Part shown: positions 1-64,000 of the stretch, piece after piece
Numbering within the stretch: the first letter of the stretch is position 1
How the letters are laid out: every line of letters begins with the position of its first letter
Source of the DNA: Ruania halotolerans
Lineage (GTDB): Bacteria; Actinomycetota; Actinomycetes; Actinomycetales; Beutenbergiaceae
NCBI RefSeq assembly: GCF_021049285.1
Contig: NZ_CP088017.1
Span: forward strand, 2,925,380 to 2,989,379
DNA: 64,000 nt
Direction: 5' to 3'
Made by a program: the position numbers and the translations under genes
The notes under the pieces: generated by a model
Seen by the model: only the letters and a program-made list of their open reading frames with translations
What the model was told of the DNA's origin: nothing
Database searches by the model: none

Positions 1-289
1 CGGACCGCACGTCCCGCAGGGTGGGCTCATAGCTGTGCGGATCGGCTCCCTCGGGAACGAGCTGGGTCACCTCCATCCGGTCGCCCACCACATTCTCGGC
101 GAGATCTGCCACGATGCCCGTGGTGGTGACGATGGAGAGCCCTTCGTCCTCGCTCTGCGCGGCGGGCGCGGCACACCCGGCAAGTCCGGTTCCGAAAGCG
201 GCGAAGGCTGCGACGATCAGGGCAGGCCGGCGCCGTCCCCACCCGGAATGGACCGGGTGGCGACGAAGATCCCGATCAGCGCCGGACAC
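1..289 (-). CDS. Metal (Zn/Mn) ABC transporter substrate-binding lipoprotein, N-terminal part
   Basis: Only the N-terminus is inside the window; the gene runs off the left edge. From a GTG at 287-289 the product reads as a basic leader, a hydrophobic stretch and the lipobox LAGC, so it is a membrane-anchored lipoprotein. Mature sequence follows with IVTTTGIVADLAENVVGD and then PEGADPHSYEPT, the start of a cluster A-I (ZnuA/PsaA-like) metal-binding protein; the His of DPHSYEPT is a metal ligand in this family. The GTG overlaps the stop of the upstream surface-protein gene by 14 bp, which suggests translational coupling. This pairing matches the actinobacterial 'anchored repeat' ABC transporters, so zinc or manganese is the likely substrate. 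The start is uncertain because no strong ribosome site is visible. Confidence 0.8.
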   Translation of the reverse strand, partial: MSGADRDLRRHPVHSGWGRRRPALIVAAFAAFGTGLAGCAAPAAQSEDEGLSIVTTTGIVADLAENVVGDRMEVTQLVPEGADPHSYEPTLRDVRS

Positions 290-3200
290 GGAGGCGACGA
301 GAGCCCACCACTGCGAGCACACCGATGATCGCGGCCAGTGCACTTGCCATGGCGAGACTACCGAGGTCGGTCTGCGTTCCGGTCGAGGCCAGTGAGCAGG
401 GCTGCCCAGAGGCAGTGCGGCCAGTCGTCGCATCATCGCCGCTCTCCTCCTCCGCGGCCGCGCCGTCTGCACTGTCTTCACTGCCGTCAGGCGCAGCGCT
501 CTCCTCCTCGGAGGTGTCGTCACCAGAAGCGAAGGTGATCACCCCGGCCCCGGCGCTCACCTGGGCCGCGGAGGACGGGTCGTCCTGACCCACCGAGAAG
601 CGCAGCGTGTCCGTGGCACTTTCGCCATCGGCGCTGAGCGTGAAGGTCACCGCGTAGGCGCCCGGCTCGGTGAAGACCCAGTTGCCGTGCTGGTGGGTGT
701 TCGCCGGGATGGTGTAGGAGAGCGGACCCCCGACGGTGTCGACCACCCGTTCTCCGACCAGCTGACCGAAATTGCCGTTGAGGAAGATGGCCAGCTCACC
801 CGGCCCTTCCACGGACTCGAGCGTCATCTCGACGCCGTTCGCCCCCGGGCCGTTGACGATCGTCTCGTGCTGGGTGTTCCAGCCCAGCCACGGCACCCCG
901 GCCTCCTGGTTCTGCTGGATCATCCACACGTCCTGACCCTGCGGTGCGATGAAGGACAGGTCGTCCGGGACGATATCTGCATCCCGGCGTGCGTGGGAGT
1001 CGTCCAGGACGAAGACGACCGTGCTCGGATCGCGCCAGACCGGCGGTGCGGTCCGATCGTCCTTGACCTGCATCTCGAAGGTGCCGTCATCGACCACGGC
1101 GCCGAAGTCGAAGTGGCCTTCGGTGCCGTAGACCACCGATCCGGTCGCTCCGGACGAGCCACCCGAACCACTGCCGGAGTCAGAGCCCGATCCGGAGCCA
1201 TTGGACTCCACGGGGAAGCACTGAGGCGGCGTCCCGGACCCGTTGTCCTTCTGCGGCTGCACCGGGGTCGGTCCCGCGTCTGAACCGTCCGGATCCGGGA
1301 CCTCCTCATCCGGTGTCGGCCTCGGCGTCGGGTCCGGGGTCTCCTCGTCCGGATCCGGCGTCTCGTCCACGGCCGCCGGAAGGACTGTCAGTGCCGTCCA
1401 GCCGACGAGGGTGTTCTCGCGGTCCACCACGGCCACACGGTGCTCACCGGGCGCGGTGCCTGCCGGGATCGCTGCCTGGAAGGCGCCCTCACCATCGGTC
1501 AGCACCCAGTCGTTCGTCACGGCCGCCGGGTCGGAGTACAGGAACGCCGCTCCGTACGCGTCAGCCACCGCAGGCGCCAAGATGGTGACCTGCTCGCCTG
1601 CGCGAACCTCGTTCGGGTCGACGGAGACGTCACCACTCGTGGCCTCAGTCAGCTCGCCGGCATCGGGGGCCTGAGGTGAAGTTGCTGGTGGTTGCAAGCA
1701 GTCCCGATAGTCGTCGGGCAACTCATCACCCACGCTGAAGAGATACCGCGCAGTGTCCGTCGTGGTCTCGGCACCCGTCCCCGAGTTCGTCGCTGTCGCG
1801 CTCACGGTGAGGTAGTAGGCACCCGGTTCGGTGAACGCCCAGTTGGCGTGCACGTGTGCCAGGTAGTCCTGGTGGATCGTCCCGGGCAGCTGGTATCGCT
1901 CATCGGTCAGCACCGAGCGCAGCTCACCGAAGGATCCATTGGTCCACAGGTAGACCTCGCCCGGGCCGTCGACATCGGTGATGTCGATATCGACAGTGTC
2001 GTACCCGCTTCCGGACAACTCCTGGCTGTCCCAGCCCGGCCAGAGCAACTCCTGATCCTGGTTCAACGGCAGGTAGTACGCAGCGACGCCGCGTAGATCC
2101 CCGGGCAACGCGTCGCTACCTGGGAGGTCGGTGAGAGCCCGCTCCTTCACGTGGAGCTCAACATCACGCGGATCGTGGACTACCTGGCTACCCGTCACAT
2201 CCTCTTTCAGGGTGAGTGTGGCGGCACCGTCGTCGATCCCGATGTTGAAGGCGTCCACGTGGCCGGTCTCAAGCATGAGATCCCAGCACTGCCCAGGGTC
2301 GTCACCACCAGGGTTGTCATCGTCGTCGCTGACCTCGATGGTCACGGCGTCGGAGGCGACCACAACCTCGCCATCGATCACCAGGACGGCGCGAAGCAAC
2401 TGACCATCCGTCTCAGCCGTCCCGGTATAGGTTGCCGAGTTCTGTCCGGATATCGCGGACCATTCATCGGTACCGGCGGACTCCTCCCACCGGTACGTCG
2501 CCTCGGCGTGTTCCACATCGGGTGCCGCGGTCAGCTCGACCGGAGCACCCTCGTCGTAGGGGTTGGTCAATCCCTCGATCGCCAACGCAGTTGGCAACGG
2601 GGGATCCTCGGATTCGGTCACCTCGACCGTGACCGGTTCCGAGGTGACAATGACCTCACCCTCGATCAGGAGCTGGGCACGGATGTGCTGACCGTCAAGC
2701 TCGGCAGTGCCCGTGTAGACAGGGCCGTCCTGCCCCTCGACCAGAGTCCATGCCTCACCGTCGGTGGAGATCTGCCAGGCGAAGGTGGCATCGTCGACGA
2801 GCAGATCCGGCTTGGCTTCGAGGACTATGTCGGAACCAGCGTCGTATGGGTTGGCCAGACCATCCAGCGTCAGCGACGTGGGCAGGTCGGGCTCTTCCTC
2901 CTCCACCACGACTGTCACCGGTTCGGAGGTGACGGACGTGTCCCCGACGGTGACGATGGCGCGCACCTGTTCGCCGTCAGTGTGGGCCGTGCCGCGGTAC
3001 TCGGGCGCATTCTGCCCCTCGACGATGCTCCACTCGCCTCCGGGCACCCTGCTCTGCCAGGACCAGGACGCATCCGGAATCTCTGGAGACTGGGACGCCG
3101 TCAGGGTCACCTCGGAGCCGGCGGGGTAGGACGCCTCCGGCGGGGAGACTGCCACTACCTCCGGCGCGCGATCGAAGTCACCGACGGAGAACAGGTACTG

Positions 3201-3899
3201 TGCGCTGTTCGTGGCGACCACCGCTCCGGTTTCGGTGTCCAGCACGTCCGCGGAGGCGGTGAGCCAATAGTCGCCCGGCTCGGTGAAGGCCCAGTTTGCG
3301 TGTACGTGGGCGAGGAAAGACTGCGTGATCGTGCCTGGTAGCTGATACCCGCCGTCAGCGAGCAGTGACTGCATACTTCCCCAGGTGCCGGTCGACCACA
3401 GATACACCTCGCCCGGCCCTTCGACGCCGGTGATGTGGATGTTCACGGGCGCGCTGTAGCCACTCGAGCCGAGCGACTGACTGTCCCACCCCGGCCAGAG
3501 CAGGTCTGGATTCTGCGTCATCGGCAAGTAGTAGGCCGTCCGGTCGTACAGGCCTTCCGGGAAACCGCCGCTGGCAGGAAATTGCATGAGCGCATCCTGC
3601 TTGACATGCAATTCGACGTCCTCAGGCTGATGCCGGACGTGCGAGCCGGTCACGTCCTCCTTGAGGTTGAGCGTGGGGACGCCGTCAACGACATCGATGT
3701 TGAACGCGTCGACATGGCCGTGGTCGAGGAACAGGTCGCGCTCGTAGGAACCTGCCGCCTCCACCGGCACCGCCGTGGCACTCACCGCGAGCGCGGCGGG
3801 CGTGAGCAGTGCGGCGACGAGACCAAGCAGTCCGACGAGGGCGGTCCCGAACCGGCGTCGACCGGACGGATGCAACGGGGCGGGGGTGCACGAGGGCAT
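276..3899 (-). CDS. Sortase-anchored surface protein with three choice-of-anchor M repeats
   Basis: The 1207-residue product has a signal peptide (basic start, hydrophobic core at about 18-48). Three copies of the actinobacterial ABC-transporter-associated repeat (choice-of-anchor M) follow, at roughly 55-245, 540-730 and 925-1115. Each contains a GHVDAF-like or GHFDFG-like opening and the H-x-H or H-Q-H motif before NWxFTEPGxY. Between repeats 1 and 2 lie three Ig-like modules of about 90 residues, each with a YxGTAxxDGQ-like strand. After repeat 2 come a short beta domain and an acidic Pro/Thr-rich, then Gly/Ser-rich, linker. The C-terminus is LASTG, a hydrophobic helix and RRLRVRR, a sortase cell-wall anchor. 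The conserved His residues suggest metal capture at the surface for the ABC system encoded next. A Zur-like site lies upstream. Metal delivery is inferred. Confidence 0.85.
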   Translation of the reverse strand: MPSCTPAPLHPSGRRRFGTALVGLLGLVAALLTPAALAVSATAVPVEAAGSYERDLFLDHGHVDAFNIDVVDGVPTLNLKEDVTGSHVRHQPEDVELHVKQDALMQFPASGGFPEGLYDRTAYYLPMTQNPDLLWPGWDSQSLGSSGYSAPVNIHITGVEGPGEVYLWSTGTWGSMQSLLADGGYQLPGTITQSFLAHVHANWAFTEPGDYWLTASADVLDTETGAVVATNSAQYLFSVGDFDRAPEVVAVSPPEASYPAGSEVTLTASQSPEIPDASWSWQSRVPGGEWSIVEGQNAPEYRGTAHTDGEQVRAIVTVGDTSVTSEPVTVVVEEEEPDLPTSLTLDGLANPYDAGSDIVLEAKPDLLVDDATFAWQISTDGEAWTLVEGQDGPVYTGTAELDGQHIRAQLLIEGEVIVTSEPVTVEVTESEDPPLPTALAIEGLTNPYDEGAPVELTAAPDVEHAEATYRWEESAGTDEWSAISGQNSATYTGTAETDGQLLRAVLVIDGEVVVASDAVTIEVSDDDDNPGGDDPGQCWDLMLETGHVDAFNIGIDDGAATLTLKEDVTGSQVVHDPRDVELHVKERALTDLPGSDALPGDLRGVAAYYLPLNQDQELLWPGWDSQELSGSGYDTVDIDITDVDGPGEVYLWTNGSFGELRSVLTDERYQLPGTIHQDYLAHVHANWAFTEPGAYYLTVSATATNSGTGAETTTDTARYLFSVGDELPDDYRDCLQPPATSPQAPDAGELTEATSGDVSVDPNEVRAGEQVTILAPAVADAYGAAFLYSDPAAVTNDWVLTDGEGAFQAAIPAGTAPGEHRVAVVDRENTLVGWTALTVLPAAVDETPDPDEETPDPTPRPTPDEEVPDPDGSDAGPTPVQPQKDNGSGTPPQCFPVESNGSGSGSDSGSGSGGSSGATGSVVYGTEGHFDFGAVVDDGTFEMQVKDDRTAPPVWRDPSTVVFVLDDSHARRDADIVPDDLSFIAPQGQDVWMIQQNQEAGVPWLGWNTQHETIVNGPGANGVEMTLESVEGPGELAIFLNGNFGQLVGERVVDTVGGPLSYTIPANTHQHGNWVFTEPGAYAVTFTLSADGESATDTLRFSVGQDDPSSAAQVSAGAGVITFASGDDTSEEESAAPDGSEDSADGAAAEEESGDDATTGRTASGQPCSLASTGTQTDLGSLAMASALAAIIGVLAVVGSRRLRVRR

Positions 3900-3970
3900 G
3901 AAGGTGTCTCAACAATCCAGCGCAGATGCGCGTTCGGCGGGCCCGATAGGAACGTCGTTACTATAGATAG

Positions 3971-3988
3971 TGGTTTTCATTCTCGTCA
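3971..3988. promoter_or_regulatory. Putative Zur operator
   Basis: TGGTTTTCATTCTCGTCA lies in the AT-richer gap between the divergent surface-protein gene and the CobW-type pseudogene. Its reverse complement, TGACGAGAATGAAAACCA, resembles the imperfect AT-rich dyad TGAnAATnATTnTCA known for actinobacterial Zur. Position and neighbours (a metal ABC lipoprotein and a CobW-like GTPase) fit zinc control. The match is partial, so this is a prediction. Confidence 0.5.
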
Positions 3989-4054
3989 AAGTGACCTACT
4001 GTTGCTCCGGAGCGAGCGCCAGGCGCTGGGCAGATCAGAAGGAGGCACCCGCCG

Positions 4055-4323
4055 GTGGCAACGATCCCGGTGATCGCGCTCACGGGTCATCGGGGCGCAG
4101 GAAGGACCAGCCTGCTCAACCACGTCCTGCGTCAGCCAGGAGCACGGGTCGGCGTGATCGTCAACGACTTCGGCGACGTCACCATCGACGCCGGCCTGGT
4201 GACCGGACAGATCGACCAGCCGGCCTCGCTCTCCGGGGATGCCTGTGCTGCATGGAAGATGCGGGTGGACTGGACGAGGCGCTCGAGCGCCTCGCAACTT
4301 CGCACCTGCGCCTCAGCCTCTGA
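4055..4323 (+). pseudogene. CobW/ZNG-family GTPase gene, frameshifted and truncated
   Basis: The first frame gives VIALTGHRGAGRTSLLNHVL (P-loop G-x-x-GAGRTS) and VGVIVNDFGDVTID, typical of CobW/ZNG metallochaperone GTPases. After ASLSG the frame is lost. The +1 frame continues as GCLCCMEDAGGLDEALERLA, the family's zinc-binding CxCC motif. The break is at the G run 4235-4238, where restoring one G would rejoin the frames as SLSGGCLCC. The second frame then stops at 4323, only about 90 codons into a protein usually longer than 300 residues, and the LysR gene follows immediately. The gene has therefore lost a base and most of its C-terminus. When intact it probably supplied zinc to client proteins under zinc starvation, consistent with the Zur-like site upstream. 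Confidence 0.85.
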
Positions 4324-4338
4324 TGGCCCCGGTCCCGC

Positions 4339-5262
4339 CTACGGCAGAGAGGATCCCGCTGCCAGGCCCCGTTCCGCAGCCGCGGTGCGCACCGCGTCGA
4401 TCACCAACTCCAACGACCGACGGGTCGGATTGGTGGCGCGGTGGGCGAGGGAGACCGTCCGCAGCACCGGCTCAGTGAGGGCGATGATGTCCACACCGTC
4501 GGGCACCGTATTGAGCACGAGGTCGGAGACCAGCGTGATCCCGAGCCCACCGGCCACCATCGCCAGCGCCGTGGACTGCTCCTCCACCTGATGCACGATC
4601 CGAGGCTCGAATCCGCTGCGCCGGCACGCGATCCGTACCGCGCGCCCAAAGTGTGACTTCGCTCCGGCCAGCACCCATGGCTGTTCCGCGAATGCCGCCA
4701 GGGCCGCGGTGGATTCGAGCACGGTGCCGGCCGGGACTGCGGCGTGCAGGCGTTCCACGGCGATCACCTCCCGCACCAGCGCGGGGTCCCATGGCATCGC
4801 GTAGTCCGAGTAATCGATCACGAAGGAGAAGTCGAGGGAACCGTCCAGGACCGCTCCGGCGGTGTCCTCAGGTGCCAACTCTCTGGTGCGCACCGCAATA
4901 CCGGGGTGTTCCTGCGCCAGTCTGGCCAACGCCGTCGGCAGCAAACCCGAGGCCACTGACGCCCAGACTCCCGCCTCAAGCCGCGAGACCACACCGCCCT
5001 GGGCGCGCTCCAGGGCCATCTCGGCTCGCTCCACCGAACCGAGGATGTCCTCGGCGTGTTCGGTGAGCAGCACACCGAGTTCGGTGAGCCGAATGCGGCG
5101 TCCCATCCGCTCGAACAGCGTGGCACCCACCTCGCGCTCAAGCTGCGCCAATTGCTGGGAGACCGCCGAGGGGCTGTAGTGCAGGCTTGCGGCCGCACCG
5201 GTGACCGTGCCGCGCCGATCCAACTCGCGCAGCATCCGCAACCGGCGAAGGGACAGCTCCAT
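4339..5262 (-). CDS. LysR-family transcriptional regulator
   Basis: The 307-residue protein starts MELSLRRLRMLRELDRRGTV; a longer form from 5322 is possible, but this Met begins right at the conserved winged helix-turn-helix. Residues about 3-62 form the DNA-binding domain (TGAAASLHYSPSAVSQQ is the recognition region), followed by a linker helix and a periplasmic-binding-like effector domain to the C-terminus (for example GLGITLVSDLVL). It is divergent from the Glu/Leu-type dehydrogenase gene and an inverted repeat lies between them, so it probably controls that gene in response to an amino acid or 2-oxoacid. The effector is unknown. Confidence 0.9.
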   Translation of the reverse strand: MELSLRRLRMLRELDRRGTVTGAAASLHYSPSAVSQQLAQLEREVGATLFERMGRRIRLTELGVLLTEHAEDILGSVERAEMALERAQGGVVSRLEAGVWASVASGLLPTALARLAQEHPGIAVRTRELAPEDTAGAVLDGSLDFSFVIDYSDYAMPWDPALVREVIAVERLHAAVPAGTVLESTAALAAFAEQPWVLAGAKSHFGRAVRIACRRSGFEPRIVHQVEEQSTALAMVAGGLGITLVSDLVLNTVPDGVDIIALTEPVLRTVSLAHRATNPTRRSLELVIDAVRTAAAERGLAAGSSLP

Positions 5263-5305
5263 GGGCGTCAGGATACGGCCCGGCGCACGGATCATGAAGG
5301 AGAAC

Positions 5306-5321
5306 TGCACGATTCCGTGCA
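5306..5321. promoter_or_regulatory. Inverted repeat, likely LysR binding site
   Basis: TGCACG-ATTC-CGTGCA is a perfect 6-bp dyad with a 4-bp spacer in the gap between the divergent LysR and dehydrogenase genes, about 44 bp upstream of the LysR start. LysR proteins usually bind such interrupted dyads near their own promoters. The assignment rests on position only. Confidence 0.45.
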
Positions 5322-5436
5322 TGAACGTGTGCTAGACGCCACGACCGCGCGGCCGCACTCTTGAGGGACAGGCAAAGGAACGCCGTCCGGCGCTCTCCAG
5401 ACAGACCTCGCAAGCACCCAGCAGGAGGTGATCGTG

Positions 5437-6678
5437 ATGACGACACTCGACACACGGTGGCAGAACACACCCGCCGACGACGGCCGCACCGGCACGTCGA
5501 CCACGCACGTCGAGACCAGGGCCGAGCCGTACCGCCGGATCCACTGGACGGATCCGGTCACCGGCGCCCGCGGGTACCTCGTCCTCCAGACGCTCGTCTC
5601 CGGCCTGGCCACCGGCGGCACCCGGATGCGCCCCGGTTGCACGCTGTCCGAGGTGGAGGATCTGGCTCGCGGAATGGCCGCCAAGACGGCGGTCTTCGGG
5701 CTCCCTGTGGGCGGCGCGAAGGGCGGGATCGACTTCGACCCCCAGGATCCGCGTGCCACCGGTGTGCTGGAGCGGTTCTTCGCTGACATGAAGCCGTGGC
5801 TGGACGCCCACTGGGTCACCGCCGAGGACCTCGGCGTCACCCAGCAGCGCATCGACGACGCATTCGCCGCGGTAGGCCTGGGCCAGTCCTTCCACGCCGC
5901 GATCCAGCGCTCGAGCGACCCGGCGGCCACCCTCGAGCGGGTGCGTACCGGGTTGGAGATCATGACGGATGACGGCTGCGTCCTCGGTGATGTGATCGGC
6001 GGTTACGGTGTGGCGCAGGCCTGCCTCGGTGTCTTCGCGACGCGCGCCTGGATGCAGCCAGAGGTCGCGATTCAGGGTGTCGGAACGATGGGCGGCGCTG
6101 CGGCGTTCTACCTCCACGAAGCCGGCGTGCACGTCGTGGCAATGGCCGATGCTCTCGGTACGTTGTACGACCCGAACGGGCTGGATGTGCCCGCGTTGCT
6201 CGACCTGCGCGATGACTACGGCACGATCGACCGCACCCGGGTCCCCGCCACCGTGACCCAGCTACCGCGCGAGTCCGTGCTGGCCGTCGAGGCAGACATC
6301 CTTGTCCCGGCCGCCATCTCCTACGCGATCACACCCGCCAATGTCGATGACGTGGCCGCCGCCGTGATCGTGGAGGCAGCCAACACCGGCGTCACCCGCG
6401 AGGCCGAGGCATTGCTGGCGAAGCGTGGTGTGATGGTGATCCCCGACATCGTGGCCAACACCGGCGCTGCCGCGTGGGCCTGGTGGCTGCTGTTCGGGTG
6501 GGTGGGCACCGACCCGGCCGAGTCCTTCGACCGGCTGCACACCGAGATGCGCACCAAAGTGGCGCGACTGCTCGAGGAATCCATGCGGACCGGTACGTCC
6601 CCGCGTGAGACCGCGTGGAGCATCGCGTCCGCGAACCGGGCGGCGATGGACAACCGGCCCGACGCCATCATTCCCTGA
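5437..6678 (+). CDS. Glu/Leu/Phe/Val dehydrogenase
   Basis: The 413-residue NAD(P)-dependent amino-acid dehydrogenase interconverts an amino acid with its 2-oxoacid and ammonia. The catalytic domain has GGTRMRPGCTLSEVEDLARGMAAKTA, the GLPVGGAKGGI segment with the catalytic Lys, and TAEDLGVTQQRIDDA. The Rossmann domain follows with VAIQGVGTMGGAAAFYL, and VEAANTG and PDIVANTGAAAWAW close the active site. The ATG at 5437 is chosen because AGGAGG at 5423-5428 sits 8 bp upstream; the GTG at 5428 overlaps that site. The gene is divergent from a LysR gene that probably regulates it. Which amino acid is used cannot be read from the sequence. Its 3' end overlaps the convergent TetR gene by 11 bp. Confidence 0.9.
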   Translation: MTTLDTRWQNTPADDGRTGTSTTHVETRAEPYRRIHWTDPVTGARGYLVLQTLVSGLATGGTRMRPGCTLSEVEDLARGMAAKTAVFGLPVGGAKGGIDFDPQDPRATGVLERFFADMKPWLDAHWVTAEDLGVTQQRIDDAFAAVGLGQSFHAAIQRSSDPAATLERVRTGLEIMTDDGCVLGDVIGGYGVAQACLGVFATRAWMQPEVAIQGVGTMGGAAAFYLHEAGVHVVAMADALGTLYDPNGLDVPALLDLRDDYGTIDRTRVPATVTQLPRESVLAVEADILVPAAISYAITPANVDDVAAAVIVEAANTGVTREAEALLAKRGVMVIPDIVANTGAAAWAWWLLFGWVGTDPAESFDRLHTEMRTKVARLLEESMRTGTSPRETAWSIASANRAAMDNRPDAIIP

Positions 6679-7261
6679 GCACATCGGAGCATTCGGCGCG
6701 GGCAAGGAGATCGGCGGCCGCTGCCCGCGCCGTCCGGAGTTGCTGAGCGCTGCCGTCGATACCGCGCTGCGCCACGGCCCCCTCGGCCAGGAGGAACACA
6801 TGGTCGGCGAGTTGTTCCGGATCACCTGCCTCCGGCCGGTCGGCTTCGATGAGCTCACCTATCCGACGGCGGACGGCCCGTTTGTGCTCGCGGATCACCT
6901 CATACCCAGGGTGGTCCTCGGGTAATTCGCCGGCGGCGTTCAGGAACGCGCAGCCGCGCTGCACCGAGGGTGCGTCCCGCTCATAGGCATCGAACACGGC
7001 GAGAGCGCGCGGCGGCCTGGCCGCCTCGATCCGCTGCTCGAACCGCTCCCACCACCGCGCATGTCTGCGCTGGAGGTAGGCCGCGACGAGCGCCTCCTTG
7101 GAACCGAACCGGTCATACAGCGTGCGCTTCGTGACGCCCGATTCGGCGGCGATCGTATCCACCCCAACCGCGTGGATACCGCGCGCGTAGAACAGGTCCG
7201 AGGCCACCTCGAGGATGCGTGCGGCGCCGGGTGTCAACCGCGGCGGCCGATCTGCCTCCAT
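6668..7261 (-). CDS. TetR/AcrR-family regulator
   Basis: The 197-residue repressor has an N-terminal helix-turn-helix (ARILEVASDLFYARGIHAVGVDTIAAESGVTKRTLYDRFGSKEALVAAYL) followed by an all-helical ligand domain containing RGCAFLNAAGELPEDHPGYEVI, a pattern seen in the TetR group with a TetR_C_33-like C-terminus. It is divergent from an MFS transporter gene, and perfect inverted repeats fill the gap. It therefore probably represses itself and the transporter until an inducer binds. The ligand is unknown. Confidence 0.9.
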   Translation of the reverse strand: MEADRPPRLTPGAARILEVASDLFYARGIHAVGVDTIAAESGVTKRTLYDRFGSKEALVAAYLQRRHARWWERFEQRIEAARPPRALAVFDAYERDAPSVQRGCAFLNAAGELPEDHPGYEVIREHKRAVRRRIGELIEADRPEAGDPEQLADHVFLLAEGAVAQRGIDGSAQQLRTARAAAADLLARAECSDVLRE

Positions 7262-7276
7262 GCGGTCACCTCCTTG

Positions 7277-7324
7277 ACTTCACAGGTCAGTGTACATAAC
7301 GTGCACTTCACAGACCTGTGAAGT
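7277..7324. promoter_or_regulatory. TetR operator region with nested dyads
   Basis: ACTTCACAGGTC at 7277-7288 and GACCTGTGAAGT at 7313-7324 are perfect 12-bp inverted arms. Inside them a second dyad, AGTGTAC (7289-7295) with GTGCACT (7301-7307), has one mismatch. They cover the whole promoter gap between the divergent TetR and MFS genes. Confidence 0.7.
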
Positions 7325-7338
7325 GATGAGGGAATTGC

Positions 7339-8613
7339 ATGAGCGACACCACGACCAGTGCATCGACACCGCTGCTGAGTGCGGCCGGCACCGTCCGCCT
7401 CGCCGGCGCCGGCCTGTTCCTGATCGCCGTCTGCTACGGCCTGGCCCGGTTCGCCTACGGCCTGTTCGTACCCGTCTTCCGCACCACCTTCGGCATCGAA
7501 GCCGCTCTCGCCGGAGCCATCGCCTCCGGCGCCTATGCCGCATACGCGGTGACCATCGTGTGCGCCTCGCTCCTGACTCCGCGCTGGGGAGCGCGCCGGA
7601 TCGCCATCATTGCCGGAGCCGTCGCCACCGGCGGGACTGCGCTGATTGCCACTGCACAAGGGCCCGCCACGCTCGCGCTGGGCGTGATCATCGCCGGGTC
7701 CAGCACCGGCATTGCCTCACCCCCGTTGGCTCACGCCGTGGCGCAGTCAGTCGCCGAACCCTTGCGGAACAGAGCCCAGACCGTCATCAATGCCGGCACC
7801 GGAGCAGGCGTGATGATCGCTGGACCGATCGCGCTGCTGACGCTGGACCACTGGCGACTGGCCTGGGTGATATTCGCGCTCCTGTGCGCCGCGGCGACCA
7901 CGGCTGCCGCACTGACCATCCCCGCACCCGACGGGACGCGTCACGGCGGTGCGCGCTCACCGCTCGTTCCGCGCCCGACGTTCCCTCCGGGCGCGCTCCG
8001 GCTACTCACGGCCGCCGCGCTGATGGGGGCGAGCAGCTCAGCGATCTGGACCTTCGGGCGCGATCTGCTGGTCTCCGTAGGCGGGATGAGCGACCACGCC
8101 TCGACCGTGCTGTGGATCCTGCTCGGCGCATTCGGCCTTGTCGGCGCCGTCGCGGGCGATCTCGCCCAGCGCTGGGGAGTACGGCGCGCCTGGCCCGGCG
8201 TCGCTCTCAGCATGGCGGCGGCCACCGTGCTCCTCGCCCTGGCCCCCGGCAGCCCGGGACTGGCCGGCGTTGCCGCAGCGGTGTTCGGAGCCGCGTACGT
8301 CGCGGTGACCGGATTGCTCTTGCTGTGGGGAGCCGAGGTGTACCGGCATCATCCTGCGGCCGGCGTGGGCATGGCCTTCCTGTTGCTCGCCGTGGGCCAG
8401 GCCGTGATGTCCCCTCTGGTCGGCCTGATCGCCGACCAGATCAGCGCGCTCGTCGCCTTCTCGGCCGCCGCGGCGATCGGGTGCCTCGGCAGTGCGTTCG
8501 GTCCTGCACGCCATGGCAGAGCCCACGCTCACTCCTCGACCGGCAGCCCGTGCCCGGCGAGCAGTGCCTCAACGCCTCGAGTGAACTCCTCTGAAGGATC
8601 CCAGGGCAACTGA
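7339..8613 (+). CDS. MFS transporter (YbfB/YjiJ-like)
   Basis: The 424-residue integral membrane protein has about 12 hydrophobic segments. The first is GLFLIAVCYGLARFAYGLFVPVF, whose YGLARFAYG pattern is typical of YbfB/YjiJ-type MFS proteins. Basic cytoplasmic loops such as PRWGARR and QRWGVRRAW occur at the usual places. It probably exports or imports a small molecule, with expression controlled by the divergent TetR protein. The last 30 residues or so (Ser- and His-rich) look unlike the family and run 85 bp into the 3' end of the convergent second TetR gene, so the natural end may have been lost. Confidence 0.85.
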   Translation: MSDTTTSASTPLLSAAGTVRLAGAGLFLIAVCYGLARFAYGLFVPVFRTTFGIEAALAGAIASGAYAAYAVTIVCASLLTPRWGARRIAIIAGAVATGGTALIATAQGPATLALGVIIAGSSTGIASPPLAHAVAQSVAEPLRNRAQTVINAGTGAGVMIAGPIALLTLDHWRLAWVIFALLCAAATTAAALTIPAPDGTRHGGARSPLVPRPTFPPGALRLLTAAALMGASSSAIWTFGRDLLVSVGGMSDHASTVLWILLGAFGLVGAVAGDLAQRWGVRRAWPGVALSMAAATVLLALAPGSPGLAGVAAAVFGAAYVAVTGLLLLWGAEVYRHHPAAGVGMAFLLLAVGQAVMSPLVGLIADQISALVAFSAAAAIGCLGSAFGPARHGRAHAHSSTGSPCPASSASTPRVNSSEGSQGN

Positions 8614-9167
8614 GCCATCCGGGCAGTCAGCGGGGCCACGCTCAGATCGACGTCGAACGGTGCCGGCTCCTCGCCACGCTCGAGATCTCCGAGCTCCAGG
8701 AACAGGTAGCCGTAGAGGAACACGGTAAGTGCGTACGTCAGGCGACTTGCCTGACCAAGGCTGAGTCCGCCGTCGTGGCAGGCCTGCAGCAGCGCTTCGC
8801 TCAGGGCCACCGAGGCCGGTCCGCGGACGGGGGTGGCGGCCAGGATCCGCAGCACCCCGGGCTCGGCCAACAGCGCCCGGCGGGCAACGAGCGCGAAGGT
8901 GAGCAGCCTCTCCCCCGGCGCCCCGGCCCGCCTGGCCAGCGGCCCGAGGTCAATGCGGGCGAGGCCGCGATCGGCGAGGCGCTGATGCAGCTCATCCTTG
9001 GAGGAGACGTAGGTGTAGAGCGCGTTGGGTGCCACATCGAGGCGCGCCGCCACCGCCCTGATGCTCACTCGATCAGGGTGCCCGGCGGCGAGCAACTCCT
9101 CGCCCGCAGCTAGCACGCGCTCCAAGGTGAGGTCACCGCGTGGACCTCGGTTGCGGCGCTGTGGCAT
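8529..9167 (-). CDS. TetR-family regulator (TetR_C_1-like)
   Basis: The 212-residue protein starts MPQRRNRGPRGDLTLERVLAA. The helix-turn-helix is RVSIRAVAARLDVAPNALYTYVSSKDELHQRLAD, and the C-terminal helical domain resembles that of tetracycline-type repressors (ALVARRALLAEPGVLRILAATP and SRLTYALTVFLYGYLFLE). It is divergent from the decayed CPBP protease gene with a dyad between them, and its 3' end overlaps the convergent MFS gene by 85 bp. Its former target may therefore be non-functional, although it could have others. Confidence 0.88.
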   Translation of the reverse strand: MPQRRNRGPRGDLTLERVLAAGEELLAAGHPDRVSIRAVAARLDVAPNALYTYVSSKDELHQRLADRGLARIDLGPLARRAGAPGERLLTFALVARRALLAEPGVLRILAATPVRGPASVALSEALLQACHDGGLSLGQASRLTYALTVFLYGYLFLELGDLERGEEPAPFDVDLSVAPLTARMAQLPWDPSEEFTRGVEALLAGHGLPVEE

Positions 9168-9196
9168 CGACGAAGCATAGTGCCGAGCGTGGCATC

Positions 9197-9209
9197 TGTA
9201 CGGTGTACA
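9197..9209. promoter_or_regulatory. Short perfect dyad, probable TetR operator
   Basis: TGTAC-GGT-GTACA is a perfect 5-bp dyad with a 3-bp spacer, 6 bp before the ATG of the CPBP gene and about 30 bp before the divergent TetR start. Binding here would block both promoters. Confidence 0.55.
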
Positions 9210-9215
9210 AATAGC

Positions 9216-9963
9216 ATGGAGATCTTTCTCCCTTACCGCCCCTCCGGGCGCCTGCCACGTGAATCGGTCCGAACCCTCACCTGGTTCACGATCGTGTTGC
9301 TGGCCGTCACGGCCGCGATCATGATCCCCTTCTGGTTCGGTGGCACGAGTACCGATCTGCTGGTCACGCTCACGCCCGCCCTGCAGTGGCTTCCGCTGCT
9401 GGTGATGCTCGGCGTGCACCTGAGCCTCCGGCGCGGCACCTCGTTCGTGCGGCAGTCGGCCATCACACCGCTGCGGCCGTTCGCCCCGATCGCACGGACC
9501 GGCGCGCTGATCACCCTGGTGCTGAGCGGGGTGCCCGTGGTCACCATCGCCTTCTCCGCCGGCGTGGGTGCGCAGGAGTTCACGATTGCCGACGGCGCAG
9601 GTTCGGCCGCGCTGATGATTGCGGCACCTGCCGCTGACCGCCACCTACCTCGTGGACGGCGCCATCCCCGCACGGGAGGTGCTGGCCACCACGGTGAACC
9701 TCTTCCTCGCCGCCTTCGTGCTCAGCGCCGTGCGATACCTCTCGCACTCAGTGTGGCCGGCGGTGCTCGGGCACGCCCTGCTGAACACGGTGCTCGTGTA
9801 CGCCTACGCGAACTTCATCATCCCCACCGCCGACCTCGGCGAGGGCGCGTACTGGCTGCACACCGCCGTCAGCTGGGTCGTGTGGATCGCCGCGATTGCC
9901 GTGACTGTGTGGCACCTGGTGCGGGCACGCGGCAGGTCAGGCGCCGCCGTCCAGACGCGCTGA
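9216..9963 (+). pseudogene. CPBP-family intramembrane protease gene, frameshifted with an internal deletion
   Basis: The first frame from ATG 9216 encodes membrane segments (LTWFTIVLLAVTAAIMIPFW and following) up to SAALMIAAP at about 9633. From there a second frame carries LTATYLV and then NLFLAAFVLSAVRYLSHSVWPAVLGHALLNT, the last conserved motif of CPBP (CAAX-type) proteases. The family's catalytic EExxxR motif and the following FxxxH motif should lie between these parts, but both are absent. A deletion plus frameshift near 9620-9650 has therefore removed the active site. The divergent TetR gene and a dyad upstream suggest it was once a regulated gene. Confidence 0.75.
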
Positions 9964-9980
9964 GCCGGCGGGCGTGCTCC

Positions 9981-10934
9981 TCAGGCGAGGTCGATATTGT
10001 TCGAGTCCGGCCCCATCCGGATCTCGGCTGCGAGGGAGTCGGCGAACCGTGCCATCGCATCGCGCCCCAGGGAACAGTGCAGGGCAGGATCGATCAGCTC
10101 GAGCTCCATCACCACCGGGTTGCGGCCCGAGGGGATCAGATCCACCCGGGCGTACGGCAGCGGCCGGCTGGAGATGTTCCGCCCCGGGATCCGCGCCCGG
10201 GCGAAGGCAAGCGCCTGCTGCGCCGCCTCGATCTCCGCATGGGTGGCCTTATATGCCTCCATCTCCTCCACCTGGAAAGCGTTCGGGTCATCGATACCGG
10301 TGAGCATGGCACCCTTGCGCATTGCGTGCGAGAAGGTGCCGTGGAAGAACACCAAGGCGATCTCCCCGTGGGAGTCCACTTCCGGCATGTACCGCTGCAC
10401 CATGACGCTGTGGCCCGCTTCGATGAGATTCTTCGCGTGCTCGATCGCATAGCGGCGCGAGTTCGCATCGGTCGCGGTGTAGCGACCCGCCCCTTCGGAG
10501 CCGGCCGCAATCGCCGGTTTGATCACAAAGTCCTCGCGAGCCGGGAAGCGGTTGTGCAGACCGCGCTTGTCGTACCCGTTCTCGGGCTCCAACCAGGTGG
10601 TTTGCACCGTGGGCAGGCCGTGATCCTCCAGGGCCTGGAGGTAATGCTTGTCGATGTTCCAGCGCACCACGTTCGGTGGGTTCACCAGGCGCGGGACCGA
10701 CCCGGCCCAACGGAGGAACTTCTTGCGCTGCGAGGTGTAGTCCCACACCGAGCGCAACACCACGAGGTCGTACATGGACCAGTCCACGTCCGGGTCGTCC
10801 CAGACCACGGCATCAGCGGTGACCTCGCGCTCAGCGAGCGCATCGAGCAGCGGGGCGTCCTCGGGGTGGAGATCGGGCAGCGCGGAGCAGGTGACGAGCG
10901 CGAGGCGCGCACCGGCGTCAGGGGAAATGGTCAC
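9981..10934 (-). CDS. ATP-grasp enzyme (glutathione synthetase/DcsG-like)
   Basis: The 317-residue protein opens with ALVTCSALPDLHPEDAPLLDAL, a signature of actinobacterial ATP-grasp proteins related to the cycloserine-pathway ligase DcsG and to glutathione synthetases. The middle has FVIKPAIAAGSEGAGRY (ATP-binding Lys and Gly-rich loop). The end has YARVDLIPSGRNPVVMELELIDPALH with the metal-binding acidic residues. Such enzymes join a carboxylate to an amine or similar group using ATP. No cycloserine genes are nearby, so the substrate is unknown. It appears to be a single-gene unit. Confidence 0.8.
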   Translation of the reverse strand: MTISPDAGARLALVTCSALPDLHPEDAPLLDALAEREVTADAVVWDDPDVDWSMYDLVVLRSVWDYTSQRKKFLRWAGSVPRLVNPPNVVRWNIDKHYLQALEDHGLPTVQTTWLEPENGYDKRGLHNRFPAREDFVIKPAIAAGSEGAGRYTATDANSRRYAIEHAKNLIEAGHSVMVQRYMPEVDSHGEIALVFFHGTFSHAMRKGAMLTGIDDPNAFQVEEMEAYKATHAEIEAAQQALAFARARIPGRNISSRPLPYARVDLIPSGRNPVVMELELIDPALHCSLGRDAMARFADSLAAEIRMGPDSNNIDLA

Positions 10935-10988
10935 GATCGAACCGTACTAAACCTTGACGCCGGTGGCGCTCAGCGCACTGAGGTCAAC

Positions 10989-12038
10989 TCAGCGGCCACC
11001 CTCGATCTTGCGGTGTCGCTGGCCCACACCGGGTCCGCCATAGGGGTAGTCGTCCACGTCGGGTGCGCTGGCCTCGGTCAGTCGCTCGATGTCCTCGGTG
11101 CTCAACCGCAGCTGGACGGCCCCCAGGTTGTCGTTCAGCTGGTTCAGGGACCGCGCACCGAGGATCACTGACGTGACGCCCGGCTGAACGCCCAGCCAGG
11201 CGAGCGCCACCTGGGACTTGGTCGCCCCGTGGGCATCGGCGATGTCGGTCACGGCGTCCAGGATCGTCCAGGTGCGCTCGCTCTCGTTGCGCTTCTTCCA
11301 GGCTTCCATACCGCGCTCCGGGTTCTCCCCGAGCCGGGTCGCCCCGCTCGGCGGGACATCGCGTTCGTACTTGCCGCTCAACCAGCCACCACCCAGTGGG
11401 GACCAGGGCAGTAGACCGATTCCGGCATCGAGTGAGGCGGGGACGATCTCGTGCTCGATGCCGCGCACCAGCAGGCTGTACTGCGGCTGCAGGGTCGCCG
11501 GCGGCGCCCAGCCGTACCGCTCGGCGAGGTGCACGGCCTTGGTGAGCTGCCAGCCGGTGAAGTTAGAGAAGCCGTAGTAGCCGATCTTGCCGGCCGAGAC
11601 GGCATCGTCGAGAAAGCGCAGCGTCTCCTCGAGCGGGGTCAGGGCGTCCCAGGCGTGCAGCTGGTACAGGTCGATGTGCTCCACGCCGAGGCGGCGCAAC
11701 GAATCGTCCAGTGCCGTGCGCAAGTGCCGGCGGGAGGTGCCCAGATCGTTCGGGCCGGCGCCCATCGGGAACCGGCCTTTCGAGGCAATGACGACCTGCT
11801 GTGCCTCGGTCGGGTGCGCTGCGAGCCAGCGGCCGATGATCTCCTCGCTTGCTCCGCTGCTGTACACGTCCGCGGTGTCGAGGAAATTGCCGCCGGCGGC
11901 GAGGTAGGCATCGATGAGAGCGTGCGAGGTTTCCTCGTCGGCCTCCTTCCCGAACGTCATGGTGCCCAGGGCTTGTTCGAAGACCACGGCTCCGCTGCGG
12001 CCAAGAGTGCGGTAGGGAGTGGTTCCGGTGACAGTCAT
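10989..12038 (-). CDS. Aldo/keto reductase
   Basis: The 349-residue NADPH-dependent oxidoreductase has FLDTADVYSSGASEEIIGRWL with the catalytic Asp and Tyr, VVIASKGRF with the catalytic Lys, and RRLGVEHIDLYQLHAWD with the active-site His. The nucleotide-binding end is SVILGARSLNQLNDNLGA. It belongs to the YajO/YhdN-like branch. The start at 12038 is chosen because GAGGAGAT lies just upstream; a start at 12128 would add an unconserved leader. The substrate is unknown. Confidence 0.9.
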   Translation of the reverse strand: MTVTGTTPYRTLGRSGAVVFEQALGTMTFGKEADEETSHALIDAYLAAGGNFLDTADVYSSGASEEIIGRWLAAHPTEAQQVVIASKGRFPMGAGPNDLGTSRRHLRTALDDSLRRLGVEHIDLYQLHAWDALTPLEETLRFLDDAVSAGKIGYYGFSNFTGWQLTKAVHLAERYGWAPPATLQPQYSLLVRGIEHEIVPASLDAGIGLLPWSPLGGGWLSGKYERDVPPSGATRLGENPERGMEAWKKRNESERTWTILDAVTDIADAHGATKSQVALAWLGVQPGVTSVILGARSLNQLNDNLGAVQLRLSTEDIERLTEASAPDVDDYPYGGPGVGQRHRKIEGGR

Positions 12039-12330
12039 GCGAACGATCTCCTCAGGATGCTCAGCGGTGAGAATGCGCACGAACGGCGCGCGAGTGGCAG
12101 CCTCATCCCTAATCAGGCGCAGCGACAAGAACTACCGGCCACTCGACGATAGAACTGCCGCCACCCACAAGTCCAACAGTAATATTTGCTCAATCTCAGC
12201 AACGTCAGTCATGAATGTGGCGAACGTGAGACACCTGTCGCGCTGATGGGGTTATGGTCCCGAAGTGCGGACTGAACCATGATCTGATCAGATCGGCTGA
12301 CGTGAGGGGTGAGTCCCGGGGAGGGCGTGC

Positions 12331-13314
12331 GTGCGAGGGCAAGGCTCCGAGGAGACCGTCGAGCACCGAGCGGCCGTCATCGTCAATCCGGTGAAGGTCG
12401 ATGTGGCCCGCCTGCGATCCGCCGTCACCGCCGAGGAGAAGGCCGGTGGATGGCGACCGTCGGCGTGGTTCGAGACCTCGCGCGATGATCCCGGTCAGAC
12501 GGCGGCACGCTCGGCTTTGGAGCAGGATCCGGCAGTGGTGATCGTCGCCGGCGGCGACGGGACGGTCCGTGCGGTCGCGGAGGTTCTGCAATCGAGCGGG
12601 ACTCCCGTGGCGATCGTCGCGGCCGGCACCGGTAACCTACTCTCCCGCAACCTCGGCCTGATGGACGGCATCGACACCGCAGTACGCACCGCATTCACCG
12701 GAGCCGATCATCCGATCGACGTCGGCGTCGCCGAACTCACCGACGCCGAGGGGCAGGTGACGACGGATGTCTTCCTCGTGATGACCGGGGTGGGCCTGGA
12801 CGCGCGGATGGCCACCGACACCAACAGCGTTCTGAAGAAGCGGATCGGCTGGCTCGCCTACACCGATCCGATCAGCCGGTCCGTCTTCGGCAACAAGCAG
12901 TTCTCGATGCACTTCCGGGTGGGCGCGGCCAAGGAACGCTCGGTCGACGCGCACACGGTGATCGTCGGCAACTGCGGCACACTCACCGCCGGCATTCTCC
13001 TCTTGCCCGATGCCAGGCTCGACGATGGACTCCTCGACGTCGTACTCCTGCGCCCCAAGGGGTTCTGGCAATGGCTCCGCGTGGGCACCAGACTCGGGAT
13101 CGGCGGACTCCTCCACCGCACCAAAGGCGGCCGAGTCGCCCTTCGCGCCACCCCTGATCTGCGCGCCCTGCGATACGTCCGCGCTCGCACACTCAATGCC
13201 CGATTCGATGAGCCGCAGAGCATCGAACTCGACGGGGACAGCTTCGGTCTCGTTTCTGCTGTTGCGATCACGCTGCGCCCCGGCGCGCTCATTGTCCGCG
13301 TACGGGAGCGGTGA
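12331..13314 (+). CDS. Diacylglycerol kinase family lipid kinase
   Basis: The 327-residue soluble kinase has AAVIVNPVK at the N-terminus, the nucleotide-binding VVIVAGGDGTVRAVAEVL, and IVAAGTGNLLSRNLGL. The second domain carries GVGLDARMATDT and the conserved DDGLLDVVLL near the C-terminus. These are the hallmarks of the DagK/YegS/BmrU fold, which phosphorylates diacylglycerol or related lipids. The GTG start is followed by a short acidic leader. It stands alone, between the divergent aldo/keto reductase and a terminator shared with tRNA-Lys. Confidence 0.88.
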   Translation: MRGQGSEETVEHRAAVIVNPVKVDVARLRSAVTAEEKAGGWRPSAWFETSRDDPGQTAARSALEQDPAVVIVAGGDGTVRAVAEVLQSSGTPVAIVAAGTGNLLSRNLGLMDGIDTAVRTAFTGADHPIDVGVAELTDAEGQVTTDVFLVMTGVGLDARMATDTNSVLKKRIGWLAYTDPISRSVFGNKQFSMHFRVGAAKERSVDAHTVIVGNCGTLTAGILLLPDARLDDGLLDVVLLRPKGFWQWLRVGTRLGIGGLLHRTKGGRVALRATPDLRALRYVRARTLNARFDEPQSIELDGDSFGLVSAVAITLRPGALIVRVRER

Positions 13315-13367
13315 CAGCACTGGTCGTTCGACCCAGACCGATGATGGTTCGCACGAACCAGACGACA

Positions 13368-13398
13368 ACGGCCCGCCAGCGTGGTGCTGACGGGCCGT
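13368..13398. terminator. Bidirectional hairpin between lipid kinase and tRNA-Lys
   Basis: ACGGCCCG at 13368-13375 pairs perfectly with CGGGCCGT at 13391-13398, with further CAGC/GCTG pairing inside. It sits 53 bp after the kinase stop and 6 bp from the tRNA-Lys 3' end, so it can end both transcripts. There is no long T run, as is common in high-GC actinobacteria. Confidence 0.75.
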
Positions 13399-13404
13399 CT
13401 GGGG

Positions 13405-13477
13405 TACACCCCCCGGGACTCGAACCCGGAACCCAGTGATTAAGAGTCACTTGCTCTGCCAATTGAGCTAGAGGTGC
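13405..13477 (-). tRNA. tRNA-Lys (anticodon CTT)
   Basis: The 73-nt cloverleaf begins GCACCTCTAGCTCAATTGG. The acceptor arms GCACCTC and GGGGTGT pair with two wobble pairs, the anticodon stem AGTGA/TCACT encloses the loop CTCTTAA (anticodon CTT), and the T arm contains GGTTCGAGTCC. The CCA end is not fully encoded. Confidence 0.95.
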
Positions 13478-13597
13478 GAGCGCGTCAGCGATATTAGCAG
13501 CCTTGACCCGCCTGAAGCGAACTGGCGCATCGCCTTCGCGAGGCTGTCAGTACCGGCGCATAGGCTGAGGACACACCCCACATCCTTGGAGGATTCC

Positions 13598-14074
13598 ATG
13601 CCGCGTCTCGAGCCGGGCCAGGCCGCGCCCGACTTCACCCTGCCCACTGCCGACGGGGGCTCCTTCTCGCTCGCCGAGGCCCGCGAATCCGCCGAAAACG
13701 GCGTGATCGTGTACTTCTACCCCGCCGCGAGCACCCCCGGCTGCACCACGCAGGCGTGCGACTTCCGCGACTCTCTCGCGTCCCTGACGGCCGCCGGGTA
13801 CGCCGTCGTGGGCATCTCACCTGACCCGGTGGAGAAGCTGAAGACGTTCACCGAGAACGAGTCGTTGACGTTCCCGTTGGTCAGTGACGTTGAGCACACG
13901 GTGCTTGAGCCGTGGGGCGCCTGGGGCGAGAAGAAGAACTACGGACGCACCTACACCGGCGTGATCCGCTCCACCGTGGTCGTCGACCCGGAGGGCGCAG
14001 TGTCGCTGGCCCAATACAACGTGAAGGCCACCGGGCACGTCGCGAAGTTGCGTCGCGACCTCAAGGTCGACTGA
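13598..14074 (+). CDS. bcp: Thiol peroxidase, BCP/PrxQ-type peroxiredoxin
   Basis: The 158-residue protein reduces hydrogen and organic peroxides using thioredoxin-type reductants. The motif YPAASTPGCTTQACDFRD carries the peroxidatic Cys at about residue 49 and the resolving Cys five residues later (about 54), the arrangement of two-Cys BCP enzymes. VVGISPDPVEKLKTF and SDVEHTVLEPWGAWGEKKNYGRTY are further family blocks. The ATG at 13598 follows GGAGG by about 7 bp. It is an independent gene. Confidence 0.93.
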   Translation: MPRLEPGQAAPDFTLPTADGGSFSLAEARESAENGVIVYFYPAASTPGCTTQACDFRDSLASLTAAGYAVVGISPDPVEKLKTFTENESLTFPLVSDVEHTVLEPWGAWGEKKNYGRTYTGVIRSTVVVDPEGAVSLAQYNVKATGHVAKLRRDLKVD

Positions 14075-14119
14075 CCGGGCGCGGCACCCACCACCGGGCA
14101 CGGGCTAGGGCCGGCTAGG

Positions 14120-14218
14120 TCGATCAAGGAAGTAGCGACCTCCTACGGAGTCGGCCCCAAGCCGCTTCGGAACTGGTTGAACAGTTATCGGGATGCCCAC
14201 GGTGGTGCCGGGACTGAG
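14120..14218 (+). pseudogene. IS3-family transposase OrfA fragment
   Basis: The frame reads SIKEVATSYGVGPKPLRNW then LNSYRDAHGGAGTE, which closely resembles the helix-turn-helix part of IS3-family OrfA (S-I-x-E-V-A...GVGPxTLRNW-x-N-x-Y-R-x-x-HGG-x-x-E). Only about 33 codons remain; no start, no rest of OrfA, no OrfB and no clear inverted ends are seen. Its right half lies antisense to the last codons of the DeoR/LacI regulator. Confidence 0.7.
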
Positions 14219-15279
14219 TTCCCCGTCGTTCCCCGCACCCGCAGCACCGGGGAAAGCGCCAGGCTGGACCACGCCCTCGGCGAATCGGCCCTAAGCCGCG
14301 ACATCACCCGCCGCAGGCACAGGTGCGCGCCGGACTCGCCGACGTCGTGACGCGGCGGTGCGATCGCCGTCAGCGGGGTGGCACACAGCGCCGCCACCTC
14401 GTCGTCATAGGCGATGACAGCCAGGTCGGCCGGGATGCTCAGCCCCGCGTCCTCGGCCAGATCCACGAGACCGATCGCGACCTCGTCCGGTACGACGATG
14501 ACGCCGTCGACGTCGCCGGTGCGGCACCGATCCACCAGCGCGGTGAGCGCCTCGTGCACGGCAGCGGCCGGTGCGCCTGCCGGCGGTAGCGTCACTGCCG
14601 CGGGTTCGAGTCCGACGGCGCCGAGGGCGCGCCGAACGCCGGCGCGGACCAGCGGCGCCGTGGGGCCCGTCCTGGTCGCCACCACGATACGAGTGCACCC
14701 GGTCTCGAGCAGATGCGCGGCGGCGAGCTGGCCACCGACCTCGTGGTCGCACCGGACGATGTCGAGCTCGCCCTGCCACGGCGACCCGTCGAGGCTGCGC
14801 TCCAGCACCACGACGGCGGCCGGCGCGGCGGCCAGGAGCTCATACGTCTGTGGGTCGTCGGGGGCGTGGGAAGCCGGGGCCACCAGCAGCCCATCGACCC
14901 CTCGATCGAGCAGCCGGGTGATCTGCTCGCGCTCCCGGGCCCGCGAATAGTCGGAGACGGCCAGGATCATACGGCTGTCCGCGGCAGCGATCGCCTCTCG
15001 CGCCCCGCGGATGATGTCGGGGAAGTAGTACGTCGCCGAAGGCACCACCATCCCGATCGTGGCCACCGGCGCGCTCGCGCGGGGCGCGGCCAAGGGCTCG
15101 CTGGGCGAGACCGCACCGCCATGGACGCGCTGGAGCATCCCCGCTAGCTCGAGATCGGCGAGGTCGCGGCGGACGGTCATCCCGGAGGCGCCGACCCTGA
15201 GCGCGAACTCCTCGGTGCGCACGGTGCCGTGCACCCGCAGCTCACGCAGGAGCCGGGCACGCCGCTCGGTCGGGAGCAT
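14185..15279 (-). CDS. DeoR-HTH / LacI-type chimeric regulator
   Basis: The 364-residue protein has an N-terminal DeoR-like winged helix-turn-helix (RRARLLRELRVHGTVRTEEFALRVGASGMTVRRDLADL, then HGGAV). This is joined to a LacI/GalR periplasmic-binding-like domain (IGMVVPSATYYFPDIIRGAREA; VDGLLVAPAS; PADLAVIAYDDEVAALCATPLTAI), so it probably senses a sugar. It lies 82 bp downstream of the large lyase gene on the same strand and may control it. The last 10 or so residues (SVPAPPWASR) come from sequence overlapping the IS3 fragment, suggesting the natural C-terminus was replaced. An upstream start at 15288 is also possible. Confidence 0.88.
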   Translation of the reverse strand: MLPTERRARLLRELRVHGTVRTEEFALRVGASGMTVRRDLADLELAGMLQRVHGGAVSPSEPLAAPRASAPVATIGMVVPSATYYFPDIIRGAREAIAAADSRMILAVSDYSRAREREQITRLLDRGVDGLLVAPASHAPDDPQTYELLAAAPAAVVVLERSLDGSPWQGELDIVRCDHEVGGQLAAAHLLETGCTRIVVATRTGPTAPLVRAGVRRALGAVGLEPAAVTLPPAGAPAAAVHEALTALVDRCRTGDVDGVIVVPDEVAIGLVDLAEDAGLSIPADLAVIAYDDEVAALCATPLTAIAPPRHDVGESGAHLCLRRVMSRLRADSPRAWSSLALSPVLRVRGTTGNSVPAPPWASR

Positions 15280-15360
15280 GGCTCCCATTGTGCCCTCGCG
15301 CTCGCTCAGCCTGACGCCGATCTCACCGGCACTCGACCTGCCGACGCCTGCCTCGGCGCG

Positions 15361-18300
15361 TCAGTCGACCTCGACGGTGAGGGGATCGGAGGTGCTGGTG
15401 CCGGCGTCGTTGATCCATTCGAGGCGGAAGACGTAGCTACCCGGTTCGAGCGAGTCGACCTCGTGCACCATCTGCTGGCGCTTCGGGGTCTGTGGCTCGA
15501 GTTCCCCCTCGGCGACGAGCGCCTCACCCTGGTAGAGACGATAGCGATCGGCGTTGGTGCCCCACCACAGGTTCCCGGTCAGGGCGAACGAGCCGTCGCC
15601 GTCCCAGTTGTCGTGACTGAGCACGGGCACCCCGGGCGCAGCGTCCGTCACGGAGACTGTCAGCGGCGCCGTCGTGGTCCGGCCCGCACTGTTGACGAGC
15701 TCAGCGGTGTAGACGTAGTCGCCGTCGGTGCGGCCGGTGAGGTCGAACTCCACCTCCTGAGCCGCCGGGCTCGCCGCGTCGACGCGCTCAGAGGCGATCA
15801 GCGTGCCGTTTTCGTACAGGTGCACCCTGCTCGCGTTGCTGCCCCACCACACGTTCATGGAGACCGTGTAGTCGCCGTCGCGCAGACCGGTGTCCCAGCC
15901 GTTATCCGAGCTGAGGACCCCGACCGCGGGGGGTTGCGTCGCGTCGTCGACTTCCGTGGGGAAACCGTCCTCGACTGAGCTGAGGGCGGCCAGGTCGATG
16001 ACGCGGCCGTCGAGTAGCAGGTCTCCGTCGAGGAGTTCGGCCTCCAACGCTCCGCCGGCGGAGGTGGCGAGCACGATCCCGAACTCGACGTCGGTACCGG
16101 TCCGGGTCAGCCGCAGGGTCTGGTCGATGACCTGGACGGTCAGGCCCTCCCGGTCCGGCACGAAGCCGGACAGGGTCGCGCCGTCGGCGCCGGTGAAGGT
16201 GAACAGGGGTTCGTGCGCTGCGCCCTCGGGGAAGGTGGCGATGGTGACCGTCTCGTCCGGGCGCAGCTGCCAGTCCCAGCTGTGGGAGGTGGTGTCAGCG
16301 AAGGTGTCGTGGATGGCCACGATCGCATCGGCGTCGCCACCCGGTGCAAGATCGACCACCTGCTCACGCTCGGCCGTGGTCACCTCGAAGTTGGCCGATC
16401 CGTCGAGATGGACGTACCCACCGCCCTGGCCGTCGAATGTCCGGGAGGCCAGGCTCACGCCCTCCCCGCGCACGGTGTTGTACTGGTTCTCGAAGGGCTC
16501 CAGCTCACCGTCCACGAGCGGTTTGCTCCATAGCAGCGGGTCCTGGGCCTTGCCACCTTGCCCTGCCCAGGACGTGTCGTGACCCATCCAGGAGAGGGCG
16601 AAGGTCTCCGCCGCGGCCCAGCCCTTGTGCTGGGTGTTGCGGTTGGAGGTGGAGATGAGGGTGTCGTCGGCGTCGGCGAGGTCGGAACGGAAGGCATAGA
16701 ATCCCGCCTCGTCGTCGAGCAGTGCCTGCTGAGCGAGCTGCGCCGCCTCACCGCTCATCTGGTCCGGGTCGCTGCTCACCTCGGAGGGGTAGTACAGCAC
16801 GGCGAACATGCTGTGGACGTCGTCGAAGCGCGGCTCGGCGGTGGCGACCCCCTGGACATGGTCGTAGAGGTGCTTCAGGCCGGGCAGGGCACCCTCCGGT
16901 GCGGTCGGGAACAGCAGCGGGAAGGTGCCGCTGACCTGGTTCGCGGGCCCCGAGACGCCGAACTGGGAGACGTCGCCGTCAGCCCTGGTGGAGACCACGT
17001 GCAGGGCGAGGTTCCAGAAGTCGACGTCGGCCAGCACCGGATCGAGGGCGCGTACTCCGGCATCCTGGGCCATGAAGAGGGAGGGGAACAGGTAGAGCTG
17101 GGCGTAGTGGAAGTAGTCCCACCCCTCCTGGGTCCATCCGGTCTCGGTGTAGCCGTCCTGCAGGTGGCGCGCCACCTGGTTGATCAGGTACGTGATCCGT
17201 TTGTCGTGAGTGCCGAAGTCGCCGTCACCCCGGGCGGCGAGCAGCAGCGCCAGTTCGGTGCCGTGCGTGACCGCGACCCAGTTCGAGGCGCGGTCGGCGC
17301 CGTCGAGGGTGTCGTGGTGGTAGGTCGAGAGCAGGTCGGTGGTGCGGGTCATGAGGTCGCGCACATCCGCGCGCTGGGCCTCGGTCCAGCCCGCATGGGC
17401 CAGGTCGTAGGCGGGGGCGAGATTCAGTGCCCCGCGCCCGAGTTCGAGTCCCATGTTCGTCTCGCGCGCGGCGATCCAGTCGGCGCCGGCCATGACGGCG
17501 TCGTAGGCCATCTGCGCGTAGCCGGCCTCCCCGGTGACGGCGTAGGCGAACGCCGCATCGCGGGCACGATAGAGCTCGGTCGCCGAGCCCGGGTAGGCGG
17601 CTCCGGACCCGTCGAGCCGGGCGGTGAGCGCTTCCCAGGCACCGCTGACGGTCGGCTGGCCGGCGGCGAGAGCGGCCTGGATGCGCGCTACCACGTCGGC
17701 GTTGACCAGCGTGCGCGGGTGCTCCTCGGCGCCCACCACAGCGCGAGCGAGTTCGGTCCCGGCCGAGCGAAGCACCACGTCGTCCCCAGGGCTGCCGGCC
17801 GGCGCATCCACACTGCCGTCGTCACCGGAGACGGCCACCGGTGCGGTCTCGCCCACCTGGATGCTCAGATCGTCGGCCGGGTCGTCTTCACCGACCGCCC
17901 AGCTGACATGCGTGCCCTGGTCCTGTTGCAGTGCCGTGACGAGGCTGAGCACCGTGCGATCGTCGAAGCTTCCGGCGGTGGTGGTGGTGGCCGGCGGGCT
18001 GGTGGCCAGGGCGTCGCCGTCGGGGCCGAGGGCCTGGACCAGGTAGGTGTATGTGGTCGCTGGTGCGGCGCCGTCATCGGCCGTCGTGGGAGCCAAGGCG
18101 ACCTTGATCCGGTTGTCGGCCGACGCCGTCGGCGGGGCGGTTCCCTCGGCCCGGTGGACCGCGTAGCGGTCCGCCTGCACATCGTCGAACGCCCAGGTGA
18201 GCTCGACCGGCCCACGTGCGGTCGGTGAGGCGGTCAGGGTGGAACCGGTGGCGACGGTCTCGGTGATGCTGAGATCGGCGAACCAGATGGTGCCACCGGC

Positions 18301-18846
18301 CCGGTCGAGGATCGGTTCGATGGAGATCCGGGCTGCGTCCTCGGGAAGCACGATGTCGGTCGAGTAGGGCCGCCAGTCGAATGTGCCGGTGACGTAGGGT
18401 CCGGCGCGGACGGGCACGACGACGCGGCCGGCTGCGTCGTAGGCCTGGATCCGCAGCATGCTGAAGCCACCTGTCAGAGCATCCCCCCGCACCCAGCCGG
18501 TCAGCGTGAGTTCACGTGCGGTGGCGGCGTCGACGTCGATGCGCTGGGTCAGTGCCAGGCGCGCGTCGGCGCCGGAGACCGAGCTGATCGCCACGGCCGG
18601 GCCCCCGGTAGGGCCAGCCGTCTGGTCGACGTCGACCATCGCAGTGCCCGCGGGGGCCCAGGTGCCCCACCCAGTGGGCACACCGTTCGTCCCGACCGCA
18701 GCGAAGGTGGGGTTGGCGATCTCGGGAGTCGTCGCGGCATGGGCAGGACCTGCCCCGACGACGGATGCGACCGTACCGATCAGCGCTGCAGTGAATGCGG
18801 CTGCCAGGGCAGAACGCGCCCGGGAGCGCAGGGACATCGGCGTCAT
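15361..18846 (-). CDS. Large secreted heparinase II/III-like polysaccharide lyase
   Basis: The 1161-residue exported protein starts at ATG 18846, after AAGGAG. Its signal peptide ends PAHA-ATTPE. Residues about 40-200 look like a carbohydrate-binding beta domain, and 200-400 like fibronectin-type beta modules (YAVHRAEG, TTYTYLVQAL). The region of about 415-760 is helical, with NWVAVTHGTELALLLA and GYTETGWTQEGWDYFHYAQLYL, resembling the alpha/alpha toroid of heparinase II/III and alginate lyases, where Asn, His and Tyr act in beta-elimination. A beta-sandwich follows to about 960. The C-terminus has two repeats of about 90 residues (NVWWGSNASRVHLYENG and NLWWGTNADRYRLYQGE), similar to chitinase-type N-terminal modules. 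The polymer attacked is unknown and the lyase assignment is by pattern only. The regulator gene follows. Confidence 0.6.
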   Translation of the reverse strand: MTPMSLRSRARSALAAAFTAALIGTVASVVGAGPAHAATTPEIANPTFAAVGTNGVPTGWGTWAPAGTAMVDVDQTAGPTGGPAVAISSVSGADARLALTQRIDVDAATARELTLTGWVRGDALTGGFSMLRIQAYDAAGRVVVPVRAGPYVTGTFDWRPYSTDIVLPEDAARISIEPILDRAGGTIWFADLSITETVATGSTLTASPTARGPVELTWAFDDVQADRYAVHRAEGTAPPTASADNRIKVALAPTTADDGAAPATTYTYLVQALGPDGDALATSPPATTTTAGSFDDRTVLSLVTALQQDQGTHVSWAVGEDDPADDLSIQVGETAPVAVSGDDGSVDAPAGSPGDDVVLRSAGTELARAVVGAEEHPRTLVNADVVARIQAALAAGQPTVSGAWEALTARLDGSGAAYPGSATELYRARDAAFAYAVTGEAGYAQMAYDAVMAGADWIAARETNMGLELGRGALNLAPAYDLAHAGWTEAQRADVRDLMTRTTDLLSTYHHDTLDGADRASNWVAVTHGTELALLLAARGDGDFGTHDKRITYLINQVARHLQDGYTETGWTQEGWDYFHYAQLYLFPSLFMAQDAGVRALDPVLADVDFWNLALHVVSTRADGDVSQFGVSGPANQVSGTFPLLFPTAPEGALPGLKHLYDHVQGVATAEPRFDDVHSMFAVLYYPSEVSSDPDQMSGEAAQLAQQALLDDEAGFYAFRSDLADADDTLISTSNRNTQHKGWAAAETFALSWMGHDTSWAGQGGKAQDPLLWSKPLVDGELEPFENQYNTVRGEGVSLASRTFDGQGGGYVHLDGSANFEVTTAEREQVVDLAPGGDADAIVAIHDTFADTTSHSWDWQLRPDETVTIATFPEGAAHEPLFTFTGADGATLSGFVPDREGLTVQVIDQTLRLTRTGTDVEFGIVLATSAGGALEAELLDGDLLLDGRVIDLAALSSVEDGFPTEVDDATQPPAVGVLSSDNGWDTGLRDGDYTVSMNVWWGSNASRVHLYENGTLIASERVDAASPAAQEVEFDLTGRTDGDYVYTAELVNSAGRTTTAPLTVSVTDAAPGVPVLSHDNWDGDGSFALTGNLWWGTNADRYRLYQGEALVAEGELEPQTPKRQQMVHEVDSLEPGSYVFRLEWINDAGTSTSDPLTVEVD

Positions 18847-18998
18847 GAGATCTCCTTGCCGGCGGTGGACTGGAGCCCCGACTCTGGCAGATACGAACGC
18901 CGCAACGCACGGATCTACACAGAACTGAACAGCCGCCGTCGAGCCGGTGTGCCTCGATCTGTTGCCGGCGGCGGCCACAACCGACCCCTGATCAAGGG

Positions 18999-19871
18999 CT
19001 ACGGCGGGTCCTGAAGGAACACCTCACCGATCACGTCGAGCATGCGCGCCTGCGCCAGCCGAGCGCTCTCCGGGTCCGCCTGGATGAGCGCCCGGATCAG
19101 CGCGTTCACCATGATCGTCTGACTCAACCGGGTGGTGCGGGTGATCTCGTCCCGGAACGAGGACGCGCCGAGTGCAGAGACGAAGCTCACCGTCGCGATC
19201 TCCGTCAGCGGTGAGGTGGTGAACGCCGTCAACGCGATCAACCCGGCACCCGTGGCCCTCGCCGCACGCGCGGCCTGCACGGTCGGTCGAGTACTGCCGG
19301 TTCCACTGATCACGATGCACACGTCTTCCGGATGGAGCAGGCGGGCCCGCACACCCTGAGCGATGTGGTCCACCGGTGCCTCGGCGCTGCGTCCAATCGC
19401 ATTGAGTCGCATCGCGGCCTCCATGGCCACCGGTGCAGAGAGTCCGTTGCCGATCACCAAGACCGAGCGTGCCTTCAGGAGCAGCTCCACCCCGGTCTGC
19501 ACATCGCCGGGATCGAGCAGCGCCGCGAGATCTTCGGCCGCCCGGGCCACATCCCGCACCACCGCACGCACCACGCCGACGGCGTCCCTCGGCTCCCCGT
19601 CCTCACTCCCCCTGGCCGCCAGCCCGACATCCCGGGCGAGAAGTACCCGCAGCTGTGGATATCCGGAGAAACCGAGACGCTGAGCCGCTCGGACAACGGT
19701 GGCACGAGAGGTACCAGCGGCATCCGCGACCTCCTGTGCGGAGGCCTCGATCGTCCACTCGGGCCGGTCGATGAACACCTGCGCCACCCGCTGCTCGCTC
19801 GGGTGCAGTGCAGATATCCCCGCGCGGATCAGGGCCGGCACACTGCCGAGCTCGGGGTTCGCGCCAGACAT
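18999..19871 (-). CDS. MurR/RpiR-family regulator with SIS domain
   Basis: The 290-residue protein has an N-terminal RpiR helix-turn-helix (LHPSEQRVAQVFIDRPEW, then ADAAGTSRATVVRAAQRLGFSGYPQLRVLL). Its C-terminal SIS sugar-phosphate domain contains VLVIGNGLSAPVAMEAAMRL and VCIVISGTGSTRPTVQAARAA. It starts within the stop of phnE (TGATG overlap), so it is the last gene of the phnDCEE operon. Usual RpiR effectors are phosphosugars; here the ligand may be a phosphorylated breakdown product of the imported compound, which is inference. Confidence 0.9.
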   Translation of the reverse strand: MSGANPELGSVPALIRAGISALHPSEQRVAQVFIDRPEWTIEASAQEVADAAGTSRATVVRAAQRLGFSGYPQLRVLLARDVGLAARGSEDGEPRDAVGVVRAVVRDVARAAEDLAALLDPGDVQTGVELLLKARSVLVIGNGLSAPVAMEAAMRLNAIGRSAEAPVDHIAQGVRARLLHPEDVCIVISGTGSTRPTVQAARAARATGAGLIALTAFTTSPLTEIATVSFVSALGASSFRDEITRTTRLSQTIMVNALIRALIQADPESARLAQARMLDVIGEVFLQDPP

Positions 19872-20752
19872 CAGTCCACAACCGGCTCAGGGATGTCTGC
19901 CTTGGACGTGCTCCGACCAGGCCCGGAGATGATCCGTTGACGGACGGCGGCCGAGATCTGGTCCACGATGACCGTCACCACGATGATCACCACGAGGGTG
20001 ATGCCGATCCGGCCCCACTCGCGACCATTGAAGAGTTGACCCAGGATCGATCCGATCCCGCCGGCCCCGACGATGCCGAGGATGGCGCCCGCACGGATGT
20101 TGATCTCGAACCGGTACAACCAGAACGCCACGATCTCGGGGAGGACCTGCGGCACCACGGCCCAGCGAAGTAGCTGAATCTTCGACGCCCCGGCAGCGTC
20201 GAGCGCCTCCATCGGCCCGAGGTCGATCCCTTCGATCGCCTCGCTGGAGAGTTTGCCCAGGGTCCCCACCGATCCGATTCCGAGGGCCAGGGCGCCGGCG
20301 AGCGGACCGAGACCGAAGATCGGAATCATGAATACCAGGGCGAACACGATCTCAGGTATGGCGCGGATGATGTTCAGCACCTGCCGCACGACGAGCACCA
20401 CGGGGCGTGGTGCCACGTTGCTGGCTGCGAGGAATGCGATTGGGAAGGAGATGATGGCACCGATCAGAGTGCCGATCCACGCCATCTGGAGTGATTCGAT
20501 CATCAGCGCGATGCTCTTGGACCAGTAGGCGCTCCACGGTTCCGCTATGGGGTTCTGGAGCAAGCCCTGGCTCATCAGCCCGAAGTACCGAGGCGCCTCG
20601 GTGACGATCTGCCCCACGCGCTCCCATCGCGCGTCCACCTGCCATAACGCCCAGAGCACGATGGCTGCACTCACGATGAGCCAGATGGTTGTGCGCACCT
20701 TCGACGGCGGCGCGGGCGTGTTCTTGCGCGCGGTGGCCTCTGCGGTCCTCAT
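19871..20752 (-). CDS. phnE: Phosphonate-type ABC permease (second PhnE)
   Basis: The 293-residue inner-membrane permease starts MRTAEATARKNTPAPPSK, overlapping the preceding permease stop by 4 bp (ATGA). It has about six hydrophobic segments and the binding-protein-dependent permease loop EAIEGIDLGPMEALDAAGASKIQLLRWAVVPQVLP, followed by FEINIRAGAILGIVGAGGIG, both typical of PhnE. It would pair with the other PhnE and the PhnC ATPase to import a phosphonate or related organophosphorus compound. Confidence 0.92.
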   Translation of the reverse strand: MRTAEATARKNTPAPPSKVRTTIWLIVSAAIVLWALWQVDARWERVGQIVTEAPRYFGLMSQGLLQNPIAEPWSAYWSKSIALMIESLQMAWIGTLIGAIISFPIAFLAASNVAPRPVVLVVRQVLNIIRAIPEIVFALVFMIPIFGLGPLAGALALGIGSVGTLGKLSSEAIEGIDLGPMEALDAAGASKIQLLRWAVVPQVLPEIVAFWLYRFEINIRAGAILGIVGAGGIGSILGQLFNGREWGRIGITLVVIIVVTVIVDQISAAVRQRIISGPGRSTSKADIPEPVVD

Positions 20753-21564
20753 GTGAGCCTCCGGCGGATCGCGCGTGAGGACTGATCGAGCACGAAGACC
20801 ACCGCGAAGAGTGCGAACACCACAGCGGCGAGCTCCTCGTGCTGCAACCGGCTGACCAGCAGATCGATGATCTCTCCGATCCCCCCTGCTCCGACGATTC
20901 CCAGCACGGCCGAGGCGCGGATGTTCAGTTCGAACACGTAGAAGCAATAGGAGAGGTAGTTCGGGGCGACCTGTGGCATCACAGCGAAACGGCCGCGTTG
21001 GAACCGGCTGCCGCCAGCGGCCTCGACCGCCTCGATCGGTCCGCGATCCACGGCGTCGATGGACTCCGAGGTGAGTTTGGCGACGATGCCGATGTTGAAC
21101 ACGATGAGTGCGAGGATGCCGGGGAGGGCTCCGGTCTGCACGAAGGCAACGAACAGCAGGCCGTAGGCCACGTCCGGCAAGGATCGAACCACGGAGAGCA
21201 CCAGTTTGGTGACCCGGTAGACCGCGATGGTGGGCGCGGACACCTTCGAGGCAAGCATGGCCAGCAGCAGCGCGAGAATCGAGCCGACCAGCGTTGCCAG
21301 GATGGCGATGTAGAGCGTCTCGAGGAAGGCGTCAATCACCGCAGGTCTGGTCAGGATCGACCAGGCGGGATCGAAGTATCGCGCGACGATCTCCCGGCCG
21401 CGCATCGCATCGGTGAACAGCGGCGTGAGGGTGAACTCGATCCCGATCGCCGAGTAGACGGTAATGGCGAGGAACGCGACGAGCCCCAGGATCGCGCCGA
21501 TCGAAGGCGGCGGCTTGACCGGGCGGTCGGACTGCGAGACTGTTCGCACGGCGGGCGCGGTCAC
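20749..21564 (-). CDS. phnE: Phosphonate-type ABC permease (first PhnE)
   Basis: The 271-residue permease is homologous to the next gene. It has ESIDAVDRGPIEAVEAAGGSRFQRGRFAVMPQVAP as the ATPase-contact loop and FELNIRASAVLGIVGAGGIGEIIDLL near the end. The GTG at 21564 (VTAPAVRTVSQSDRP) is chosen because it follows the phnC stop by about 28 bp; frames upstream run into phnC. No strong ribosome site is visible, so the start is uncertain. Two different permeases imply a heterodimeric channel. Confidence 0.88.
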   Translation of the reverse strand: MTAPAVRTVSQSDRPVKPPPSIGAILGLVAFLAITVYSAIGIEFTLTPLFTDAMRGREIVARYFDPAWSILTRPAVIDAFLETLYIAILATLVGSILALLLAMLASKVSAPTIAVYRVTKLVLSVVRSLPDVAYGLLFVAFVQTGALPGILALIVFNIGIVAKLTSESIDAVDRGPIEAVEAAGGSRFQRGRFAVMPQVAPNYLSYCFYVFELNIRASAVLGIVGAGGIGEIIDLLVSRLQHEELAAVVFALFAVVFVLDQSSRAIRRRLT

Positions 21565-21592
21565 GCGGCCGCCACGGTGCTGTACGTGGTGT

Positions 21593-22375
21593 TCACGCCA
21601 CTGGTCCCGCGTTCTTCTCCGCCACATCGTCGGCGGTCAGTGATCGACCGTAGATGGACTCGAAGACGGCGTCGTCGGCCTCCTCGCCGGTGCCGTCGAA
21701 GACGACCTGTCCGTCTCGCATTCCGATGATGCGATCGCCGTAGCGGCGGGCGAGGTCCAGGAAGTGCAGGTTCACCACCGTGGTGATCCCGAGGTCGCGG
21801 TTGATCCGCTGCAGATCCCGCATCACAGCGTTCGCCGTGGGCGGGTCGAGTGAGGCGACGGGTTCGTCGGCGAGCATGATCTGCGGCTGCTGGGCAAGTC
21901 CGCGTGCGATCGCCACCCGCTGCTGCTGGCCGCCGGAGAGTTGCGAGGCGCGCACGTACGCCTTCTCGAGGATGCCCACTCGTTCCAGCGCGTCGAAGGC
22001 GATCTCCTTGTCCTCGGCGGAGAACCACCCGAGCAGTGAGCGGAGAACACCGGTGGAGTGCAGGCGACCGGTGAGCACGTTGTTCATCACGCTCGTACGG
22101 CTGACCAGGTTGAACGACTGGAAGATCATCCCCACCTGGGAGCGCAGGTGCCGCAGTTGCCGGCGGTTGGCACGGGCTACCGGCGCGTCGTTGACCAACA
22201 GCTCTCCACCAGTCACGGGGACGATGCCATTGATCGTGCGCACGAGCGTGGACTTTCCGGCACCCGAAAGACCCACGACCACCACGAACTGCCCCTCCGG
22301 GATGGTCAGATCCACGCCGTCGAGCGCAGTGGTGCCGTTCGGGTAGGTGACGGACACGTCGCGAAACTCGATCAT
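21593..22375 (-). CDS. phnC: Phosphonate-type ABC transporter ATPase
   Basis: The 260-residue ATPase has Walker A GLSGAGKST, Q-loop GMIFQSFNLVSRTSVMNNVLTGRL (the FNLVxRxSVxxNVLxGRL stretch is a PhnC hallmark), signature LSGGQQQR and Walker B IMLADEPVASLDP, then the switch His in VNLHFLDLA. It energises import with the two PhnE permeases. A start at 22375 (MIEFRDVS) is preferred to 22384. A 12-bp hairpin separates it from phnD upstream. Confidence 0.93.
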   Translation of the reverse strand: MIEFRDVSVTYPNGTTALDGVDLTIPEGQFVVVVGLSGAGKSTLVRTINGIVPVTGGELLVNDAPVARANRRQLRHLRSQVGMIFQSFNLVSRTSVMNNVLTGRLHSTGVLRSLLGWFSAEDKEIAFDALERVGILEKAYVRASQLSGGQQQRVAIARGLAQQPQIMLADEPVASLDPPTANAVMRDLQRINRDLGITTVVNLHFLDLARRYGDRIIGMRDGQVVFDGTGEEADDAVFESIYGRSLTADDVAEKNAGPVA

Positions 22376-22402
22376 GACCCACATTCCTTGCTACGCGCCG
22401 GT

Positions 22403-22437
22403 GGCGCAGGCGGGATGGTTTGCGCCCCGCCTGCGCC
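22403..22437. terminator. Intercistronic hairpin between phnD and phnC
   Basis: GGCGCAGGCGGG at 22403-22414 pairs perfectly with CCCGCCTGCGCC at 22426-22437 around an 11-nt loop, in the 80-bp gap between phnD and phnC. Such structures often act as partial terminators or mRNA stabilisers that let the binding protein be made in excess over the transporter subunits. Confidence 0.6.
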
Positions 22438-22455
22438 GTTCGGCTGATCGACCGA

Positions 22456-23469
22456 TCACAGTCCGGCGAAGTTCGCTTCCACCTGCCGGGCGGCGTCGAG
22501 GGCGTCCAGGTCGGCCGGGACCAGGCCCTCGATGGAGTACACCGCGTCGTAGGCGGCGGCGCCCTCTTCGGTCTCCATCACGGCGACCATGGCATCGGCG
22601 ATGCGCTGCTGCAGGTCTTCCGAGAGGTCTCCGGCCACGGCCACGCCGTCGTTCGGGATCTCGTCGGAGTAGGCGAACACGGTGACTTCCTCACCGATCT
22701 GCGGGTTCTCCTCCACCACGTTGTCGCGAGCGTCGTCGAAGCTCACGCCCACCGGGTAGTCCCCGCTGGCCACGTTGATGATCGAGTTCGGGTGCCCACC
22801 GGCGAACTGGGTGTTCAACGCGAGTGGGTCGAGGCCGGCTACGCGCTCGAGCTGAGTGGCCGGGTAGTAGTACCCCGACGCCGAAGAGGAGTCCACCATC
22901 GAGATCGGGGTGTCCTGCTCGATGAGCGCGAGTGCATCCTCGCCTGCGGGGCCCGCCTCGGCAGCGTCCGCGCCGTTGCAGAAGGTGTAGGTGGAGCCAT
23001 CCTCGTTCTCCACCTCGACCACGTCGTCCAGGCAGTAGGTGTCCGGGTCGTTGGTGAACCACTGCGTGTGATAGGTCGAGGATCCGAACCGCACCGACTG
23101 CAGGATGATCTCGGCATCAGCCTGGTCAGCTGCCTGCACAAGGGCGATCGGGCCGAACATCCCGATCTGCGCCTGACCTGTCTGCATTGCCGTGACCAGC
23201 GCGGCGTAGTTCTCCGTGACGTTGGTGGTCACGGGGATTCCCAGCTCCGCCTCGATCAGGGCTCCGAGTTGGTCGGCATCCTCGACCAGGGAGTCCATCT
23301 CCTGCGAGGGGACCAGTCCGAGAACGATCTCCTCGGGGTCGGCCATCTCCTCGTCGCCACCGGTCTGTTCACCGCCCGTTTCATCCTCAGCAGGTTCGTC
23401 GCTGGCGCAAGCCGTCAGAGCCAGCGCGGCCGCGGCACCGATGGCCGCCCAACGCATCGCACGCTTCAT
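22456..23469 (-). CDS. phnD: Phosphate/phosphonate-type ABC substrate-binding lipoprotein
   Basis: The 337-residue lipoprotein has lipobox LTAC with Cys at about residue 21. An acidic linker is followed by IVLGLVPSQEMDSLVEDADQL and ENYAALVTAMQTGQAQIGMFGP, the PhnD-type opening. SMVDSSSASGYYYPATQL and the ASGDYPVGVSFDDAR block line the ligand pocket in this family. A Cys pair near residues 149-168 may form a disulfide. It is the first gene of phnD-phnC-phnE-phnE-rpiR. Ligands in the family include phosphonates, phosphite and phosphate, and the sequence alone does not decide. Confidence 0.92.
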   Translation of the reverse strand: MKRAMRWAAIGAAAALALTACASDEPAEDETGGEQTGGDEEMADPEEIVLGLVPSQEMDSLVEDADQLGALIEAELGIPVTTNVTENYAALVTAMQTGQAQIGMFGPIALVQAADQADAEIILQSVRFGSSTYHTQWFTNDPDTYCLDDVVEVENEDGSTYTFCNGADAAEAGPAGEDALALIEQDTPISMVDSSSASGYYYPATQLERVAGLDPLALNTQFAGGHPNSIINVASGDYPVGVSFDDARDNVVEENPQIGEEVTVFAYSDEIPNDGVAVAGDLSEDLQQRIADAMVAVMETEEGAAAYDAVYSIEGLVPADLDALDAARQVEANFAGL

Positions 23470-23647
23470 TTTTCACCCTCGTCGTTCGGGGCACCGGTCG
23501 GCACCATCTGGGAGCCCCGCAACGTCATTACCTGACCCACGGCAGCCATGAACACGAGTTGCACGCTACTGACGCCGACGCACCCGCGCTAGAGAACGGG
23601 GGTTGCATTCCGGTAAACACTCACTGAACGGTCGAGAGTTGTTCCGT

Positions 23648-24358
23648 TCAGGATGCGATCTCGCGCCGAGCCCAGGCACGTATCGCCGCGGACAGCCCCT
23701 CGAAGGTCGCCGCCGCGTGCGTACTCGGACCGTGCCCGAGGCTGAACCGGTCGATGAAGAATCCGGTGGAGCCGCGGTCCATCGCCGGTCCTACGTCGTT
23801 CGCCCAGACGTCGCCCACACTTGCCAGGCGGGCCGGGTCGTTCACCGCGGCCCGAGTAGCGAGGTCGTCGAGGATCTGTGGCATCGTGTCGGGCTTCCCC
23901 GCACTGGGCACCACGTGGTCAATGAGCGCCGTCAGCTCGTGTGTGTCCAGCCAGCTCTGCGCGCCCACGAGTGGTGCGTTGGTCACCAGGACCACCTGCG
24001 CCCCGGTGGACCGAACGTCGGCGAGGAGGTCCCGGACGCCGTCGGGCGGTCTCGTCTCCCCCTCCCCCGCCTCAAGGCGTGCCCTGGAAGCGAGGTATGC
24101 CTCGCTGAGCGTCTCGTTCGGGCACGTGGCCGCGCGTGCCATCGCGGCCACCGCCTGGTAGCCGTCCGCTGCGCCGGGCACTGCTCGGTCTCCGGCAAGG
24201 AAGGCCCGGGCGGCCGAGACCAGCGCCATGCCAGGATGACGACGCTGCACCTCCTCGGCGTAGAAGATCACCGGATCGTCGCCGATGCAGAGCGTTCCAT
24301 CGAAGTCGAGCACCAGGACGGCGGAAGGCGGGGCAGGTTCACGTCGTTCAGTTGTCAC
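23648..24358 (-). CDS. HAD-family hydrolase
   Basis: The 236-residue phosphohydrolase has motif I VLDFDGTLCIGDD (nucleophile Asp and acid Asp), a helical cap, motif II VVLVTNAPLVG, the motif III Lys in SAGKPDTMPQILDDL, and motif IV SVGDVWANDVGPAMDRG. The GTG at 24358 (VTTERREPAPPS) is the likely start, since sequence upstream runs into tRNA-Leu. It lies about 180 bp beyond phnD, so a phosphonatase-like or phosphate-ester role is conceivable but unproven. It is probably transcribed separately. Confidence 0.85.
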   Translation of the reverse strand: MTTERREPAPPSAVLVLDFDGTLCIGDDPVIFYAEEVQRRHPGMALVSAARAFLAGDRAVPGAADGYQAVAAMARAATCPNETLSEAYLASRARLEAGEGETRPPDGVRDLLADVRSTGAQVVLVTNAPLVGAQSWLDTHELTALIDHVVPSAGKPDTMPQILDDLATRAAVNDPARLASVGDVWANDVGPAMDRGSTGFFIDRFSLGHGPSTHAAATFEGLSAAIRAWARREIAS

Positions 24359-24384
24359 CACGGCGACTAGGCTAGGCCCCGCAA

Positions 24385-24466
24385 GCGCGAGTGGCGTAAC
24401 TGGCAGCCGCGCAGGATTTAGGTTCCTGTGCCTTCGGGCGTGCGGGTTCGAGTCCCGCCTCGCGCA
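24385..24466 (+). tRNA. tRNA-Leu (anticodon TAG)
   Basis: The 82-nt tRNA with a long variable arm begins GCGCGAGTGGCG. Acceptor arms GCGCGAG and CTCGCGC pair perfectly, the anticodon stem CAGGA/TCCTG encloses TTTAGGT (anticodon TAG), and the T arm has GGGTTCGAGTCCC. CCA is not encoded. The 3' end is the first unit of a tandem repeat. Confidence 0.96.
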
Positions 24467-24601
24467 CTGTGACGAAGGAACTGTGCTCAAGCGGGACGAG
24501 GAGGAGCGCAGCGACGGCCCCGCCTCGCGCACTGTGACGAAGGAACTGTGCTCAAGCGGGACGAGGAGGAGCGCAGCGACTCCCCGCGCCTCGCGCACTG
24601 T
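24456..24601. repeat. Tandem repeat of about 65 bp seeded by the tRNA-Leu 3' end
   Basis: A unit starting CGCCTCGCGCACTGT (the last 11 bp of tRNA-Leu plus flank) and running through a GAGGAGCGCAGCGAC stretch occurs at 24456-24520 and again at 24521-24586. A third partial copy of the first 15 bp begins at 24587. The two full units are almost identical; they differ only in the few bases before each junction. Confidence 0.85.
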
Positions 24602-24606
24602 CGTGA

Positions 24607-24645
24607 GCGTCGCGTAGCCGCGTTCGCCAACCCACCCCGCGACGC
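24607..24645. terminator. Possible terminator downstream of tRNA-Leu
   Basis: GCGTCGCG at 24607-24614 and CGCGACGC at 24638-24645 form a perfect 8-bp dyad with a 23-nt loop. It is the first dyad after tRNA-Leu and the tandem repeat, and lies just before the DUF4916 gene. The loop is long for a terminator. Confidence 0.35.
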
Positions 24646-24659
24646 GATAGAAAGCAGGG

Positions 24660-25199
24660 GTGAGCAACACGAGTGTCGAAACCGAGGACGGCTGGTTCGA
24701 ACCCGATGAGTTGGCGGCAGTACGGCGGCGCATGCCGATCCTGTACGTGGACGTCATCCCGGTGCGGGTTGACCCGGACGGTGTGATCCAGCGGGTCGGG
24801 ATGCTGCTGCGTACCCCGCGAGACGGCGGGATATCCCGGGCATTGGTCTCCGGCCGCGTGATGTTCCATGAGCTCATCCGGGACGCCCTGTCGCGCCATA
24901 TCGACAAAGACCTCGGACCGATGGCGCTGCCCAGGATCCCGGTCACGCTGACCCCGTTCACCGTGGCCGAGTACTTCCCCACCCCTGGGATCACGCCGTA
25001 TCACGACCCTCGCCAGCATGCGGTTTCCCTGGCCTACATCGTGCCCGTGGACGGGGACTGCAGCCCCCAGCAGGACGCCTTGGACATCGGGTGGTTCACG
25101 CCGGAGGAGGCGGTCTCCCCCATGGTGCAAGCAGACATGGTGGACGGCCACGGCGCCCTGGTGCGTACAGCGCTGGCCACCGTGGGGCGGTTGGTCTGA
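24660..25199 (+). CDS. DUF4916 (NUDIX-like) protein
   Basis: The 179-residue protein (GTG start) has WFEPDELAAVRRRMPILYVDVIPVRVD, ALVSGRVMFHELIRDALSRHIDKDLG and PFTVAEYFPTPG, then DPRQHAVSLAYIVPVDGDCSPQQDALDIGWFTPEEA. This is the DUF4916 family, which has the NUDIX fold. The segment GRVMFHELIRDALSRHIDKDLG occupies the place of the NUDIX box but lacks its full GX5EX7REUXEEXGU pattern. Nucleotide hydrolysis is therefore uncertain. The next gene starts at or near its stop. Confidence 0.75.
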   Translation: MSNTSVETEDGWFEPDELAAVRRRMPILYVDVIPVRVDPDGVIQRVGMLLRTPRDGGISRALVSGRVMFHELIRDALSRHIDKDLGPMALPRIPVTLTPFTVAEYFPTPGITPYHDPRQHAVSLAYIVPVDGDCSPQQDALDIGWFTPEEAVSPMVQADMVDGHGALVRTALATVGRLV

Positions 25200-25612
25200 G
25201 CGAGAAGGGAGCCCCGACGGCGCAGCCCGCCCCGGTCGTCGTCGGTCAACCCGCCTGGTCAGCTGGGGCCGATGTGGTGGCGGTGCTGGTGTTCGTCATC
25301 GCAGGCCGTGGCACGCATCACGACTCCGGGGTGACCATCGGCACCCTCGGCACTGCATGGCCGTTCCTCGTCGCCCTGATCCTCGGCTGGGCGCTTGCGC
25401 GTGCGTGGCGCAGTCCGGTGCGCCCGTGGCCCACTGGCACCGTCGTGTGGCTGGTGACGGCGGCCGGTGGCCTGACCCTGCGCGGCCTCACCGGAGGTGG
25501 GTTGTCCGGCGCCTTCCCCCTCGTGACGGTGCTCGCCCTGGGCGGACTCATGGTCGGCTGGCGCGCCGTGGTCGTGCTCTGGCGCCGACTTCGTCCGGCG
25601 CGGGTTGCCTGA
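25196..25612 (+). CDS. DUF3054 membrane protein
   Basis: The protein has four hydrophobic segments: VVAVLVFVIAGRGTHHDSG, WPFLVALILGWALARAW, VVWLVTAAGGLTLRGLTGGG and FPLVTVLALGGLMVGWRAVVVLW, matching actinobacterial DUF3054. The start is unclear: the only in-frame alternatives are a GTG at 25091 deep in the previous gene and a GTG at 25274 inside the first membrane segment. A CTG at 25196, overlapping the upstream TGA stop, would give a normal 138-residue protein. Its last codons and stop (ARVA) are supplied by the hairpin repeat at 25602. Function unknown. Confidence 0.7.
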   Translation: MSEKGAPTAQPAPVVVGQPAWSAGADVVAVLVFVIAGRGTHHDSGVTIGTLGTAWPFLVALILGWALARAWRSPVRPWPTGTVVWLVTAAGGLTLRGLTGGGLSGAFPLVTVLALGGLMVGWRAVVVLWRRLRPARVA

Positions 25613-25651
25613 GTGTCGTGAATCAGGCTGAACGCGACACTCAAGCCACCC
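25602..25651. repeat. Palindromic 'RVA-stop' hairpin element, copy 1
   Basis: The left arm GGGTTGCCTGAGTGTCG (25602-25618) and right arm CGACACTCAAGCCACCC (25635-25651) form a hairpin with a perfect 9-bp core. It spans the stop codons of both convergent genes: the left arm encodes RVA-stop of DUF3054 and the right arm, read on the other strand, encodes RVA-stop of the GNAT protein. It is a likely bidirectional terminator and shares arms with the copy at 27173. Confidence 0.8.
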
Positions 25652-26144
25652 TCGTCGAGTGCATCAGGTAGATCAGGTTGCCCTCGCTGCGGTCTCGGCG
25701 GAACCCGATCCGGTAGAGAACACGCAAGGAAGCTGCGTTCCACGAGCGCACCGAGGCCCACACCTGGCCGAACCCGGCTCGATGTCCCTCGGCCACCACG
25801 GCAGCGGCAGCCGTCGTCCCGAAGCCGCGGCCCTGATCGGGCCAACGGATCTCGAGGCCAAGCTCTGGGTACGGTGCAGTTCGGCCTATCAGGAGGCCGG
25901 CCGTGCCGATCATCGTGCCGTCGGATCGACACACGCCGTACCAGGTCACCCCGTGCGAGTCTCGCCGGACCGCACGCCGTTCCAGCCACAAACGGGTCTC
26001 CTCGGGATCGCGCACCGGCCCGTCACCGATCGTGTGTGTCTGCGGGTCCGAGAAGATGGCATGGACGTCGGCGTGGTCACCCGGGGTAAGCACACGAAGG
26101 GTGAGCTCCCCGGCGGCGAGGACGTCGGACATCTGAGGCACCAT
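25641..26144 (-). CDS. GNAT-family N-acetyltransferase (RimJ-like)
   Basis: The protein of about 167 residues acetylates an amine using acetyl-CoA. It has GELTLRVLTPGDHADVHAIFSDPQTHTIGDGP, WYGVCRSDGTMIGTAGLLIG and LGLEIRWPDQGRGFGTTAAAAVVAEGHRAGFGQVWASVRSWNAASLRVLYRIGFR. The Q/RGxGxT-like acetyl-CoA loop is QGRGFGTT. The start is MVPQMSDVL at 26144 or MSDVL at 26132. The C-terminal TRVA-stop comes from the hairpin repeat. The substrate is unknown. Confidence 0.85.
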   Translation of the reverse strand: MVPQMSDVLAAGELTLRVLTPGDHADVHAIFSDPQTHTIGDGPVRDPEETRLWLERRAVRRDSHGVTWYGVCRSDGTMIGTAGLLIGRTAPYPELGLEIRWPDQGRGFGTTAAAAVVAEGHRAGFGQVWASVRSWNAASLRVLYRIGFRRDRSEGNLIYLMHSTRVA

Positions 26145-26238
26145 CCGCCCACGGTAGCCATGCCATGTCGCTGCTCTGCGCCACCGCGCTATCCACAAGC
26201 TCCAGCGCAACGCTCACGTCGTGTGGTGCGATCGGTTC

Positions 26239-27183
26239 ATGGCAGCTCAGCGGATGATCGTGAGCGCGGAGTCTCTCGCCCGGCGTCAGGCCGGCATGAT
26301 CGGCCACGCCCAGGCCAGGGCGGAAGGGGTCACGGTCGCGCAGCTGCGGAACCTGGTACGGCGAGGCCGCTGGCTCCGGGTCACCCGCGGTGTGTATCGC
26401 ACGCCGGTGGATACGCTCCTGGACTCGTGGGACGAGGTCAGGCAGCAGGCCGCATGGACGGGTGTGCTGGCCGTCCCAGGTTCGACGGCGGTCGGCATGG
26501 CGGCGCTGGCGCTGCAGCAGGTCCAAGGGCTGCCACGGCGGATCCGGCCAGAGGTGGGCGTTTCGCACGGACGGAGCATCACCGGCCCGGCCGGCGTCCT
26601 GGTGCGACGTTGTCGCCATCCGATCCCGGCGGTGCTCATCAACGGGTTTCGCGTCGCAACGGTCCCGGTCGCTCTCGCGCATGCGCTGCCCGAGATGAGC
26701 CGCCGGGATGCCGTTGCAGTACTGGATTCCGCTCTGCACACGGGGCGGTTGACGTCCGTGGGGATGCGGGAACTCGAGCGGACTCTGCACGGCCGGCGCG
26801 GCGCACAGAGAGCGAGAGAGCTGATCACGCTCGCCGACGGTCGGGCCGAGTCGCCATTGGAGACCCGGGCACGACTACTCTTCGTCGACGCGGGGCTGCC
26901 ACCGCCCGACCTGCAGGTTCGGGTTCACGACCGCGCCGGCCGGGTGGTCGCTCGCGGCGATCTGGGGTGGCAGCGATCGGACGGCACGTGGGTGATCGTC
27001 GAGATGGATGGCCGTGGGGTGCACGGGACACCGACGGCCGTCTACCAGGACCGAAGCCGCCAGAACCGCATGGTGCTGAGCCGGCAGGTCACCATCCTGC
27101 GGTTCACTGATCAGGACCTGGACGACGGCAGCGCCGTGGAAATGATCGGCCGCGCGCTGTGCCACCCCGCGAGGGTTGCCTGA
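26239..27183 (+). CDS. AbiEi-like N-terminal plus DUF559 nuclease-fold protein
   Basis: The protein of about 314 residues combines an N-terminal AbiEi-antitoxin-like winged helix (GVTVAQLRNLVRRGRWLRVTRGVYRTP) with a middle domain that resembles type IV TA antitoxins. The C-terminal DUF559 fold is related to Vsr and restriction nucleases (SPLETRARLLFVDAGLPPPDLQ, RGDLGW, VIVEMDGRGVHG, and YQDRSRQNRMVLSRQVTILRFTDQDL). The acidic residues in the E-x-R, GDLGW and E-x-D positions fit a PD-(D/E)XK site. No partner toxin lies beside it. This architecture is common and multicopy in actinobacteria; its function is not established. ATG 26239 is preferred; GTG 26221 is possible. The stop lies in hairpin copy 2. 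Confidence 0.78.
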   Translation: MAAQRMIVSAESLARRQAGMIGHAQARAEGVTVAQLRNLVRRGRWLRVTRGVYRTPVDTLLDSWDEVRQQAAWTGVLAVPGSTAVGMAALALQQVQGLPRRIRPEVGVSHGRSITGPAGVLVRRCRHPIPAVLINGFRVATVPVALAHALPEMSRRDAVAVLDSALHTGRLTSVGMRELERTLHGRRGAQRARELITLADGRAESPLETRARLLFVDAGLPPPDLQVRVHDRAGRVVARGDLGWQRSDGTWVIVEMDGRGVHGTPTAVYQDRSRQNRMVLSRQVTILRFTDQDLDDGSAVEMIGRALCHPARVA

Positions 27184-27222
27184 GTGTCGAAGTACGCGCG
27201 AAACGCGACACTCAGCCAACCC
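27173..27222. repeat. Palindromic 'RVA-stop' hairpin element, copy 2
   Basis: GGGTTGCCTGAGTGTCG (27173-27189) and CGACACTCAGCCAACCC (27206-27222) pair at 16 of 17 positions. The left arm is identical over 17 bp to the left arm of the copy at 25602, and again it encodes the final RVA-stop of the gene it ends (DUF559). It probably serves as a terminator between this gene and the convergent ABC operon. Confidence 0.8.
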
Positions 27223-27243
27223 ACCGCGAGGCGTGCGGCGTGA

Positions 27244-28131
27244 CTACTTGATCGCACCCATGGAGAGTCCGCGCACCAGCTGCTTCTGCGCCACCCACCC
27301 GGCGATCAGCACCGGCAGGGAAGCCAGCAGGCTCGCAGCGGAGAGGCGGGCCAGGAACAGGCCCTCACTGGTCATCGTGGAGGTGATGAAGATCGGCACT
27401 GTCGCCGCCCTGGCGGCGGTGAGGTTCAGGGCGAAGAAGAACTCGTTCCAGGCGAAGATCACGCAGATCAGCGCCGTCGCGGCCAATCCGGGCGCGACCA
27501 TCGGGATGAGCACGGCGCGCAGCGTGCGCATCAGCCCCGCACCATCCATGGACGCAGCCTCGAGCACCTCACCGGGGATCTCCTGGAAGAACGAGCGCAT
27601 CATCCACACCGCGATCGGCAGGTTCATCGCGGTGTACAGCACCACGAGGGTCCAGATCGTGTCGAGCACGTGCAGCCGGCCTGCGATCACGTAGATGGGC
27701 ACGATTACGGCCACCACCGGCAGCATCTTGGTGGACATGAAGAAGAACAGCACATCGCTGGTCTTCTTCACCGGCCGGATCGCCAGAGCGTATGAGGCCG
27801 GTACCGCCAGCGCGATCACCAGCAGCGTGGAGACGCCTGTGGCGATCAGGGAGTTCGCGAAGAACACCCCCGCTCCGCCGTCGATCACCGCGCGGAACTG
27901 GTCCAACGTGGGCGTGAAGAACCACGTGGGTGGATTGGAGGCTGCTTCACTCTCCTGTTTGAACGCCGTCAGGGCCATCCAGGCCACCGGGAAGAAGAAC
28001 GCGATCGCCACCACCCAGGTGAGCACGGTGAGCAACCCGCCACCTAGTCCCGCGCCCCGGTCCGGGCGAGGGGCACGGACCGCGGCGGGGCCGGCGGAAC
28101 TACGAATGTCAGGGGACGTCGTCGTCATCAT
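27244..28131 (-). CDS. Polyol/sugar ABC permease (MalG/SmoG-like)
   Basis: The 295-residue CUT1-family inner-membrane permease has about six hydrophobic segments. The ATPase-contact loop is EAASMDGAGLMRTLRAVLIPMVAPGLAATAL, and the C-terminus AGWVAQKQLVRGLSMGAIK is typical of mannitol/sorbitol-type SmoG and MtlG permeases. Its ATG overlaps the stop of the preceding permease (TGATG). It is the last gene of an SBP-permease-permease operon. No ATPase is encoded here, so it probably shares a multi-sugar ATPase encoded elsewhere, as is usual in actinobacteria. Confidence 0.9.
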   Translation of the reverse strand: MMTTTSPDIRSSAGPAAVRAPRPDRGAGLGGGLLTVLTWVVAIAFFFPVAWMALTAFKQESEAASNPPTWFFTPTLDQFRAVIDGGAGVFFANSLIATGVSTLLVIALAVPASYALAIRPVKKTSDVLFFFMSTKMLPVVAVIVPIYVIAGRLHVLDTIWTLVVLYTAMNLPIAVWMMRSFFQEIPGEVLEAASMDGAGLMRTLRAVLIPMVAPGLAATALICVIFAWNEFFFALNLTAARAATVPIFITSTMTSEGLFLARLSAASLLASLPVLIAGWVAQKQLVRGLSMGAIK

Positions 28132-29078
28132 CAGTCCTTCTGCTCGAAGCTGCGGAAGATCACGCGCAGGGCGAAGGTGGCCACGATGATCGTGGCGATC
28201 ACCACCACCACACCCATCGCGGCGGCCTGGCCGATGTCAAAGCCGAGGAACGCCCGCTGGTAGATGTAGAACGGCAGGTTCGCGCTCGCGGTACCGGGAC
28301 CGCCCGCCGTCATCAGATAGATCTGGTCGAAGGTGTTCACCACGTAGATCGCACCGAGCAGCACACCCAGTTCGATGTAGCGCCGCAGCTGCGGCAACGT
28401 GATGGACACGAACGTCTTGCCCCACCCAGCCCCGTCCATCTGGGCCGCCTCGAGGACGTCCTTGGGCTGGGCCTGCAGTCCGGCCAGCACCAACAGCATC
28501 ATGAACGGCGTCCACTGCCAGACCAACGCGATCAGGATGCTCAGCACCGGGTAGGTGGAGGTCCAATCGACCGGGTTGATCCCGACCAGTCCGATCAGCC
28601 AGTTCACCATGCCGTAGGTGGGGTTGAGCATCGAGACGCTCCAGATCATCGCCCCGGCCACCGGCATGATCAGGAACGGCGTGATCAGCAGCGTGCGGGC
28701 CAGCCCCTGTCCCACGAACTTGCGGTCAAGCAGCAGCGCGAGGCCGATGCCGAGAATCATCGCCGCCAGCACACAGCCGAGCGTGAACACCACGCTGTTC
28801 ACGGCGGCCTGGCGGAACGTGGAGTCCGCGAACAGATCGGCGTAGTTGGATAGCCCCACGAACCGGTCCGCACCCGGGCGGAGCAGGTTCCAGGAACGCA
28901 GTGAGTACCAGATGGTCACCAGGAACGGCACCTGGGTGACGATGATGGTGAAGATCAGCGCCGGCAGCAACGGTGCCCGGCGGCGCCAGGCCTCCCCGCG
29001 TTCGATCTGCGCCGGCGTCTTGACATTCGCGCGACGCTCAGCCTCGCGGCGCTGGTGCTTCTCGACCAGAGTGCTCAT
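28131..29078 (-). CDS. Polyol/sugar ABC permease (MalF/SmoF-like)
   Basis: The 315-residue CUT1 permease has an N-terminal basic cytoplasmic part, then hydrophobic segments (LLPALIFTIIVTQVPFLVTIWYSL and following). The contact loop is EAAQMDGAGWGKTFVSITLPQLRRYIEL. TAGGPGTASANLPFYIYQRAF is a strong family block seen in sorbitol/mannitol MtlF/SmoF permeases. It overlaps the SBP gene by 4 bp (ATGA). Confidence 0.9.
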   Translation of the reverse strand: MSTLVEKHQRREAERRANVKTPAQIERGEAWRRRAPLLPALIFTIIVTQVPFLVTIWYSLRSWNLLRPGADRFVGLSNYADLFADSTFRQAAVNSVVFTLGCVLAAMILGIGLALLLDRKFVGQGLARTLLITPFLIMPVAGAMIWSVSMLNPTYGMVNWLIGLVGINPVDWTSTYPVLSILIALVWQWTPFMMLLVLAGLQAQPKDVLEAAQMDGAGWGKTFVSITLPQLRRYIELGVLLGAIYVVNTFDQIYLMTAGGPGTASANLPFYIYQRAFLGFDIGQAAAMGVVVVIATIIVATFALRVIFRSFEQKD

Positions 29079-30526
29079 CGGTCCGCCCCTTCGGAGTACG
29101 AATCAGCCACAGTCTCGGCATAACGCTGGGACTGCTCGAGTGCGTCGTCCACGGTGATCTGGCCCGCGATCGCTGCGGAGATCTGCTGACCCACTCGGGT
29201 GCCGAGATCCTGGAACTCCGGGATCCCCACGAACTGGATACCTGGGTACGGCACCGGCTCGGTGAAGCTGTTCTCCGGACTGGCAAGCCCCATCGAGGTC
29301 AGCGTGGGCTCGGAATACGCCTCGGCAATCTCCGCGTACTCGGGAATCTCGTAGGTGGAGAGCCTGCTGCCCGGGGGCACCCGCTCCCAGCCGAGCTCGT
29401 TGCCGACGAGTTGGATGTAGTCCGGGCTGGTCATCCAGGAGACGAACTCCCACGCGGCGTCGGTGTGCTCGCTCGTTGTCGGGATGGCCAAGGACCACGA
29501 GTACAGCCAGCCGGCGGACTCGGTTTCCTGGACCGGTGCGGGCACGTAGCCGACGTCGCCGGCCACCGTCGAGGAGGACGGGTCCTCCACGCTGGAGACC
29601 ATCGAGGTGGCGTCGTACCACATAGCGGAGTTGCCCTGGGAGAACCGGGTCAGGCAGTCGCCGAACCCCGAGGTGGCGGCGCCCGGCTGGCCGGACTCGC
29701 GCACCAGGTTCACGTAGTCACTGACGGCGGCGTGTACTTCGGGTGAGTCCAGTTGGGCATTCCAGTCGGAGTCGAACCAGCTACCGCCGTAAGTGTTCAT
29801 CACTGTGGTCAGCGGTGCCATCACCTCGCCCCAGCCGGCCAGCCCCCGCAGGCAGATTCCGGAGAACCCGGCCCCAGGATCGTGCAGTTGGACAGCCAGG
29901 TCGCGTACTTCGGCCCACGTGGGGCGCTCCGGCATGGTCAGGCCCTGCTGGTCGAACACGTCCTGGCGATAGGCCAAGAACGAGGACTCCCCGTAGAAGG
30001 GCACCGAGTAGAGGTCGCCCTCATAGGAAAGTGCCTCGGCCACGCTCGGCACGAAGTCGTCGGGGTGGTAGCCCTCAGTCTGCTCGGCGTGCGGCTGCAG
30101 GTTCTCGATCCAGCCATTGGCAGCCCACATCGGAGTTTCGTAGTTGGAGATCATCACCACGTCGAACTCGCCACCACCGGTGGCCACGGAGGCGGTGATC
30201 TTTGCCCGTGCCTCATTCTCCGGCAGGCTGACGAAACGAACGTCGATGTCGGGGTGCTCGGCGCGGAACTCATCCTGCAGCGAGATCGCGTCCTGCATCT
30301 GCGGGTTCGAGACGATCGCGACCACGATCTGCTCAGTGCCCTCCCCTCCACCGACGGCGCCGGCTCCCGCGCACCCGGCCAGGGCGAGCGACGCTGTACC
30401 AGCGACGGCGGCGATGCGGTGCCGGGTGCTCAAGCGGGACCGAATCGAACCCGCGCTGCTGTCATTGGGGCCCACTGGTGATCGTCGCCTCTCGGGCGCC
30501 GGGCGGGCCGGCTGATCTGGGAACAT
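29075..30526 (-). CDS. Polyol/sugar ABC substrate-binding lipoprotein
   Basis: The protein of about 483 residues has a long leader and lipobox LAGC (SLALAGCAGAG), then IVVAIVSNPQMQDAISLQDEFRAEHPDIDVRFVSLPENEARAKIT, a group 1 extracellular solute-binding fold. YSVPFYGESSFLAYRQDVFDQQG and AMWYDATSM contribute to the ligand cleft and are typical of mannitol/sorbitol binding proteins. ATG 30526 after AAGGA is chosen; one further upstream at 30574 exists. Two copies of the shared operator lie 55-90 bp upstream. The polyol assignment rests on the linked mannitol dehydrogenase. Confidence 0.88.
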   Translation of the reverse strand: MFPDQPARPAPERRRSPVGPNDSSAGSIRSRLSTRHRIAAVAGTASLALAGCAGAGAVGGGEGTEQIVVAIVSNPQMQDAISLQDEFRAEHPDIDVRFVSLPENEARAKITASVATGGGEFDVVMISNYETPMWAANGWIENLQPHAEQTEGYHPDDFVPSVAEALSYEGDLYSVPFYGESSFLAYRQDVFDQQGLTMPERPTWAEVRDLAVQLHDPGAGFSGICLRGLAGWGEVMAPLTTVMNTYGGSWFDSDWNAQLDSPEVHAAVSDYVNLVRESGQPGAATSGFGDCLTRFSQGNSAMWYDATSMVSSVEDPSSSTVAGDVGYVPAPVQETESAGWLYSWSLAIPTTSEHTDAAWEFVSWMTSPDYIQLVGNELGWERVPPGSRLSTYEIPEYAEIAEAYSEPTLTSMGLASPENSFTEPVPYPGIQFVGIPEFQDLGTRVGQQISAAIAGQITVDDALEQSQRYAETVADSYSEGADR

Positions 30527-30582
30527 CGTCGTCCTTCGCGTCAGTGCGGTCACGGCCGCGCGCTGCCTCTCCAAGCTGGTTC

Positions 30583-30649
30583 GCTCATCTGATACGAGGC
30601 GGTGCGCTCATCTGATACTGGCACCATAGTCCGATACACTCAGATGAGC
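30583..30649. promoter_or_regulatory. Three operator copies between the ABC operon and the SorC-type gene
   Basis: GCTCATCTGATAC occurs at 30583-30595 and again at 30606-30618 (23 bp apart). The reverse-oriented TCAGATGAGC lies at 30640-30649. The same motif occurs twice before the mannitol dehydrogenase gene. The sites lie in the gap between the divergent ABC operon and the SorC-type regulator. Confidence 0.75.
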
Positions 30650-30688
30650 AAGAGCGCGGCGCCCATCTGTTCGGCGGGAGGAGAGCAC

Positions 30689-31618
30689 ATGGATCACAGC
30701 GAGCTGATCCTGATGCGTGACGTGAGCATCGACTTCCACCTCGAAGGCAAGTCGAAGGTGGAGATCGCCAAGGAACGCGACCTGTCCCGGTTCCAGGTCG
30801 CGCGATTACTGAGCAGTGCACGGGACCTGGGCATCGTCCGCATTGCCATCTCCCTACCGGAGGAGTCCGACTCCGAACTCGGTGCGCAACTCAGCGCCGA
30901 ACTGGGCGTTGACGTATCGATCAGCCCCTCCCACTCGGACGTCGGGCAACGCCGCGAGCTCCTCGCCCGCACCGTGGCACGCGCGGTGCGTGATCGCGTC
31001 CGGGAGGGGATGACCGTCGGGATGTCCTGGTCCCGCACCATCGAGGCCGCCGCCCAGTACATCGACCAGCTCGCACCGTGCGAGATCGTCCAGCTCGTCG
31101 GTGCACAACCGGTTCAGGGCAGCGGCGACTCTCTCGAGCTCATCCAACGTTTCAAAGCGATGCCCGGCGTCCGCACCTGGCCCATCTGGGCGCCCCTGGT
31201 GGTCCGCGATGCGGCCACCGCCACCGGACTGCGCGAACAGCCACAGATCGCCGAGGCGCTCGCCAAGGCCGGCTCCCTCGACCTGGCCGTCGTGGCCATC
31301 GGCGGGTGGTCCCGGCCCACCTCCACGGTGTATCCGAACCTCAGCGATGCTGACCTTGAGGCAGCGCGTGCTGGTGGAACGGTCGGGGAGTGCTCGGGCC
31401 GGCTCTTCGACGCCGATGGGCGCGAGGTACAGACCCCATTGGACGAGCGCGTCGTGGCGGTCACCCTGGAACAGCTGCGGCGCACCCCTGAGGTGATTGC
31501 GTGCGGATTCGGCGCACCGTGCGCCCCGGCCGTGCGAGCCGCTGTGCGCGGTGGGTTCGCCTCTGCGCTGGTCCTGGATGCGGAGTGCGCGCAGGCGATG
31601 GTCGCGGTCAGGAGCTGA
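30689..31618 (+). CDS. SorC/DeoR-family sugar-responsive regulator
   Basis: The 309-residue protein has an N-terminal helix-turn-helix (HLEGKSKVEIAKERDLSRFQVARLLSSARDLGIVRI) and the SorC/CggR sugar-binding domain (VGMSWSRTIEAAAQYI, EIVQLVGAQPVQGSGDSLELIQRF, DLAVVAIGGWSRP, GECSGRLFDADGREV). ATG 30689 follows GGAGGAG closely. It is divergent from the polyol ABC operon and convergent with mannitol dehydrogenase, overlapping its end by 11 bp. It probably binds the shared TATCAGATGAGC sites, including those at its own promoter, and responds to the polyol or its phosphate. Confidence 0.9.
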   Translation: MDHSELILMRDVSIDFHLEGKSKVEIAKERDLSRFQVARLLSSARDLGIVRIAISLPEESDSELGAQLSAELGVDVSISPSHSDVGQRRELLARTVARAVRDRVREGMTVGMSWSRTIEAAAQYIDQLAPCEIVQLVGAQPVQGSGDSLELIQRFKAMPGVRTWPIWAPLVVRDAATATGLREQPQIAEALAKAGSLDLAVVAIGGWSRPTSTVYPNLSDADLEAARAGGTVGECSGRLFDADGREVQTPLDERVVAVTLEQLRRTPEVIACGFGAPCAPAVRAAVRGGFASALVLDAECAQAMVAVRS

Positions 31619-33092
31619 CGGCGTTCACCAGTTCGGTGACGGTGGCCCGCGCCCCGCGGGTGTGGAGTGAGTCCAGGGCCCACCGGTAGGCGGTGACGAA
31701 CCGCTCGTTGTCGACGAGGTCGGCGAACAGATCGCGATCCCGGATGAAGGCGAGATCATCGCTGACCTGCGCGAGCGCCGCGGCGTGCACGCGATCGGCG
31801 ATCCGGTCCACGATCTCGATCGGCTCACCCTGCTCATCGACTCCCTCCGCGTATCGCGCCCAACTCGCCACCACGGCAGCGGAGAGGGTCACGTCACCAC
31901 CGGCGGCGAGGTTCTCGCGGATCACGGGGACCAACCAGGTGGGGATCCGGTCAGAGGACTCCGCACAGAGCCGGGCCACCGTGTCCCGCACCGCAGCGTT
32001 GGAGAATCGCTCGATCAACGTGGACTTGTACGTCTCCAGGTCCACACCGGGGACGGGCCGCAACGTGGGAGTACCCTCCCGGTCCATGTAGGCACGCAGG
32101 AATTGGGCAAACAGCTCGTCCTGGCAGACTTCGTGCACGAGCCGGTAGCCGGAGAGGTAGCCCACGTACGCGAGCGCCTGGTGGCTGGCGTTGAGCAGGC
32201 GGAGCTTCATCAACTCATACGGGGTGACGTCATCGACCACCTGCACCCCGGCCTCCTCGTACGGCGGGCGCCCGGAGACGAAGGAGTCCTCGAGGACCCA
32301 CTGGGTGAACGGTTCGGTCACCACGGGCCAGGCATCCTCAATGCCGAACGTCTTGGCCACGTGGGCGCGATCGTCGTCGGTGGTCACTGGGGTGATGCGA
32401 TCGACCATCGAGTTCGGAAACGGGACAACGCGTTCGATCCAGTCGGCGAGATCGGGATCCTTGGCGCGGGCGAACGCGCAGAACATCCGGTGCGCCACCT
32501 CGCCGTTGCCCTGGATGTTGTCGCAGCTCATCACAGTGAAGGGCGGCGTGCCGGCCTCTCTCCTGCGGCGCAGCGCTTCGACCACATACCCGAACGACGT
32601 GGTGGGGGCGGCGCCGGGCTCAAGATCGGCCCGGACAGCCGCATTCTTCAGATCGAACTCCCCGGTGACGGGGTGCACGTTGTACCCGCCCTCGGTCACG
32701 GTGAGGGAGACGATCCGCACCGCGGGATCCACCATCCGTGACAGGGCTGCCTCGGGGTCATCGGGGGCGAAGACGTAGTCTGCGATCGAACCAATCACGC
32801 GCGCCTCGCTGCGCCCGTCAGGGTGCTTGGCCACCAGCGTGTACAGGCCGTCCTGAGCGAGCAACGCATCACGCATCCGCACATCGCCCGGCAACAGGCC
32901 GAGTCCGCAGATCGCCCAGTCGAGCGCCTTACCCTCGGCCATCAGGCGATCGAGATACATCGCCTGATGAGCGCGGTGAAACCCGCCCACACCGATATGG
33001 ACGATCCCGACGGCCAACTCGGAGCGGTCGTACTCGGGAACGACCACGGTCGGGTCGAGGTCGGGCAAGGTCTCATCGCTGAGGGTGGGCAT
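31608..33092 (-). CDS. Mannitol 2-dehydrogenase family protein
   Basis: The 494-residue polyol-specific long-chain dehydrogenase oxidises a polyol (mannitol to fructose, arabitol or sorbitol in relatives) with NAD. It has the nucleotide-binding VGIVHIGVGGFHRAHQAMYLD and TVTEGGYNV. FTVMSCDNIQGNGEVAHRMFCAFA and PNSMVDRITPVTT are family hallmarks. The catalytic region MKLRLLNASHQALAYVGYLSG holds the active-site Lys (K in ELMKLRLLN), Asn and His. ATG 33092 follows CAGGAG. Two operator copies lie upstream. The exact polyol is inferred from the family. Confidence 0.92.
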   Translation of the reverse strand: MPTLSDETLPDLDPTVVVPEYDRSELAVGIVHIGVGGFHRAHQAMYLDRLMAEGKALDWAICGLGLLPGDVRMRDALLAQDGLYTLVAKHPDGRSEARVIGSIADYVFAPDDPEAALSRMVDPAVRIVSLTVTEGGYNVHPVTGEFDLKNAAVRADLEPGAAPTTSFGYVVEALRRRREAGTPPFTVMSCDNIQGNGEVAHRMFCAFARAKDPDLADWIERVVPFPNSMVDRITPVTTDDDRAHVAKTFGIEDAWPVVTEPFTQWVLEDSFVSGRPPYEEAGVQVVDDVTPYELMKLRLLNASHQALAYVGYLSGYRLVHEVCQDELFAQFLRAYMDREGTPTLRPVPGVDLETYKSTLIERFSNAAVRDTVARLCAESSDRIPTWLVPVIRENLAAGGDVTLSAAVVASWARYAEGVDEQGEPIEIVDRIADRVHAAALAQVSDDLAFIRDRDLFADLVDNERFVTAYRWALDSLHTRGARATVTELVNAVSS

Positions 33093-33126
33093 CACGGCTC
33101 CTGACGTCGGCTCGTGCACCCGAGAT

Positions 33127-33160
33127 TATCAGATGAGCATCGATCTGCGATCAAATGAGC
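33127..33160. promoter_or_regulatory. Two operator copies before mannitol dehydrogenase
   Basis: TATCAGATGAGC at 33127-33138 and the variant GATCAAATGAGC at 33149-33160 start 22 bp apart, about 35-70 bp upstream of the dehydrogenase ATG. Motif and spacing match the sites at 30583-30649. Confidence 0.72.
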
Positions 33161-33194
33161 AAGCAGTGCGGGGTCCTCGCCGGATCAGCTCAGG

Positions 33195-33836
33195 TCATCG
33201 ACCCAGGACGGCCGCAACGTGCGGGGCGATCGCCCGGAACGCCTGGCCTCGATGCGAGATCGCGTTCTTCTCCTGCGGAGTGAGCTCCGCACAGGATCGG
33301 CTCTCCCCATCGGGCCGCAGGATCGGGTCGTACCCGAAACCGCCCTCCCCGCGCGGGGCGGTGAGCAGGCTACCCCGCAGGTGCCCGAGCTCCACGTGCT
33401 CGGTGCCTTCTGGGGTCACCAAGGCGGCGGCACACACGAACCCGGCGGCCCGGTGTTCCTCCGGCACATCGGCAAGCTGAGCGAGCAACAGGTCGAGGTT
33501 CGCCCGATCGTCCCCGTGCACACCGGCCCAGCGGGCGGAGAAGATGCCGGGCGCGCCGCCAAGCACATCCACAGCCAGGCCGGAATCGTCGGCCAGCGCT
33601 GGAACGCCCGTGTGAGCCACGAGGGCACGTGCCTTGATCAGCGCGTTCTCGGCAAATGTCACGCCGTCTTCGACGGGCTCGGGTGCACCGACCTCGCCAG
33701 CTCCCTGAATCCGGGCACTGTCATCGGAGACGATCCCGGCCTCAGCGAGAATGGCGCGCAACTCGGCCACCTTGTGGGCGTTGTGCGTGGCCAGGATGAG
33801 GAGAGGCTCGGGCGCGTGGCCTGCTCGGGTGCCCAT
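33195..33836 (-). CDS. rdgB: dITP/XTP pyrophosphatase (RdgB/HAM1)
   Basis: The 213-residue enzyme hydrolyses non-canonical purine nucleoside triphosphates (ITP, dITP, XTP), keeping them out of DNA and RNA. Motifs are ILATHNAHKVAELRAIL (substrate loop), TFAENALIKARALVAHTG, ALADDSGLAVDVLGGAPGIFSARWAG (metal and base binding) and GGFGYDPILRPDG, then ISHRGQAFR. It follows rph by 5 bp, a conserved actinobacterial pair. Confidence 0.96.
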   Translation of the reverse strand: MGTRAGHAPEPLLILATHNAHKVAELRAILAEAGIVSDDSARIQGAGEVGAPEPVEDGVTFAENALIKARALVAHTGVPALADDSGLAVDVLGGAPGIFSARWAGVHGDDRANLDLLLAQLADVPEEHRAAGFVCAAALVTPEGTEHVELGHLRGSLLTAPRGEGGFGYDPILRPDGESRSCAELTPQEKNAISHRGQAFRAIAPHVAAVLGR

Positions 33837-33841
33837 CGCCG

Positions 33842-34633
33842 TCAGGAGTCGAGCGGACCGGGCGTGGCCCGCCGGGTCAACGGCTCGGTCAACGCTGTCT
33901 GCTGGAGTTCGGTCAGACGAGCCGTGCCGGCCACGGCCAGGTCGAGCAGCGAGTCCAACTCACCGCGGTGGAACGGTACGCCCTCCGCTGTGCCCTGGAC
34001 CTCCACGAACGAGCCGGCCCCGGTCACTACCACGTTCATATCCGTCTCGGCACGCACATCCTCCACATAGGGCAGGTCGAGCATCGGTGTGCCATCGATG
34101 ATGCCCACGCTGACGGCGGCCACCGAATCGGTCAGGACGATGTCGTTCTTCGCGACGGCGCCGTTCTCCCGGCCCCAGGCGACGGCGTCGGCAAGGGCGA
34201 CGTAGGCGCCGGTAATCGCGGCCGTACGGGTGCCACCGTCGGCCTGCAGCACGTCACAGTCGAGCACGATGGTGTTCTCCCCGAGTGCGGAGACATCGAT
34301 GATGGCGCGCAGTGAGCGGCCGATCAGCCGGGAGATTTCATGAGTGCGCCCGCCGATCTTGCCCTTGACTGACTCGCGGCCGGAACGGGAGTTCGTGGAT
34401 CGGGGAAGCATCGCGTACTCCGCGGTCACCCATCCCAAGCCGGAACCTTTGCGCCAGCGCGGCACGCCTTCGGTGAAGGAGGCGGTGCACAGCACCCGCG
34501 TGCCGCCGAACTCCACGAGCACACTGCCTTCGGCCTGGTCGGACCATCCGCGGTGAAAGGACACGGGGCGGAGCTGGTCGGGTCGGCGGCCATCGGCGCG
34601 GGCAATCGCTGTTGTCGCTGTGCTCTCAGTCAT
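33842..34633 (-). CDS. rph: Ribonuclease PH
   Basis: The 263-residue phosphorolytic exoribonuclease trims tRNA 3' ends. It has [58 protein letters not shown] (with the conserved Arg-rich phosphate-binding region), [27 protein letters not shown] and [14 protein letters not shown]. All family blocks are present. It is the upstream partner of rdgB. Confidence 0.97.
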
Positions 34634-34754
34634 GGCATCGAGCCTACGGCAGCGGGCGCCGTGCTCTTCGTTCGTCGCGCTCGGCCGACGGCAGGCTCAA
34701 CCGCAATGCACCCAACCAGCAAGCACACCCAACCGACTGCAGGCTGAGAGAGCC

Positions 34755-34789
34755 CCGCCCCGGGTGACCGCGTGGGTCGCCCGGGGCGG
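34755..34789. terminator. Terminator downstream of ppc
   Basis: CCGCCCCGGG pairs with CCCGGGGCGG, and inner GACC pairs with GGTC, giving a near-continuous GC stem at 34755-34789. It is 22 bp beyond the ppc stop and before the rph start, so it separates the two transcripts. Confidence 0.75.
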
Positions 34790-34810
34790 AGTTGTATACG
34801 GAACTGACAC

Positions 34811-37507
34811 TCAGCCGGTGTTCTGCAGACCGGCGGCCACCCCGTTCATCGACAGCAGCATGACGCGCCGGATCTGTGCGTCCTCGGCCTGGTCGGAGCC
34901 ATCCGCCTCACGCAACGCCCGCAGAGCGCGCAACTGGATAAGCGAGAGTGCGTCCACATACGGGCTACGCAGTTGGACCGCCCGGCCAAGCACGCGGTGC
35001 CCGGCGAGCAGCCGCTCCTGACCGGTGATGTCCACGATCCACTTCTTCGTCAGCGCGAGCTCGGTGAGCACCAACTCCGCGAGGTCGTCCCGGTCCCCGA
35101 GGGCCAGGTAACGGCGTGCGATGCGCTCATCCGTCTTCGCCAGCGACATCTCAACGTTGTCGATCATGGTGGCGAACAGCGGCCAGCGCTGGTACGCCTC
35201 CCGAAGTCGCTCCAGGTCACCAACACCGGCAAGCGCGGTGCCGAGGCCGAACCAGCCGGTGAGGTTGATCCGTGCCTGGGTCCAGGCGAACACCCACGGG
35301 ATCGCTCGCAGATCCTCAAGGGATTCCATGCTCAGTCCCCGCCGGGCCGGGCGGGAGCCGAGCGGCAACCAGCCGACCTCCTCCTGCGGGGTGACCTGAC
35401 CGAACCAGGCCGGGAAGCCCTCAGAACGCACCAGCTCGTAGAACCGCTCCCGGGAGACCTCGTCCATCCGGGCTGCGACATCGGCGAAATCGCGGGCCGC
35501 TGTGGCGTTGCGCTCCTCCACCGTGGGCGTGGACTGCAACAGCGTGGCGGCAGCGACCTGCTCGATATGCCGCTGCGCGATCACCGGGTCGCCGTAGCGG
35601 GCGAAGATGACCTCGCCCTGCTCGGTCAACTTGAACCGGCCGTCCACCGAACCCGGGGGCTGAGCGAGCACGGCGCGGTTGGCCGGGCCGCCACCGCGGC
35701 CGAGGGCGCCGCCGCGGCCATGGAACAGGGTCAGCGTGACGTCGTGCTTCTTCGCCCACTGGGCAATCCGCTCTTGCGCATCGTAGAGCGCAAGAGTGGC
35801 CGACACGGGGCCGACGTCCTTGGAAGAATCTGAGTAGCCGAGCATCACCTCGACGCGACGACCGGTCGCCTCCAGCCGCTGCTGCACCTGCGGCAGCGCG
35901 AGCATCTCTTCGAGGACGTCGGTGCTCGCCTGCAGATCGTCGAAGGTCTCGAACAGCGGGATCACGTCGAGCACCGGAGCGTCCTCAGCCGAACCGAGCG
36001 CTTCCTCCGCGAGCCGGTACACCGCTGCGATATCGGCCGCGCAGGTAGTGAACGAGATGATGTACCGGTGTGCGGCGAGTTCGCCGTGGCGGCGCTGGAT
36101 GCCAGAGATCGTGCGCAACGTTTCCAGCACCTCCTGGCTTCGCTCGCTCAGTTCCCCACCCGCGTCGATCTCTTCGAGAGTCTGGTTGTGCACCTGGGAA
36201 TGCTGACGGACTTCAAGCTCGGCGAGGTGGAACCCGAAGGTCTGCACCTGCCAGATGAGATCCTGCACGTCCCCGTAGGCCTGCCGGGCGTCGCCGGCAC
36301 CGACGAGGGAGGACTGCACCACGGTCAGGTCCGCGAGCAACTCGGCCGGGTCGTCATAGCCGAGGTCGGCATCCCGGCGCCGAGTGGCGGCGATCCGTTC
36401 GGCGATCACGAGCATCACCCGGCGGTACGGCTCGTTGGGAGACTTACCGGCGATGTCATCGGTGAGTTCGGCGGAGAGCTGCCGCTGCCGGTTCCACAGG
36501 GCATCAAGCTCCTCTGAGGCGGGCGTGGTGTCCGCGCCCAGGGTAAGTGCGCGGCCAATCCGCGCCGCCGCCTTCTCCAGTCCGGTGAGCACATGCTCGG
36601 AAGCGATCGCCGCCGCCGACCGCGTGATCGAGGAGGTGACGTTCGGGTTTCCGTCCCGGTCTGCTCCGATCCAACTGCCCAGGCGCACGAAGGCGGGAGC
36701 CTGTGGCGGCGTCGGAGCGTCCGGATCCTGCAGCAGGGCGTCCACTGTGCGGTACATCGCCGGCAGCGCGGTGAACAGAGTCTGATCGAAGATCCCCATC
36801 GCGGTGCGGACCTCGTCCAGCGGGGTGGGCTTGGTGGCGCGCAGCGGAGAGGTACGCCAGAGCCGGTCGATCTGCGAGATCAGCTCGCGGCGGTTGCCCT
36901 CCAGGGCGTTCGAACCCAGGCGTGGGTCGTCCCGCTCGCCAAGCAACTCGGAGATGCTACGGATGCTGGCAGCCACGGCCCGTCGACGCGCCTCAGTGGG
37001 GTGCGCGGTCAGGACGGGACGGAACTCCAGACCAGCGATCCGCCGTCGGGCCTCTTCCTCTCCGAGTTCCTTGGTGAGGAACGCCCAGGCGCTGCGCAGC
37101 GAGTCCTCCGGCGGGCGGCCGGGGTCGATCGAGCCAGTGTCACGAGCGCGCAGCGTGCGCACTCGGTGGAACTCCTCGGCCAGGTTCACCAGGTGGAAGT
37201 AGCAGGTGAAGGCTCGGGCCACCTTCTCGGCGCGGTCCAGGCTGAAAGACTCCACCAGCGCTTCGGCGTGTGTGAAAGCCTCGGTTCCACCATCGTCGTA
37301 GGCGGAGATGGCCAGCTCACGCAGGCGCTCGACATCGGCCAACAGCTCTGGTCCACCGCTCTCGGTGAGCACGGTGCCGAGCAACTCGCCGAGGAGTCTG
37401 ACGTCATGGCGGAGCGCGTCGGGCATCTCCAGCACTGCCCCGGTGCGGGAGCCGGTGGCGATCCCGTTCGCGGGTGTGGTCACGGTCGCTTCGGGTGCAT
37501 CGGTCAT
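34811..37507 (-). CDS. ppc: Phosphoenolpyruvate carboxylase
   Basis: The 898-residue enzyme makes oxaloacetate from phosphoenolpyruvate and bicarbonate to refill the citric acid cycle. It carries PVLTAHPTEARRR with catalytic His at about 169, the block VEVMLGYSDSSKDVGP, LFHGRGGALGRGGGP (second catalytic region) and the C-terminal MNGVAAGLQNTG with the family's terminal QNTG, which carries allosteric and catalytic Asn/Gly residues. Length is normal. It is transcribed alone, with a terminator after it and a 235-bp gap before it that shows no clear gene. Confidence 0.97.
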   Translation of the reverse strand: MTDAPEATVTTPANGIATGSRTGAVLEMPDALRHDVRLLGELLGTVLTESGGPELLADVERLRELAISAYDDGGTEAFTHAEALVESFSLDRAEKVARAFTCYFHLVNLAEEFHRVRTLRARDTGSIDPGRPPEDSLRSAWAFLTKELGEEEARRRIAGLEFRPVLTAHPTEARRRAVAASIRSISELLGERDDPRLGSNALEGNRRELISQIDRLWRTSPLRATKPTPLDEVRTAMGIFDQTLFTALPAMYRTVDALLQDPDAPTPPQAPAFVRLGSWIGADRDGNPNVTSSITRSAAAIASEHVLTGLEKAAARIGRALTLGADTTPASEELDALWNRQRQLSAELTDDIAGKSPNEPYRRVMLVIAERIAATRRRDADLGYDDPAELLADLTVVQSSLVGAGDARQAYGDVQDLIWQVQTFGFHLAELEVRQHSQVHNQTLEEIDAGGELSERSQEVLETLRTISGIQRRHGELAAHRYIISFTTCAADIAAVYRLAEEALGSAEDAPVLDVIPLFETFDDLQASTDVLEEMLALPQVQQRLEATGRRVEVMLGYSDSSKDVGPVSATLALYDAQERIAQWAKKHDVTLTLFHGRGGALGRGGGPANRAVLAQPPGSVDGRFKLTEQGEVIFARYGDPVIAQRHIEQVAAATLLQSTPTVEERNATAARDFADVAARMDEVSRERFYELVRSEGFPAWFGQVTPQEEVGWLPLGSRPARRGLSMESLEDLRAIPWVFAWTQARINLTGWFGLGTALAGVGDLERLREAYQRWPLFATMIDNVEMSLAKTDERIARRYLALGDRDDLAELVLTELALTKKWIVDITGQERLLAGHRVLGRAVQLRSPYVDALSLIQLRALRALREADGSDQAEDAQIRRVMLLSMNGVAAGLQNTG

Positions 37508-37742
37508 AGCGTGAGACTACCGAGTCTTTACTAGCCCGTGACACCCGTGTCTGGTGAGTGGACAGTCACACCGGGGTGGGCCGGATGATCCCGGCGCCTA
37601 CCTGAGCAGGACGCACTCGGCGGCCGCCGAGTGTCCGACTTTTCGGCTATATCTCAATGAATGAGCGAGATTCGCCGCACTCGCGAGAGGTGGGGGTTGG
37701 GGGCGGGGCGGGGCGGGTGGTGGGGTCCGTCACACCGCTGCT

Positions 37743-38516
37743 TCAGAGAATCCAGGTGGCTCCTGGTTCGGCCAGGTCCACCGGGCCCGCGAACTCCGTG
37801 AGAGCCTCTGCCCGTGCGGTCTCGCCACAGACCCACGGTTGCACATGCGTGAGCACCACTCGCTTCACCGCGGCCTGGGTGGCCGCCTCTCCGGCCCGCC
37901 GGCCGGTGAGATGGATTCCACGCACCACTTCTCGTTCCTCGGTGAACGCCGCCTCGCAGAGGAACAGATCGGCGCCCGCCGCTGCGCGGACGAGTCCGTC
38001 ACACGAGTCGGTATCGCCGCTGTAGGTGAGCACGCGGGTGCCGCCGCCGCGATCGCTGGGGCCCTCGACGCGGATTGCATAGGCCGTCACCGGATGCAGC
38101 ACCTCGAACACAGTTACCCGCAGTGGGCCGACCGTTAGCACATGCTCGGGAGTCCATCGGTGGATCTCGAACTGCTCGTCGATGGTTTCACCGTTGCCGC
38201 ATACCTGGCTGATCCGTTCGGCGGTCTCGGGCGGGCCGTGCACCGGCACTGCCGGGTACGGCCCCTGCGGCCCGTAACGCAGATAGACGTGCATCGCGGC
38301 CATGTCGACCATGTGATCGGCATGTAAGTGCGACAAGAGAATCGCATCCACCGACGCCGGATCAGTGTGCCGCAGCAGTTGCCCAAATGCTCCTGATCCC
38401 AGGTCGAGCACGAGCCGCCAGGTGCGTTCGCCGTCATCGGCCTCGACCAGATACGCCGACGACGCCGATTCCGGCCCGGAGACCGATCCTGAACAGCCGA
38501 GCACCACGAGCCTCAT
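37743..38516 (-). CDS. MBL-fold hydrolase (Rv1339-like phosphodiesterase)
   Basis: The 257-residue metallo-beta-lactamase-fold protein opens [25 protein letters not shown] and carries the metal motif [13 protein letters not shown], then [27 protein letters not shown] and VLTHVQPW. The mycobacterial relative Rv1339 lies between murI and rph and acts as a cyclic-nucleotide phosphodiesterase. This gene overlaps murI by 4 bp, matching that setting. RNase Z-like activity is an alternative. Confidence 0.88.
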
Positions 38517-39358
38517 GGCGCCACCCCCACGGCCGGGATCTCGCCGGTGATCTCTGCGGCCGATTCAGCACCCACCTCAGGGCCAAGGAACCGGCGGGCC
38601 AGGCGGGTGAACGCTGCCGGGTCCCCCGTGCTGAGGAATCGGTGCTGGACCGAGCCGGAAGCCTGCTGCGGGCGTTCCAGGCCATGCGCCACTAGCGCCG
38701 CGTAGACGTCCTTCGCTGTCTCTTCGGCGCTGGAGACGAGCGTGACGGCGTCCCCGGCCACGTACTGCACCACGCCGGTGAGGAGGGGGTAGTGCGTGCA
38801 GCCGAGCACGAGGGTGTCCACGTCGGCGGCCAGGATCGGGGCCAGGTACTCGTGGGCCACGTCGAGTAGCTCCGGCCCGGAGGTGACCCCGCGTTCGACG
38901 AACTCCACGAAACGCGGCGCCGCCGCGGCGGTGAGCTGCAAGTGCGGGGCTGCAGCGAACGCATCCTCGTAGGCACGCGAGGCGATGGTGGCGCGCGTTC
39001 CGATCACGCCGATCCTGCCCGTGCGGGTGGCGGCCACCGCTCGCCGCACCGCGGGCTGGATCACCTCCACTACGGGCACCCCCATTCCCAGGGTGTACCG
39101 CTCCCTGGCATCGCGCAGTACTGCTGCCGAGGCGGAGTTGCAGGCGATCACCAGCATCTTGACCCCGGACCGGACCAGATCGTCCATCACCGCGAGCGCA
39201 TGGGCGCGCACCTGTGCGATGGGCAGCGGGCCGTACGGGCCGTGCGCTGTATCGCCGAGGTAGCGCACGCTTTCGTTCGGGAGCTGATCGATCACGGCCC
39301 GGGCGACCGTGAGCCCTCCGACCCCCGAGTCGAAGATGCCGATGGGTGAATCACTCAC
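38513..39358 (-). CDS. murI: Glutamate racemase
   Basis: The 281-residue enzyme makes D-glutamate for peptidoglycan. It has [45 protein letters not shown] (first catalytic Cys), [12 protein letters not shown] and [10 protein letters not shown] (second catalytic Cys). The GTG at 39358 starts [12 protein letters not shown], the usual family start; a GTG at 39388 would add 10 unconserved residues. Confidence 0.97.
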
Positions 39359-39397
39359 CCGAGAGAGACTAGAGGCGAGGCCCGACACCCGCAGCGC

Positions 39398-40033
39398 TCA
39401 GTCATCGAGTGTGGGCAGCATCACCTGCAGCAGGGACTCCTGCAGCCAGCTGAGCGCGGAGTAGAGCATACCCAGCGCCTCGCGAACCTCATCCTGGTCC
39501 GAACCCCCCGTGCTGCGGCGAAGCGCAGCCCGGTGCAGTTCCTCCGCGTCTTCTTCGGTGCGGATATCGAGCCGCTCGGCCACCACGAGCCGGACGTCAT
39601 TGAGTGCCCCCGCCCACTCCATTGCATGCTCGGGTGCAACTCGCACCTCACTACCCGGGGCCTGCAGTGCCATCCACACCATCCGCAACCGGGCCGTCTT
39701 GGTCTGGCGCAACTCCGCCTCGGTGAGGCGCCGGAACTCGGCGGAGACTTCGTCGTCGGTGACGCTCGCGTCCGGCAGCAGTCGCGCCAGGGCGGGGTCA
39801 GCCGGGGTGAGCAGGCCGTCGGCCGACCAGGCCAGGCCTGCCAGCGGATCGGTGGCGGGATCGCCCGGGCGAGAGACGCCGTCGGGCGCTTCTTCCAGCG
39901 GCCCCAGGCGCACCCCGAGCAGTTCGCTCGTATCGGCGACCACGCGGGCGAGGATCGTGCGCTCATCACCACTGATCTCGGCCACGAAGGCGCCTCGGCG
40001 CCGGGTGAATCCTCGCACGGCCTCAGTCCTCAT
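39398..40033 (-). CDS. DUF2017 protein
   Basis: The 211-residue protein starts [40 protein letters not shown]. It has a long acidic helical middle ([34 protein letters not shown]) and [21 protein letters not shown] at the end. It is an actinobacterial DUF2017 family member, nearly always next to clpS, as here (11-bp overlap). A link with Clp proteolysis is implied by this neighbour only. Confidence 0.85.
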
Positions 40034-40313
40034 CCTGGGAGAGCGTGGCCCACAGGCCGTAGGAGTGCATTGCCTGCACATCCACCTCCATCTGTTCTCG
40101 GCTGCCCTGGGAGACGGTGCTGCGCCCCTGATGATGCACTTGCAGCATGAGTGAGTGGGCCTTCTCCTCCGAGTAACCGAAATAGCTGCGGAACACGTAG
40201 GTGACGTAACTCATCAGGTTGACCGGGTCGTTCCACACGATCGTTCGCCACGGTCGCTCACGGGCAGTGTGCGGTTCCGACTCGATCGCAGAGTCGGCCT
40301 CCGGTGTGCTGAC
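40023..40313 (-). CDS. clpS: ATP-dependent Clp protease adaptor
   Basis: ClpS delivers N-degron substrates to ClpC/ClpA-ClpP. The core is [71 protein letters not shown]: the NDPVN loop, the acidic/hydrophobic pocket and the VHHxG motif are all present. A GTG at 40313 gives a 96-residue protein with a short acidic leader; upstream GTGs (40349 and 40388) are possible and no clear ribosome site decides. Confidence 0.93.
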
Positions 40314-40426
40314 TGGCACGGAGCAGGTGGGTGGGCGTAAGAGTGGCACAGTGCCCAGACTACGGATCCGAGTGAGCGCTGGCAGCACCTGCCGCGGCCG
40401 GAGCGGCCTGCGGATACCGTGGCCTC

Positions 40427-41767
40427 ATGTCTGCGCCGAACCCACCCAGCACCCAGCACAGTAGTGCGCTACTGACCGACCGCTACGAACTCACGATGCT
40501 GCAGGCGGCCCTCGCGGACGGGACGGCCGCCCGCCGGTGCGTATTCGAGGTGTTCACCCGCCGGCTGCCGGCCGGGCGCCGCTACGGCGTGGTCGCCGGG
40601 ACCGGCCGGGTACTGGAGGCGCTGAGCACCTTCCGGTTCACCGATGTGGAACTGGAGTATCTCCGTGAGGGCGAGATCGTGAACGGCCAGACCCTCGACT
40701 TCCTCGCCAACTATCGGTTCACCGGCGAGATCTACGGGTACGCCGAAGGTGAGATGTTCTTCCCCGGTTCGCCCGTGCTCACGGTGGAGGCGTCTTTCGC
40801 CGAGGGCGTCCTGCTGGAGACGCTGGTGCTCTCGATCCTCAACTACGACTCCGCCGTGGCCTCGGCCGCCTCCCGGATGACCAGCGCGGCGGGCTCGCGC
40901 CCCTGTCTGGAGATGGGCGGGCGGCGCGCGCACGAGAATGCGGCTGTGGCGGCCGCCCGGGCCGCCGTGGTGGCCGGTTTTGCGGGCACCTCCAACCTCG
41001 AGGCCGGCCGCCGGTATGGGCTGGCCACGATCGGTACCGCAGCGCACGCCTTCACCTTGCTGCACGACGACGAACCCTCGGCTTTCGCCTCTCAGGTGGC
41101 CTCCTTCGGTGACCAGACCACGCTCCTGGTGGACACCTATGACATCGCCGAGGGAGTCCGCCGGGCGATCGCTGCAGCGGGGACCGGCTTGGACGCCGTC
41201 CGGTTGGACTCCGGGGATCTGGCCCTGGTGGCCCGCGAGGTTCGCGATCAGCTCGACGGTCTCGGCGCAACGGGTACCAAGATCGTCGTCTCCTCCGACC
41301 TGGACGAGCACGCGATCGCCTCGCTCGCGGCGGCTCCGGTCGACTCCTACGGCGTGGGCACCTCCGTGGTGACTGGCTCCGGCGCCCCGACCTGCGGAAT
41401 GGTCTACAAGCTGGTCCTCCGGGAGAACAGCGGCGGAGCGATGGAGCCGGTGCAGAAGGCATCGGCCTCGAAAGCGAGTGTGGGTGGGCGCAAGAGCGCA
41501 GCCCGGCGCACAGACGGCGCGGGGTGCGCCATCGAAGAGGTGGTAATGGGCGGGGCGCAGGCACCCTGGCAACCGGCGGAGGATGATCTTCGCCCGCTCC
41601 ACCTACCGCTCGTGCTTGACGGCGTGGTGCAGCCAGGCTTCACCGGATCCGAGGGAGTGCGGCGGGCTGCCGAACGCCATGCCGCCTCTCGCGCCGAGCT
41701 TTCTCCCTATGCGCGGCGCCTCTCCGCAGGCGACCCGGCGATCCCGACGACGCACATCACCGCCTAG
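40427..41767 (+). CDS. pncB: Nicotinate phosphoribosyltransferase
   Basis: The 446-residue enzyme salvages nicotinate into NAD by attaching phosphoribose. Motifs are LLTDRYELTMLQAAL, RRCVFEVFTRRLPAGRRYGVVAG, EMGGRRAHENAA (with the catalytic His region), AGTSNLEAGRRYGLATIGTAAHAFTLL, LVDTYDIAEGVRRAI and VRLDSGDLALVAREVRDQLDGLGATGTKIVVSSDLDE, then TCGMVYKLV. It stands alone on the plus strand, divergent from clpS; this spatial arrangement recurs in actinobacteria. Confidence 0.96.
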   Translation: MSAPNPPSTQHSSALLTDRYELTMLQAALADGTAARRCVFEVFTRRLPAGRRYGVVAGTGRVLEALSTFRFTDVELEYLREGEIVNGQTLDFLANYRFTGEIYGYAEGEMFFPGSPVLTVEASFAEGVLLETLVLSILNYDSAVASAASRMTSAAGSRPCLEMGGRRAHENAAVAAARAAVVAGFAGTSNLEAGRRYGLATIGTAAHAFTLLHDDEPSAFASQVASFGDQTTLLVDTYDIAEGVRRAIAAAGTGLDAVRLDSGDLALVAREVRDQLDGLGATGTKIVVSSDLDEHAIASLAAAPVDSYGVGTSVVTGSGAPTCGMVYKLVLRENSGGAMEPVQKASASKASVGGRKSAARRTDGAGCAIEEVVMGGAQAPWQPAEDDLRPLHLPLVLDGVVQPGFTGSEGVRRAAERHAASRAELSPYARRLSAGDPAIPTTHITA

Positions 41768-41875
41768 TGGTCATGAGCCAGGACACCTAGTCCGTCCCGA
41801 TGAGCGCTCACTGCTGCTCCGCGAGAGGGCCGCGCCCAGCACGAGGGCGGCGGGGCCCTGCGAGTCCGGGGCGGG

Positions 41876-43705
41876 TCAGGACTGGCCGACGAACCAGCGA
41901 CGCACCTTCGCGATCCGGGTACGCAGGTGCTCGGCCGACGCCGTGGCTACCTCACCGCCGCCAGAGTGCTCACGCAGCCGGGTGTGTACCACCCCGTGCG
42001 GAGTCCCACTGCGCCGCGCCCACGCCTTCACCAGCTGGTTGAGCTCCTTGCGCAGTTCAGCCACGACGCGGTGATCATCCACCGGTGCCGGCTCAGCCTG
42101 GCCCCGACGCCCGCGGGCAGCCACGTGGTCGGCCTGCCGGGAGCGCAGCAACGTGGTCACCTGATCGGCGTCCAGGAGGCCCGGGATGCCGAGGAAGTCC
42201 TGCTCCTCGTCGGAGCCGAGCTCAGCACCCAGACCGAACTCGCCGCCGTCGAAGAGCACCTTGTCGAAAGAGGCCTGCGCCTCGAGGGCCTCGAAGCCGG
42301 GCAACATCAGGTCGTCGGGGGCCTTCTCCTCCTTGTTGGCGGCCGCGACCTCGGCATCCTCGGCCGCGAAGATCTCGACCGTCTCATCGCCGACCGTCTT
42401 TCGGTCCAGGGCGTGGTCCCTCTCGGTCTCCATCTCGTTCGCCAGCCCTAGCAGGGTGGGCACTGACGGGAGGAAGATCGAGGCCGTCTCGCCGCGCTTG
42501 CGGGCACGTACGAACCGGCCCACGGCCTGGGCGAAGAACAACGGGGTGGCCGTGGAGGTGGCGTACACGCCGACGGCGAGGCGGGGCACGTCCACCCCTT
42601 CGGAGACCATGCGCACGGCGACCATCCACCGCTGCTCGCCGGAGGCGTACTCCTCGATCCGGCGGGAGGCGTCAGTGTCGTCGGAGAGCACCACCACCGG
42701 GGCGGCCCCGGTGATCCGCTGCAGGTGCGCAGCGTAGGCGCGAGCCTTCGTCTGGTCGGTCGCGATCACCAGTCCCCCGGCGTCAGGGACGTGCCGGCGC
42801 ACTTCGGCGAGGCGACGGTCGGCGGCGGTGAGCACGGACGGGATCCACTCCCCCTGCGGGTCCAGGGCGGTGCGCCATGCCTGGCCCACCATGTCCTTGG
42901 TGAGTGGTTCGCCCAGGCGCGCACTGATCTCGTCGCCGGACTTGGTACGCCAGCGCATCTGGCCGGAGTAGGAGAGGAAGATCACCGGTCGCACGACGTG
43001 GTCGGCCAGCGCATCACCGTAGCCGTAGGTGTGGTCGGCCTTGGAACGGCGGATACCGTCGACGTCGCGTTCATAGGTGATAAACGGGATCGGGGAGGTA
43101 TCGGAACGGAACGGGGTCCCGGTGAGGGCGAGGCGCCGGGTGGCGGATTCGAACGCCTCTCGGACAGCATCCCCCCAGGAGAGTGCATCACCGGCGTGGT
43201 GCACCTCGTCGAGGATCACCAACGTGCGGGCGTTGTCGGTGCGGGCCCGGTGCAGGTTCGGGTTGGCAGCAACTTGGGCGTAGGTGAGGGCGACGCCGTC
43301 GTAGGCCGCCCCCTGGCGCCCCTGGGCGTTGCGGAAGTTCGGGTCGATCCGTATCCCCACGCGACCAGCCGCATCGGCCCACTGGGTCTTCAGGTGCTCG
43401 GTGGGCGCCACCACCGTGACTCGCTGCACTACGCGACGTTCCAACAGCTCGGTGGCCACCCGCAGCGCGAACGTCGTCTTCCCCGCCCCTGGTGTTGCCA
43501 CGGCGAGGAAGTCGCGGGGATCGCGGGCCAGATAGGACTCGAGCGCGGCGGCCTGCCAGGCACGCAATCGGGAGGCGGTCCCCCACGGCGCGCGCCCGGG
43601 GTACGCGGGCGGCAGGCTCGAGGCCGCAGCCGTCGACCCTGCCGACGCCTGGGTCTCAGTGGAGGTGGCTGTGTGGATGGCTGCCGAGGAATGCGGCCCG
43701 GTCAC
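41876..43705 (-). CDS. DEAD/DEAH-type SF2 helicase
   Basis: The 609-residue SF2 ATPase has RLRAWQAAALESYL, Walker A VATPGAGKTTFAL, motif Ia VVAPTEHLKTQW, DEVHH Walker B (LVILDEVHHAGD), motif III LTGTPFRSD, motif V/VI VSEGVDVPRLAVGVYATST and FFAQAVGRFVRAR. It resembles restriction-type ResIII/RadD-like helicases that occur in nearly all actinobacteria. The C-terminal 150 residues (PVDDHRVVAELRKELNQLVKAWARRSG) form a helical extension. It overlaps DUF3039 by 4 bp, a conserved actinobacterial pair. A role in DNA repair is likely but not established. Confidence 0.88.
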   Translation of the reverse strand: MTGPHSSAAIHTATSTETQASAGSTAAASSLPPAYPGRAPWGTASRLRAWQAAALESYLARDPRDFLAVATPGAGKTTFALRVATELLERRVVQRVTVVAPTEHLKTQWADAAGRVGIRIDPNFRNAQGRQGAAYDGVALTYAQVAANPNLHRARTDNARTLVILDEVHHAGDALSWGDAVREAFESATRRLALTGTPFRSDTSPIPFITYERDVDGIRRSKADHTYGYGDALADHVVRPVIFLSYSGQMRWRTKSGDEISARLGEPLTKDMVGQAWRTALDPQGEWIPSVLTAADRRLAEVRRHVPDAGGLVIATDQTKARAYAAHLQRITGAAPVVVLSDDTDASRRIEEYASGEQRWMVAVRMVSEGVDVPRLAVGVYATSTATPLFFAQAVGRFVRARKRGETASIFLPSVPTLLGLANEMETERDHALDRKTVGDETVEIFAAEDAEVAAANKEEKAPDDLMLPGFEALEAQASFDKVLFDGGEFGLGAELGSDEEQDFLGIPGLLDADQVTTLLRSRQADHVAARGRRGQAEPAPVDDHRVVAELRKELNQLVKAWARRSGTPHGVVHTRLREHSGGGEVATASAEHLRTRIAKVRRWFVGQS

Positions 43706-44046
43706 TTCTTGGAGCCGAAGCCGAAGAAGCCGCGCCGACCACCGGAGGAGTCGTCACCACCATTCCCGCCGCCGTTGAGGCTCTCGAAGATCTCCTTGCA
43801 GGCCGGGCAGATCGGGAACTTCTTCGGATCCCGGTTCGGCGTCCACACCTTGCCGCAGAGGGCGACCACCGGACCGCCCGAGACGGCGGCCGCGGTGATC
43901 TTCTCCTTCTTCACGTAATGCGAGTAGCGCTCGGCGTCACCCGGCGCCGCTTCTTCGCGGGTCTCCTCGCGCTCCAGCACATCCGTGCCCGGCCCCGAGA
44001 GTCGCTCGGATTCCTGCGGCTGTGTGGGAGGGGTGGGCTCGCTCAT
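43702..44046 (-). CDS. DUF3039 zinc-ribbon-like protein
   Basis: The 114-residue protein starts MSEPTPPTQPQESERLSGPGTDVLEREETREE, followed by HYVKKEKITAAAVSGGPVVALCGKVWTPNRDPKKFPICPACKEI. The C of ALCG and CPAC pattern suggests a zinc-binding site. The tail is Gly-rich and ends RRGFFGFGSKK. It is actinobacterial DUF3039 of unknown function, co-transcribed with the helicase. Confidence 0.88.
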   Translation of the reverse strand: MSEPTPPTQPQESERLSGPGTDVLEREETREEAAPGDAERYSHYVKKEKITAAAVSGGPVVALCGKVWTPNRDPKKFPICPACKEIFESLNGGGNGGDDSSGGRRGFFGFGSKK

Positions 44047-44096
44047 GGAGCCATTGTACGAATCCTGACGACGTCACGCGCACCGGGTGTCGAGCC

Positions 44097-44687
44097 TCAC
44101 CGGCACACACGGATCACTGTCACGTATGCACCGAACCCGGCACGCCGGGCGAACCGGACGGCCCGGCGGGAGTGCTCGACAAATCCGAGCTTGCGATAGA
44201 GGCCCAGGGCGGGTGCGTTGGTGTCCTTGATGTCTCGCAGCACGAAGGTGTGATGCCCCGAACTCGCCATCATCTCGGTCAGCAGCGCGGTCGCAACACC
44301 CTTGCCCTGGTGCTCGGCCATGGTCCCGACGAACCCGATCTCGGCACGCCCGGGTTCGGCCCCGGGATCCGCGCCCATGAAGGCACCGCGAACTACGAGG
44401 TGGCCGATCGTGCCGCGGATCGCACCGAGACTGTTCCGGAACGGCGCCCATCGAGGGGCGAAGACCTCCTGCTTGCCCTCGGTGAGCGTTGCGATCCCGG
44501 CCGGGTGACCCTCCACCGACGCGACGTAGAAGCGCTCGGGAATAACGATGTGCTCGAATGCCCTGGCGAGCCGGTCGGTCGAGGTGGAGATGGACGCGAA
44601 GTCGTCGGCGAAGGCACTCGCCAGGAGCGTGGCGACAACGTGCCGCGCGGCAGGACCCAGCGAGTCCGCCCGCGTCACCTCGATCAT
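44097..44687 (-). CDS. GNAT-family N-acetyltransferase
   Basis: The 196-residue acetyl-CoA-dependent transferase has RFYVASVEGHPAGIATLTEGKQ, HLVVRGAFMGADPGAEPGRAEIGFVGTMAEHQGKGVATALLTEM (acetyl-CoA loop HQGKGVATAL) and LRDIKDTNAPALGLYRKLGFVE. The substrate is unknown. It overlaps the upstream ABC-2 permease gene by 4 bp and may modify a product or be unrelated cargo of that operon. Confidence 0.88.
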   Translation of the reverse strand: MIEVTRADSLGPAARHVVATLLASAFADDFASISTSTDRLARAFEHIVIPERFYVASVEGHPAGIATLTEGKQEVFAPRWAPFRNSLGAIRGTIGHLVVRGAFMGADPGAEPGRAEIGFVGTMAEHQGKGVATALLTEMMASSGHHTFVLRDIKDTNAPALGLYRKLGFVEHSRRAVRFARRAGFGAYVTVIRVCR

Positions 44688-45487
44688 CGCCGGCCCGCCT
44701 GACGGGCGAACAGCGTGGCGGACCAGACCACCGCGGCCGCGAGGATCGCGGCCGTCCAGGCCAGCGCAAGCACCGGCGCAGAACCGGCCGGCGTGCCCAT
44801 CAGGAGGCTGCGCAGCGTCTCGATGACCGGGGTGATCGGCTGGTGTTCAGCGAACCCCCGCAACCAGGTGGGCAGTGTCTCGGCGCCGACGAACGCCGTG
44901 GAGAGGTACGGCAGGAACAGCAGCACGAAACCGTAGCCGTTCGCGGCTTCCGGGCTGCCGGTCGCGAGCCCGATCGCAGCAAACAGGTACGTGATCGCGA
45001 GAATGTACGCCGCGACCGCCCCGATCGCGAGCAACCACTCACCCACTCCGGCGCTCGGCCGGAAGCCGATCCCGAGCGCGACCGCGAGCACCACTGCGGT
45101 GGCGACGAGGTTGCGGACCAGGCTGGCGACGACGTGCCCGGTGACCACCGCCCAGCTGCGGATGGGCAAGGTCCGGAATCGGTCCATGATTCCGGACGCC
45201 TTGTCACCGGCCACGTCGATGGCCGTCGAGGAAGCACCGAACCCGGCACAAAGGAGAATGATGCCGGGAACGACATAGTTGACGTAGTCGCCGCTTGGAT
45301 CGAACGCTCCACCGAAGACGTAGACGAAGAGCAGCATGAGTATCACGGGTAACAGGACCGCCATCAGCATGGCGTCGACATTGCGGATGCTGTGACGCAG
45401 GCTTCGCGCGATGAAGATCGCGTCCACGGCCCCGAGTCGCAGGCGTGCGGCCGCCGGCGCAACCAACTGGCTTGCGGGTGCACTCAC
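44684..45487 (-). CDS. ABC-2 type exporter permease (DrrB-like)
   Basis: The 267-residue membrane protein has six hydrophobic segments, starting MLMAVLLPVILMLLFVYVFGGAFD, and the block YVVPGIILLCAGFGASSTAIDVAGDKASGIMDRFRTLPIRSWAVVTGHV, the DrrB/ABC-2 signature. It follows the ATPase gene with a 4-bp overlap. Together they form a drug- or lipid-type exporter under the divergent TetR protein. Confidence 0.9.
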   Translation of the reverse strand: MSAPASQLVAPAAARLRLGAVDAIFIARSLRHSIRNVDAMLMAVLLPVILMLLFVYVFGGAFDPSGDYVNYVVPGIILLCAGFGASSTAIDVAGDKASGIMDRFRTLPIRSWAVVTGHVVASLVRNLVATAVVLAVALGIGFRPSAGVGEWLLAIGAVAAYILAITYLFAAIGLATGSPEAANGYGFVLLFLPYLSTAFVGAETLPTWLRGFAEHQPITPVIETLRSLLMGTPAGSAPVLALAWTAAILAAAVVWSATLFARQAGRR

Positions 45488-46392
45488 GAGTGGCTCCTTC
45501 CGGTGGTGGCGAGTTCGTGCGTGTCCGTTCCACCGTGACCGGTGAGTGAAAAGAACACGTCATCCAGAGTGGGACGGCGCACCACGAGCTCACCGGTGAC
45601 GCCGAGCTCGTCGATGGCATCGAGTGCGCGGCGCAGTCCGGCGGACGTTCCGTCGGTCGGTTCGGCGTGAACGACCACACCGCGCCTGTCCCGGACCTCG
45701 AGGAGGTCCTCCCCGACCGCTCGTTTGAGTTCGGCCGGCGTTCCCTCAGCGACGATCCGGCCCTCACCGAGGATGGAGACGATGTCGGCGAGTTCGTCTG
45801 CTTCCTCCAGGTACTGGGTCGTCATCAGCACCGTGATGCCCTCATGACGCAATGAGCGGATGACCTCCCACAGTTCACGTCGGCTGCGCGGATCCAGCCC
45901 TGTCGTCGGTTCGTCGAGGAAGACGACGGGCACGGCAACGATGAGACTGAGTGCGAGATCGAGCCGACGGCGCATTCCGCCGGAGTAGGTCTTCACGCGC
46001 CGATGCGCCGCATCGCAGAGACCGAATCTCTCGATCAGATCCGCGGATCGCTTCCGGGCGGCCCGCCCGCGCAGCCCGTGCAGACCGGCCATCATGCGCA
46101 GGTTCTCATCGGCTGTGAGCACCTCATCCACCGCGGCCGCCTGCCCGGTGAGGGCGATCCGGCGCCGCACCTCGGCCGGGTCGTCCACCAGGTCGGCACC
46201 TGCGACATGCACCGTGCCGGCGTCAGGGCGCACGAGTGTGGCGAGGATCGTGACCAGAGTGGTCTTGCCCGCTCCGTTCGGCCCGAGCAGCGCGTGCACC
46301 GTACCGCGCCCCACCCGTAGGTCGACGCCGCCGAGAACCTCGACCTCGCCGAACGACTTGCGCAGCCCGCGCACGTCGATCGCTGCTTGCAT
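45484..46392 (-). CDS. ABC exporter ATPase (DrrA-like)
   Basis: The 302-residue ATPase has Walker A LLGPNGAGKTTLV, Q-loop LTGQAAAVDEVLTADENLRMMAGLHGL, signature YSGGMRRRLDLALSLI, Walker B PVVFLDEPTTGLDPRSRRELW and the switch His region MTTQYLEEADELAD. The C-terminal extension (VRRPTLDDVFFSLTGH) is typical of DrrA. The ATG at 46392 is chosen because AAGGAG sits 6 bp before it; the ATG at 46398 is too close. It is divergent from the TetR gene. Confidence 0.93.
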   Translation of the reverse strand: MQAAIDVRGLRKSFGEVEVLGGVDLRVGRGTVHALLGPNGAGKTTLVTILATLVRPDAGTVHVAGADLVDDPAEVRRRIALTGQAAAVDEVLTADENLRMMAGLHGLRGRAARKRSADLIERFGLCDAAHRRVKTYSGGMRRRLDLALSLIVAVPVVFLDEPTTGLDPRSRRELWEVIRSLRHEGITVLMTTQYLEEADELADIVSILGEGRIVAEGTPAELKRAVGEDLLEVRDRRGVVVHAEPTDGTSAGLRRALDAIDELGVTGELVVRRPTLDDVFFSLTGHGGTDTHELATTGRSHS

Positions 46393-46415
46393 GTCCATCT
46401 CCTTCCGTCGATGTG

Positions 46416-46466
46416 TATGAGATAAACAGTATGCGACGTAAACAGATTTGTCTATGCGATAAACAG
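46416..46466. promoter_or_regulatory. Three repeats upstream of the DrrA-like and TetR genes
   Basis: TATGAGATAAACAG (46416-46429), TATGCGACGTAAACAG (46430-46445) and TATGCGATAAACAG (46453-46466) are near-identical direct repeats in the 89-bp gap between the exporter operon and its TetR gene. The AT-rich inner ACAGATTTGT is a near-dyad (8 of 10). They overlap the likely promoters and probably bind the TetR protein. Confidence 0.6.
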
Positions 46467-46481
46467 AACTAGGGTGGGGGC

Positions 46482-47438
46482 ATGGCCGACGACCCCGATG
46501 AGCTCGCCCTCCCTCGTGGCATCGCACTCGCGTGGGGGGTCGCGGCTCATCCGCAGCAACGCGGACCCAAGCGTGAACTCAGCCTGGAGCGCATCGTGGA
46601 CACCGCCGTCGAACTCGCCGACTCCGGCGGCCTCGACGCCGTCTCAATGACCGCCGTGGCGAAACAACTGGGATTCACCACGATGTCGCTCTACCGCTAC
46701 GTCACGAGCAAGGACGACCTCCTGCTCCTCATGGGCGAGGCGGCGCTCGGCACTCCTCCCCTGAGCATTGCCGAGGCGCCTGCCTGGCGCGACGCGCTGA
46801 TCCAGTGGCACCGCGAAACCCTGGCCCTGTACGCCGCCCATCCATGGATGCTCGATCTGCCGATCAGCGGAATCCCCAGCACACCGGCCAATCTCTCCTG
46901 GCTGGACTCCGCGCTGAGTGCCATGGCCGAGACCCCGCTCGACCCACTCGAGCGGACCGCCGTGCTGCTGTTGATCACCGGTCACGCCCGATGGACCGGC
47001 CAAGTTGAACGCGGGTACGACGACCGAGCGCGTGCGGAGGGTGTCTCGCCGGATCACCTCGACCGGCAGGTGGCCGATGCCATCTCCGCGCTCGTCACGG
47101 CCGAGCAATTTCCCGCGCTCCGAGAGGCCCTCGATGCCGGCGTGTTCACGGCTGACGCCGACCCGCTCTTCTTCGGCCTCGAGCGTCTGCTCGACGGTGT
47201 CGAGCAATATGTAGAGAGTCGCTCCTCCGGAGCCCCGGCCCACGTGCCACCTCCCGAAGCCGTCAGCACCGACGTCTTCCCGAAAGACTCGAAGGTCCGT
47301 GAGGCCCGGTCGGTACGCCGGGAGGCTGAGAAGGCGGTGCGCGAAGCGAATAAGAAGCTCCGCGAGGCCGTCAAGCGGGAGCGTGAGGCAGTCTCGCGCG
47401 CCCGGGAACGCCAGGCCCGGGAGTCCGCCGCCCACTGA
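46482..47438 (+). CDS. TetR-family regulator with C-terminal coiled coil
   Basis: The 318-residue protein has the TetR helix-turn-helix in LSLERIVDTAVELADSGGLDAVSMTAVAKQLGFTTMSLYRYVTSKDDLLLLMG, a TetR_C-like helical domain, and an extra basic/acidic coiled coil of about 55 residues (REARSVRREAEKAVREANKKLREAVKREREAVSRARERQ). It is divergent from the DrrAB-like exporter operon and probably represses it. The coiled-coil tail is longer than in typical family members. Confidence 0.9.
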   Translation: MADDPDELALPRGIALAWGVAAHPQQRGPKRELSLERIVDTAVELADSGGLDAVSMTAVAKQLGFTTMSLYRYVTSKDDLLLLMGEAALGTPPLSIAEAPAWRDALIQWHRETLALYAAHPWMLDLPISGIPSTPANLSWLDSALSAMAETPLDPLERTAVLLLITGHARWTGQVERGYDDRARAEGVSPDHLDRQVADAISALVTAEQFPALREALDAGVFTADADPLFFGLERLLDGVEQYVESRSSGAPAHVPPPEAVSTDVFPKDSKVREARSVRREAEKAVREANKKLREAVKREREAVSRARERQARESAAH

Positions 47439-47541
47439 CCGCCCTTCCCCCTGCGCCCTGTGCACCGCTCCAGCGAGCCTGCTGCCCCGGGCACCCGCTC
47501 GACTGATCGCGTCGCGGCGTGGGGACCACCGCATGAAGACG

Positions 47542-47577
47542 ACGAAGGGGCGCGGGATCACTCCCACGCCCCTTCGT
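47542..47577. terminator. Bidirectional terminator between TetR and HU
   Basis: ACGAAGGGGCG at 47542-47552 pairs perfectly over 11 bp with CGCCCCTTCGT at 47567-47577. It lies in the gap between the convergent tetR and hup genes. Confidence 0.8.
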
Positions 47578-47580
47578 CAC

Positions 47581-47600
47581 GGCGGCCGTCAACGGCCGCC
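47581..47600. terminator. Second hairpin adjacent to hup 3' end
   Basis: GGCGGCCG at 47581-47588 pairs with CGGCCGCC at 47593-47600 around TCAA. It is 5 bp beyond the hup stop. With the hairpin at 47542 it makes a double terminator. Confidence 0.7.
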
Positions 47601-47605
47601 TGAGA

Positions 47606-47887
47606 TCACTTGGCGACGGCCTTCTTCAGGGCCGAGCCGGCGGAGACCTTCACACCGTAACCAGCGGGGATCTGAATCTCCTCACCGGTGCGCGGGTTGC
47701 GGCCGGTACGAGCGGCGCGCTCTACGCGCTCCACGCTGAGCAGGCCGGTGACCTTGACGGCCTCGCCCTTGCCCAGGGACTCCACCAGGACCTCCTGCAG
47801 TGCGCCCAGAGCGGCGTCCGCGTCAGTCTTGGTCAGGCCAGCCTTCTCGGCGATGGCGGCAACGAGGTCGGTACGGTTGACGGACAC
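47606..47887 (-). CDS. hup: HU-family nucleoid protein
   Basis: The 93-residue DNA-bending protein has MSVNRTDLVAAIAEKAGLTKTDADAALGAL, GKGEAVKVTGLLSVERVERAARTGRNPRTGEEIQIPAGYGVKVSAGSALKKAVAK. The PxxGY Pro-containing arm, RNPRTGE, is present. This is the short form without the Lys/Ala-rich tail seen in mycobacterial HupB. It compacts DNA and takes part in replication and repair. Confidence 0.95.
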   Translation of the reverse strand: MSVNRTDLVAAIAEKAGLTKTDADAALGALQEVLVESLGKGEAVKVTGLLSVERVERAARTGRNPRTGEEIQIPAGYGVKVSAGSALKKAVAK

Positions 47888-48125
47888 AGAGTTTCCCTTC
47901 GTTCGTGGCCGCTCCCCGATCGAGGAGCGCTGTCGTCACACTACGACGACAGCGCCGGTGCGTGAGCATTTCACGGGCGTTTCTCGGCGTGTTTCCGCCA
48001 TTTTGGTGAGCGACTGCCGTGTCAACCGTCCCATCTGTCACATCATTCACATGTGTCACATCGGCTCGTGGGCGGCTACTCGAGCCGGCCACGTGGCTCT
48101 CGGCCGGCACAGATAGGCTGCCCGA

Positions 48126-49301
48126 GTGGCTCTCAGACACGACCCGAGGTTCCTTGATTCCCACCTGCTCGAGCGGATCCGGGCGCGGGCCGCCGATCAC
48201 GACCGGGAGAATTCCTTCTTCACCGAGGACCTCGGGGAGTTGATCGCCGCTGGCTACCTCACCGCGCACATCCCCTCTGACCTCGGCGGGGGCGGTTTGA
48301 CCCTCGCCCAACTCACCAGAGAGCAACGCGCTCTCGCCGGGGCAGCGCCCGCCACCGCCTTAGCAGTCAACATGCACCAGGTCTGGGTGGCCGTGGCGAA
48401 GATCGCGCGCGAGCGAGGCGAGTCGTTCCTGGATACAGGGCTCACCGAGGCTGCTGCCGGGGAGATCCTCGCCTTCGGCATTTCCGAACCCGGGAACGAT
48501 CTGATGCTCTTCGGATCCACGTGCGATGCCGCGCCCGACGGCGAAGGCGGGTATCGCTTCACCGGCACCAAGATCTTCACCTCGCTCGCCCCCGCCTGGA
48601 CCCGCCTCGGCGTATTCGGCGCCGACACCACCAGCCCCGACGCGCCGAAATCGGTGTTCGCGTTCGTGCACCGGGATGAGGTGGCCGCCGGACGGGTGGA
48701 AATCCTGGACGACTGGGACACGCTCGGTCAGCGCGCCTCCCAATCGCGGACCACCCTGCTGCGCGGGGCCCACGCGCCGGCCGGGCAGGTGATCCGCCGC
48801 ATCGACCCTGGTCCGAGCACTGACCCGTTGATCTTCGGCATCTTCGCCTCCTTCGAGATCCTCCTTGCCGCCGTCTACACCGGCATTGCTGAGCGTGCGC
48901 TGGCGCTGGCAGTCCAGGCCGCGCAGCAGCGCACGTCCCGCAAAAACGACGGCGCACCGCTGGCTCACGATCCGGACGTGCGCCGTCGTGTCGCCGCAGC
49001 AGGCATCACCCTGGATGGCGTGGTGCAGCAGGTCGAGGCCCTCGCCCGGAACGTGGACGATCAGGCTGACCATGGCGACCTGTGGTTTCCGCGGCTCTCG
49101 GCGCTGAAGTGGCGGGCGACCGAGGTGGCACGCGAGGTGGTGACGGCGTCGGTGCAGGTGGCCGGCGGCTCCGCCTACCGCACCGGGGACGAGTTGGGCC
49201 GGCTGTACCGGGACGTGCTTGCCGGGATGTTCCATCCCAGCAGCGAGGACTCGGCGCACGGCGCGATGGCGAATGTGCTGCTCGGTCCTCTCCCTCGCTG
49301 A
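48126..49301 (+). CDS. Acyl-CoA dehydrogenase-like flavoprotein
   Basis: The 391-residue FAD enzyme of the acyl-CoA dehydrogenase superfamily has FFTEDLGELIAAGYLTAHIPSDLGGGG, ATALAVNMHQVWVA, FGISEPGNDLMLFGSTCDAAPDGEGGYRFTGTKIFTSLAPAWTRLGVF and VTASVQVAGGSAYRTGDELGRLYRDVLAGMFHPSSEDSAHGAMANVLLG. The last segment resembles SfnB/DszC-type flavin monooxygenases and dibenzothiophene-type desulfurization enzymes as much as fatty-acid dehydrogenases, so the substrate is open. The start is GTG 48126. Confidence 0.82.
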   Translation: MALRHDPRFLDSHLLERIRARAADHDRENSFFTEDLGELIAAGYLTAHIPSDLGGGGLTLAQLTREQRALAGAAPATALAVNMHQVWVAVAKIARERGESFLDTGLTEAAAGEILAFGISEPGNDLMLFGSTCDAAPDGEGGYRFTGTKIFTSLAPAWTRLGVFGADTTSPDAPKSVFAFVHRDEVAAGRVEILDDWDTLGQRASQSRTTLLRGAHAPAGQVIRRIDPGPSTDPLIFGIFASFEILLAAVYTGIAERALALAVQAAQQRTSRKNDGAPLAHDPDVRRRVAAAGITLDGVVQQVEALARNVDDQADHGDLWFPRLSALKWRATEVAREVVTASVQVAGGSAYRTGDELGRLYRDVLAGMFHPSSEDSAHGAMANVLLGPLPR

Positions 49302-49330
49302 CAGACTCAGCGCCTCCGCCGAATGCTCGC

Positions 49331-49364
49331 TTCTGCGGCATCTGGTCGCCTGGATGCCGCAGAA
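49331..49364. terminator. Hairpin after acyl-CoA dehydrogenase-like gene
   Basis: TTCTGCGGCATC at 49331-49342 pairs perfectly with GATGCCGCAGAA at 49353-49364. It lies 30 bp after the stop and about 100 bp before the next gene, so it likely terminates the first transcript. Confidence 0.7.
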
Positions 49365-49461
49365 CTCAGCGGTCGACATTGGGGAGTGGACGGCAGGGTC
49401 ATGCAGATGCGGCGGATAGCATGCAGGCAGTCCCCGCCTCACGATGAAGGAGTAGCCCCAC

Positions 49462-50232
49462 ATGGCCGGTTCGGTCCTCCAAGCCCACGACCTCTGGGGC
49501 GGATACCCCGGCAACCCGGTGATCAACGGCGTCGAGCTGACGATCACTGCCGGCGACCCGCCGTTGGGCATCGTCGGACCATCCGGCGTCGGGAAGACCA
49601 CGCTGGCGCGGTTGCTGCGCGGGACGGAACGCCCCACCCGCGGCGACGTCACGTTCAACGGCCGCTCGGTGCGCCGACTCCCCCGCCGGGAGGCCAAGGA
49701 GTTCCGCGCTGCCGTACGTTTCCAGTCCCAGGACTCGATGACCATCACCGATCCACGTCTGACCGTGGCCGCCAACCTGAAGGAAGCGCTGAAGATCGCC
49801 CGCAAGGCCGGGCGCACGCACGCCACCACGACGGCGGAGCTGCTGGACGCCGTCGCGCTCCCCGAGCACTTCGGCAAGCGCGCAATGATCACGCTCTCCG
49901 GCGGCGAGCGCCAACGGGTCGCCCTGGCCACGGCGCTGGCCACCCGGCCGGAGCTGCTGGTTCTCGATGAGCCGTTCACCGCTGTGGACCCGCAGACGCG
50001 CGGGGAGATGGCGCGCCGGCTCGGATCGATCTTCGATCGTCTGGGCACCGCTGCCGTGGTCATCTCGCACGATCTTGAGCTGGTGGAACGCATGTGCCCG
50101 AGCGTGCATTTCCTCGCAGAGGGCCGGTTCGTGGCCAGCGGCCCCCTCGGCGAGGTGTTCGCCACGGCTGAGCACCCGGCCGTACGGGAGATGGCAGAGG
50201 CGGCTCCACTGGCCGTGCAGCGCTTCGGCTGA
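49462..50232 (+). CDS. Orphan ABC transporter ATPase
   Basis: The 256-residue ATPase has GIVGPSGVGKTTLARLL (Walker A), the signature LSGGERQRVALATAL and LLVLDEPFTAVDPQTRGEMARRL (Walker B), then AAVVISHDLELVERM (switch His). It most resembles the ATPases of peptide/nickel importers (DppF/NikE-like). No permease or binding protein is encoded beside it on this strand, since the next module is on the other strand. Its partner proteins are unknown. Confidence 0.85.
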   Translation: MAGSVLQAHDLWGGYPGNPVINGVELTITAGDPPLGIVGPSGVGKTTLARLLRGTERPTRGDVTFNGRSVRRLPRREAKEFRAAVRFQSQDSMTITDPRLTVAANLKEALKIARKAGRTHATTTAELLDAVALPEHFGKRAMITLSGGERQRVALATALATRPELLVLDEPFTAVDPQTRGEMARRLGSIFDRLGTAAVVISHDLELVERMCPSVHFLAEGRFVASGPLGEVFATAEHPAVREMAEAAPLAVQRFG

Positions 50233-50276
50233 CGGCGCCCTCCTCTGGTGCGAGCAGGTCAGGTGGCGCGAGCAGG

Positions 50277-51257
50277 TCAGGTGATATCTCGGCGCCGGAA
50301 CACCACAGCGCCGACGGCGACGAGCAGCACGACAGCGACAGCCAGGTAACCAAGACTCCAGGCGAACGAGATGGTCTGCTCGACACCGTCACAACGTAGA
50401 CCGCCATCGGATTGCTGCTCGCAGATCTGTACCCAGTAGCTGTTGCCGTACTGGAGCCAGCCGACCAGGTTCCCGCGCACCGACCAGGGCGTCAGGGTGC
50501 TCACCGTCGAGACCAGGATCCCTTCGACAGCAATCGCGTACCCGGCCACGACCGCCAACACGATGGCAGTGGAGCGGACCAGGAACGCGAGGACGGCCCC
50601 GGCCACAGCTGCGAGAGGAACGACCGCCAGCGTTCTCACACCGATCCAGAGCATCGCATCAGAGACTGTGGAGTCCGCTCCACGCAGCGCGAACGCACCC
50701 CAGGTCCCGAACCCGATGACCCCGGTGAGAAGCACGGAAAGCGGAATCGTCGCGAGGGCTACGGCGCCCACCTTGCTCGCGTAGATGCGAAGGCGGCGTG
50801 GCTGGAAGGTGAGCAATGTGCCCATGGCGCCGCTGGCGAACTCCGCGGCGACCGCCGTGGTGCCGATCGCAAGCCCGACCACGGCCAGGACCAGAGTGCT
50901 GAGCGGAAGTGCAGTGCCCATCACATGCTGGTCCAGTGTGGTTTCGGGTGGAAGGAACCACTCTGGTTGCGGCTCCATCTGGTCACAATCGAAGTCGACC
51001 TCCCCACCGTCCTGCTCCGACACCCTCTCCTGCTCCTCCAGGCACTGGGCGATCATCTCCTCGCCCTCGTCCTCCCACCGGGCAAGCTCGCGCTGGTACG
51101 CATCCTGCGCCATGGCACGTTGTTCGTCCGTCACCGGCTGGGCAGCCGTCCACGACGTGAGGACGACGGCAAGACTGGCCAGGGTGCCGGCGATCACGAG
51201 GAGCCAGACGAGACGACGCAGCCGAATCCGGCGCAACTCGGTACGTAGCAGCATCAT
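50277..51257 (-). CDS. ABC-2 type permease, six-segment membrane protein
   Basis: The 326-residue protein has an N-terminal hydrophobic segment (LVWLLVIAGTLASLAVVLTSW), then a large acidic Cys-bearing loop (QCLEEQERVSEQDGGEVDFDCDQ), which is probably outside. Five more segments follow (TLVLAVVGLAIGTTAVAAEFASGAMGTLLTFQPRRLRIYASK and others). The EFASGAMGTLLTFQPRR block resembles ABC-2 permeases of the YbhR/bacitracin-type. It overlaps the ATPase gene by 4 bp and forms an exporter with it. Confidence 0.85.
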   Translation of the reverse strand: MMLLRTELRRIRLRRLVWLLVIAGTLASLAVVLTSWTAAQPVTDEQRAMAQDAYQRELARWEDEGEEMIAQCLEEQERVSEQDGGEVDFDCDQMEPQPEWFLPPETTLDQHVMGTALPLSTLVLAVVGLAIGTTAVAAEFASGAMGTLLTFQPRRLRIYASKVGAVALATIPLSVLLTGVIGFGTWGAFALRGADSTVSDAMLWIGVRTLAVVPLAAVAGAVLAFLVRSTAIVLAVVAGYAIAVEGILVSTVSTLTPWSVRGNLVGWLQYGNSYWVQICEQQSDGGLRCDGVEQTISFAWSLGYLAVAVVLLVAVGAVVFRRRDIT

Positions 51258-52216
51258 GCAGCCCCTTCCCCCGCACCGCGGCGACGATCTCGACGCCGCG
51301 TGCGCCCAAGCTCGACCTCTTGGGTGAGCTCGAGGAACACCGACTCCAGGCCCACGCGGAGCGCGCCGAGCTCACTGGCGTAGATACCCTGCTCGGCGAG
51401 CAATCGGTTCACCGTTGCGGGGTCATCAGCCCCCTCGACGAGCAACCCACCATCCTGAGCGCGCGTACTCAGGCCCGCCGCAGCGAGCGCCTGCGCTGCG
51501 CGGTCCGGTTCCGCGACGACGGCACGCACGGTGACGGCACGATCGCCGATGATCTCAGCGACTGACCCTGATGCGATCAGCCGGCCACGGCCGATGATGG
51601 AGACGGTGTCAGCGATCTGCTCGACCTCCGCCAGGATGTGGCTACTGACCAGCACGGTGCGGCCCTCGTCGGCGAGGCGCCGCATGGTGGTGCGGATCTC
51701 ATGGATGCCTGCCGGGTCGAGGCCATTGGTCGGCTCATCGAAGATGAGCAAATCCGGCTCCTTGAGCAGCGTGGCCGCGATCGCCAGCCGCTGTTTCATT
51801 CCAAGGGAGTAGGTGCCGAAGCGGTCCCCCGCCCGATCGGCCAGCCCCGTCTGTGCCAGCACGTGTCGCACCCGACGGCGGCCGGTTCCGATCGCCCCGG
51901 CAAGCAGCTCCAAGTTCTGCCTGCCCGTGAAGTTCGGAAAGAACTTCGGCGACTCCACAATCGCCCCCACCCGGGCGATCACCTCCGGCAGCTCCCGCGG
52001 TACCGCCTTGTCGAAGATCCGGATCTCACCGTCGTCGGCGCTGATCAGGCCCAGCAGCATCCGGATGGTGGTGGTCTTACCGGATCCGTTCGGACCGAGG
52101 AACCCGTGCACCCCTCCCACCGGCACTCGAAGGTTCAAACCGTCCACCGCCACGCGCCGCCGTACACCGCGGTACTCCTTGCGCAAGCCGTCGGTGGCAA
52201 TCGCGCACTCCGTCAT
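51254..52216 (-). CDS. ABC exporter ATPase (BcrA-like)
   Basis: The 320-residue ATPase has Walker A FLGPNGSGKTTTIRMLLGL, signature YSLGMKQRLAIAATLL, Walker B LLIFDEPTNGLDPAGIHEIR and ILAEVEQIADTVSIIGRGRLIASG. The YSLGMKQRL signature is typical of the bacitracin/antimicrobial-peptide exporter group. ATG 52216 follows AGGAGGGG. It is divergent from an ArsR gene with a dyad between them. Confidence 0.92.
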   Translation of the reverse strand: MTECAIATDGLRKEYRGVRRRVAVDGLNLRVPVGGVHGFLGPNGSGKTTTIRMLLGLISADDGEIRIFDKAVPRELPEVIARVGAIVESPKFFPNFTGRQNLELLAGAIGTGRRRVRHVLAQTGLADRAGDRFGTYSLGMKQRLAIAATLLKEPDLLIFDEPTNGLDPAGIHEIRTTMRRLADEGRTVLVSSHILAEVEQIADTVSIIGRGRLIASGSVAEIIGDRAVTVRAVVAEPDRAAQALAAAGLSTRAQDGGLLVEGADDPATVNRLLAEQGIYASELGALRVGLESVFLELTQEVELGRTRRRDRRRGAGEGAA

Positions 52217-52294
52217 CTCACCCCTCCTGATGATCGACCCCACGACCAACCTAGTCCGGATGCCGCCGCCTTGCGGCACTTCGGTCATCTCTGC

Positions 52295-52320
52295 AATAGT
52301 TAGCTTCATGGCTAAGTATT
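52295..52320. promoter_or_regulatory. Dyad overlapping the ArsR start codon
   Basis: AATAGTTAGC at 52295-52304 and GCTAAGTATT at 52311-52320 match at 9 of 10 positions as inverted arms with a 6-bp spacer that holds the ATG. It lies between the divergent exporter ATPase and arsR genes and is a probable ArsR operator that blocks transcription and start-codon access. Confidence 0.6.
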
Positions 52321-52643
52321 CGCGAGCTCTCGACGACGTGCTCGTCGCTCTCGCTGATCCGACCCGCAGGCAGGTCATCCACCGCCTTGGGCACGGTTCT
52401 GCGAGCGTCGGCGAACTCGCGCGCCCGTTCCCCATCACGCTGCCGTCATTCATGAAGCACCTGCGGACCTTGGAATCGAGTGGCCTGATCCGCACGCAGA
52501 AGACCGGGCGCGTGCGCACGTGCACGCTCAACCGAGATCGCCTCGACCTTCTCAACGGTTGGCTCGCCGACCAACGTCAGATCTGGGAGGCGCGCACCGA
52601 CCGCCTCGAACACCTCGTCACCCCTACGGAGGACACACCATGA
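52308..52643 (+). CDS. ArsR-family regulator
   Basis: The 111-residue winged-helix regulator has ALDDVLVALADPTRRQVIHRLGHGSASVGELARPFPITLPSFMKHLRTLESSGLIRTQKTGRVRTCTLN. Metal-site Cys/His pairs of classic ArsR are absent. It matches the group of ArsR proteins encoded with SRPBCC partners, such as SdpR-like and aromatic-stress regulators. It overlaps the SRPBCC gene by 4 bp. Confidence 0.9.
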   Translation: MAKYSRALDDVLVALADPTRRQVIHRLGHGSASVGELARPFPITLPSFMKHLRTLESSGLIRTQKTGRVRTCTLNRDRLDLLNGWLADQRQIWEARTDRLEHLVTPTEDTP

Positions 52644-53128
52644 ACGCTGCCATCGATCCCGCACTCGATCTCGTGGTCCATCGCCTGATCCGCGCACCGA
52701 GGCACGACCTGTGGCGCGCTTGGACGGACCCTGCACTCGTGGCGCAGTGGTGGATTCCGGCACCGTCAGTCGCGCGGGTGGACCTACTTGAGGTGCGCCC
52801 GGGTGGCGGGTTCGTCACCCATATGAGCGAGAACGGCCACGACTACGTCCCGCACACCGATTCGGTCTTCATCGCCGTCGACGAGGGGCACCGCCTGGTG
52901 TTCACCAATGCGGTCAACAGCAACTGGCGACCGGCGTTGCCCGAACCGGTAGCAATGACCGCCGAGATCGTTCTGGACGATCACCCCGAGGGCACCGACT
53001 ACCGGGCGATTGTTCGACACGGTGAACCGGGTGCTCGATCCCGCCATGAGGAGCTCGGCTTCTTCGAGGGATGGGGTTCGGTCACCGCAGCGCTCGCCAC
53101 TCTTGTCGAAAGTGGAGCAGCGTCGTGA
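52640..53128 (+). CDS. SRPBCC/AHSA1-family protein
   Basis: The 162-residue START-like fold protein has DLVVHRLIRAPRHDLWRAWTDPALVAQWWIPAP and EVRPGGGFVTHM, then GFFEGWGSVTAALATLVESG. These are the usual AHSA1/SRPBCC blocks, including the EGWxxxLxxL-type end. It binds an unknown hydrophobic ligand. It is the middle gene of arsR-SRPBCC-reductase, joined by overlaps of 4 bp at each end. Confidence 0.9.
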   Translation: MNAAIDPALDLVVHRLIRAPRHDLWRAWTDPALVAQWWIPAPSVARVDLLEVRPGGGFVTHMSENGHDYVPHTDSVFIAVDEGHRLVFTNAVNSNWRPALPEPVAMTAEIVLDDHPEGTDYRAIVRHGEPGARSRHEELGFFEGWGSVTAALATLVESGAAS

Positions 53129-53748
53129 AGATCGCCGTGACCCAGTTCGTCACACTCGACGGCGTCAGCCAAGGGCCGGGTTCCGTGGACGAGGACACCA
53201 CTGGTGACTTCGATCGTGGCGGATGGTTCGTGCCGTACCTGGACGAGGAGTTCGTACAGCAGGCCTCGCAATGGCTTGATCTGGCCGGTGGCCTCCTCCT
53301 CGGGCGACGCACCTACGCGGCATTCGCCCGCGACTGGCCGCAGATAAGTGAGCCCGATCCGTTCACCGTGCGGATGAACACCCTCCCGAAGTACGTGGTG
53401 AGCAACACCCTCCCCGAAGGTCACTGGAACCCGACGACGGTGCTCCGCGGGGATCCTCTCGTGTCGGTGCGCGCTCTGAAGCAGCAGCCGGGCGGGGAGC
53501 TTCAGATTCACGGCAGCTCCCGGCTCGCCTCAGCACTACTCGCTGCCGGGCTGGTCGACACGCTCCGCCTCGCCGTCGCACCAGCCGTCGTGGGTCGAGG
53601 CAGACGGCTGCTCGCTCACCCGGACGCCGATATCGGACTTCGACTCATCGAGCACGGCGCCACGTCTTCAGGGCTGGTCATTCTCGTCTATGAGGCGGCT
53701 GGGCCAGCACAGCGCTCCGAGTACGCCGGAGCCCCTCCGATCAACTAG
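53125..53748 (+). CDS. Dihydrofolate reductase-fold (RibD C-terminal-like) protein
   Basis: The 207-residue protein (GTG start, GTGA overlap with the previous stop) has KIAVTQFVTLDGVSQGPGS, LLGRRTYAAFARDWP, KYVVSNTL, GELQIHGSSRLASALLAAGLVDTLRLAVAPAVVGRGRRLL. It belongs to the YyaP/YwjB-like group of the DHFR/RibD-C fold, probably an NADPH-dependent reductase. Its position in the ArsR operon suggests a stress or detoxification role, which is inference. Confidence 0.88.
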   Translation: MKIAVTQFVTLDGVSQGPGSVDEDTTGDFDRGGWFVPYLDEEFVQQASQWLDLAGGLLLGRRTYAAFARDWPQISEPDPFTVRMNTLPKYVVSNTLPEGHWNPTTVLRGDPLVSVRALKQQPGGELQIHGSSRLASALLAAGLVDTLRLAVAPAVVGRGRRLLAHPDADIGLRLIEHGATSSGLVILVYEAAGPAQRSEYAGAPPIN

Positions 53749-53897
53749 CAGGAACCGCTTGCGTCGCAACGCATTGGCGCGACCTTCGCGCGCCGAAGTC
53801 GGCCAGGGCGCGCACCTCGTCCAGGTGGCCCCGCGCGTGCTCGGGAGGCGCAGTCGGGCGTTCCAGTGCTCTCTTGGTGCGATGGCTCCCTGCGCGA

Positions 53898-54674
53898 TCA
53901 ACGGCCCGGAACGGGTATGCCAGCGGCCCGGAGCTTGGCCTCGGTCAGCGCGGTCAGTCGAGCCGCGACCGGTGCCTGATTGTGACGATGGCTGCTGATC
54001 ACTCGGTACTGGGCGGGGGCATCGGCCCAGGCCTGCAGACTCGCCGGGCTTCCGAGCAGTGCAGGGTGGGCGAGATAGTGATCCGCCATGGCGCTCGCGA
54101 GCTCCGGTATCCGCGGATCGTCCAGCTCCCAGAATTCTGCCTCCCATCCGCGCTTGATGAGGTCAACGTAGTCGGAGTCGTCGAGCCGAAGTTCGAGCTG
54201 GGTGAGGAAGCCGTCGAATCCCTCAGGCTCGAGCGCGCGCGTCAGCACCAGAGCTTCGCGTTGGCCGGCCACGTAGTCACGATGGAAACCGGCCTCGACC
54301 ATCCGGTCGAGGATCGCGCAGGCCCGATCGGGCAGAAGTGCCCGGTCACCATCGGCGAGCCGGTTCAATGTGTCGCGGCGAGCACTCAGTGCGGCAATTC
54401 TGCCGCTCAGGCGTCGCTCGACGTCGGCCAAGGCGGCGGCGAACTGCTCGGTGCCGGCATCGAGCATGGGCACGATCTCCGCGAGCGGCACACCTGCGCC
54501 CGCCAGTGTCCGCACCTGGACCAAGCGCAGAAGCTCGGCCGATTCGTAACGCCGGTAGCCGGAACTGTCCCGAGCGGGCTCGTCAACCAGTCCGAGCCGG
54601 TGGTAGTGCCGCACGGTCTTGACCGTGACGCCGACGTACTCCGCCGCTTGGCTGATCGTGAGCCCTTTATCCAT
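53898..54674 (-). CDS. MerR-family regulator
   Basis: The 258-residue protein starts MDKGLTISQAAEYVGVTVKTVRHYHRLGLVDEPARDSSGYRRYESAELLRLVQVRTLAGAGVPLAEI, the MerR winged helix and dimerisation start, followed by a long C-terminal effector part with LERRLSGRIAALSARRDTL-like coil. It has no TipAS-like Cys cluster. Its ATG is 5 bp after the end of the decayed hydrolase gene, so they were one operon. Confidence 0.9.
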   Translation of the reverse strand: MDKGLTISQAAEYVGVTVKTVRHYHRLGLVDEPARDSSGYRRYESAELLRLVQVRTLAGAGVPLAEIVPMLDAGTEQFAAALADVERRLSGRIAALSARRDTLNRLADGDRALLPDRACAILDRMVEAGFHRDYVAGQREALVLTRALEPEGFDGFLTQLELRLDDSDYVDLIKRGWEAEFWELDDPRIPELASAMADHYLAHPALLGSPASLQAWADAPAQYRVISSHRHNQAPVAARLTALTEAKLRAAGIPVPGR

Positions 54675-54678
54675 ATCC

Positions 54679-55501
54679 TCAAGGATGCCGCTGATCGAGG
54701 GCGGCGACCTCACGGACGCTTTCGGCAACTGCTGGGAAATCTCTGCGCAGGACACTGCCATGGTTGCTGGCGACCTTCGCGCTCACTCCCAGGTTCGAGT
54801 TGCGCTCCAGCACCGGGACGAGAGTGGCCCGCATCTGTTCCTGGAGATCGTCCCGGCTTCCCAGGGCCTCCCCTGAGGCGATGACGTACCGGACCGGGAC
54901 GGTCATCCCGATGAGGATCGGCTCGAGGGCGGCGTGGATCTTGTGCACCTCGATGTTGACCTCGGCGTGCTGCTCTGCCGAGAACCGGGCGGACAGGCCC
55001 AGTGGGTGCACCAGCGGCAGGAGCCAGCCCGCGCGCCGGAACAGCGTGCGGATCTCTTCGAAGGAGTCCTCATCGGTCCAGCCAGACGGGTACGGGGCCG
55101 TCCACCCCGACCACGCCGACCGTGCGGCTGGGATTTCTGCTCGCCCAGTGCACTCCCACGAGCGCGCCGTAGGACCAGCCCACCAGCAACGCGCGATGCA
55201 CCCGGCGTGCGTCGAGGACGGCGCTGACATCACGCACACACGCCTCGAACGAGTAGTCCGCTGAGCGCTTCGACTTTCCGCGCGCCCGCTCGTCGAAGGT
55301 GATGTGTCGCCAGTGTGGGCCGAGAGCGTCGATGACGCGCCGCCAGTGCCGCTGAGAGGCATAGGAGCCATTCAGGTAGAGGACGGTAGTGCCGGGGCCG
55401 CCGGTGTCGGTCACGGCCAAGGAAGTATCGTCGACCGGGACCATGCCGGTCCATCCTGAACTCACGGAACTGGCCGCATTGTCGGGCTTCGAGGTGCTCA
55501 T
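54679..55501 (-). pseudogene. Alpha/beta-hydrolase gene with a frameshift
   Basis: The first frame (from ATG 55501) reads VLYLNGSYASQRHWRRVIDALGPHWR, ITFDERARGKSKR and ALLVGWSYGALVGVHWA, with the nucleophile motif GWSYG and family blocks, then VGVDGP and a stop at 55070. The second frame continues the same protein: PYPSGWTDEDSFEEIRTLFRRAGWLLPLVHPLGL to KVASNHGSVLRRDFPAV, which carries the catalytic His (SNHGSVL). The two join near 55085-55105, at VDG followed by PYPSG. A single frame change, or a sequencing error, splits it. The MerR regulator gene follows. Confidence 0.8.
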
Positions 55502-55586
55502 GCGAGGAGACTGCTGCCTGACCTAAGGTCAAGGTCAAGGTGCACCTACTGACCTGCATCGAGGGTGCGCGATCGAGCCGGCCTGC

Positions 55587-56168
55587 TCAGCGCGGCGGCT
55601 CGAGCAGACGCCGTACTGCCGATCGGGCGTGCGTGGCGGGGGTCGCTGTGCCCGTGATTCCCGCCGTGACGAGGCAGCCTTCGGCAAGAAGAATGACCGC
55701 TTCGGCTGTCTCCACTGACGATCCCGTCGAGCGGACCAACTCGGTCACGTAATCACGAAACCGGCGCTTATGTCGTCGCACCGCTGCCGTGATGTCCTCA
55801 GATGTGCCGCCGAGCTCTCCGAAGGCGTTAATCCACGCACAACCGCGGTGTCCCGGGCCTGCCAGCCATTCGGAGAGCCAGTCGAAGACGGCCAGCACAC
55901 GTTCTTCGGCGCCGCTGAAGCGGTCAACGTACGCACCAAGATCGGCATGCCACCTTCGGTCTCTCCTGTCGAGCATCGCCACGGCCAGCGCTTCTTTACC
56001 CGGGTAGAGGGCGTAGATCCGCTTGAGGGGCAGCCCAGCCGCGGACCGCACCTCATCCATCCCGACCGCCTGGAACCCACGCTCGTAGAACAGGTACTCG
56101 GCGGAATCGAGCAACGGGTCGCGCACCGGATCACGCAGACCGGCCGGGTCGCTGGCTGTGGACGGCAT
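55587..56168 (-). CDS. TetR-family regulator
   Basis: The 193-residue protein starts MPSTASDPAGLRDPVRDPLLDSAEYLFYERGFQAVGMDEVRSAAGLPLKRIYALYPGKEALAVAMLDRRDRRW, a TetR helix-turn-helix, with GHRGCAWINAFGELGGTSEDITAAVRRHKRRFRDYV in the ligand domain. AAGGAG lies about 10 bp before the ATG. It is divergent from the HPP-family gene with two perfect dyads between. Confidence 0.9.
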   Translation of the reverse strand: MPSTASDPAGLRDPVRDPLLDSAEYLFYERGFQAVGMDEVRSAAGLPLKRIYALYPGKEALAVAMLDRRDRRWHADLGAYVDRFSGAEERVLAVFDWLSEWLAGPGHRGCAWINAFGELGGTSEDITAAVRRHKRRFRDYVTELVRSTGSSVETAEAVILLAEGCLVTAGITGTATPATHARSAVRRLLEPPR

Positions 56169-56197
56169 GAACCATGGCTCCTTCACGGACTTGACCT

Positions 56198-56248
56198 GAG
56201 AACGCTCGTTCTCTACGTTACATGAAGCAGTCGAGAACGGCCGTTCTC
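56198..56248. promoter_or_regulatory. Two identical 16-bp TetR operators
   Basis: GAGAACGCTCGTTCTC at 56198-56213 and GAGAACGGCCGTTCTC at 56233-56248 are perfect dyads (GAGAACG-NN-CGTTCTC), 35 bp apart, between the tetR and HPP-family genes. The second lies 20 bp before the HPP gene start. Confidence 0.85.
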
Positions 56249-56268
56249 GCGAGTCCGAAAGGCATTCG

Positions 56269-56769
56269 ATGACAACCACCTCGGCCCCGACGTGGGCTAG
56301 CCGGGCTCCTGCTCGGCCATCGCTGACGACGCTGCTCGGGGCGACCACGACATCAGCGGTCGCGCTCAGTGCGCTCGTGCTCCTGGGAGTGCTGAGTGGC
56401 CACGTGCTTCTCATCCCGCCGATGGCGGCCAGCATGGCGCTCGTGGCGGGTGCGCCAACACTTCCGCTGGCTCAGCCGCGGAATGTGATCGGCGGGCAGT
56501 TGGTCTCGGCCGTTGTCGGCATCGGCGTCGGTGCGGTGAGTCATTCGCTCTGGGCCGCCGCGATCGCCGGCGGTCTCGCGCTCGGGGCCATGCTGGCAAC
56601 GCGGACCTCCCACTCCCCGGCCGCGGCAACCGCAGTGATCGGGACGCTTGCTCCCTCTGGTCAGGTCTCATTCGTCCTGTGCGCCGGACTCGCGGCCACG
56701 GTCCTTGTGGCCGCGGGGCTCGTCCGATCCACGGTGGAAGGCCGCGCCTATCCCACGTACTGGTGGTGA
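56269..56769 (+). CDS. HPP-family membrane protein
   Basis: The 166-residue integral membrane protein has segments such as TTTSAVALSALVLLGVLSGHVLLIPPMAASMALV and VVGIGVGAVSHSLWAAAIAGGLALG. The HPP-family hallmark LPLAQPRNVIGGQLVSA is present. Members are implicated in nitrite transport in plant plastids; the bacterial role is not established. Expression is probably under the divergent TetR protein. Confidence 0.85.
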   Translation: MTTTSAPTWASRAPARPSLTTLLGATTTSAVALSALVLLGVLSGHVLLIPPMAASMALVAGAPTLPLAQPRNVIGGQLVSAVVGIGVGAVSHSLWAAAIAGGLALGAMLATRTSHSPAAATAVIGTLAPSGQVSFVLCAGLAATVLVAAGLVRSTVEGRAYPTYWW

Positions 56770-56916
56770 TCTGCGGCCACCTGATCCACGGCACACCCGG
56801 CGGTCGCGATTGCAGTGGCATCGTGACCGAGTCCGATAGGCGACCGGGTGCCCCTCGGCCGTGACGAGCGCACGATCCAGCCGATCACATCGCCATCTGG
56901 GACGTGCGCGGCGTGG

Positions 56917-57900
56917 CTAACCGGCCGCAGTCGCGGCGTTGCGTGCTGCGAGTTGCGCGAACGCTTCGGTGAGCTCGGGAGGGTTGAGTACTTTGATCTC
57001 TGCATCGAAGCGGTTGAGGAAGGCGGCTAGCGCCACCCAAGACCAGGATCCGACTTCCAGGCTGCACTGGCTGGGACCGAGATCCTCGACAACGCCGTCA
57101 CCTGCGAAAGGGAGGACATGGCTGGCGGGCCGGCTGAGGATCGCTTTCCCCGTGCAGGGCCACCTGTCGATGTGCTCGGAGCCTTTGAAGCGAGCTGAAA
57201 CGAATGCGGTCACGTCGCCGCCAGGCGTCTCCCGTGGCGTGAATCTGGGCCCGCGCGGAGTGCGCGGCGCGATGCGGTCGGCGCGGAAAATGCGCCAGTC
57301 GTCCTGCTCCAGCTCCCACGCAACGAGATACCAGCGTCCGTGAGAGGCCACAAGATGATGAGGCTCCACCTTGCGTGGGGGCACCTGGTCGGCGTCGGCG
57401 CTCTGCATGCTGCTCGCATAGTCGAAGCGCAGCACCTCGTGCGCGCGGACCGCCATTGACAACGCGATGAGCACATCCGGCGACACCGAACCGGGCGCCT
57501 GCTCACCCGGTCGCGCCGGGATCGCCGTGAACTCCAACGCGTTCACACGATGGCGAAGGCGGGATGGCATCACCTGCCGGACCGTGATCAGCGCGCGCAC
57601 AGCTGCCTCCTCGATACCGGCACCGGTAGCGGCCGCCGCCTGCAAAGCAATCGCTAACGCGATCGCCTGGTCGTCATCGAAAAGCAGCGGCGGCAGTTCG
57701 CTGCCGGCGTCGAGGCGGTAGCCACCATCCGGCCCCATCGTCGCCTGGATGTTGTACCCCATCTCGCGCAGCCGGTCGACATCGCGGCGGACCGTTCGAT
57801 GACTGATGCCCAATCGTTCGGCGAGCACGGTGCCCGGCCAATCGCGCCGAGTCTGCAGCAGGGACAGCAAGGTGAGGAGTCGCGAGGTGGTCGCTGTCAT
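56917..57900 (-). CDS. YafY-type WYL-domain regulator
   Basis: The 327-residue protein has an N-terminal HTH_11 (TSRLLTLLSLLQTRRDWPGTVLAERLGISHRTVRRDVDRLREMGYNI) and GPDGGYRLDAGSELPPLLFDDDQAIALAIAL. The WYL domain (VEPHHLVASHGRWYLVAWELEQDDWRIFRADRI) and WCX region follow. Its promoter carries a perfect dyad shared with the VOC gene. Confidence 0.92.
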   Translation of the reverse strand: MTATTSRLLTLLSLLQTRRDWPGTVLAERLGISHRTVRRDVDRLREMGYNIQATMGPDGGYRLDAGSELPPLLFDDDQAIALAIALQAAAATGAGIEEAAVRALITVRQVMPSRLRHRVNALEFTAIPARPGEQAPGSVSPDVLIALSMAVRAHEVLRFDYASSMQSADADQVPPRKVEPHHLVASHGRWYLVAWELEQDDWRIFRADRIAPRTPRGPRFTPRETPGGDVTAFVSARFKGSEHIDRWPCTGKAILSRPASHVLPFAGDGVVEDLGPSQCSLEVGSWSWVALAAFLNRFDAEIKVLNPPELTEAFAQLAARNAATAAG

Positions 57901-57918
57901 GTCTCGATGGTAGTTCGA

Positions 57919-57943
57919 GTGTAGGACGAAAACTGTCCTACAC
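57919..57943. promoter_or_regulatory. Perfect dyad, WYL regulator operator
   Basis: GTGTAGGAC at 57919-57927 and GTCCTACAC at 57935-57943 are perfect 9-bp arms around 7 bp, 19 bp from the WYL regulator start and about 60 bp before the divergent VOC gene. This is a likely binding site for the WYL protein. Confidence 0.75.
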
Positions 57944-58002
57944 AGAGGGAAGAGTGGTCCGTGCCAGGGAGTAGCCCGGCGACGTTCTCACTAGGAGCAG
58001 AT

Positions 58003-58455
58003 ATGAGCATCACCACGACCACTCACCTGAACTTCCGCGGCAACGCCCGCGGGGCTCTGGAGTTCTACCAGTCCGTCTTCGGAGGCCAGATCACGATTGC
58101 GACCTACGGCGACCTCGGCATGCCTAAGGAAGCACCGGGCGCCGAGAACGTCGTCTTCGGCCAGGTCGAGTCCGGAACAGGCTTCCGGGTGATGGCCTAC
58201 GACATCCCCGGCCAGTCCGGAGGCGCGGCAGCCGAGGCCGGCTCGACGCGCCGTGAGGACGGCCTCACCATCACCGATCAACCGTTCTTCGTCTCGGTGC
58301 GCGCCGACGCACTGGACGAGGTGCAGCGCTATTGGAACAAGCTCTCCGAGGGCGCGGCGATCATCGAGCCGCTCGCCGCATCAGCATGGAGCCCCGGGTT
58401 CGGGATGCTCACTGACACCTTCGGCGTCACCTGGATTCTCGACGTCACCGCCTAA
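58003..58455 (+). CDS. VOC-family protein (PhnB-like)
   Basis: The 150-residue protein starts MSITTTTHLNFRGNARGALEFYQSVFGGQITIATYGDLG (the Asn-Phe-Arg-Gly-Asn-Ala start of PhnB/DUF1428-like VOC folds), with AENVVFGQVESGTGFRVMAYDIP and PFFVSVRADALDEVQRYWNKLSEG, then WSPGFGMLTDTFGVTWILDV. ATG 58003 follows AGGAG. It probably forms a metal-binding dimer with an unknown activity. The divergent WYL gene and dyad suggest control by that regulator. Confidence 0.88.
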   Translation: MSITTTTHLNFRGNARGALEFYQSVFGGQITIATYGDLGMPKEAPGAENVVFGQVESGTGFRVMAYDIPGQSGGAAAEAGSTRREDGLTITDQPFFVSVRADALDEVQRYWNKLSEGAAIIEPLAASAWSPGFGMLTDTFGVTWILDVTA

Positions 58456-58464
58456 TCCGCAGAG

Positions 58465-58505
58465 TGACGAAGGACGGCCCGAAACGTATGGGCCGTCCTT
58501 CGTCA
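58465..58505. terminator. Bidirectional terminator between VOC gene and ssrA
   Basis: TGACGAAGGACGGCCC at 58465-58480 pairs perfectly over 16 bp with GGGCCGTCCTTCGTCA at 58490-58505. It lies 9 bp after the VOC stop and 1 bp from the tmRNA 3' end. Confidence 0.88.
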
Positions 58506-58506
58506 T

Positions 58507-58875
58507 TGGTGGAGGTGGCGGGAATCGAACCCGCGTCCGACAGTGCGGAACCAGGACTTCTCCGGGTGCAGTCTGCTAGCAGATTTTCTCAGCCCCAGCG
58601 ATCACGCAGACAAGTCGCTGACGGGCTCAGTCACCTAAATGTCCCCGCAACCCCGATGACGAGGGTTACGAGCAGTGGCTCTCTAGATGACGCCAGGAAC
58701 CGGGTCGAGAGCAACCCCGGGCTGACGGACTTCTACGCTCGCTCAGGCGGCGAGGGCGAAGTCGGTGCGCTTGGAATCGGCACCTATTGGTTTGCAAGGA
58801 GCGTTGACGAGATGACCTTGCATCCTCGACCCGCTTCTCCTGGAACGACAACCGTCGTCGAAACCGATCACCCCC
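58507..58875 (-). ncRNA. ssrA: tmRNA (SsrA)
   Basis: The 5' end GGGGGTGATCGGTTTCGAC pairs with the 3' end (CACCTCC plus ACCA, TTCGATTCCCGCC T arm). On this strand the tag reading frame at 58781-58743 reads ADSKRTDFALAA-stop, a typical tmRNA tag ending ALAA. It rescues stalled ribosomes and tags the broken protein for proteolysis. The terminator at 58465 follows. Confidence 0.97.
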
Positions 58876-59087
58876 CTGTTGAGTTGTCACACATCCGTTG
58901 CGCACTCCCGCAGGACTGCTGACGAACACGTGTCAGTCTACCGGGCACAACACCGGGGCAGTCACGGTTATTTCCGGTCCTGCCCTGCCGGGGCATCCAC
59001 CACGCCCATGTGACGCCACAGCGCACCTCATCAGCATCGTTGGTCGACTCCGGTGGCCGGCAGCCGGAGCCACTGCTAGACACAAGT

Positions 59088-59516
59088 ATGAGCGAGGCGA
59101 GCACCCCATTTCCCCGGATCAGCCAGACAGTGATCGACGCGACTGATGTGCGTGCGCTCGCTGAGTTCTACCGCCAGCTCTTCGGCTTGGTGTACCGGCC
59201 AGGCGATGAAGCCGACTCGGAAGGTCACGTGGCCGATTGGCTCGTGCTTCGTGACCCGGATCGGCGCGTCCAGCTTGCTTTTCAGCAGGTGCCTGATCTC
59301 CCTCGTCCGGCATGGCCTGATGGCGAGCCACCCCAGATGATGCACCTGGACACGACGGTGCCCGATCTCAGCGAGTTGGAACTGCAGAGGCAGCGAGCGA
59401 TGACCCTGGGAGCGACGCTGCTTCTCGACCGCTCCGACGACGAAGAGGAGGCTCTCTACGTATTCGCCGACCCGGCCGGCCATCCCTTCTGCATCTTCGT
59501 CAGCGCCCCCGACTGA
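59088..59516 (+). CDS. VOC-family protein (glyoxalase-like)
   Basis: The 142-residue protein starts MSEASTPFPRISQTVIDATDVRALAEFYRQLFGLVYRPGDE, with DWLVLRDPDRRVQLAFQQVPDLPRPAWPDGEPPQMMHLDTTVPDLSELE and ALYVFADPAGHPFCIF, a single-domain VOC fold common in actinobacteria. It may bind a small ligand or resist a toxin; nothing nearby decides. The ATG is chosen at the first conserved residues. Confidence 0.88.
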   Translation: MSEASTPFPRISQTVIDATDVRALAEFYRQLFGLVYRPGDEADSEGHVADWLVLRDPDRRVQLAFQQVPDLPRPAWPDGEPPQMMHLDTTVPDLSELELQRQRAMTLGATLLLDRSDDEEEALYVFADPAGHPFCIFVSAPD

Positions 59517-59519
59517 TCG

Positions 59520-59826
59520 GGTCGACCCCAGGCTGCTGTACTCGGGGGCCTGCCAGTCGCCGCCGCAAGTGCGGTTCCAGCAATGAGGACAGCGGTGAAG
59601 GCAGCCACGGCGATGGGCGCGATGATGGCCTCGTCGGAGTAGGGCCCCCGCCCGCTGCCGCTAGACCGGGGATGGCCTGAACCAGCCACCAATGGCCGCT
59701 GCCATCGGGAGCCCTCTCGGTCGCCAGCAACAGCGGTGCGGCGGCACCTCCGAGGAGGCCGACTCCTGAGACCGCGCTCAGCAACCGGACGACCCCGCTC
59801 GACTCTCGACCGGAACCCGGCGACAT
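59520..59826 (-). pseudogene. Probable decayed small membrane protein gene
   Basis: From ATG 59826 (preceded by GGGAGGGG) one frame encodes MSPGSGRESSGVVRLLSAVS, a hydrophobic stretch and HWWLVQAIPG. A different frame on the same strand then encodes DEAIIAPIAVAAFTAVLIAGTALAAATG, a second membrane segment. The two could be a single short membrane protein split by a frameshift near 59640-59660. The frame then runs into the end of the VOC gene. No family is recognised. Confidence 0.4.
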
Positions 59827-59858
59827 CTCGCGCCCCTCCCTGTGCAGCCCTGGTTGAC

Positions 59859-60275
59859 TCAGGCGGTCGCGGACTTCTTCTCCAGCAACAGCGCCAGGCC
59901 GATGCCCAGGAGGAACACGTCCTTGGCCATCCCGATCCCCGCCTGCGTGGGGCGGATGCCATCGTCCTCGGTCATCCCCGGGGTGCGCAGGTAGACCCAC
60001 ACGAGGGAGGCCGCGAACGCCGTCAGCCCCAGACCCACGAGTTTGCGCGGCAGGAACGGCGCGAGCAGGGAGGCGCCGAGGGTGATCTCGCCGGCAGCGA
60101 GATACTGACCGAAGTCCTCGGCGGAGAGCTGTTCGAGCTGCGGGAACGCGTTCAGCGCCATCTGCTGCAAGCCCCCGGCGGACTCGGCGTCCAGGTTGAG
60201 CTTGTTCAGTCCCGAGTTCAGGATGAAGGCTCCGGCGGTGAGCCGCAGGGGCAGGCGGTGCAGGGCAAAGCTCAT
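59859..60275 (-). CDS. DoxX-family membrane protein
   Basis: The 138-residue protein starts MSFALHRLPLRLTAGAFILNSGLNKL and has SAEDFGQYLAAGEITLGASLLAPFLPRKLVGLGLTAFAASLVWVYLRTPGM, then a terminal membrane segment ending LALLLEKKSATA. This resembles the DoxX/DoxD-like four-helix family. The exact role is unknown; relatives take part in redox stress. It follows the DUF2207 gene on the same strand. Confidence 0.75.
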   Translation of the reverse strand: MSFALHRLPLRLTAGAFILNSGLNKLNLDAESAGGLQQMALNAFPQLEQLSAEDFGQYLAAGEITLGASLLAPFLPRKLVGLGLTAFAASLVWVYLRTPGMTEDDGIRPTQAGIGMAKDVFLLGIGLALLLEKKSATA

Positions 60276-60362
60276 CGTCTCGCTCCTCAGTCGTCGGTCG
60301 TCAGTCGTTCATGCATGACGCTGCGTCGCCACCAATCTACCCACGGATCGTCGCCACGTGCC

Positions 60363-62243
60363 TCACCAGCCGCCGCCACCGCCACCACCGACTCCCCCTC
60401 CGACGCTCCCGCCGGCGAACCCCGAGCCGCCGCCGGCACCCGAGACCGCCGCTCCCACCGACACTGATGCGGTGCTCGCGAACGTCGAGACTCCGCTGAA
60501 CGCTGCGGCGGTCCACAGGCCGGGTGTCGTTCCGACGTACCAGGTGGGCTGCAGCTCCACCTGCCCGGCGGCAGCCGCCTCGGCGAACACGTCGGCCCAG
60601 TGCTGGGCCACTCCGAAGGCAATAGCGAACGGCAGGTACCGGGAGAAGATGTCCTCGCCCTCCTCGAACCGCAACTGGTTCGCCTCGGCGGTCTCCAGGT
60701 ACTTTTTGAAGCCCAAGGTCTGTGCGAGCACAGCGGTTCCGTCCGCAGTGCGCGCGGGGGCGAACGGCGCCGCCACAAGGGTCGCGATACCGATCAGGAC
60801 CACCGCGAGGCCGAGAAACCCCCATCCGGTGAGCATTCCGAGCGCGATCGTCGCACCGATCCCGGCGAGCACGATGAGTACACCCGCCCCCGCCCAGGCA
60901 TAGCGCACCTGCTGCGGCGAGGTGCTGAACCAGCCACGCTCGACCACGCGGTCATAGAGCTCGGATTGGGCCTGTCCCAGAGACTTCGCGAACTCGGTGC
61001 TGAGTTCGGACATCCGCACCTGTGGGTCGCTCCCGGGGAAGATCCCCCGCAGGATCGTCTCCTCGAAAGCCAGGAGGCCATCCCAGCTCGCCTGCGGACC
61101 GGTGAGCGTACGGCGCAGTCGCCAGTCGGGCGAACCGTCGTCGGTCTCTTCGGTCGGCACCTCCTCGATGGTGAGGTACCCCCGAACGGCCAGATCCACG
61201 ATGGTGGCGGTCACGTCATGGGTGTGCGCCACCTCATCCAGGAGAGTGCCTGCGGCCCCGGGGGTGACGCCGTCGGGCGGGGTGAACCGGACGGCGACGG
61301 GCCCCTTCCCGGCGGGCCCCACTGCCGTGGAATCGACGCCGTCTACGGGGCGCAGCCCGGGCGTGAGCCCCAGGTGGGCGCGGTCCCGCCCACGTTGCCG
61401 GGCCCGGACCGCCACAGCCGCGATGCCACCACCGCCCAGCAACAGAGCAAGCCACGGGGCGAGAGTGTCGGCGCCGAAGAAGTTCGACCAGGTGGTGCGC
61501 TCGACCAGGATGGGCTCGACACCACCGAAGGTATCCGGCTCGTAGGCGAGCACGATCGTCATCCCCTCACCACTATCCAGCGAGGGCTCGTCGAATGAGG
61601 CCAGGCCGTCGGACCGGTAGGTCGCGTTGGCACAGATGTCGCCGCTGCCCACTGGTCCCACGTAGCATGCGGCGTCGCGAATGGCGTGGGGGCCGTCGAT
61701 CTCGACGAGCACGTCGGACATGGGCACCTCCCACGCGGAGCCGATCACGTTCCAGAAAACCTCGTCCTGGCCGTGGGTACCGGCACCTGAGTTGGGCACC
61801 CCGGCCACGGTGTAAGAGATCGTGTACTGCTGAGCTCCGGAGACCTCCTCGTTCTCATCGCCGACGTAGACGATCAGCCCACCGTCGTCGGACTCGGTGT
61901 GCACGTCGGCCGGCGCACCGGAGTCCGAGGAAGCGGTGATGCCGGAGTATTCGAGGACCCGGTAGTGATCGGGATCGTCGGGGATCTCCTGCCGCTCCAC
62001 CAGGGTCAGGAACGGCCCATGCCCGGGCTCGTCGGCGAAGTCGAACGTCATGTCGATGGTCACCTCGATCGTGCCCTCGGGGTGGACTTCGGCGTTCACG
62101 TGATACTGCTCGATCGACCACGCGTCCTCGGCGTCCGCCTGCGCCGCCGTGGGCGATCCCAGCAGGGCTAGTGCCGCGATCACCGCCACAGCCAGGAACG
62201 GGAACAGCCTGCCCAGGAGGATCGGTCGACGCATGCCGCCCAT
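60363..62243 (-). CDS. DUF2207 family membrane protein
   Basis: The 626-residue protein has a signal peptide (GRLFPFLAVAVIAALALLGSPTAAQA) and an extracellular beta domain (WSIEQYHVNAEVHPEGTIEVTIDMTFDFADEPGHGPFLTLVERQEI). A membrane segment (LAPWLALLLGGGGIAAVAVRAR) is followed by a cytoplasmic winged-helix-like part (THDVTATIVDLAVRGYLTIEEV), two further membrane segments, and a C-terminal stretch rich in Gly (FAGGSVGGGVGGGGGGGW). The architecture is typical of DUF2207 (YciQ-like). Function unknown. ATG 62243 or 62234 is possible. Confidence 0.88.
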   Translation of the reverse strand: MGGMRRPILLGRLFPFLAVAVIAALALLGSPTAAQADAEDAWSIEQYHVNAEVHPEGTIEVTIDMTFDFADEPGHGPFLTLVERQEIPDDPDHYRVLEYSGITASSDSGAPADVHTESDDGGLIVYVGDENEEVSGAQQYTISYTVAGVPNSGAGTHGQDEVFWNVIGSAWEVPMSDVLVEIDGPHAIRDAACYVGPVGSGDICANATYRSDGLASFDEPSLDSGEGMTIVLAYEPDTFGGVEPILVERTTWSNFFGADTLAPWLALLLGGGGIAAVAVRARQRGRDRAHLGLTPGLRPVDGVDSTAVGPAGKGPVAVRFTPPDGVTPGAAGTLLDEVAHTHDVTATIVDLAVRGYLTIEEVPTEETDDGSPDWRLRRTLTGPQASWDGLLAFEETILRGIFPGSDPQVRMSELSTEFAKSLGQAQSELYDRVVERGWFSTSPQQVRYAWAGAGVLIVLAGIGATIALGMLTGWGFLGLAVVLIGIATLVAAPFAPARTADGTAVLAQTLGFKKYLETAEANQLRFEEGEDIFSRYLPFAIAFGVAQHWADVFAEAAAAGQVELQPTWYVGTTPGLWTAAAFSGVSTFASTASVSVGAAVSGAGGGSGFAGGSVGGGVGGGGGGGW

Positions 62244-62254
62244 CGTACGGATCG

Positions 62255-63136
62255 CTACCTGGCGGCAGCCTCCCCCGCGCGGACGATCCTGGTCACGATC
62301 TCCTCGGCCACACGAGGGGCGTCCAGCCCGACGACGACCCGCACGTTCCCGTCCGGCCTCACCTCGTGCGTGGTGACCCCGTCGTTGCTGACGTACACCC
62401 GCCCCGGCTCCGAGAGCGTCACCAGCTCCGGACGCAACAGCGCGAGCACAGCCACCGGGTCGTGCGGGACGTTCCAGGTTTCGTTCCAGAACTTCCACCA
62501 CTGGTCGATATCCGCCGCGAGCGCCGCACCCAACGGCCCTGCGGCGGCGATCACCGCGAGCTGGCCGGACTCGATCCGCACCTGCCGGGTGATCTCCAGG
62601 CCGCAGATCACGATCGGAGCACCGGAGTTGAAGACCGCAGCGGCTGCATCGGTGTCCGAGCGGATGTTGTGCTCCGGTTCGGGTGCGGCGAAATCGCCAC
62701 CCATGAGCCAGAATCCGCGTGCGGAGCCCGCCATGGAAGGTGTGCGCTCGAGAGCCAGGGCCAGATTGGTCAGCGGTCCGATGGCGAGCACGTCCCGGCC
62801 CGGCCGGGAGGCGACGGCCTCGGCCAGGGAGGCTGCGCCGTCGCCGGGCTCGACGTGCTCAGCCTCCAGACCGGGGTGCAGCGACCCCTCGTGGCCGGCC
62901 CACCAGACCTCCCGACCGGAGCGGGTGGCAGCCTCTCCCGCCCAGACCGGCAGGCGCCGTCCGGCCAGGCCTGCGTACCGCTGCACCAGGCGAGCACGAA
63001 GGAGCGTGTCCCCGTAGACGGTGGTGACCGCGGGTAGTTCCACCTCCGGAGAGCCAAGCAGCAGGGCGAGGGCCATCGCGTCATCGACGTCGGTGCCGAG
63101 GTCGGTGTCGAGGACGACGCTGTGGTGGGTGGTCAC
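62255..63136 (-). CDS. Inosine/uridine-preferring nucleoside hydrolase
   Basis: The 293-residue enzyme hydrolyses the N-glycosidic bond of nucleosides. It has VVLDTDLGTDVDDAMALALLLGSPEVEL (the DxDxxxDD calcium site), VYGDTLLRARLVQRYAG, VLAIGPLTNLALALE, FWLMGGDF and AAAAVFNSGAPIVICGLEITRQV, then WNVPHDPVAVLALLRPEL. The GTG 63136 start is preferred because AAGGA lies upstream; a GTG at 63160 overlapping the permease stop is possible. It lies in an operon with an ABC permease and so may break down an imported nucleoside. Confidence 0.92.
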   Translation of the reverse strand: MTTHHSVVLDTDLGTDVDDAMALALLLGSPEVELPAVTTVYGDTLLRARLVQRYAGLAGRRLPVWAGEAATRSGREVWWAGHEGSLHPGLEAEHVEPGDGAASLAEAVASRPGRDVLAIGPLTNLALALERTPSMAGSARGFWLMGGDFAAPEPEHNIRSDTDAAAAVFNSGAPIVICGLEITRQVRIESGQLAVIAAAGPLGAALAADIDQWWKFWNETWNVPHDPVAVLALLRPELVTLSEPGRVYVSNDGVTTHEVRPDGNVRVVVGLDAPRVAEEIVTRIVRAGEAAAR

Positions 63137-63156
63137 GAGGTGGCGGTTTCCTTCGT

Positions 63157-63996
63157 TCACTTGAGGCCTGAGGTGGTGACGGACTGGATGAAGTAGCGCT
63201 GCAGCGTCAGGATGATCACCAGCGGCACAGCGATGAGCACGACCGCTCCGGCGAACATCAGCCCGTAGTCCACGCTGAACTGGCCCTGCATATTGGCCAG
63301 CGCTACGGGGCCGAGGATGTGCTCGGAGTCGGTGCCGATCAGCAGCGGCCACACGTAGGCCTGCCACTGGAACAGGAACAGCATCAGTGCCGCACCGATC
63401 ATGGCGGGGCGGGCGAGCGGGGCGTAGATGCGGGAGAAGATGCCCCACCACCCGAGACCGTCCAGGCGTGCGGCCTCGGCCAGATCCTCCGGCACGGCGA
63501 GGAAGAACTGCCGCAGCAGGAAGATCGCCATCCCGTTGCCGAGGCCGGGCAGGATCAGGCCGGTGAAGGTGTTCTGCAGGTTCCACGTGCGGAAGACGTC
63601 CGCGAGCGGGATGGCGATGGCGTCGAATGGGATGAGGAAGCTGAGCACGATCACAGAGAACACGGCGCTACGACCCCGGAAGGGCAGAGCTGCGAGTGCG
63701 AACGCCGCCATCGCACAGATCACTAGCCCGACGGCGACAGTCGCCACGCTGACAATGATCGAGTTGAGGATTCCTCGCCCTAGCGAGGTCCCGGCGAGCG
63801 CGGTGTAGTTGTCCACGTTCGGAGTGAGAGTGAGGAAGGTCTCCCAGCCGAGCGGGCTGATGGTGCCGAACGTCTCGGCGCCGGGGCGCAACGAGTTCGT
63901 CAGTACCCACAGCAGCGGGATCGCAAAGAGAATCCCGACGGCGGCCGCCAGGATGGTCAGGGGAAGTCGCCGTCTGTGGGTGGTGAAGGCCCTCAT
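63157..63996 (-). CDS. Carbohydrate-type (CUT1) ABC permease
   Basis: The 279-residue permease has FAIPLLWVLTNSLRPGAETF, NSIIVSVATVAVGLVICAMAAFALAALPF, EDLAEAARLDGLGWWGIFSRIYAPLARPAMIGAALMLFLFQWQAYVWPLLI (ATPase contact loop) and the end LQRYFIQSVTTSGLK, typical of MalG-like permeases. An ATG lies at 63996, near the right edge; the operon continues outside. Its neighbour is a nucleoside hydrolase. Confidence 0.9.
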   Translation of the reverse strand: MRAFTTHRRRLPLTILAAAVGILFAIPLLWVLTNSLRPGAETFGTISPLGWETFLTLTPNVDNYTALAGTSLGRGILNSIIVSVATVAVGLVICAMAAFALAALPFRGRSAVFSVIVLSFLIPFDAIAIPLADVFRTWNLQNTFTGLILPGLGNGMAIFLLRQFFLAVPEDLAEAARLDGLGWWGIFSRIYAPLARPAMIGAALMLFLFQWQAYVWPLLIGTDSEHILGPVALANMQGQFSVDYGLMFAGAVVLIAVPLVIILTLQRYFIQSVTTSGLK

Positions 63997-64000
63997 CGCT

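Follow-up and report, generated by a model that had tools for sequence, protein, structure and literature searches.

REPIN-like 56-bp palindromes at gene 3' ends in Ruania as candidate bidirectional RNA hairpins

Introduction

The closest described systems are the REPINs, inverted doublets of REP sequences in which conserved inverted ends enclose a less conserved spacer of constant length and the whole forms a hairpin (Bertels and Rainey, 2011; PMC3116915). The same account places them outside genes and describes compensatory changes in them. REPINs come with a RAYT (Y1) transposase, and a single REP folds alone. Hundreds of REPIN doublets are found in P. fluorescens SBW25, and small REP families are among those described in PMC3733652. 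In that source, REPs tagged with GTAG or CGTC have stems of 5-13 bp and occupy gaps whose flanking genes are convergent or co-directional, in many cases under 20 bp from a gene 3' end; TGTC is given as a variant of the CGTC tag, and the stop codons of flanking ORFs are supplied by repeat ends. REPs also serve as insertion targets, since ISPsy8 and ISRm22 insert at their symmetry axis, ISPsy8 with a 3-bp direct repeat, as PMC1525189 describes.

The window analysed here is a stretch of 64,000 nucleotides from Ruania halotolerans (contig NZ_CP088017.1). Two hairpins in it share with REPINs the inverted conserved ends, the less conserved spacer of constant length, the compensatory changes and the extragenic place. 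Their stems are 20 bp long, against 5-13 bp in the tagged REPs, and the genome holds about a dozen copies, against hundreds in SBW25. REPINs are the closest known kind, and the Ruania elements a REPIN-like variant; they are not classed as REPINs because the defining transposase was sought and not found. Among the papers listed in searches of the open-licence literature, no title or abstract concerned this element.

Elements and gene calls

Handles beginning with G, L and C denote genomes, loci and contigs. Counts refer to 81 elements taken from the loci of the listed pattern and covariance-model matches. At twelve loci an arm match was found that belongs to none of the counted elements: eight are weaker or altered elements (L222, L223, L225, L227, L229, L232, L233 and L239), left out of the 81, and four (L220, L221, L224 and L228) are solitary arm-like matches. 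Also outside the 81 are L280, L281 and the IS-interrupted elements of G006 (R. rhizosphaerae). In L226 (G004, C2 2,267,050-2,279,035), the arm-like sequence CGCGGGTGGCCTGGGTGTTG occurs three times in 12 kb.

A set of 78 elements was obtained by removing three with other spacers (20 nt in G003, 17 nt in G006 and 15 nt in G002). L022 was dropped after the first alignment because of a wrong offset, and one low-grade match in L146 was dropped from the 78-element set and from the position counts. The 48 elements used for pairing were hand-picked, one per recognised orthologous group, and the 17 orthologous pairs were likewise chosen by hand. Genes were called by a simple codon-usage script.

Two hairpins in the window

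The initial annotation had described two hairpins with a common 17-bp arm, and both were found in place, the palindrome in fact reaching 20 bp per side (Table 1). The left arms (25602-25618 and 27173-27189) are identical over 17 bp, and the right arms carry 2 and 1 mismatches. With up to 3 mismatches, the arm has four matches in the window against 0.30 expected, a number reached by none of 100 shuffles. As RNA, the two strands fold at -33.6 and -32.0 kcal/mol for element 1 and at -29.7 and -36.8 kcal/mol for element 2, and none of 200 shuffles folds as stably as either element on either strand; a stable hairpin follows the stop codon. Three single arms from the window, folded alone, gave 0 to -1.1 kcal/mol and were not more stable than shuffles, in which they differ from a single REP. 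An Rfam scan of the window placed only tmRNA and two tRNAs above the gathering score and gave no match for the elements.

Table 1. Coordinates of the two elements, of the genes around them and of the interrupted elements in G006
Feature	Position	Strand	Description
Element 1	25599..25654	.	20-bp arm + 16-nt spacer (25619-25634) + 20-bp arm; 17/20 arm positions pair
Element 2	27170..27225	.	20-bp arm + 16-nt spacer (27190-27205) + 20-bp arm; 17/20 arm positions pair
DUF3054 gene	25274..25612	+	PF11255, E 1.6e-22; last 14 nt inside left arm of element 1; ends PARVA-stop; start 25274 script-assigned and uncertain, longest ORF begins 25091
GNAT acetyltransferase gene	25641..26144	-	PF13302, E 4.4e-21; last 14 nt inside right arm of element 1; ends STRVA-stop; start script-assigned, longest ORF extends to 26210
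AbiEi_4-domain protein ("DUF559" label)	26254..27183	+	PF13338, E 2.3e-10; last 14 nt inside left arm of element 2; ends PARVA-stop; start script-assigned, longest ORF begins 26221
ABC transporter permease gene	27244..28131	-	PF00528, E 6.1e-15; 3' end faces element 2 and stops 18 nt outside
IS-bearing G006 contig ends	C1, C5, C6, C8, C39, C40, C41, C42		loci L095, L096, L230, L231, L234-L238, L249

Other repeats were noticed in the window. About 65 nt are directly repeated (by eye) at 24450-24620, after the tRNA gene at 24385-24466. Two further strong hairpins at 47541-47578 and 58465-58505, the second adjoining the tmRNA gene, have the stem ends GACGAAGG/CCTTCGTC in common and are perhaps a second repeated hairpin type. 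A 16-bp inverted repeat of ACTTCACAGGTC type, operator-like in look, stands in a divergent gap at 7261-7339.

Distribution in the genus and the order

Members of the family are 56-bp palindromes in which arms of 20 bp, with the consensus CGAGGGTGGCCTGAGTGTCG, flank a 16-nt spacer of variable sequence. Searching the whole genome with the core alone (8+16+8, up to 3 mismatches) gave 30 places against 28 in the reversed control, so most weak core matches are due to chance. Flanking arms prolong the palindrome at 11 clear copies (among the 15 core matches listed, of 30), and a covariance model returned the same 11 places among its matches listed, with 32 matches on both strands at E<=1. One weak twelfth copy, with 15 of 20 pairs, lies at about 1,968,745 (L222). 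When the spacer between GTGTCG and CGACAC was left free from 6 to 30 nt, it measured exactly 16 nt in 10 of 16 places (control 11 places); one of these ten (3,789,700) has no family arms. The earlier suggestion that a second copy within 1.6 kb implied a family in this genome is therefore borne out by the 11 clear copies and the weak twelfth.

Beyond this genome, a longer pattern was found in 5 of 8 Ruania genomes and in none of 141 others, while the covariance model matched 7 of the 8, the exception being G001; G005 holds a diverged version of the same length. The search for the arm with its spacer in the whole genome and in relatives, proposed as a check, thus returned far more than two copies. 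A chance coincidence of two copies is rejected by the window shuffles, the genome copies and the genus-wide pattern and model matches. Across the order, 14 of 297 genomes match the covariance model, and 7 of these belong to other genera. When the core TGAGTGYCG alone was searched, with the spacer left free, it occurred in 29 of 396 genomes and 12 of 109 genera, at 68 places against 2 in the reversed control.

Outside Ruania the plan varies. In genus g19 the spacer is 15 or 16 nt in 26 of 27 copies (among the matches listed, chosen by the core), and the outer arms are unlike those of Ruania. In genus g16 it is mostly 26 nt around the same core, so the spacer length is not universal. Local pairs were seen in both genera: two of the g16 hairpins stand 1.2 kb apart (G363; L274), and g19 has pairs with like spacers 0.6 and 1.9 kb apart (L255 in G133 and L259 in G348), the second pair inverted. 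Scanning named genomes brought up 12 stretches, of which R. rhizosphaerae supplied 4; a rough estimate puts the chance expectation at about four.

Pairing of the stem and conservation of the arm

In the 48 elements, 90.0% of 960 cells are paired, whereas slid registers pair in just 33-42%. Two-sided changes number 60 against 21.5 in shuffles, and none of 500 shuffles reaches 60. Between the two halves of the spacer, pairing somewhat exceeds that of shuffled halves at five of the eight positions; the remaining three show no excess. Among the 17 orthologous pairs, identity is 86% in the arms (584/680), 70% in the spacers (190/272, ungapped) and 73% in the flanks (745/1020, gapped). That the arms are better kept than the spacers would suggest a factor that reads the arm; no such factor was found. 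The same pairs hold 17 two-sided against 54 one-sided changes, with one pair alone showing 7 two-sided changes and zero one-sided.

Arm agreement is about 16-17 of 20 positions within the R. halotolerans genome, G003 and G006, and nearly the same between them. G007 stands apart, with 17.4 within and 15.3-16.1 to other genomes. CGAT forms the arm core in 20 of 36 G007 arms and GAGT in 14 of 22 R. halotolerans arms, with G002 mixed. Judged on these arms, G007 and G005 clearly have a dialect of their own, which does not hold for all species.

Placement at gene 3' ends

Predicted genes are overlapped by two of the 81 elements; the other 79 are extragenic, 42 between convergent, 32 between co-directional and 5 between divergent genes. 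All 614 gaps of the same loci comprise 108 convergent, 406 co-directional and 100 divergent ones (42/81 against 108/614, p 1.1e-10), and the 535 element-free gaps comprise 66, 374 and 95 (p 1.2e-14 against the elements); since orthologous copies were counted apart, both p values are too small. Where a stop codon faces the element, the distance is at most 60 nt in 69 of 76 elements (median 17.5). This placement is like that of the tagged REPs. Among the 78 elements, GTAG stands near the arm end in one and CGTC at the outer end in none; the inner arm end reads TGTC.

Bidirectional intrinsic terminators form the same kind of strong hairpin between convergent genes; here a U-tract is missing and the arm sequence is common to different loci. 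U-tract terminators are often called scarce in actinobacteria. No T-run of 4 or more was found in 156 element flanks, and the elements thus depart from intrinsic terminators in this trait. In the window, a strong hairpin stands in 3 of 12 convergent gaps, two of the three being elements 1 and 2, so such hairpins are no general rule there. One convergent junction lacks elements in G003 and holds an unrelated long inverted repeat (by eye); the same junction in G006 reads element-gene-element.

The reading tentatively preferred, at a confidence just short of even, is that these are lineage-specific REPIN-like palindromes acting as a bidirectional 3'-end RNA hairpin. They form a family with a 16-nt spacer in most copies, with two-sided pairing changes, a 3'-end position and persistence at orthologous loci; from this we infer that the element terminates or stabilises transcripts. 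Transcription from either side would let a 56-nt hairpin form directly after the stop codon. The hairpin would then mark the transcript 3' end, either through termination without a U-tract or by barring 3' exonucleases and read-through into the facing gene. Insertion sequences landing in elements, and genes gained or lost at their edges, would be a consequence of lying between transcripts and not a function.

Such a bidirectional 3'-end element fits the pairing, the place at 3' ends and the replacement by another inverted repeat. Of the terminator role proposed at the outset, the position and the folding hold up and the U-tract is missing, so that the element is not a canonical intrinsic terminator, which weakens the reading. 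It is also weakened by the five divergent placements and two overlaps with genes, by the excess of one-sided over two-sided changes in orthologous pairs, and by the few convergent window gaps with hairpins. A plain terminator, moreover, needs no common arm sequence, yet the arms are alike. Nor does a 3'-end RNA role need the copying or recombination to which half-spacers common to different loci point (see below).

Arg-Val-Ala-stop endings

All three proteins that run into the two window elements end Arg-Val-Ala-stop in one register, as first noted; the third had been named DUF559, for which Pfam gives AbiEi_4 instead at E<=0.001. Only one of the three frames of the arm has a stop, TGA. A gene that loses its own stop would run into the arm in this sole TGA frame and acquire the Arg-Val-Ala ending. 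Nine gene ends, on 7 of the 81 elements, overlap an arm by 14 nt; the ending is -VA-stop in eight, RVA in six of these, and -NAA-stop in the ninth.

Orthologues without the arm end otherwise, which agrees with the claim that the arm supplies C-termini. For DUF3054, five of seven orthologues (G001, G002, G004, G005 and G007) stop outside the arm and have other C-termini, and those of G003 and G006 stop in the arm and end RVA. The DUF559 relatives end in LAE in G005, where the arm is missing, in RVA in G004 and in KVA in G007, the last on a lone arm next to a full element. The comparison of orthologous C-termini proposed earlier thus came out as predicted for these two families; for GNAT a single orthologue was found, itself with an element, and no element-free one. 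C-terminal coding as a designed property is not borne out. Because a single arm frame meets TGA, and because no more than 7 of the 81 elements are concerned, with nine gene ends between them, the ending looks like an incidental side effect. The element does rewrite C-termini, though rarely.

Possible spread of the elements

Rather unlikely, though next in order, is that the family is a selfish REPIN-like repeat spread by some transposase, its 3'-end position marking where insertions are tolerated. Two conserved ends, a variable spacer of constant length and two-sided changes would all suit it, as in the REPINs of PMC3116915. Among the fetched loci, those of the R. halotolerans clade and those of G002/G007 are linked at the focal locus only, which implies that copies were gained or lost. 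Six-nucleotide half-spacers recur at different loci above shuffles in five of six genomes (observed/shuffled: R. halotolerans 2/0.11, G006 6/0.25, G007 15/5.2, G003 2/0.17, G004 2/0.73, G002 0/0.16), which leaves copying or recombination possible.

Against this alternative, the Y1_Tnp profile (PF01797) matched in 0 of 8 Ruania genomes, with a positive control in E. coli (control 5/14), and a REP with RAYT is rejected. Spacers alike at 14-16 of 16 positions occur in three local pairs, and one distant pair only reaches 14/16 (G007, reverse orientation), the others staying at 13 or below. Neither a target duplication, one of the marks of a MITE, nor a clean empty site was established for the elements. 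Loci with an element in G006 only are, compared with G003, replaced or rearranged junctions with no simple insertion, so a clean gain was not seen; for L116 the regions that were guessed yielded no match, and for L115 they yielded a flank only. The proposal of a mobile or recombining element is accordingly left with the shared half-spacers, the gene gain and loss and the IS insertion at elements, and lacks a Y1/RAYT in the eight genomes.

Alike arms around changing spacers, without RAYT, would point to a trans-acting factor that reads the arm. In a broader and unlikely proposal, several genera of the order would each have their own dialect of one hairpin plan (a lineage-specific outer arm, the core TGAGTGYCG and a spacer of 15-16 nt), implying such an arm-recognising factor, which could act at 3' ends or in termination or else be a mobiliser other than Y1, with the elements as gene-exchange boundaries. 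If the 3'-end hairpin reading holds, actinobacteria would gain a defined, countable family of this kind. The elements are also REPIN-like while lacking the transposase credited with maintaining REPIN populations, which raises the question of what else keeps the arm sequence. A palindrome of this kind can rewrite protein C-termini and sit where genes come and go.

Gene traffic at the elements

Improbable, in turn, is that the elements are sites of gene-cassette exchange, at which recombination between elements adds or removes genes. It would account for the focal locus, whose content varies by species. G001 has no element and 35 bp between alignable flanks; G007 and G002 have one element, that of G002 shorter and diverged; G005 has a different inverted repeat, seen by eye and missed by the hairpin script; and in G006 the element is interrupted by an IS. 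G003 reads element-GNAT-element, G004 element-DUF559-element, and R. halotolerans has both genes between two elements. Exchange is also favoured by eight element pairs with under 4 kb between them, spread over five genomes (0.1-0.3 per genome expected by chance, a rough estimate), by gene-insertion edges that coincide with an element at L110/L124 and L119/L123, and by the three local pairs with alike spacers. In one of the eight pairs, however, at the R. halotolerans locus L101, the second element comes with no gene difference, and synteny breaks away from elements too, for example at L117/L120.

Half-spacers show no clear crossover point either. A clean crossover at the spacer centre was considered and dropped: the spacers of element 1 and G004 agree at 12/16 over both halves (by hand), which simple divergence explains equally well. 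The core sites of integron attC are RYYYAAC and GTTRRRY. This core pair is present in 0 of 78 elements, and integron-type sites are rejected for that reason.

Very improbable is that a protein, dimeric or chromosome-organising, binds the elements as double-stranded DNA. The mostly fixed spacing, the common arm sequence and the different arm core in G007 and G005 would speak for this, but the arms change together and keep their pairing, which independent half-sites would not need, and the 3'-end placement also tells against it.

Insertion sequence in the hairpin centre

At ten contig ends of G006, an arm and 9-10 nt of spacer adjoin the end of one and the same repeat (Table 1). The inner motif of this repeat has 11 exact matches in G006, 10 of them in element spacers; the eleventh is internal and has no arm. 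Set against the uninterrupted G003 orthologue (L113), and taken to flank a single copy, the end of C39 and the start of C40 suggest that the 3 bp GGC in the middle of the spacer were duplicated as a direct repeat. The insertion at the axis is the same as that of ISPsy8 and ISRm22 in REPs; here the palindrome is actinobacterial and different, and the IS looks IS30-like.

An IS30 model gave 0 matches in G006, the IS transposase being missing from that assembly, 2 in G003 and 2 in G005 (one below the cut-off). The end of the G005 IS30 element resembles the repeat ends of G006, and from this resemblance we infer the IS30-like assignment of the G006 repeat. Beside the two G003 copies no such end was found next to an element, and the IS-end motif has no match in the R. 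halotolerans genome. As far as these contig ends indicate, an IS30-like element uses the family as its insertion target in one sister species. The odd spacers of L223 (G004) and L229 (G003) contain IS-end-like pieces and are possibly scars of excision. G005 also holds the inverted repeat TCGCGAACGC... (L275 and L168), and in L275 an IS30-type element adjoins a similar half.
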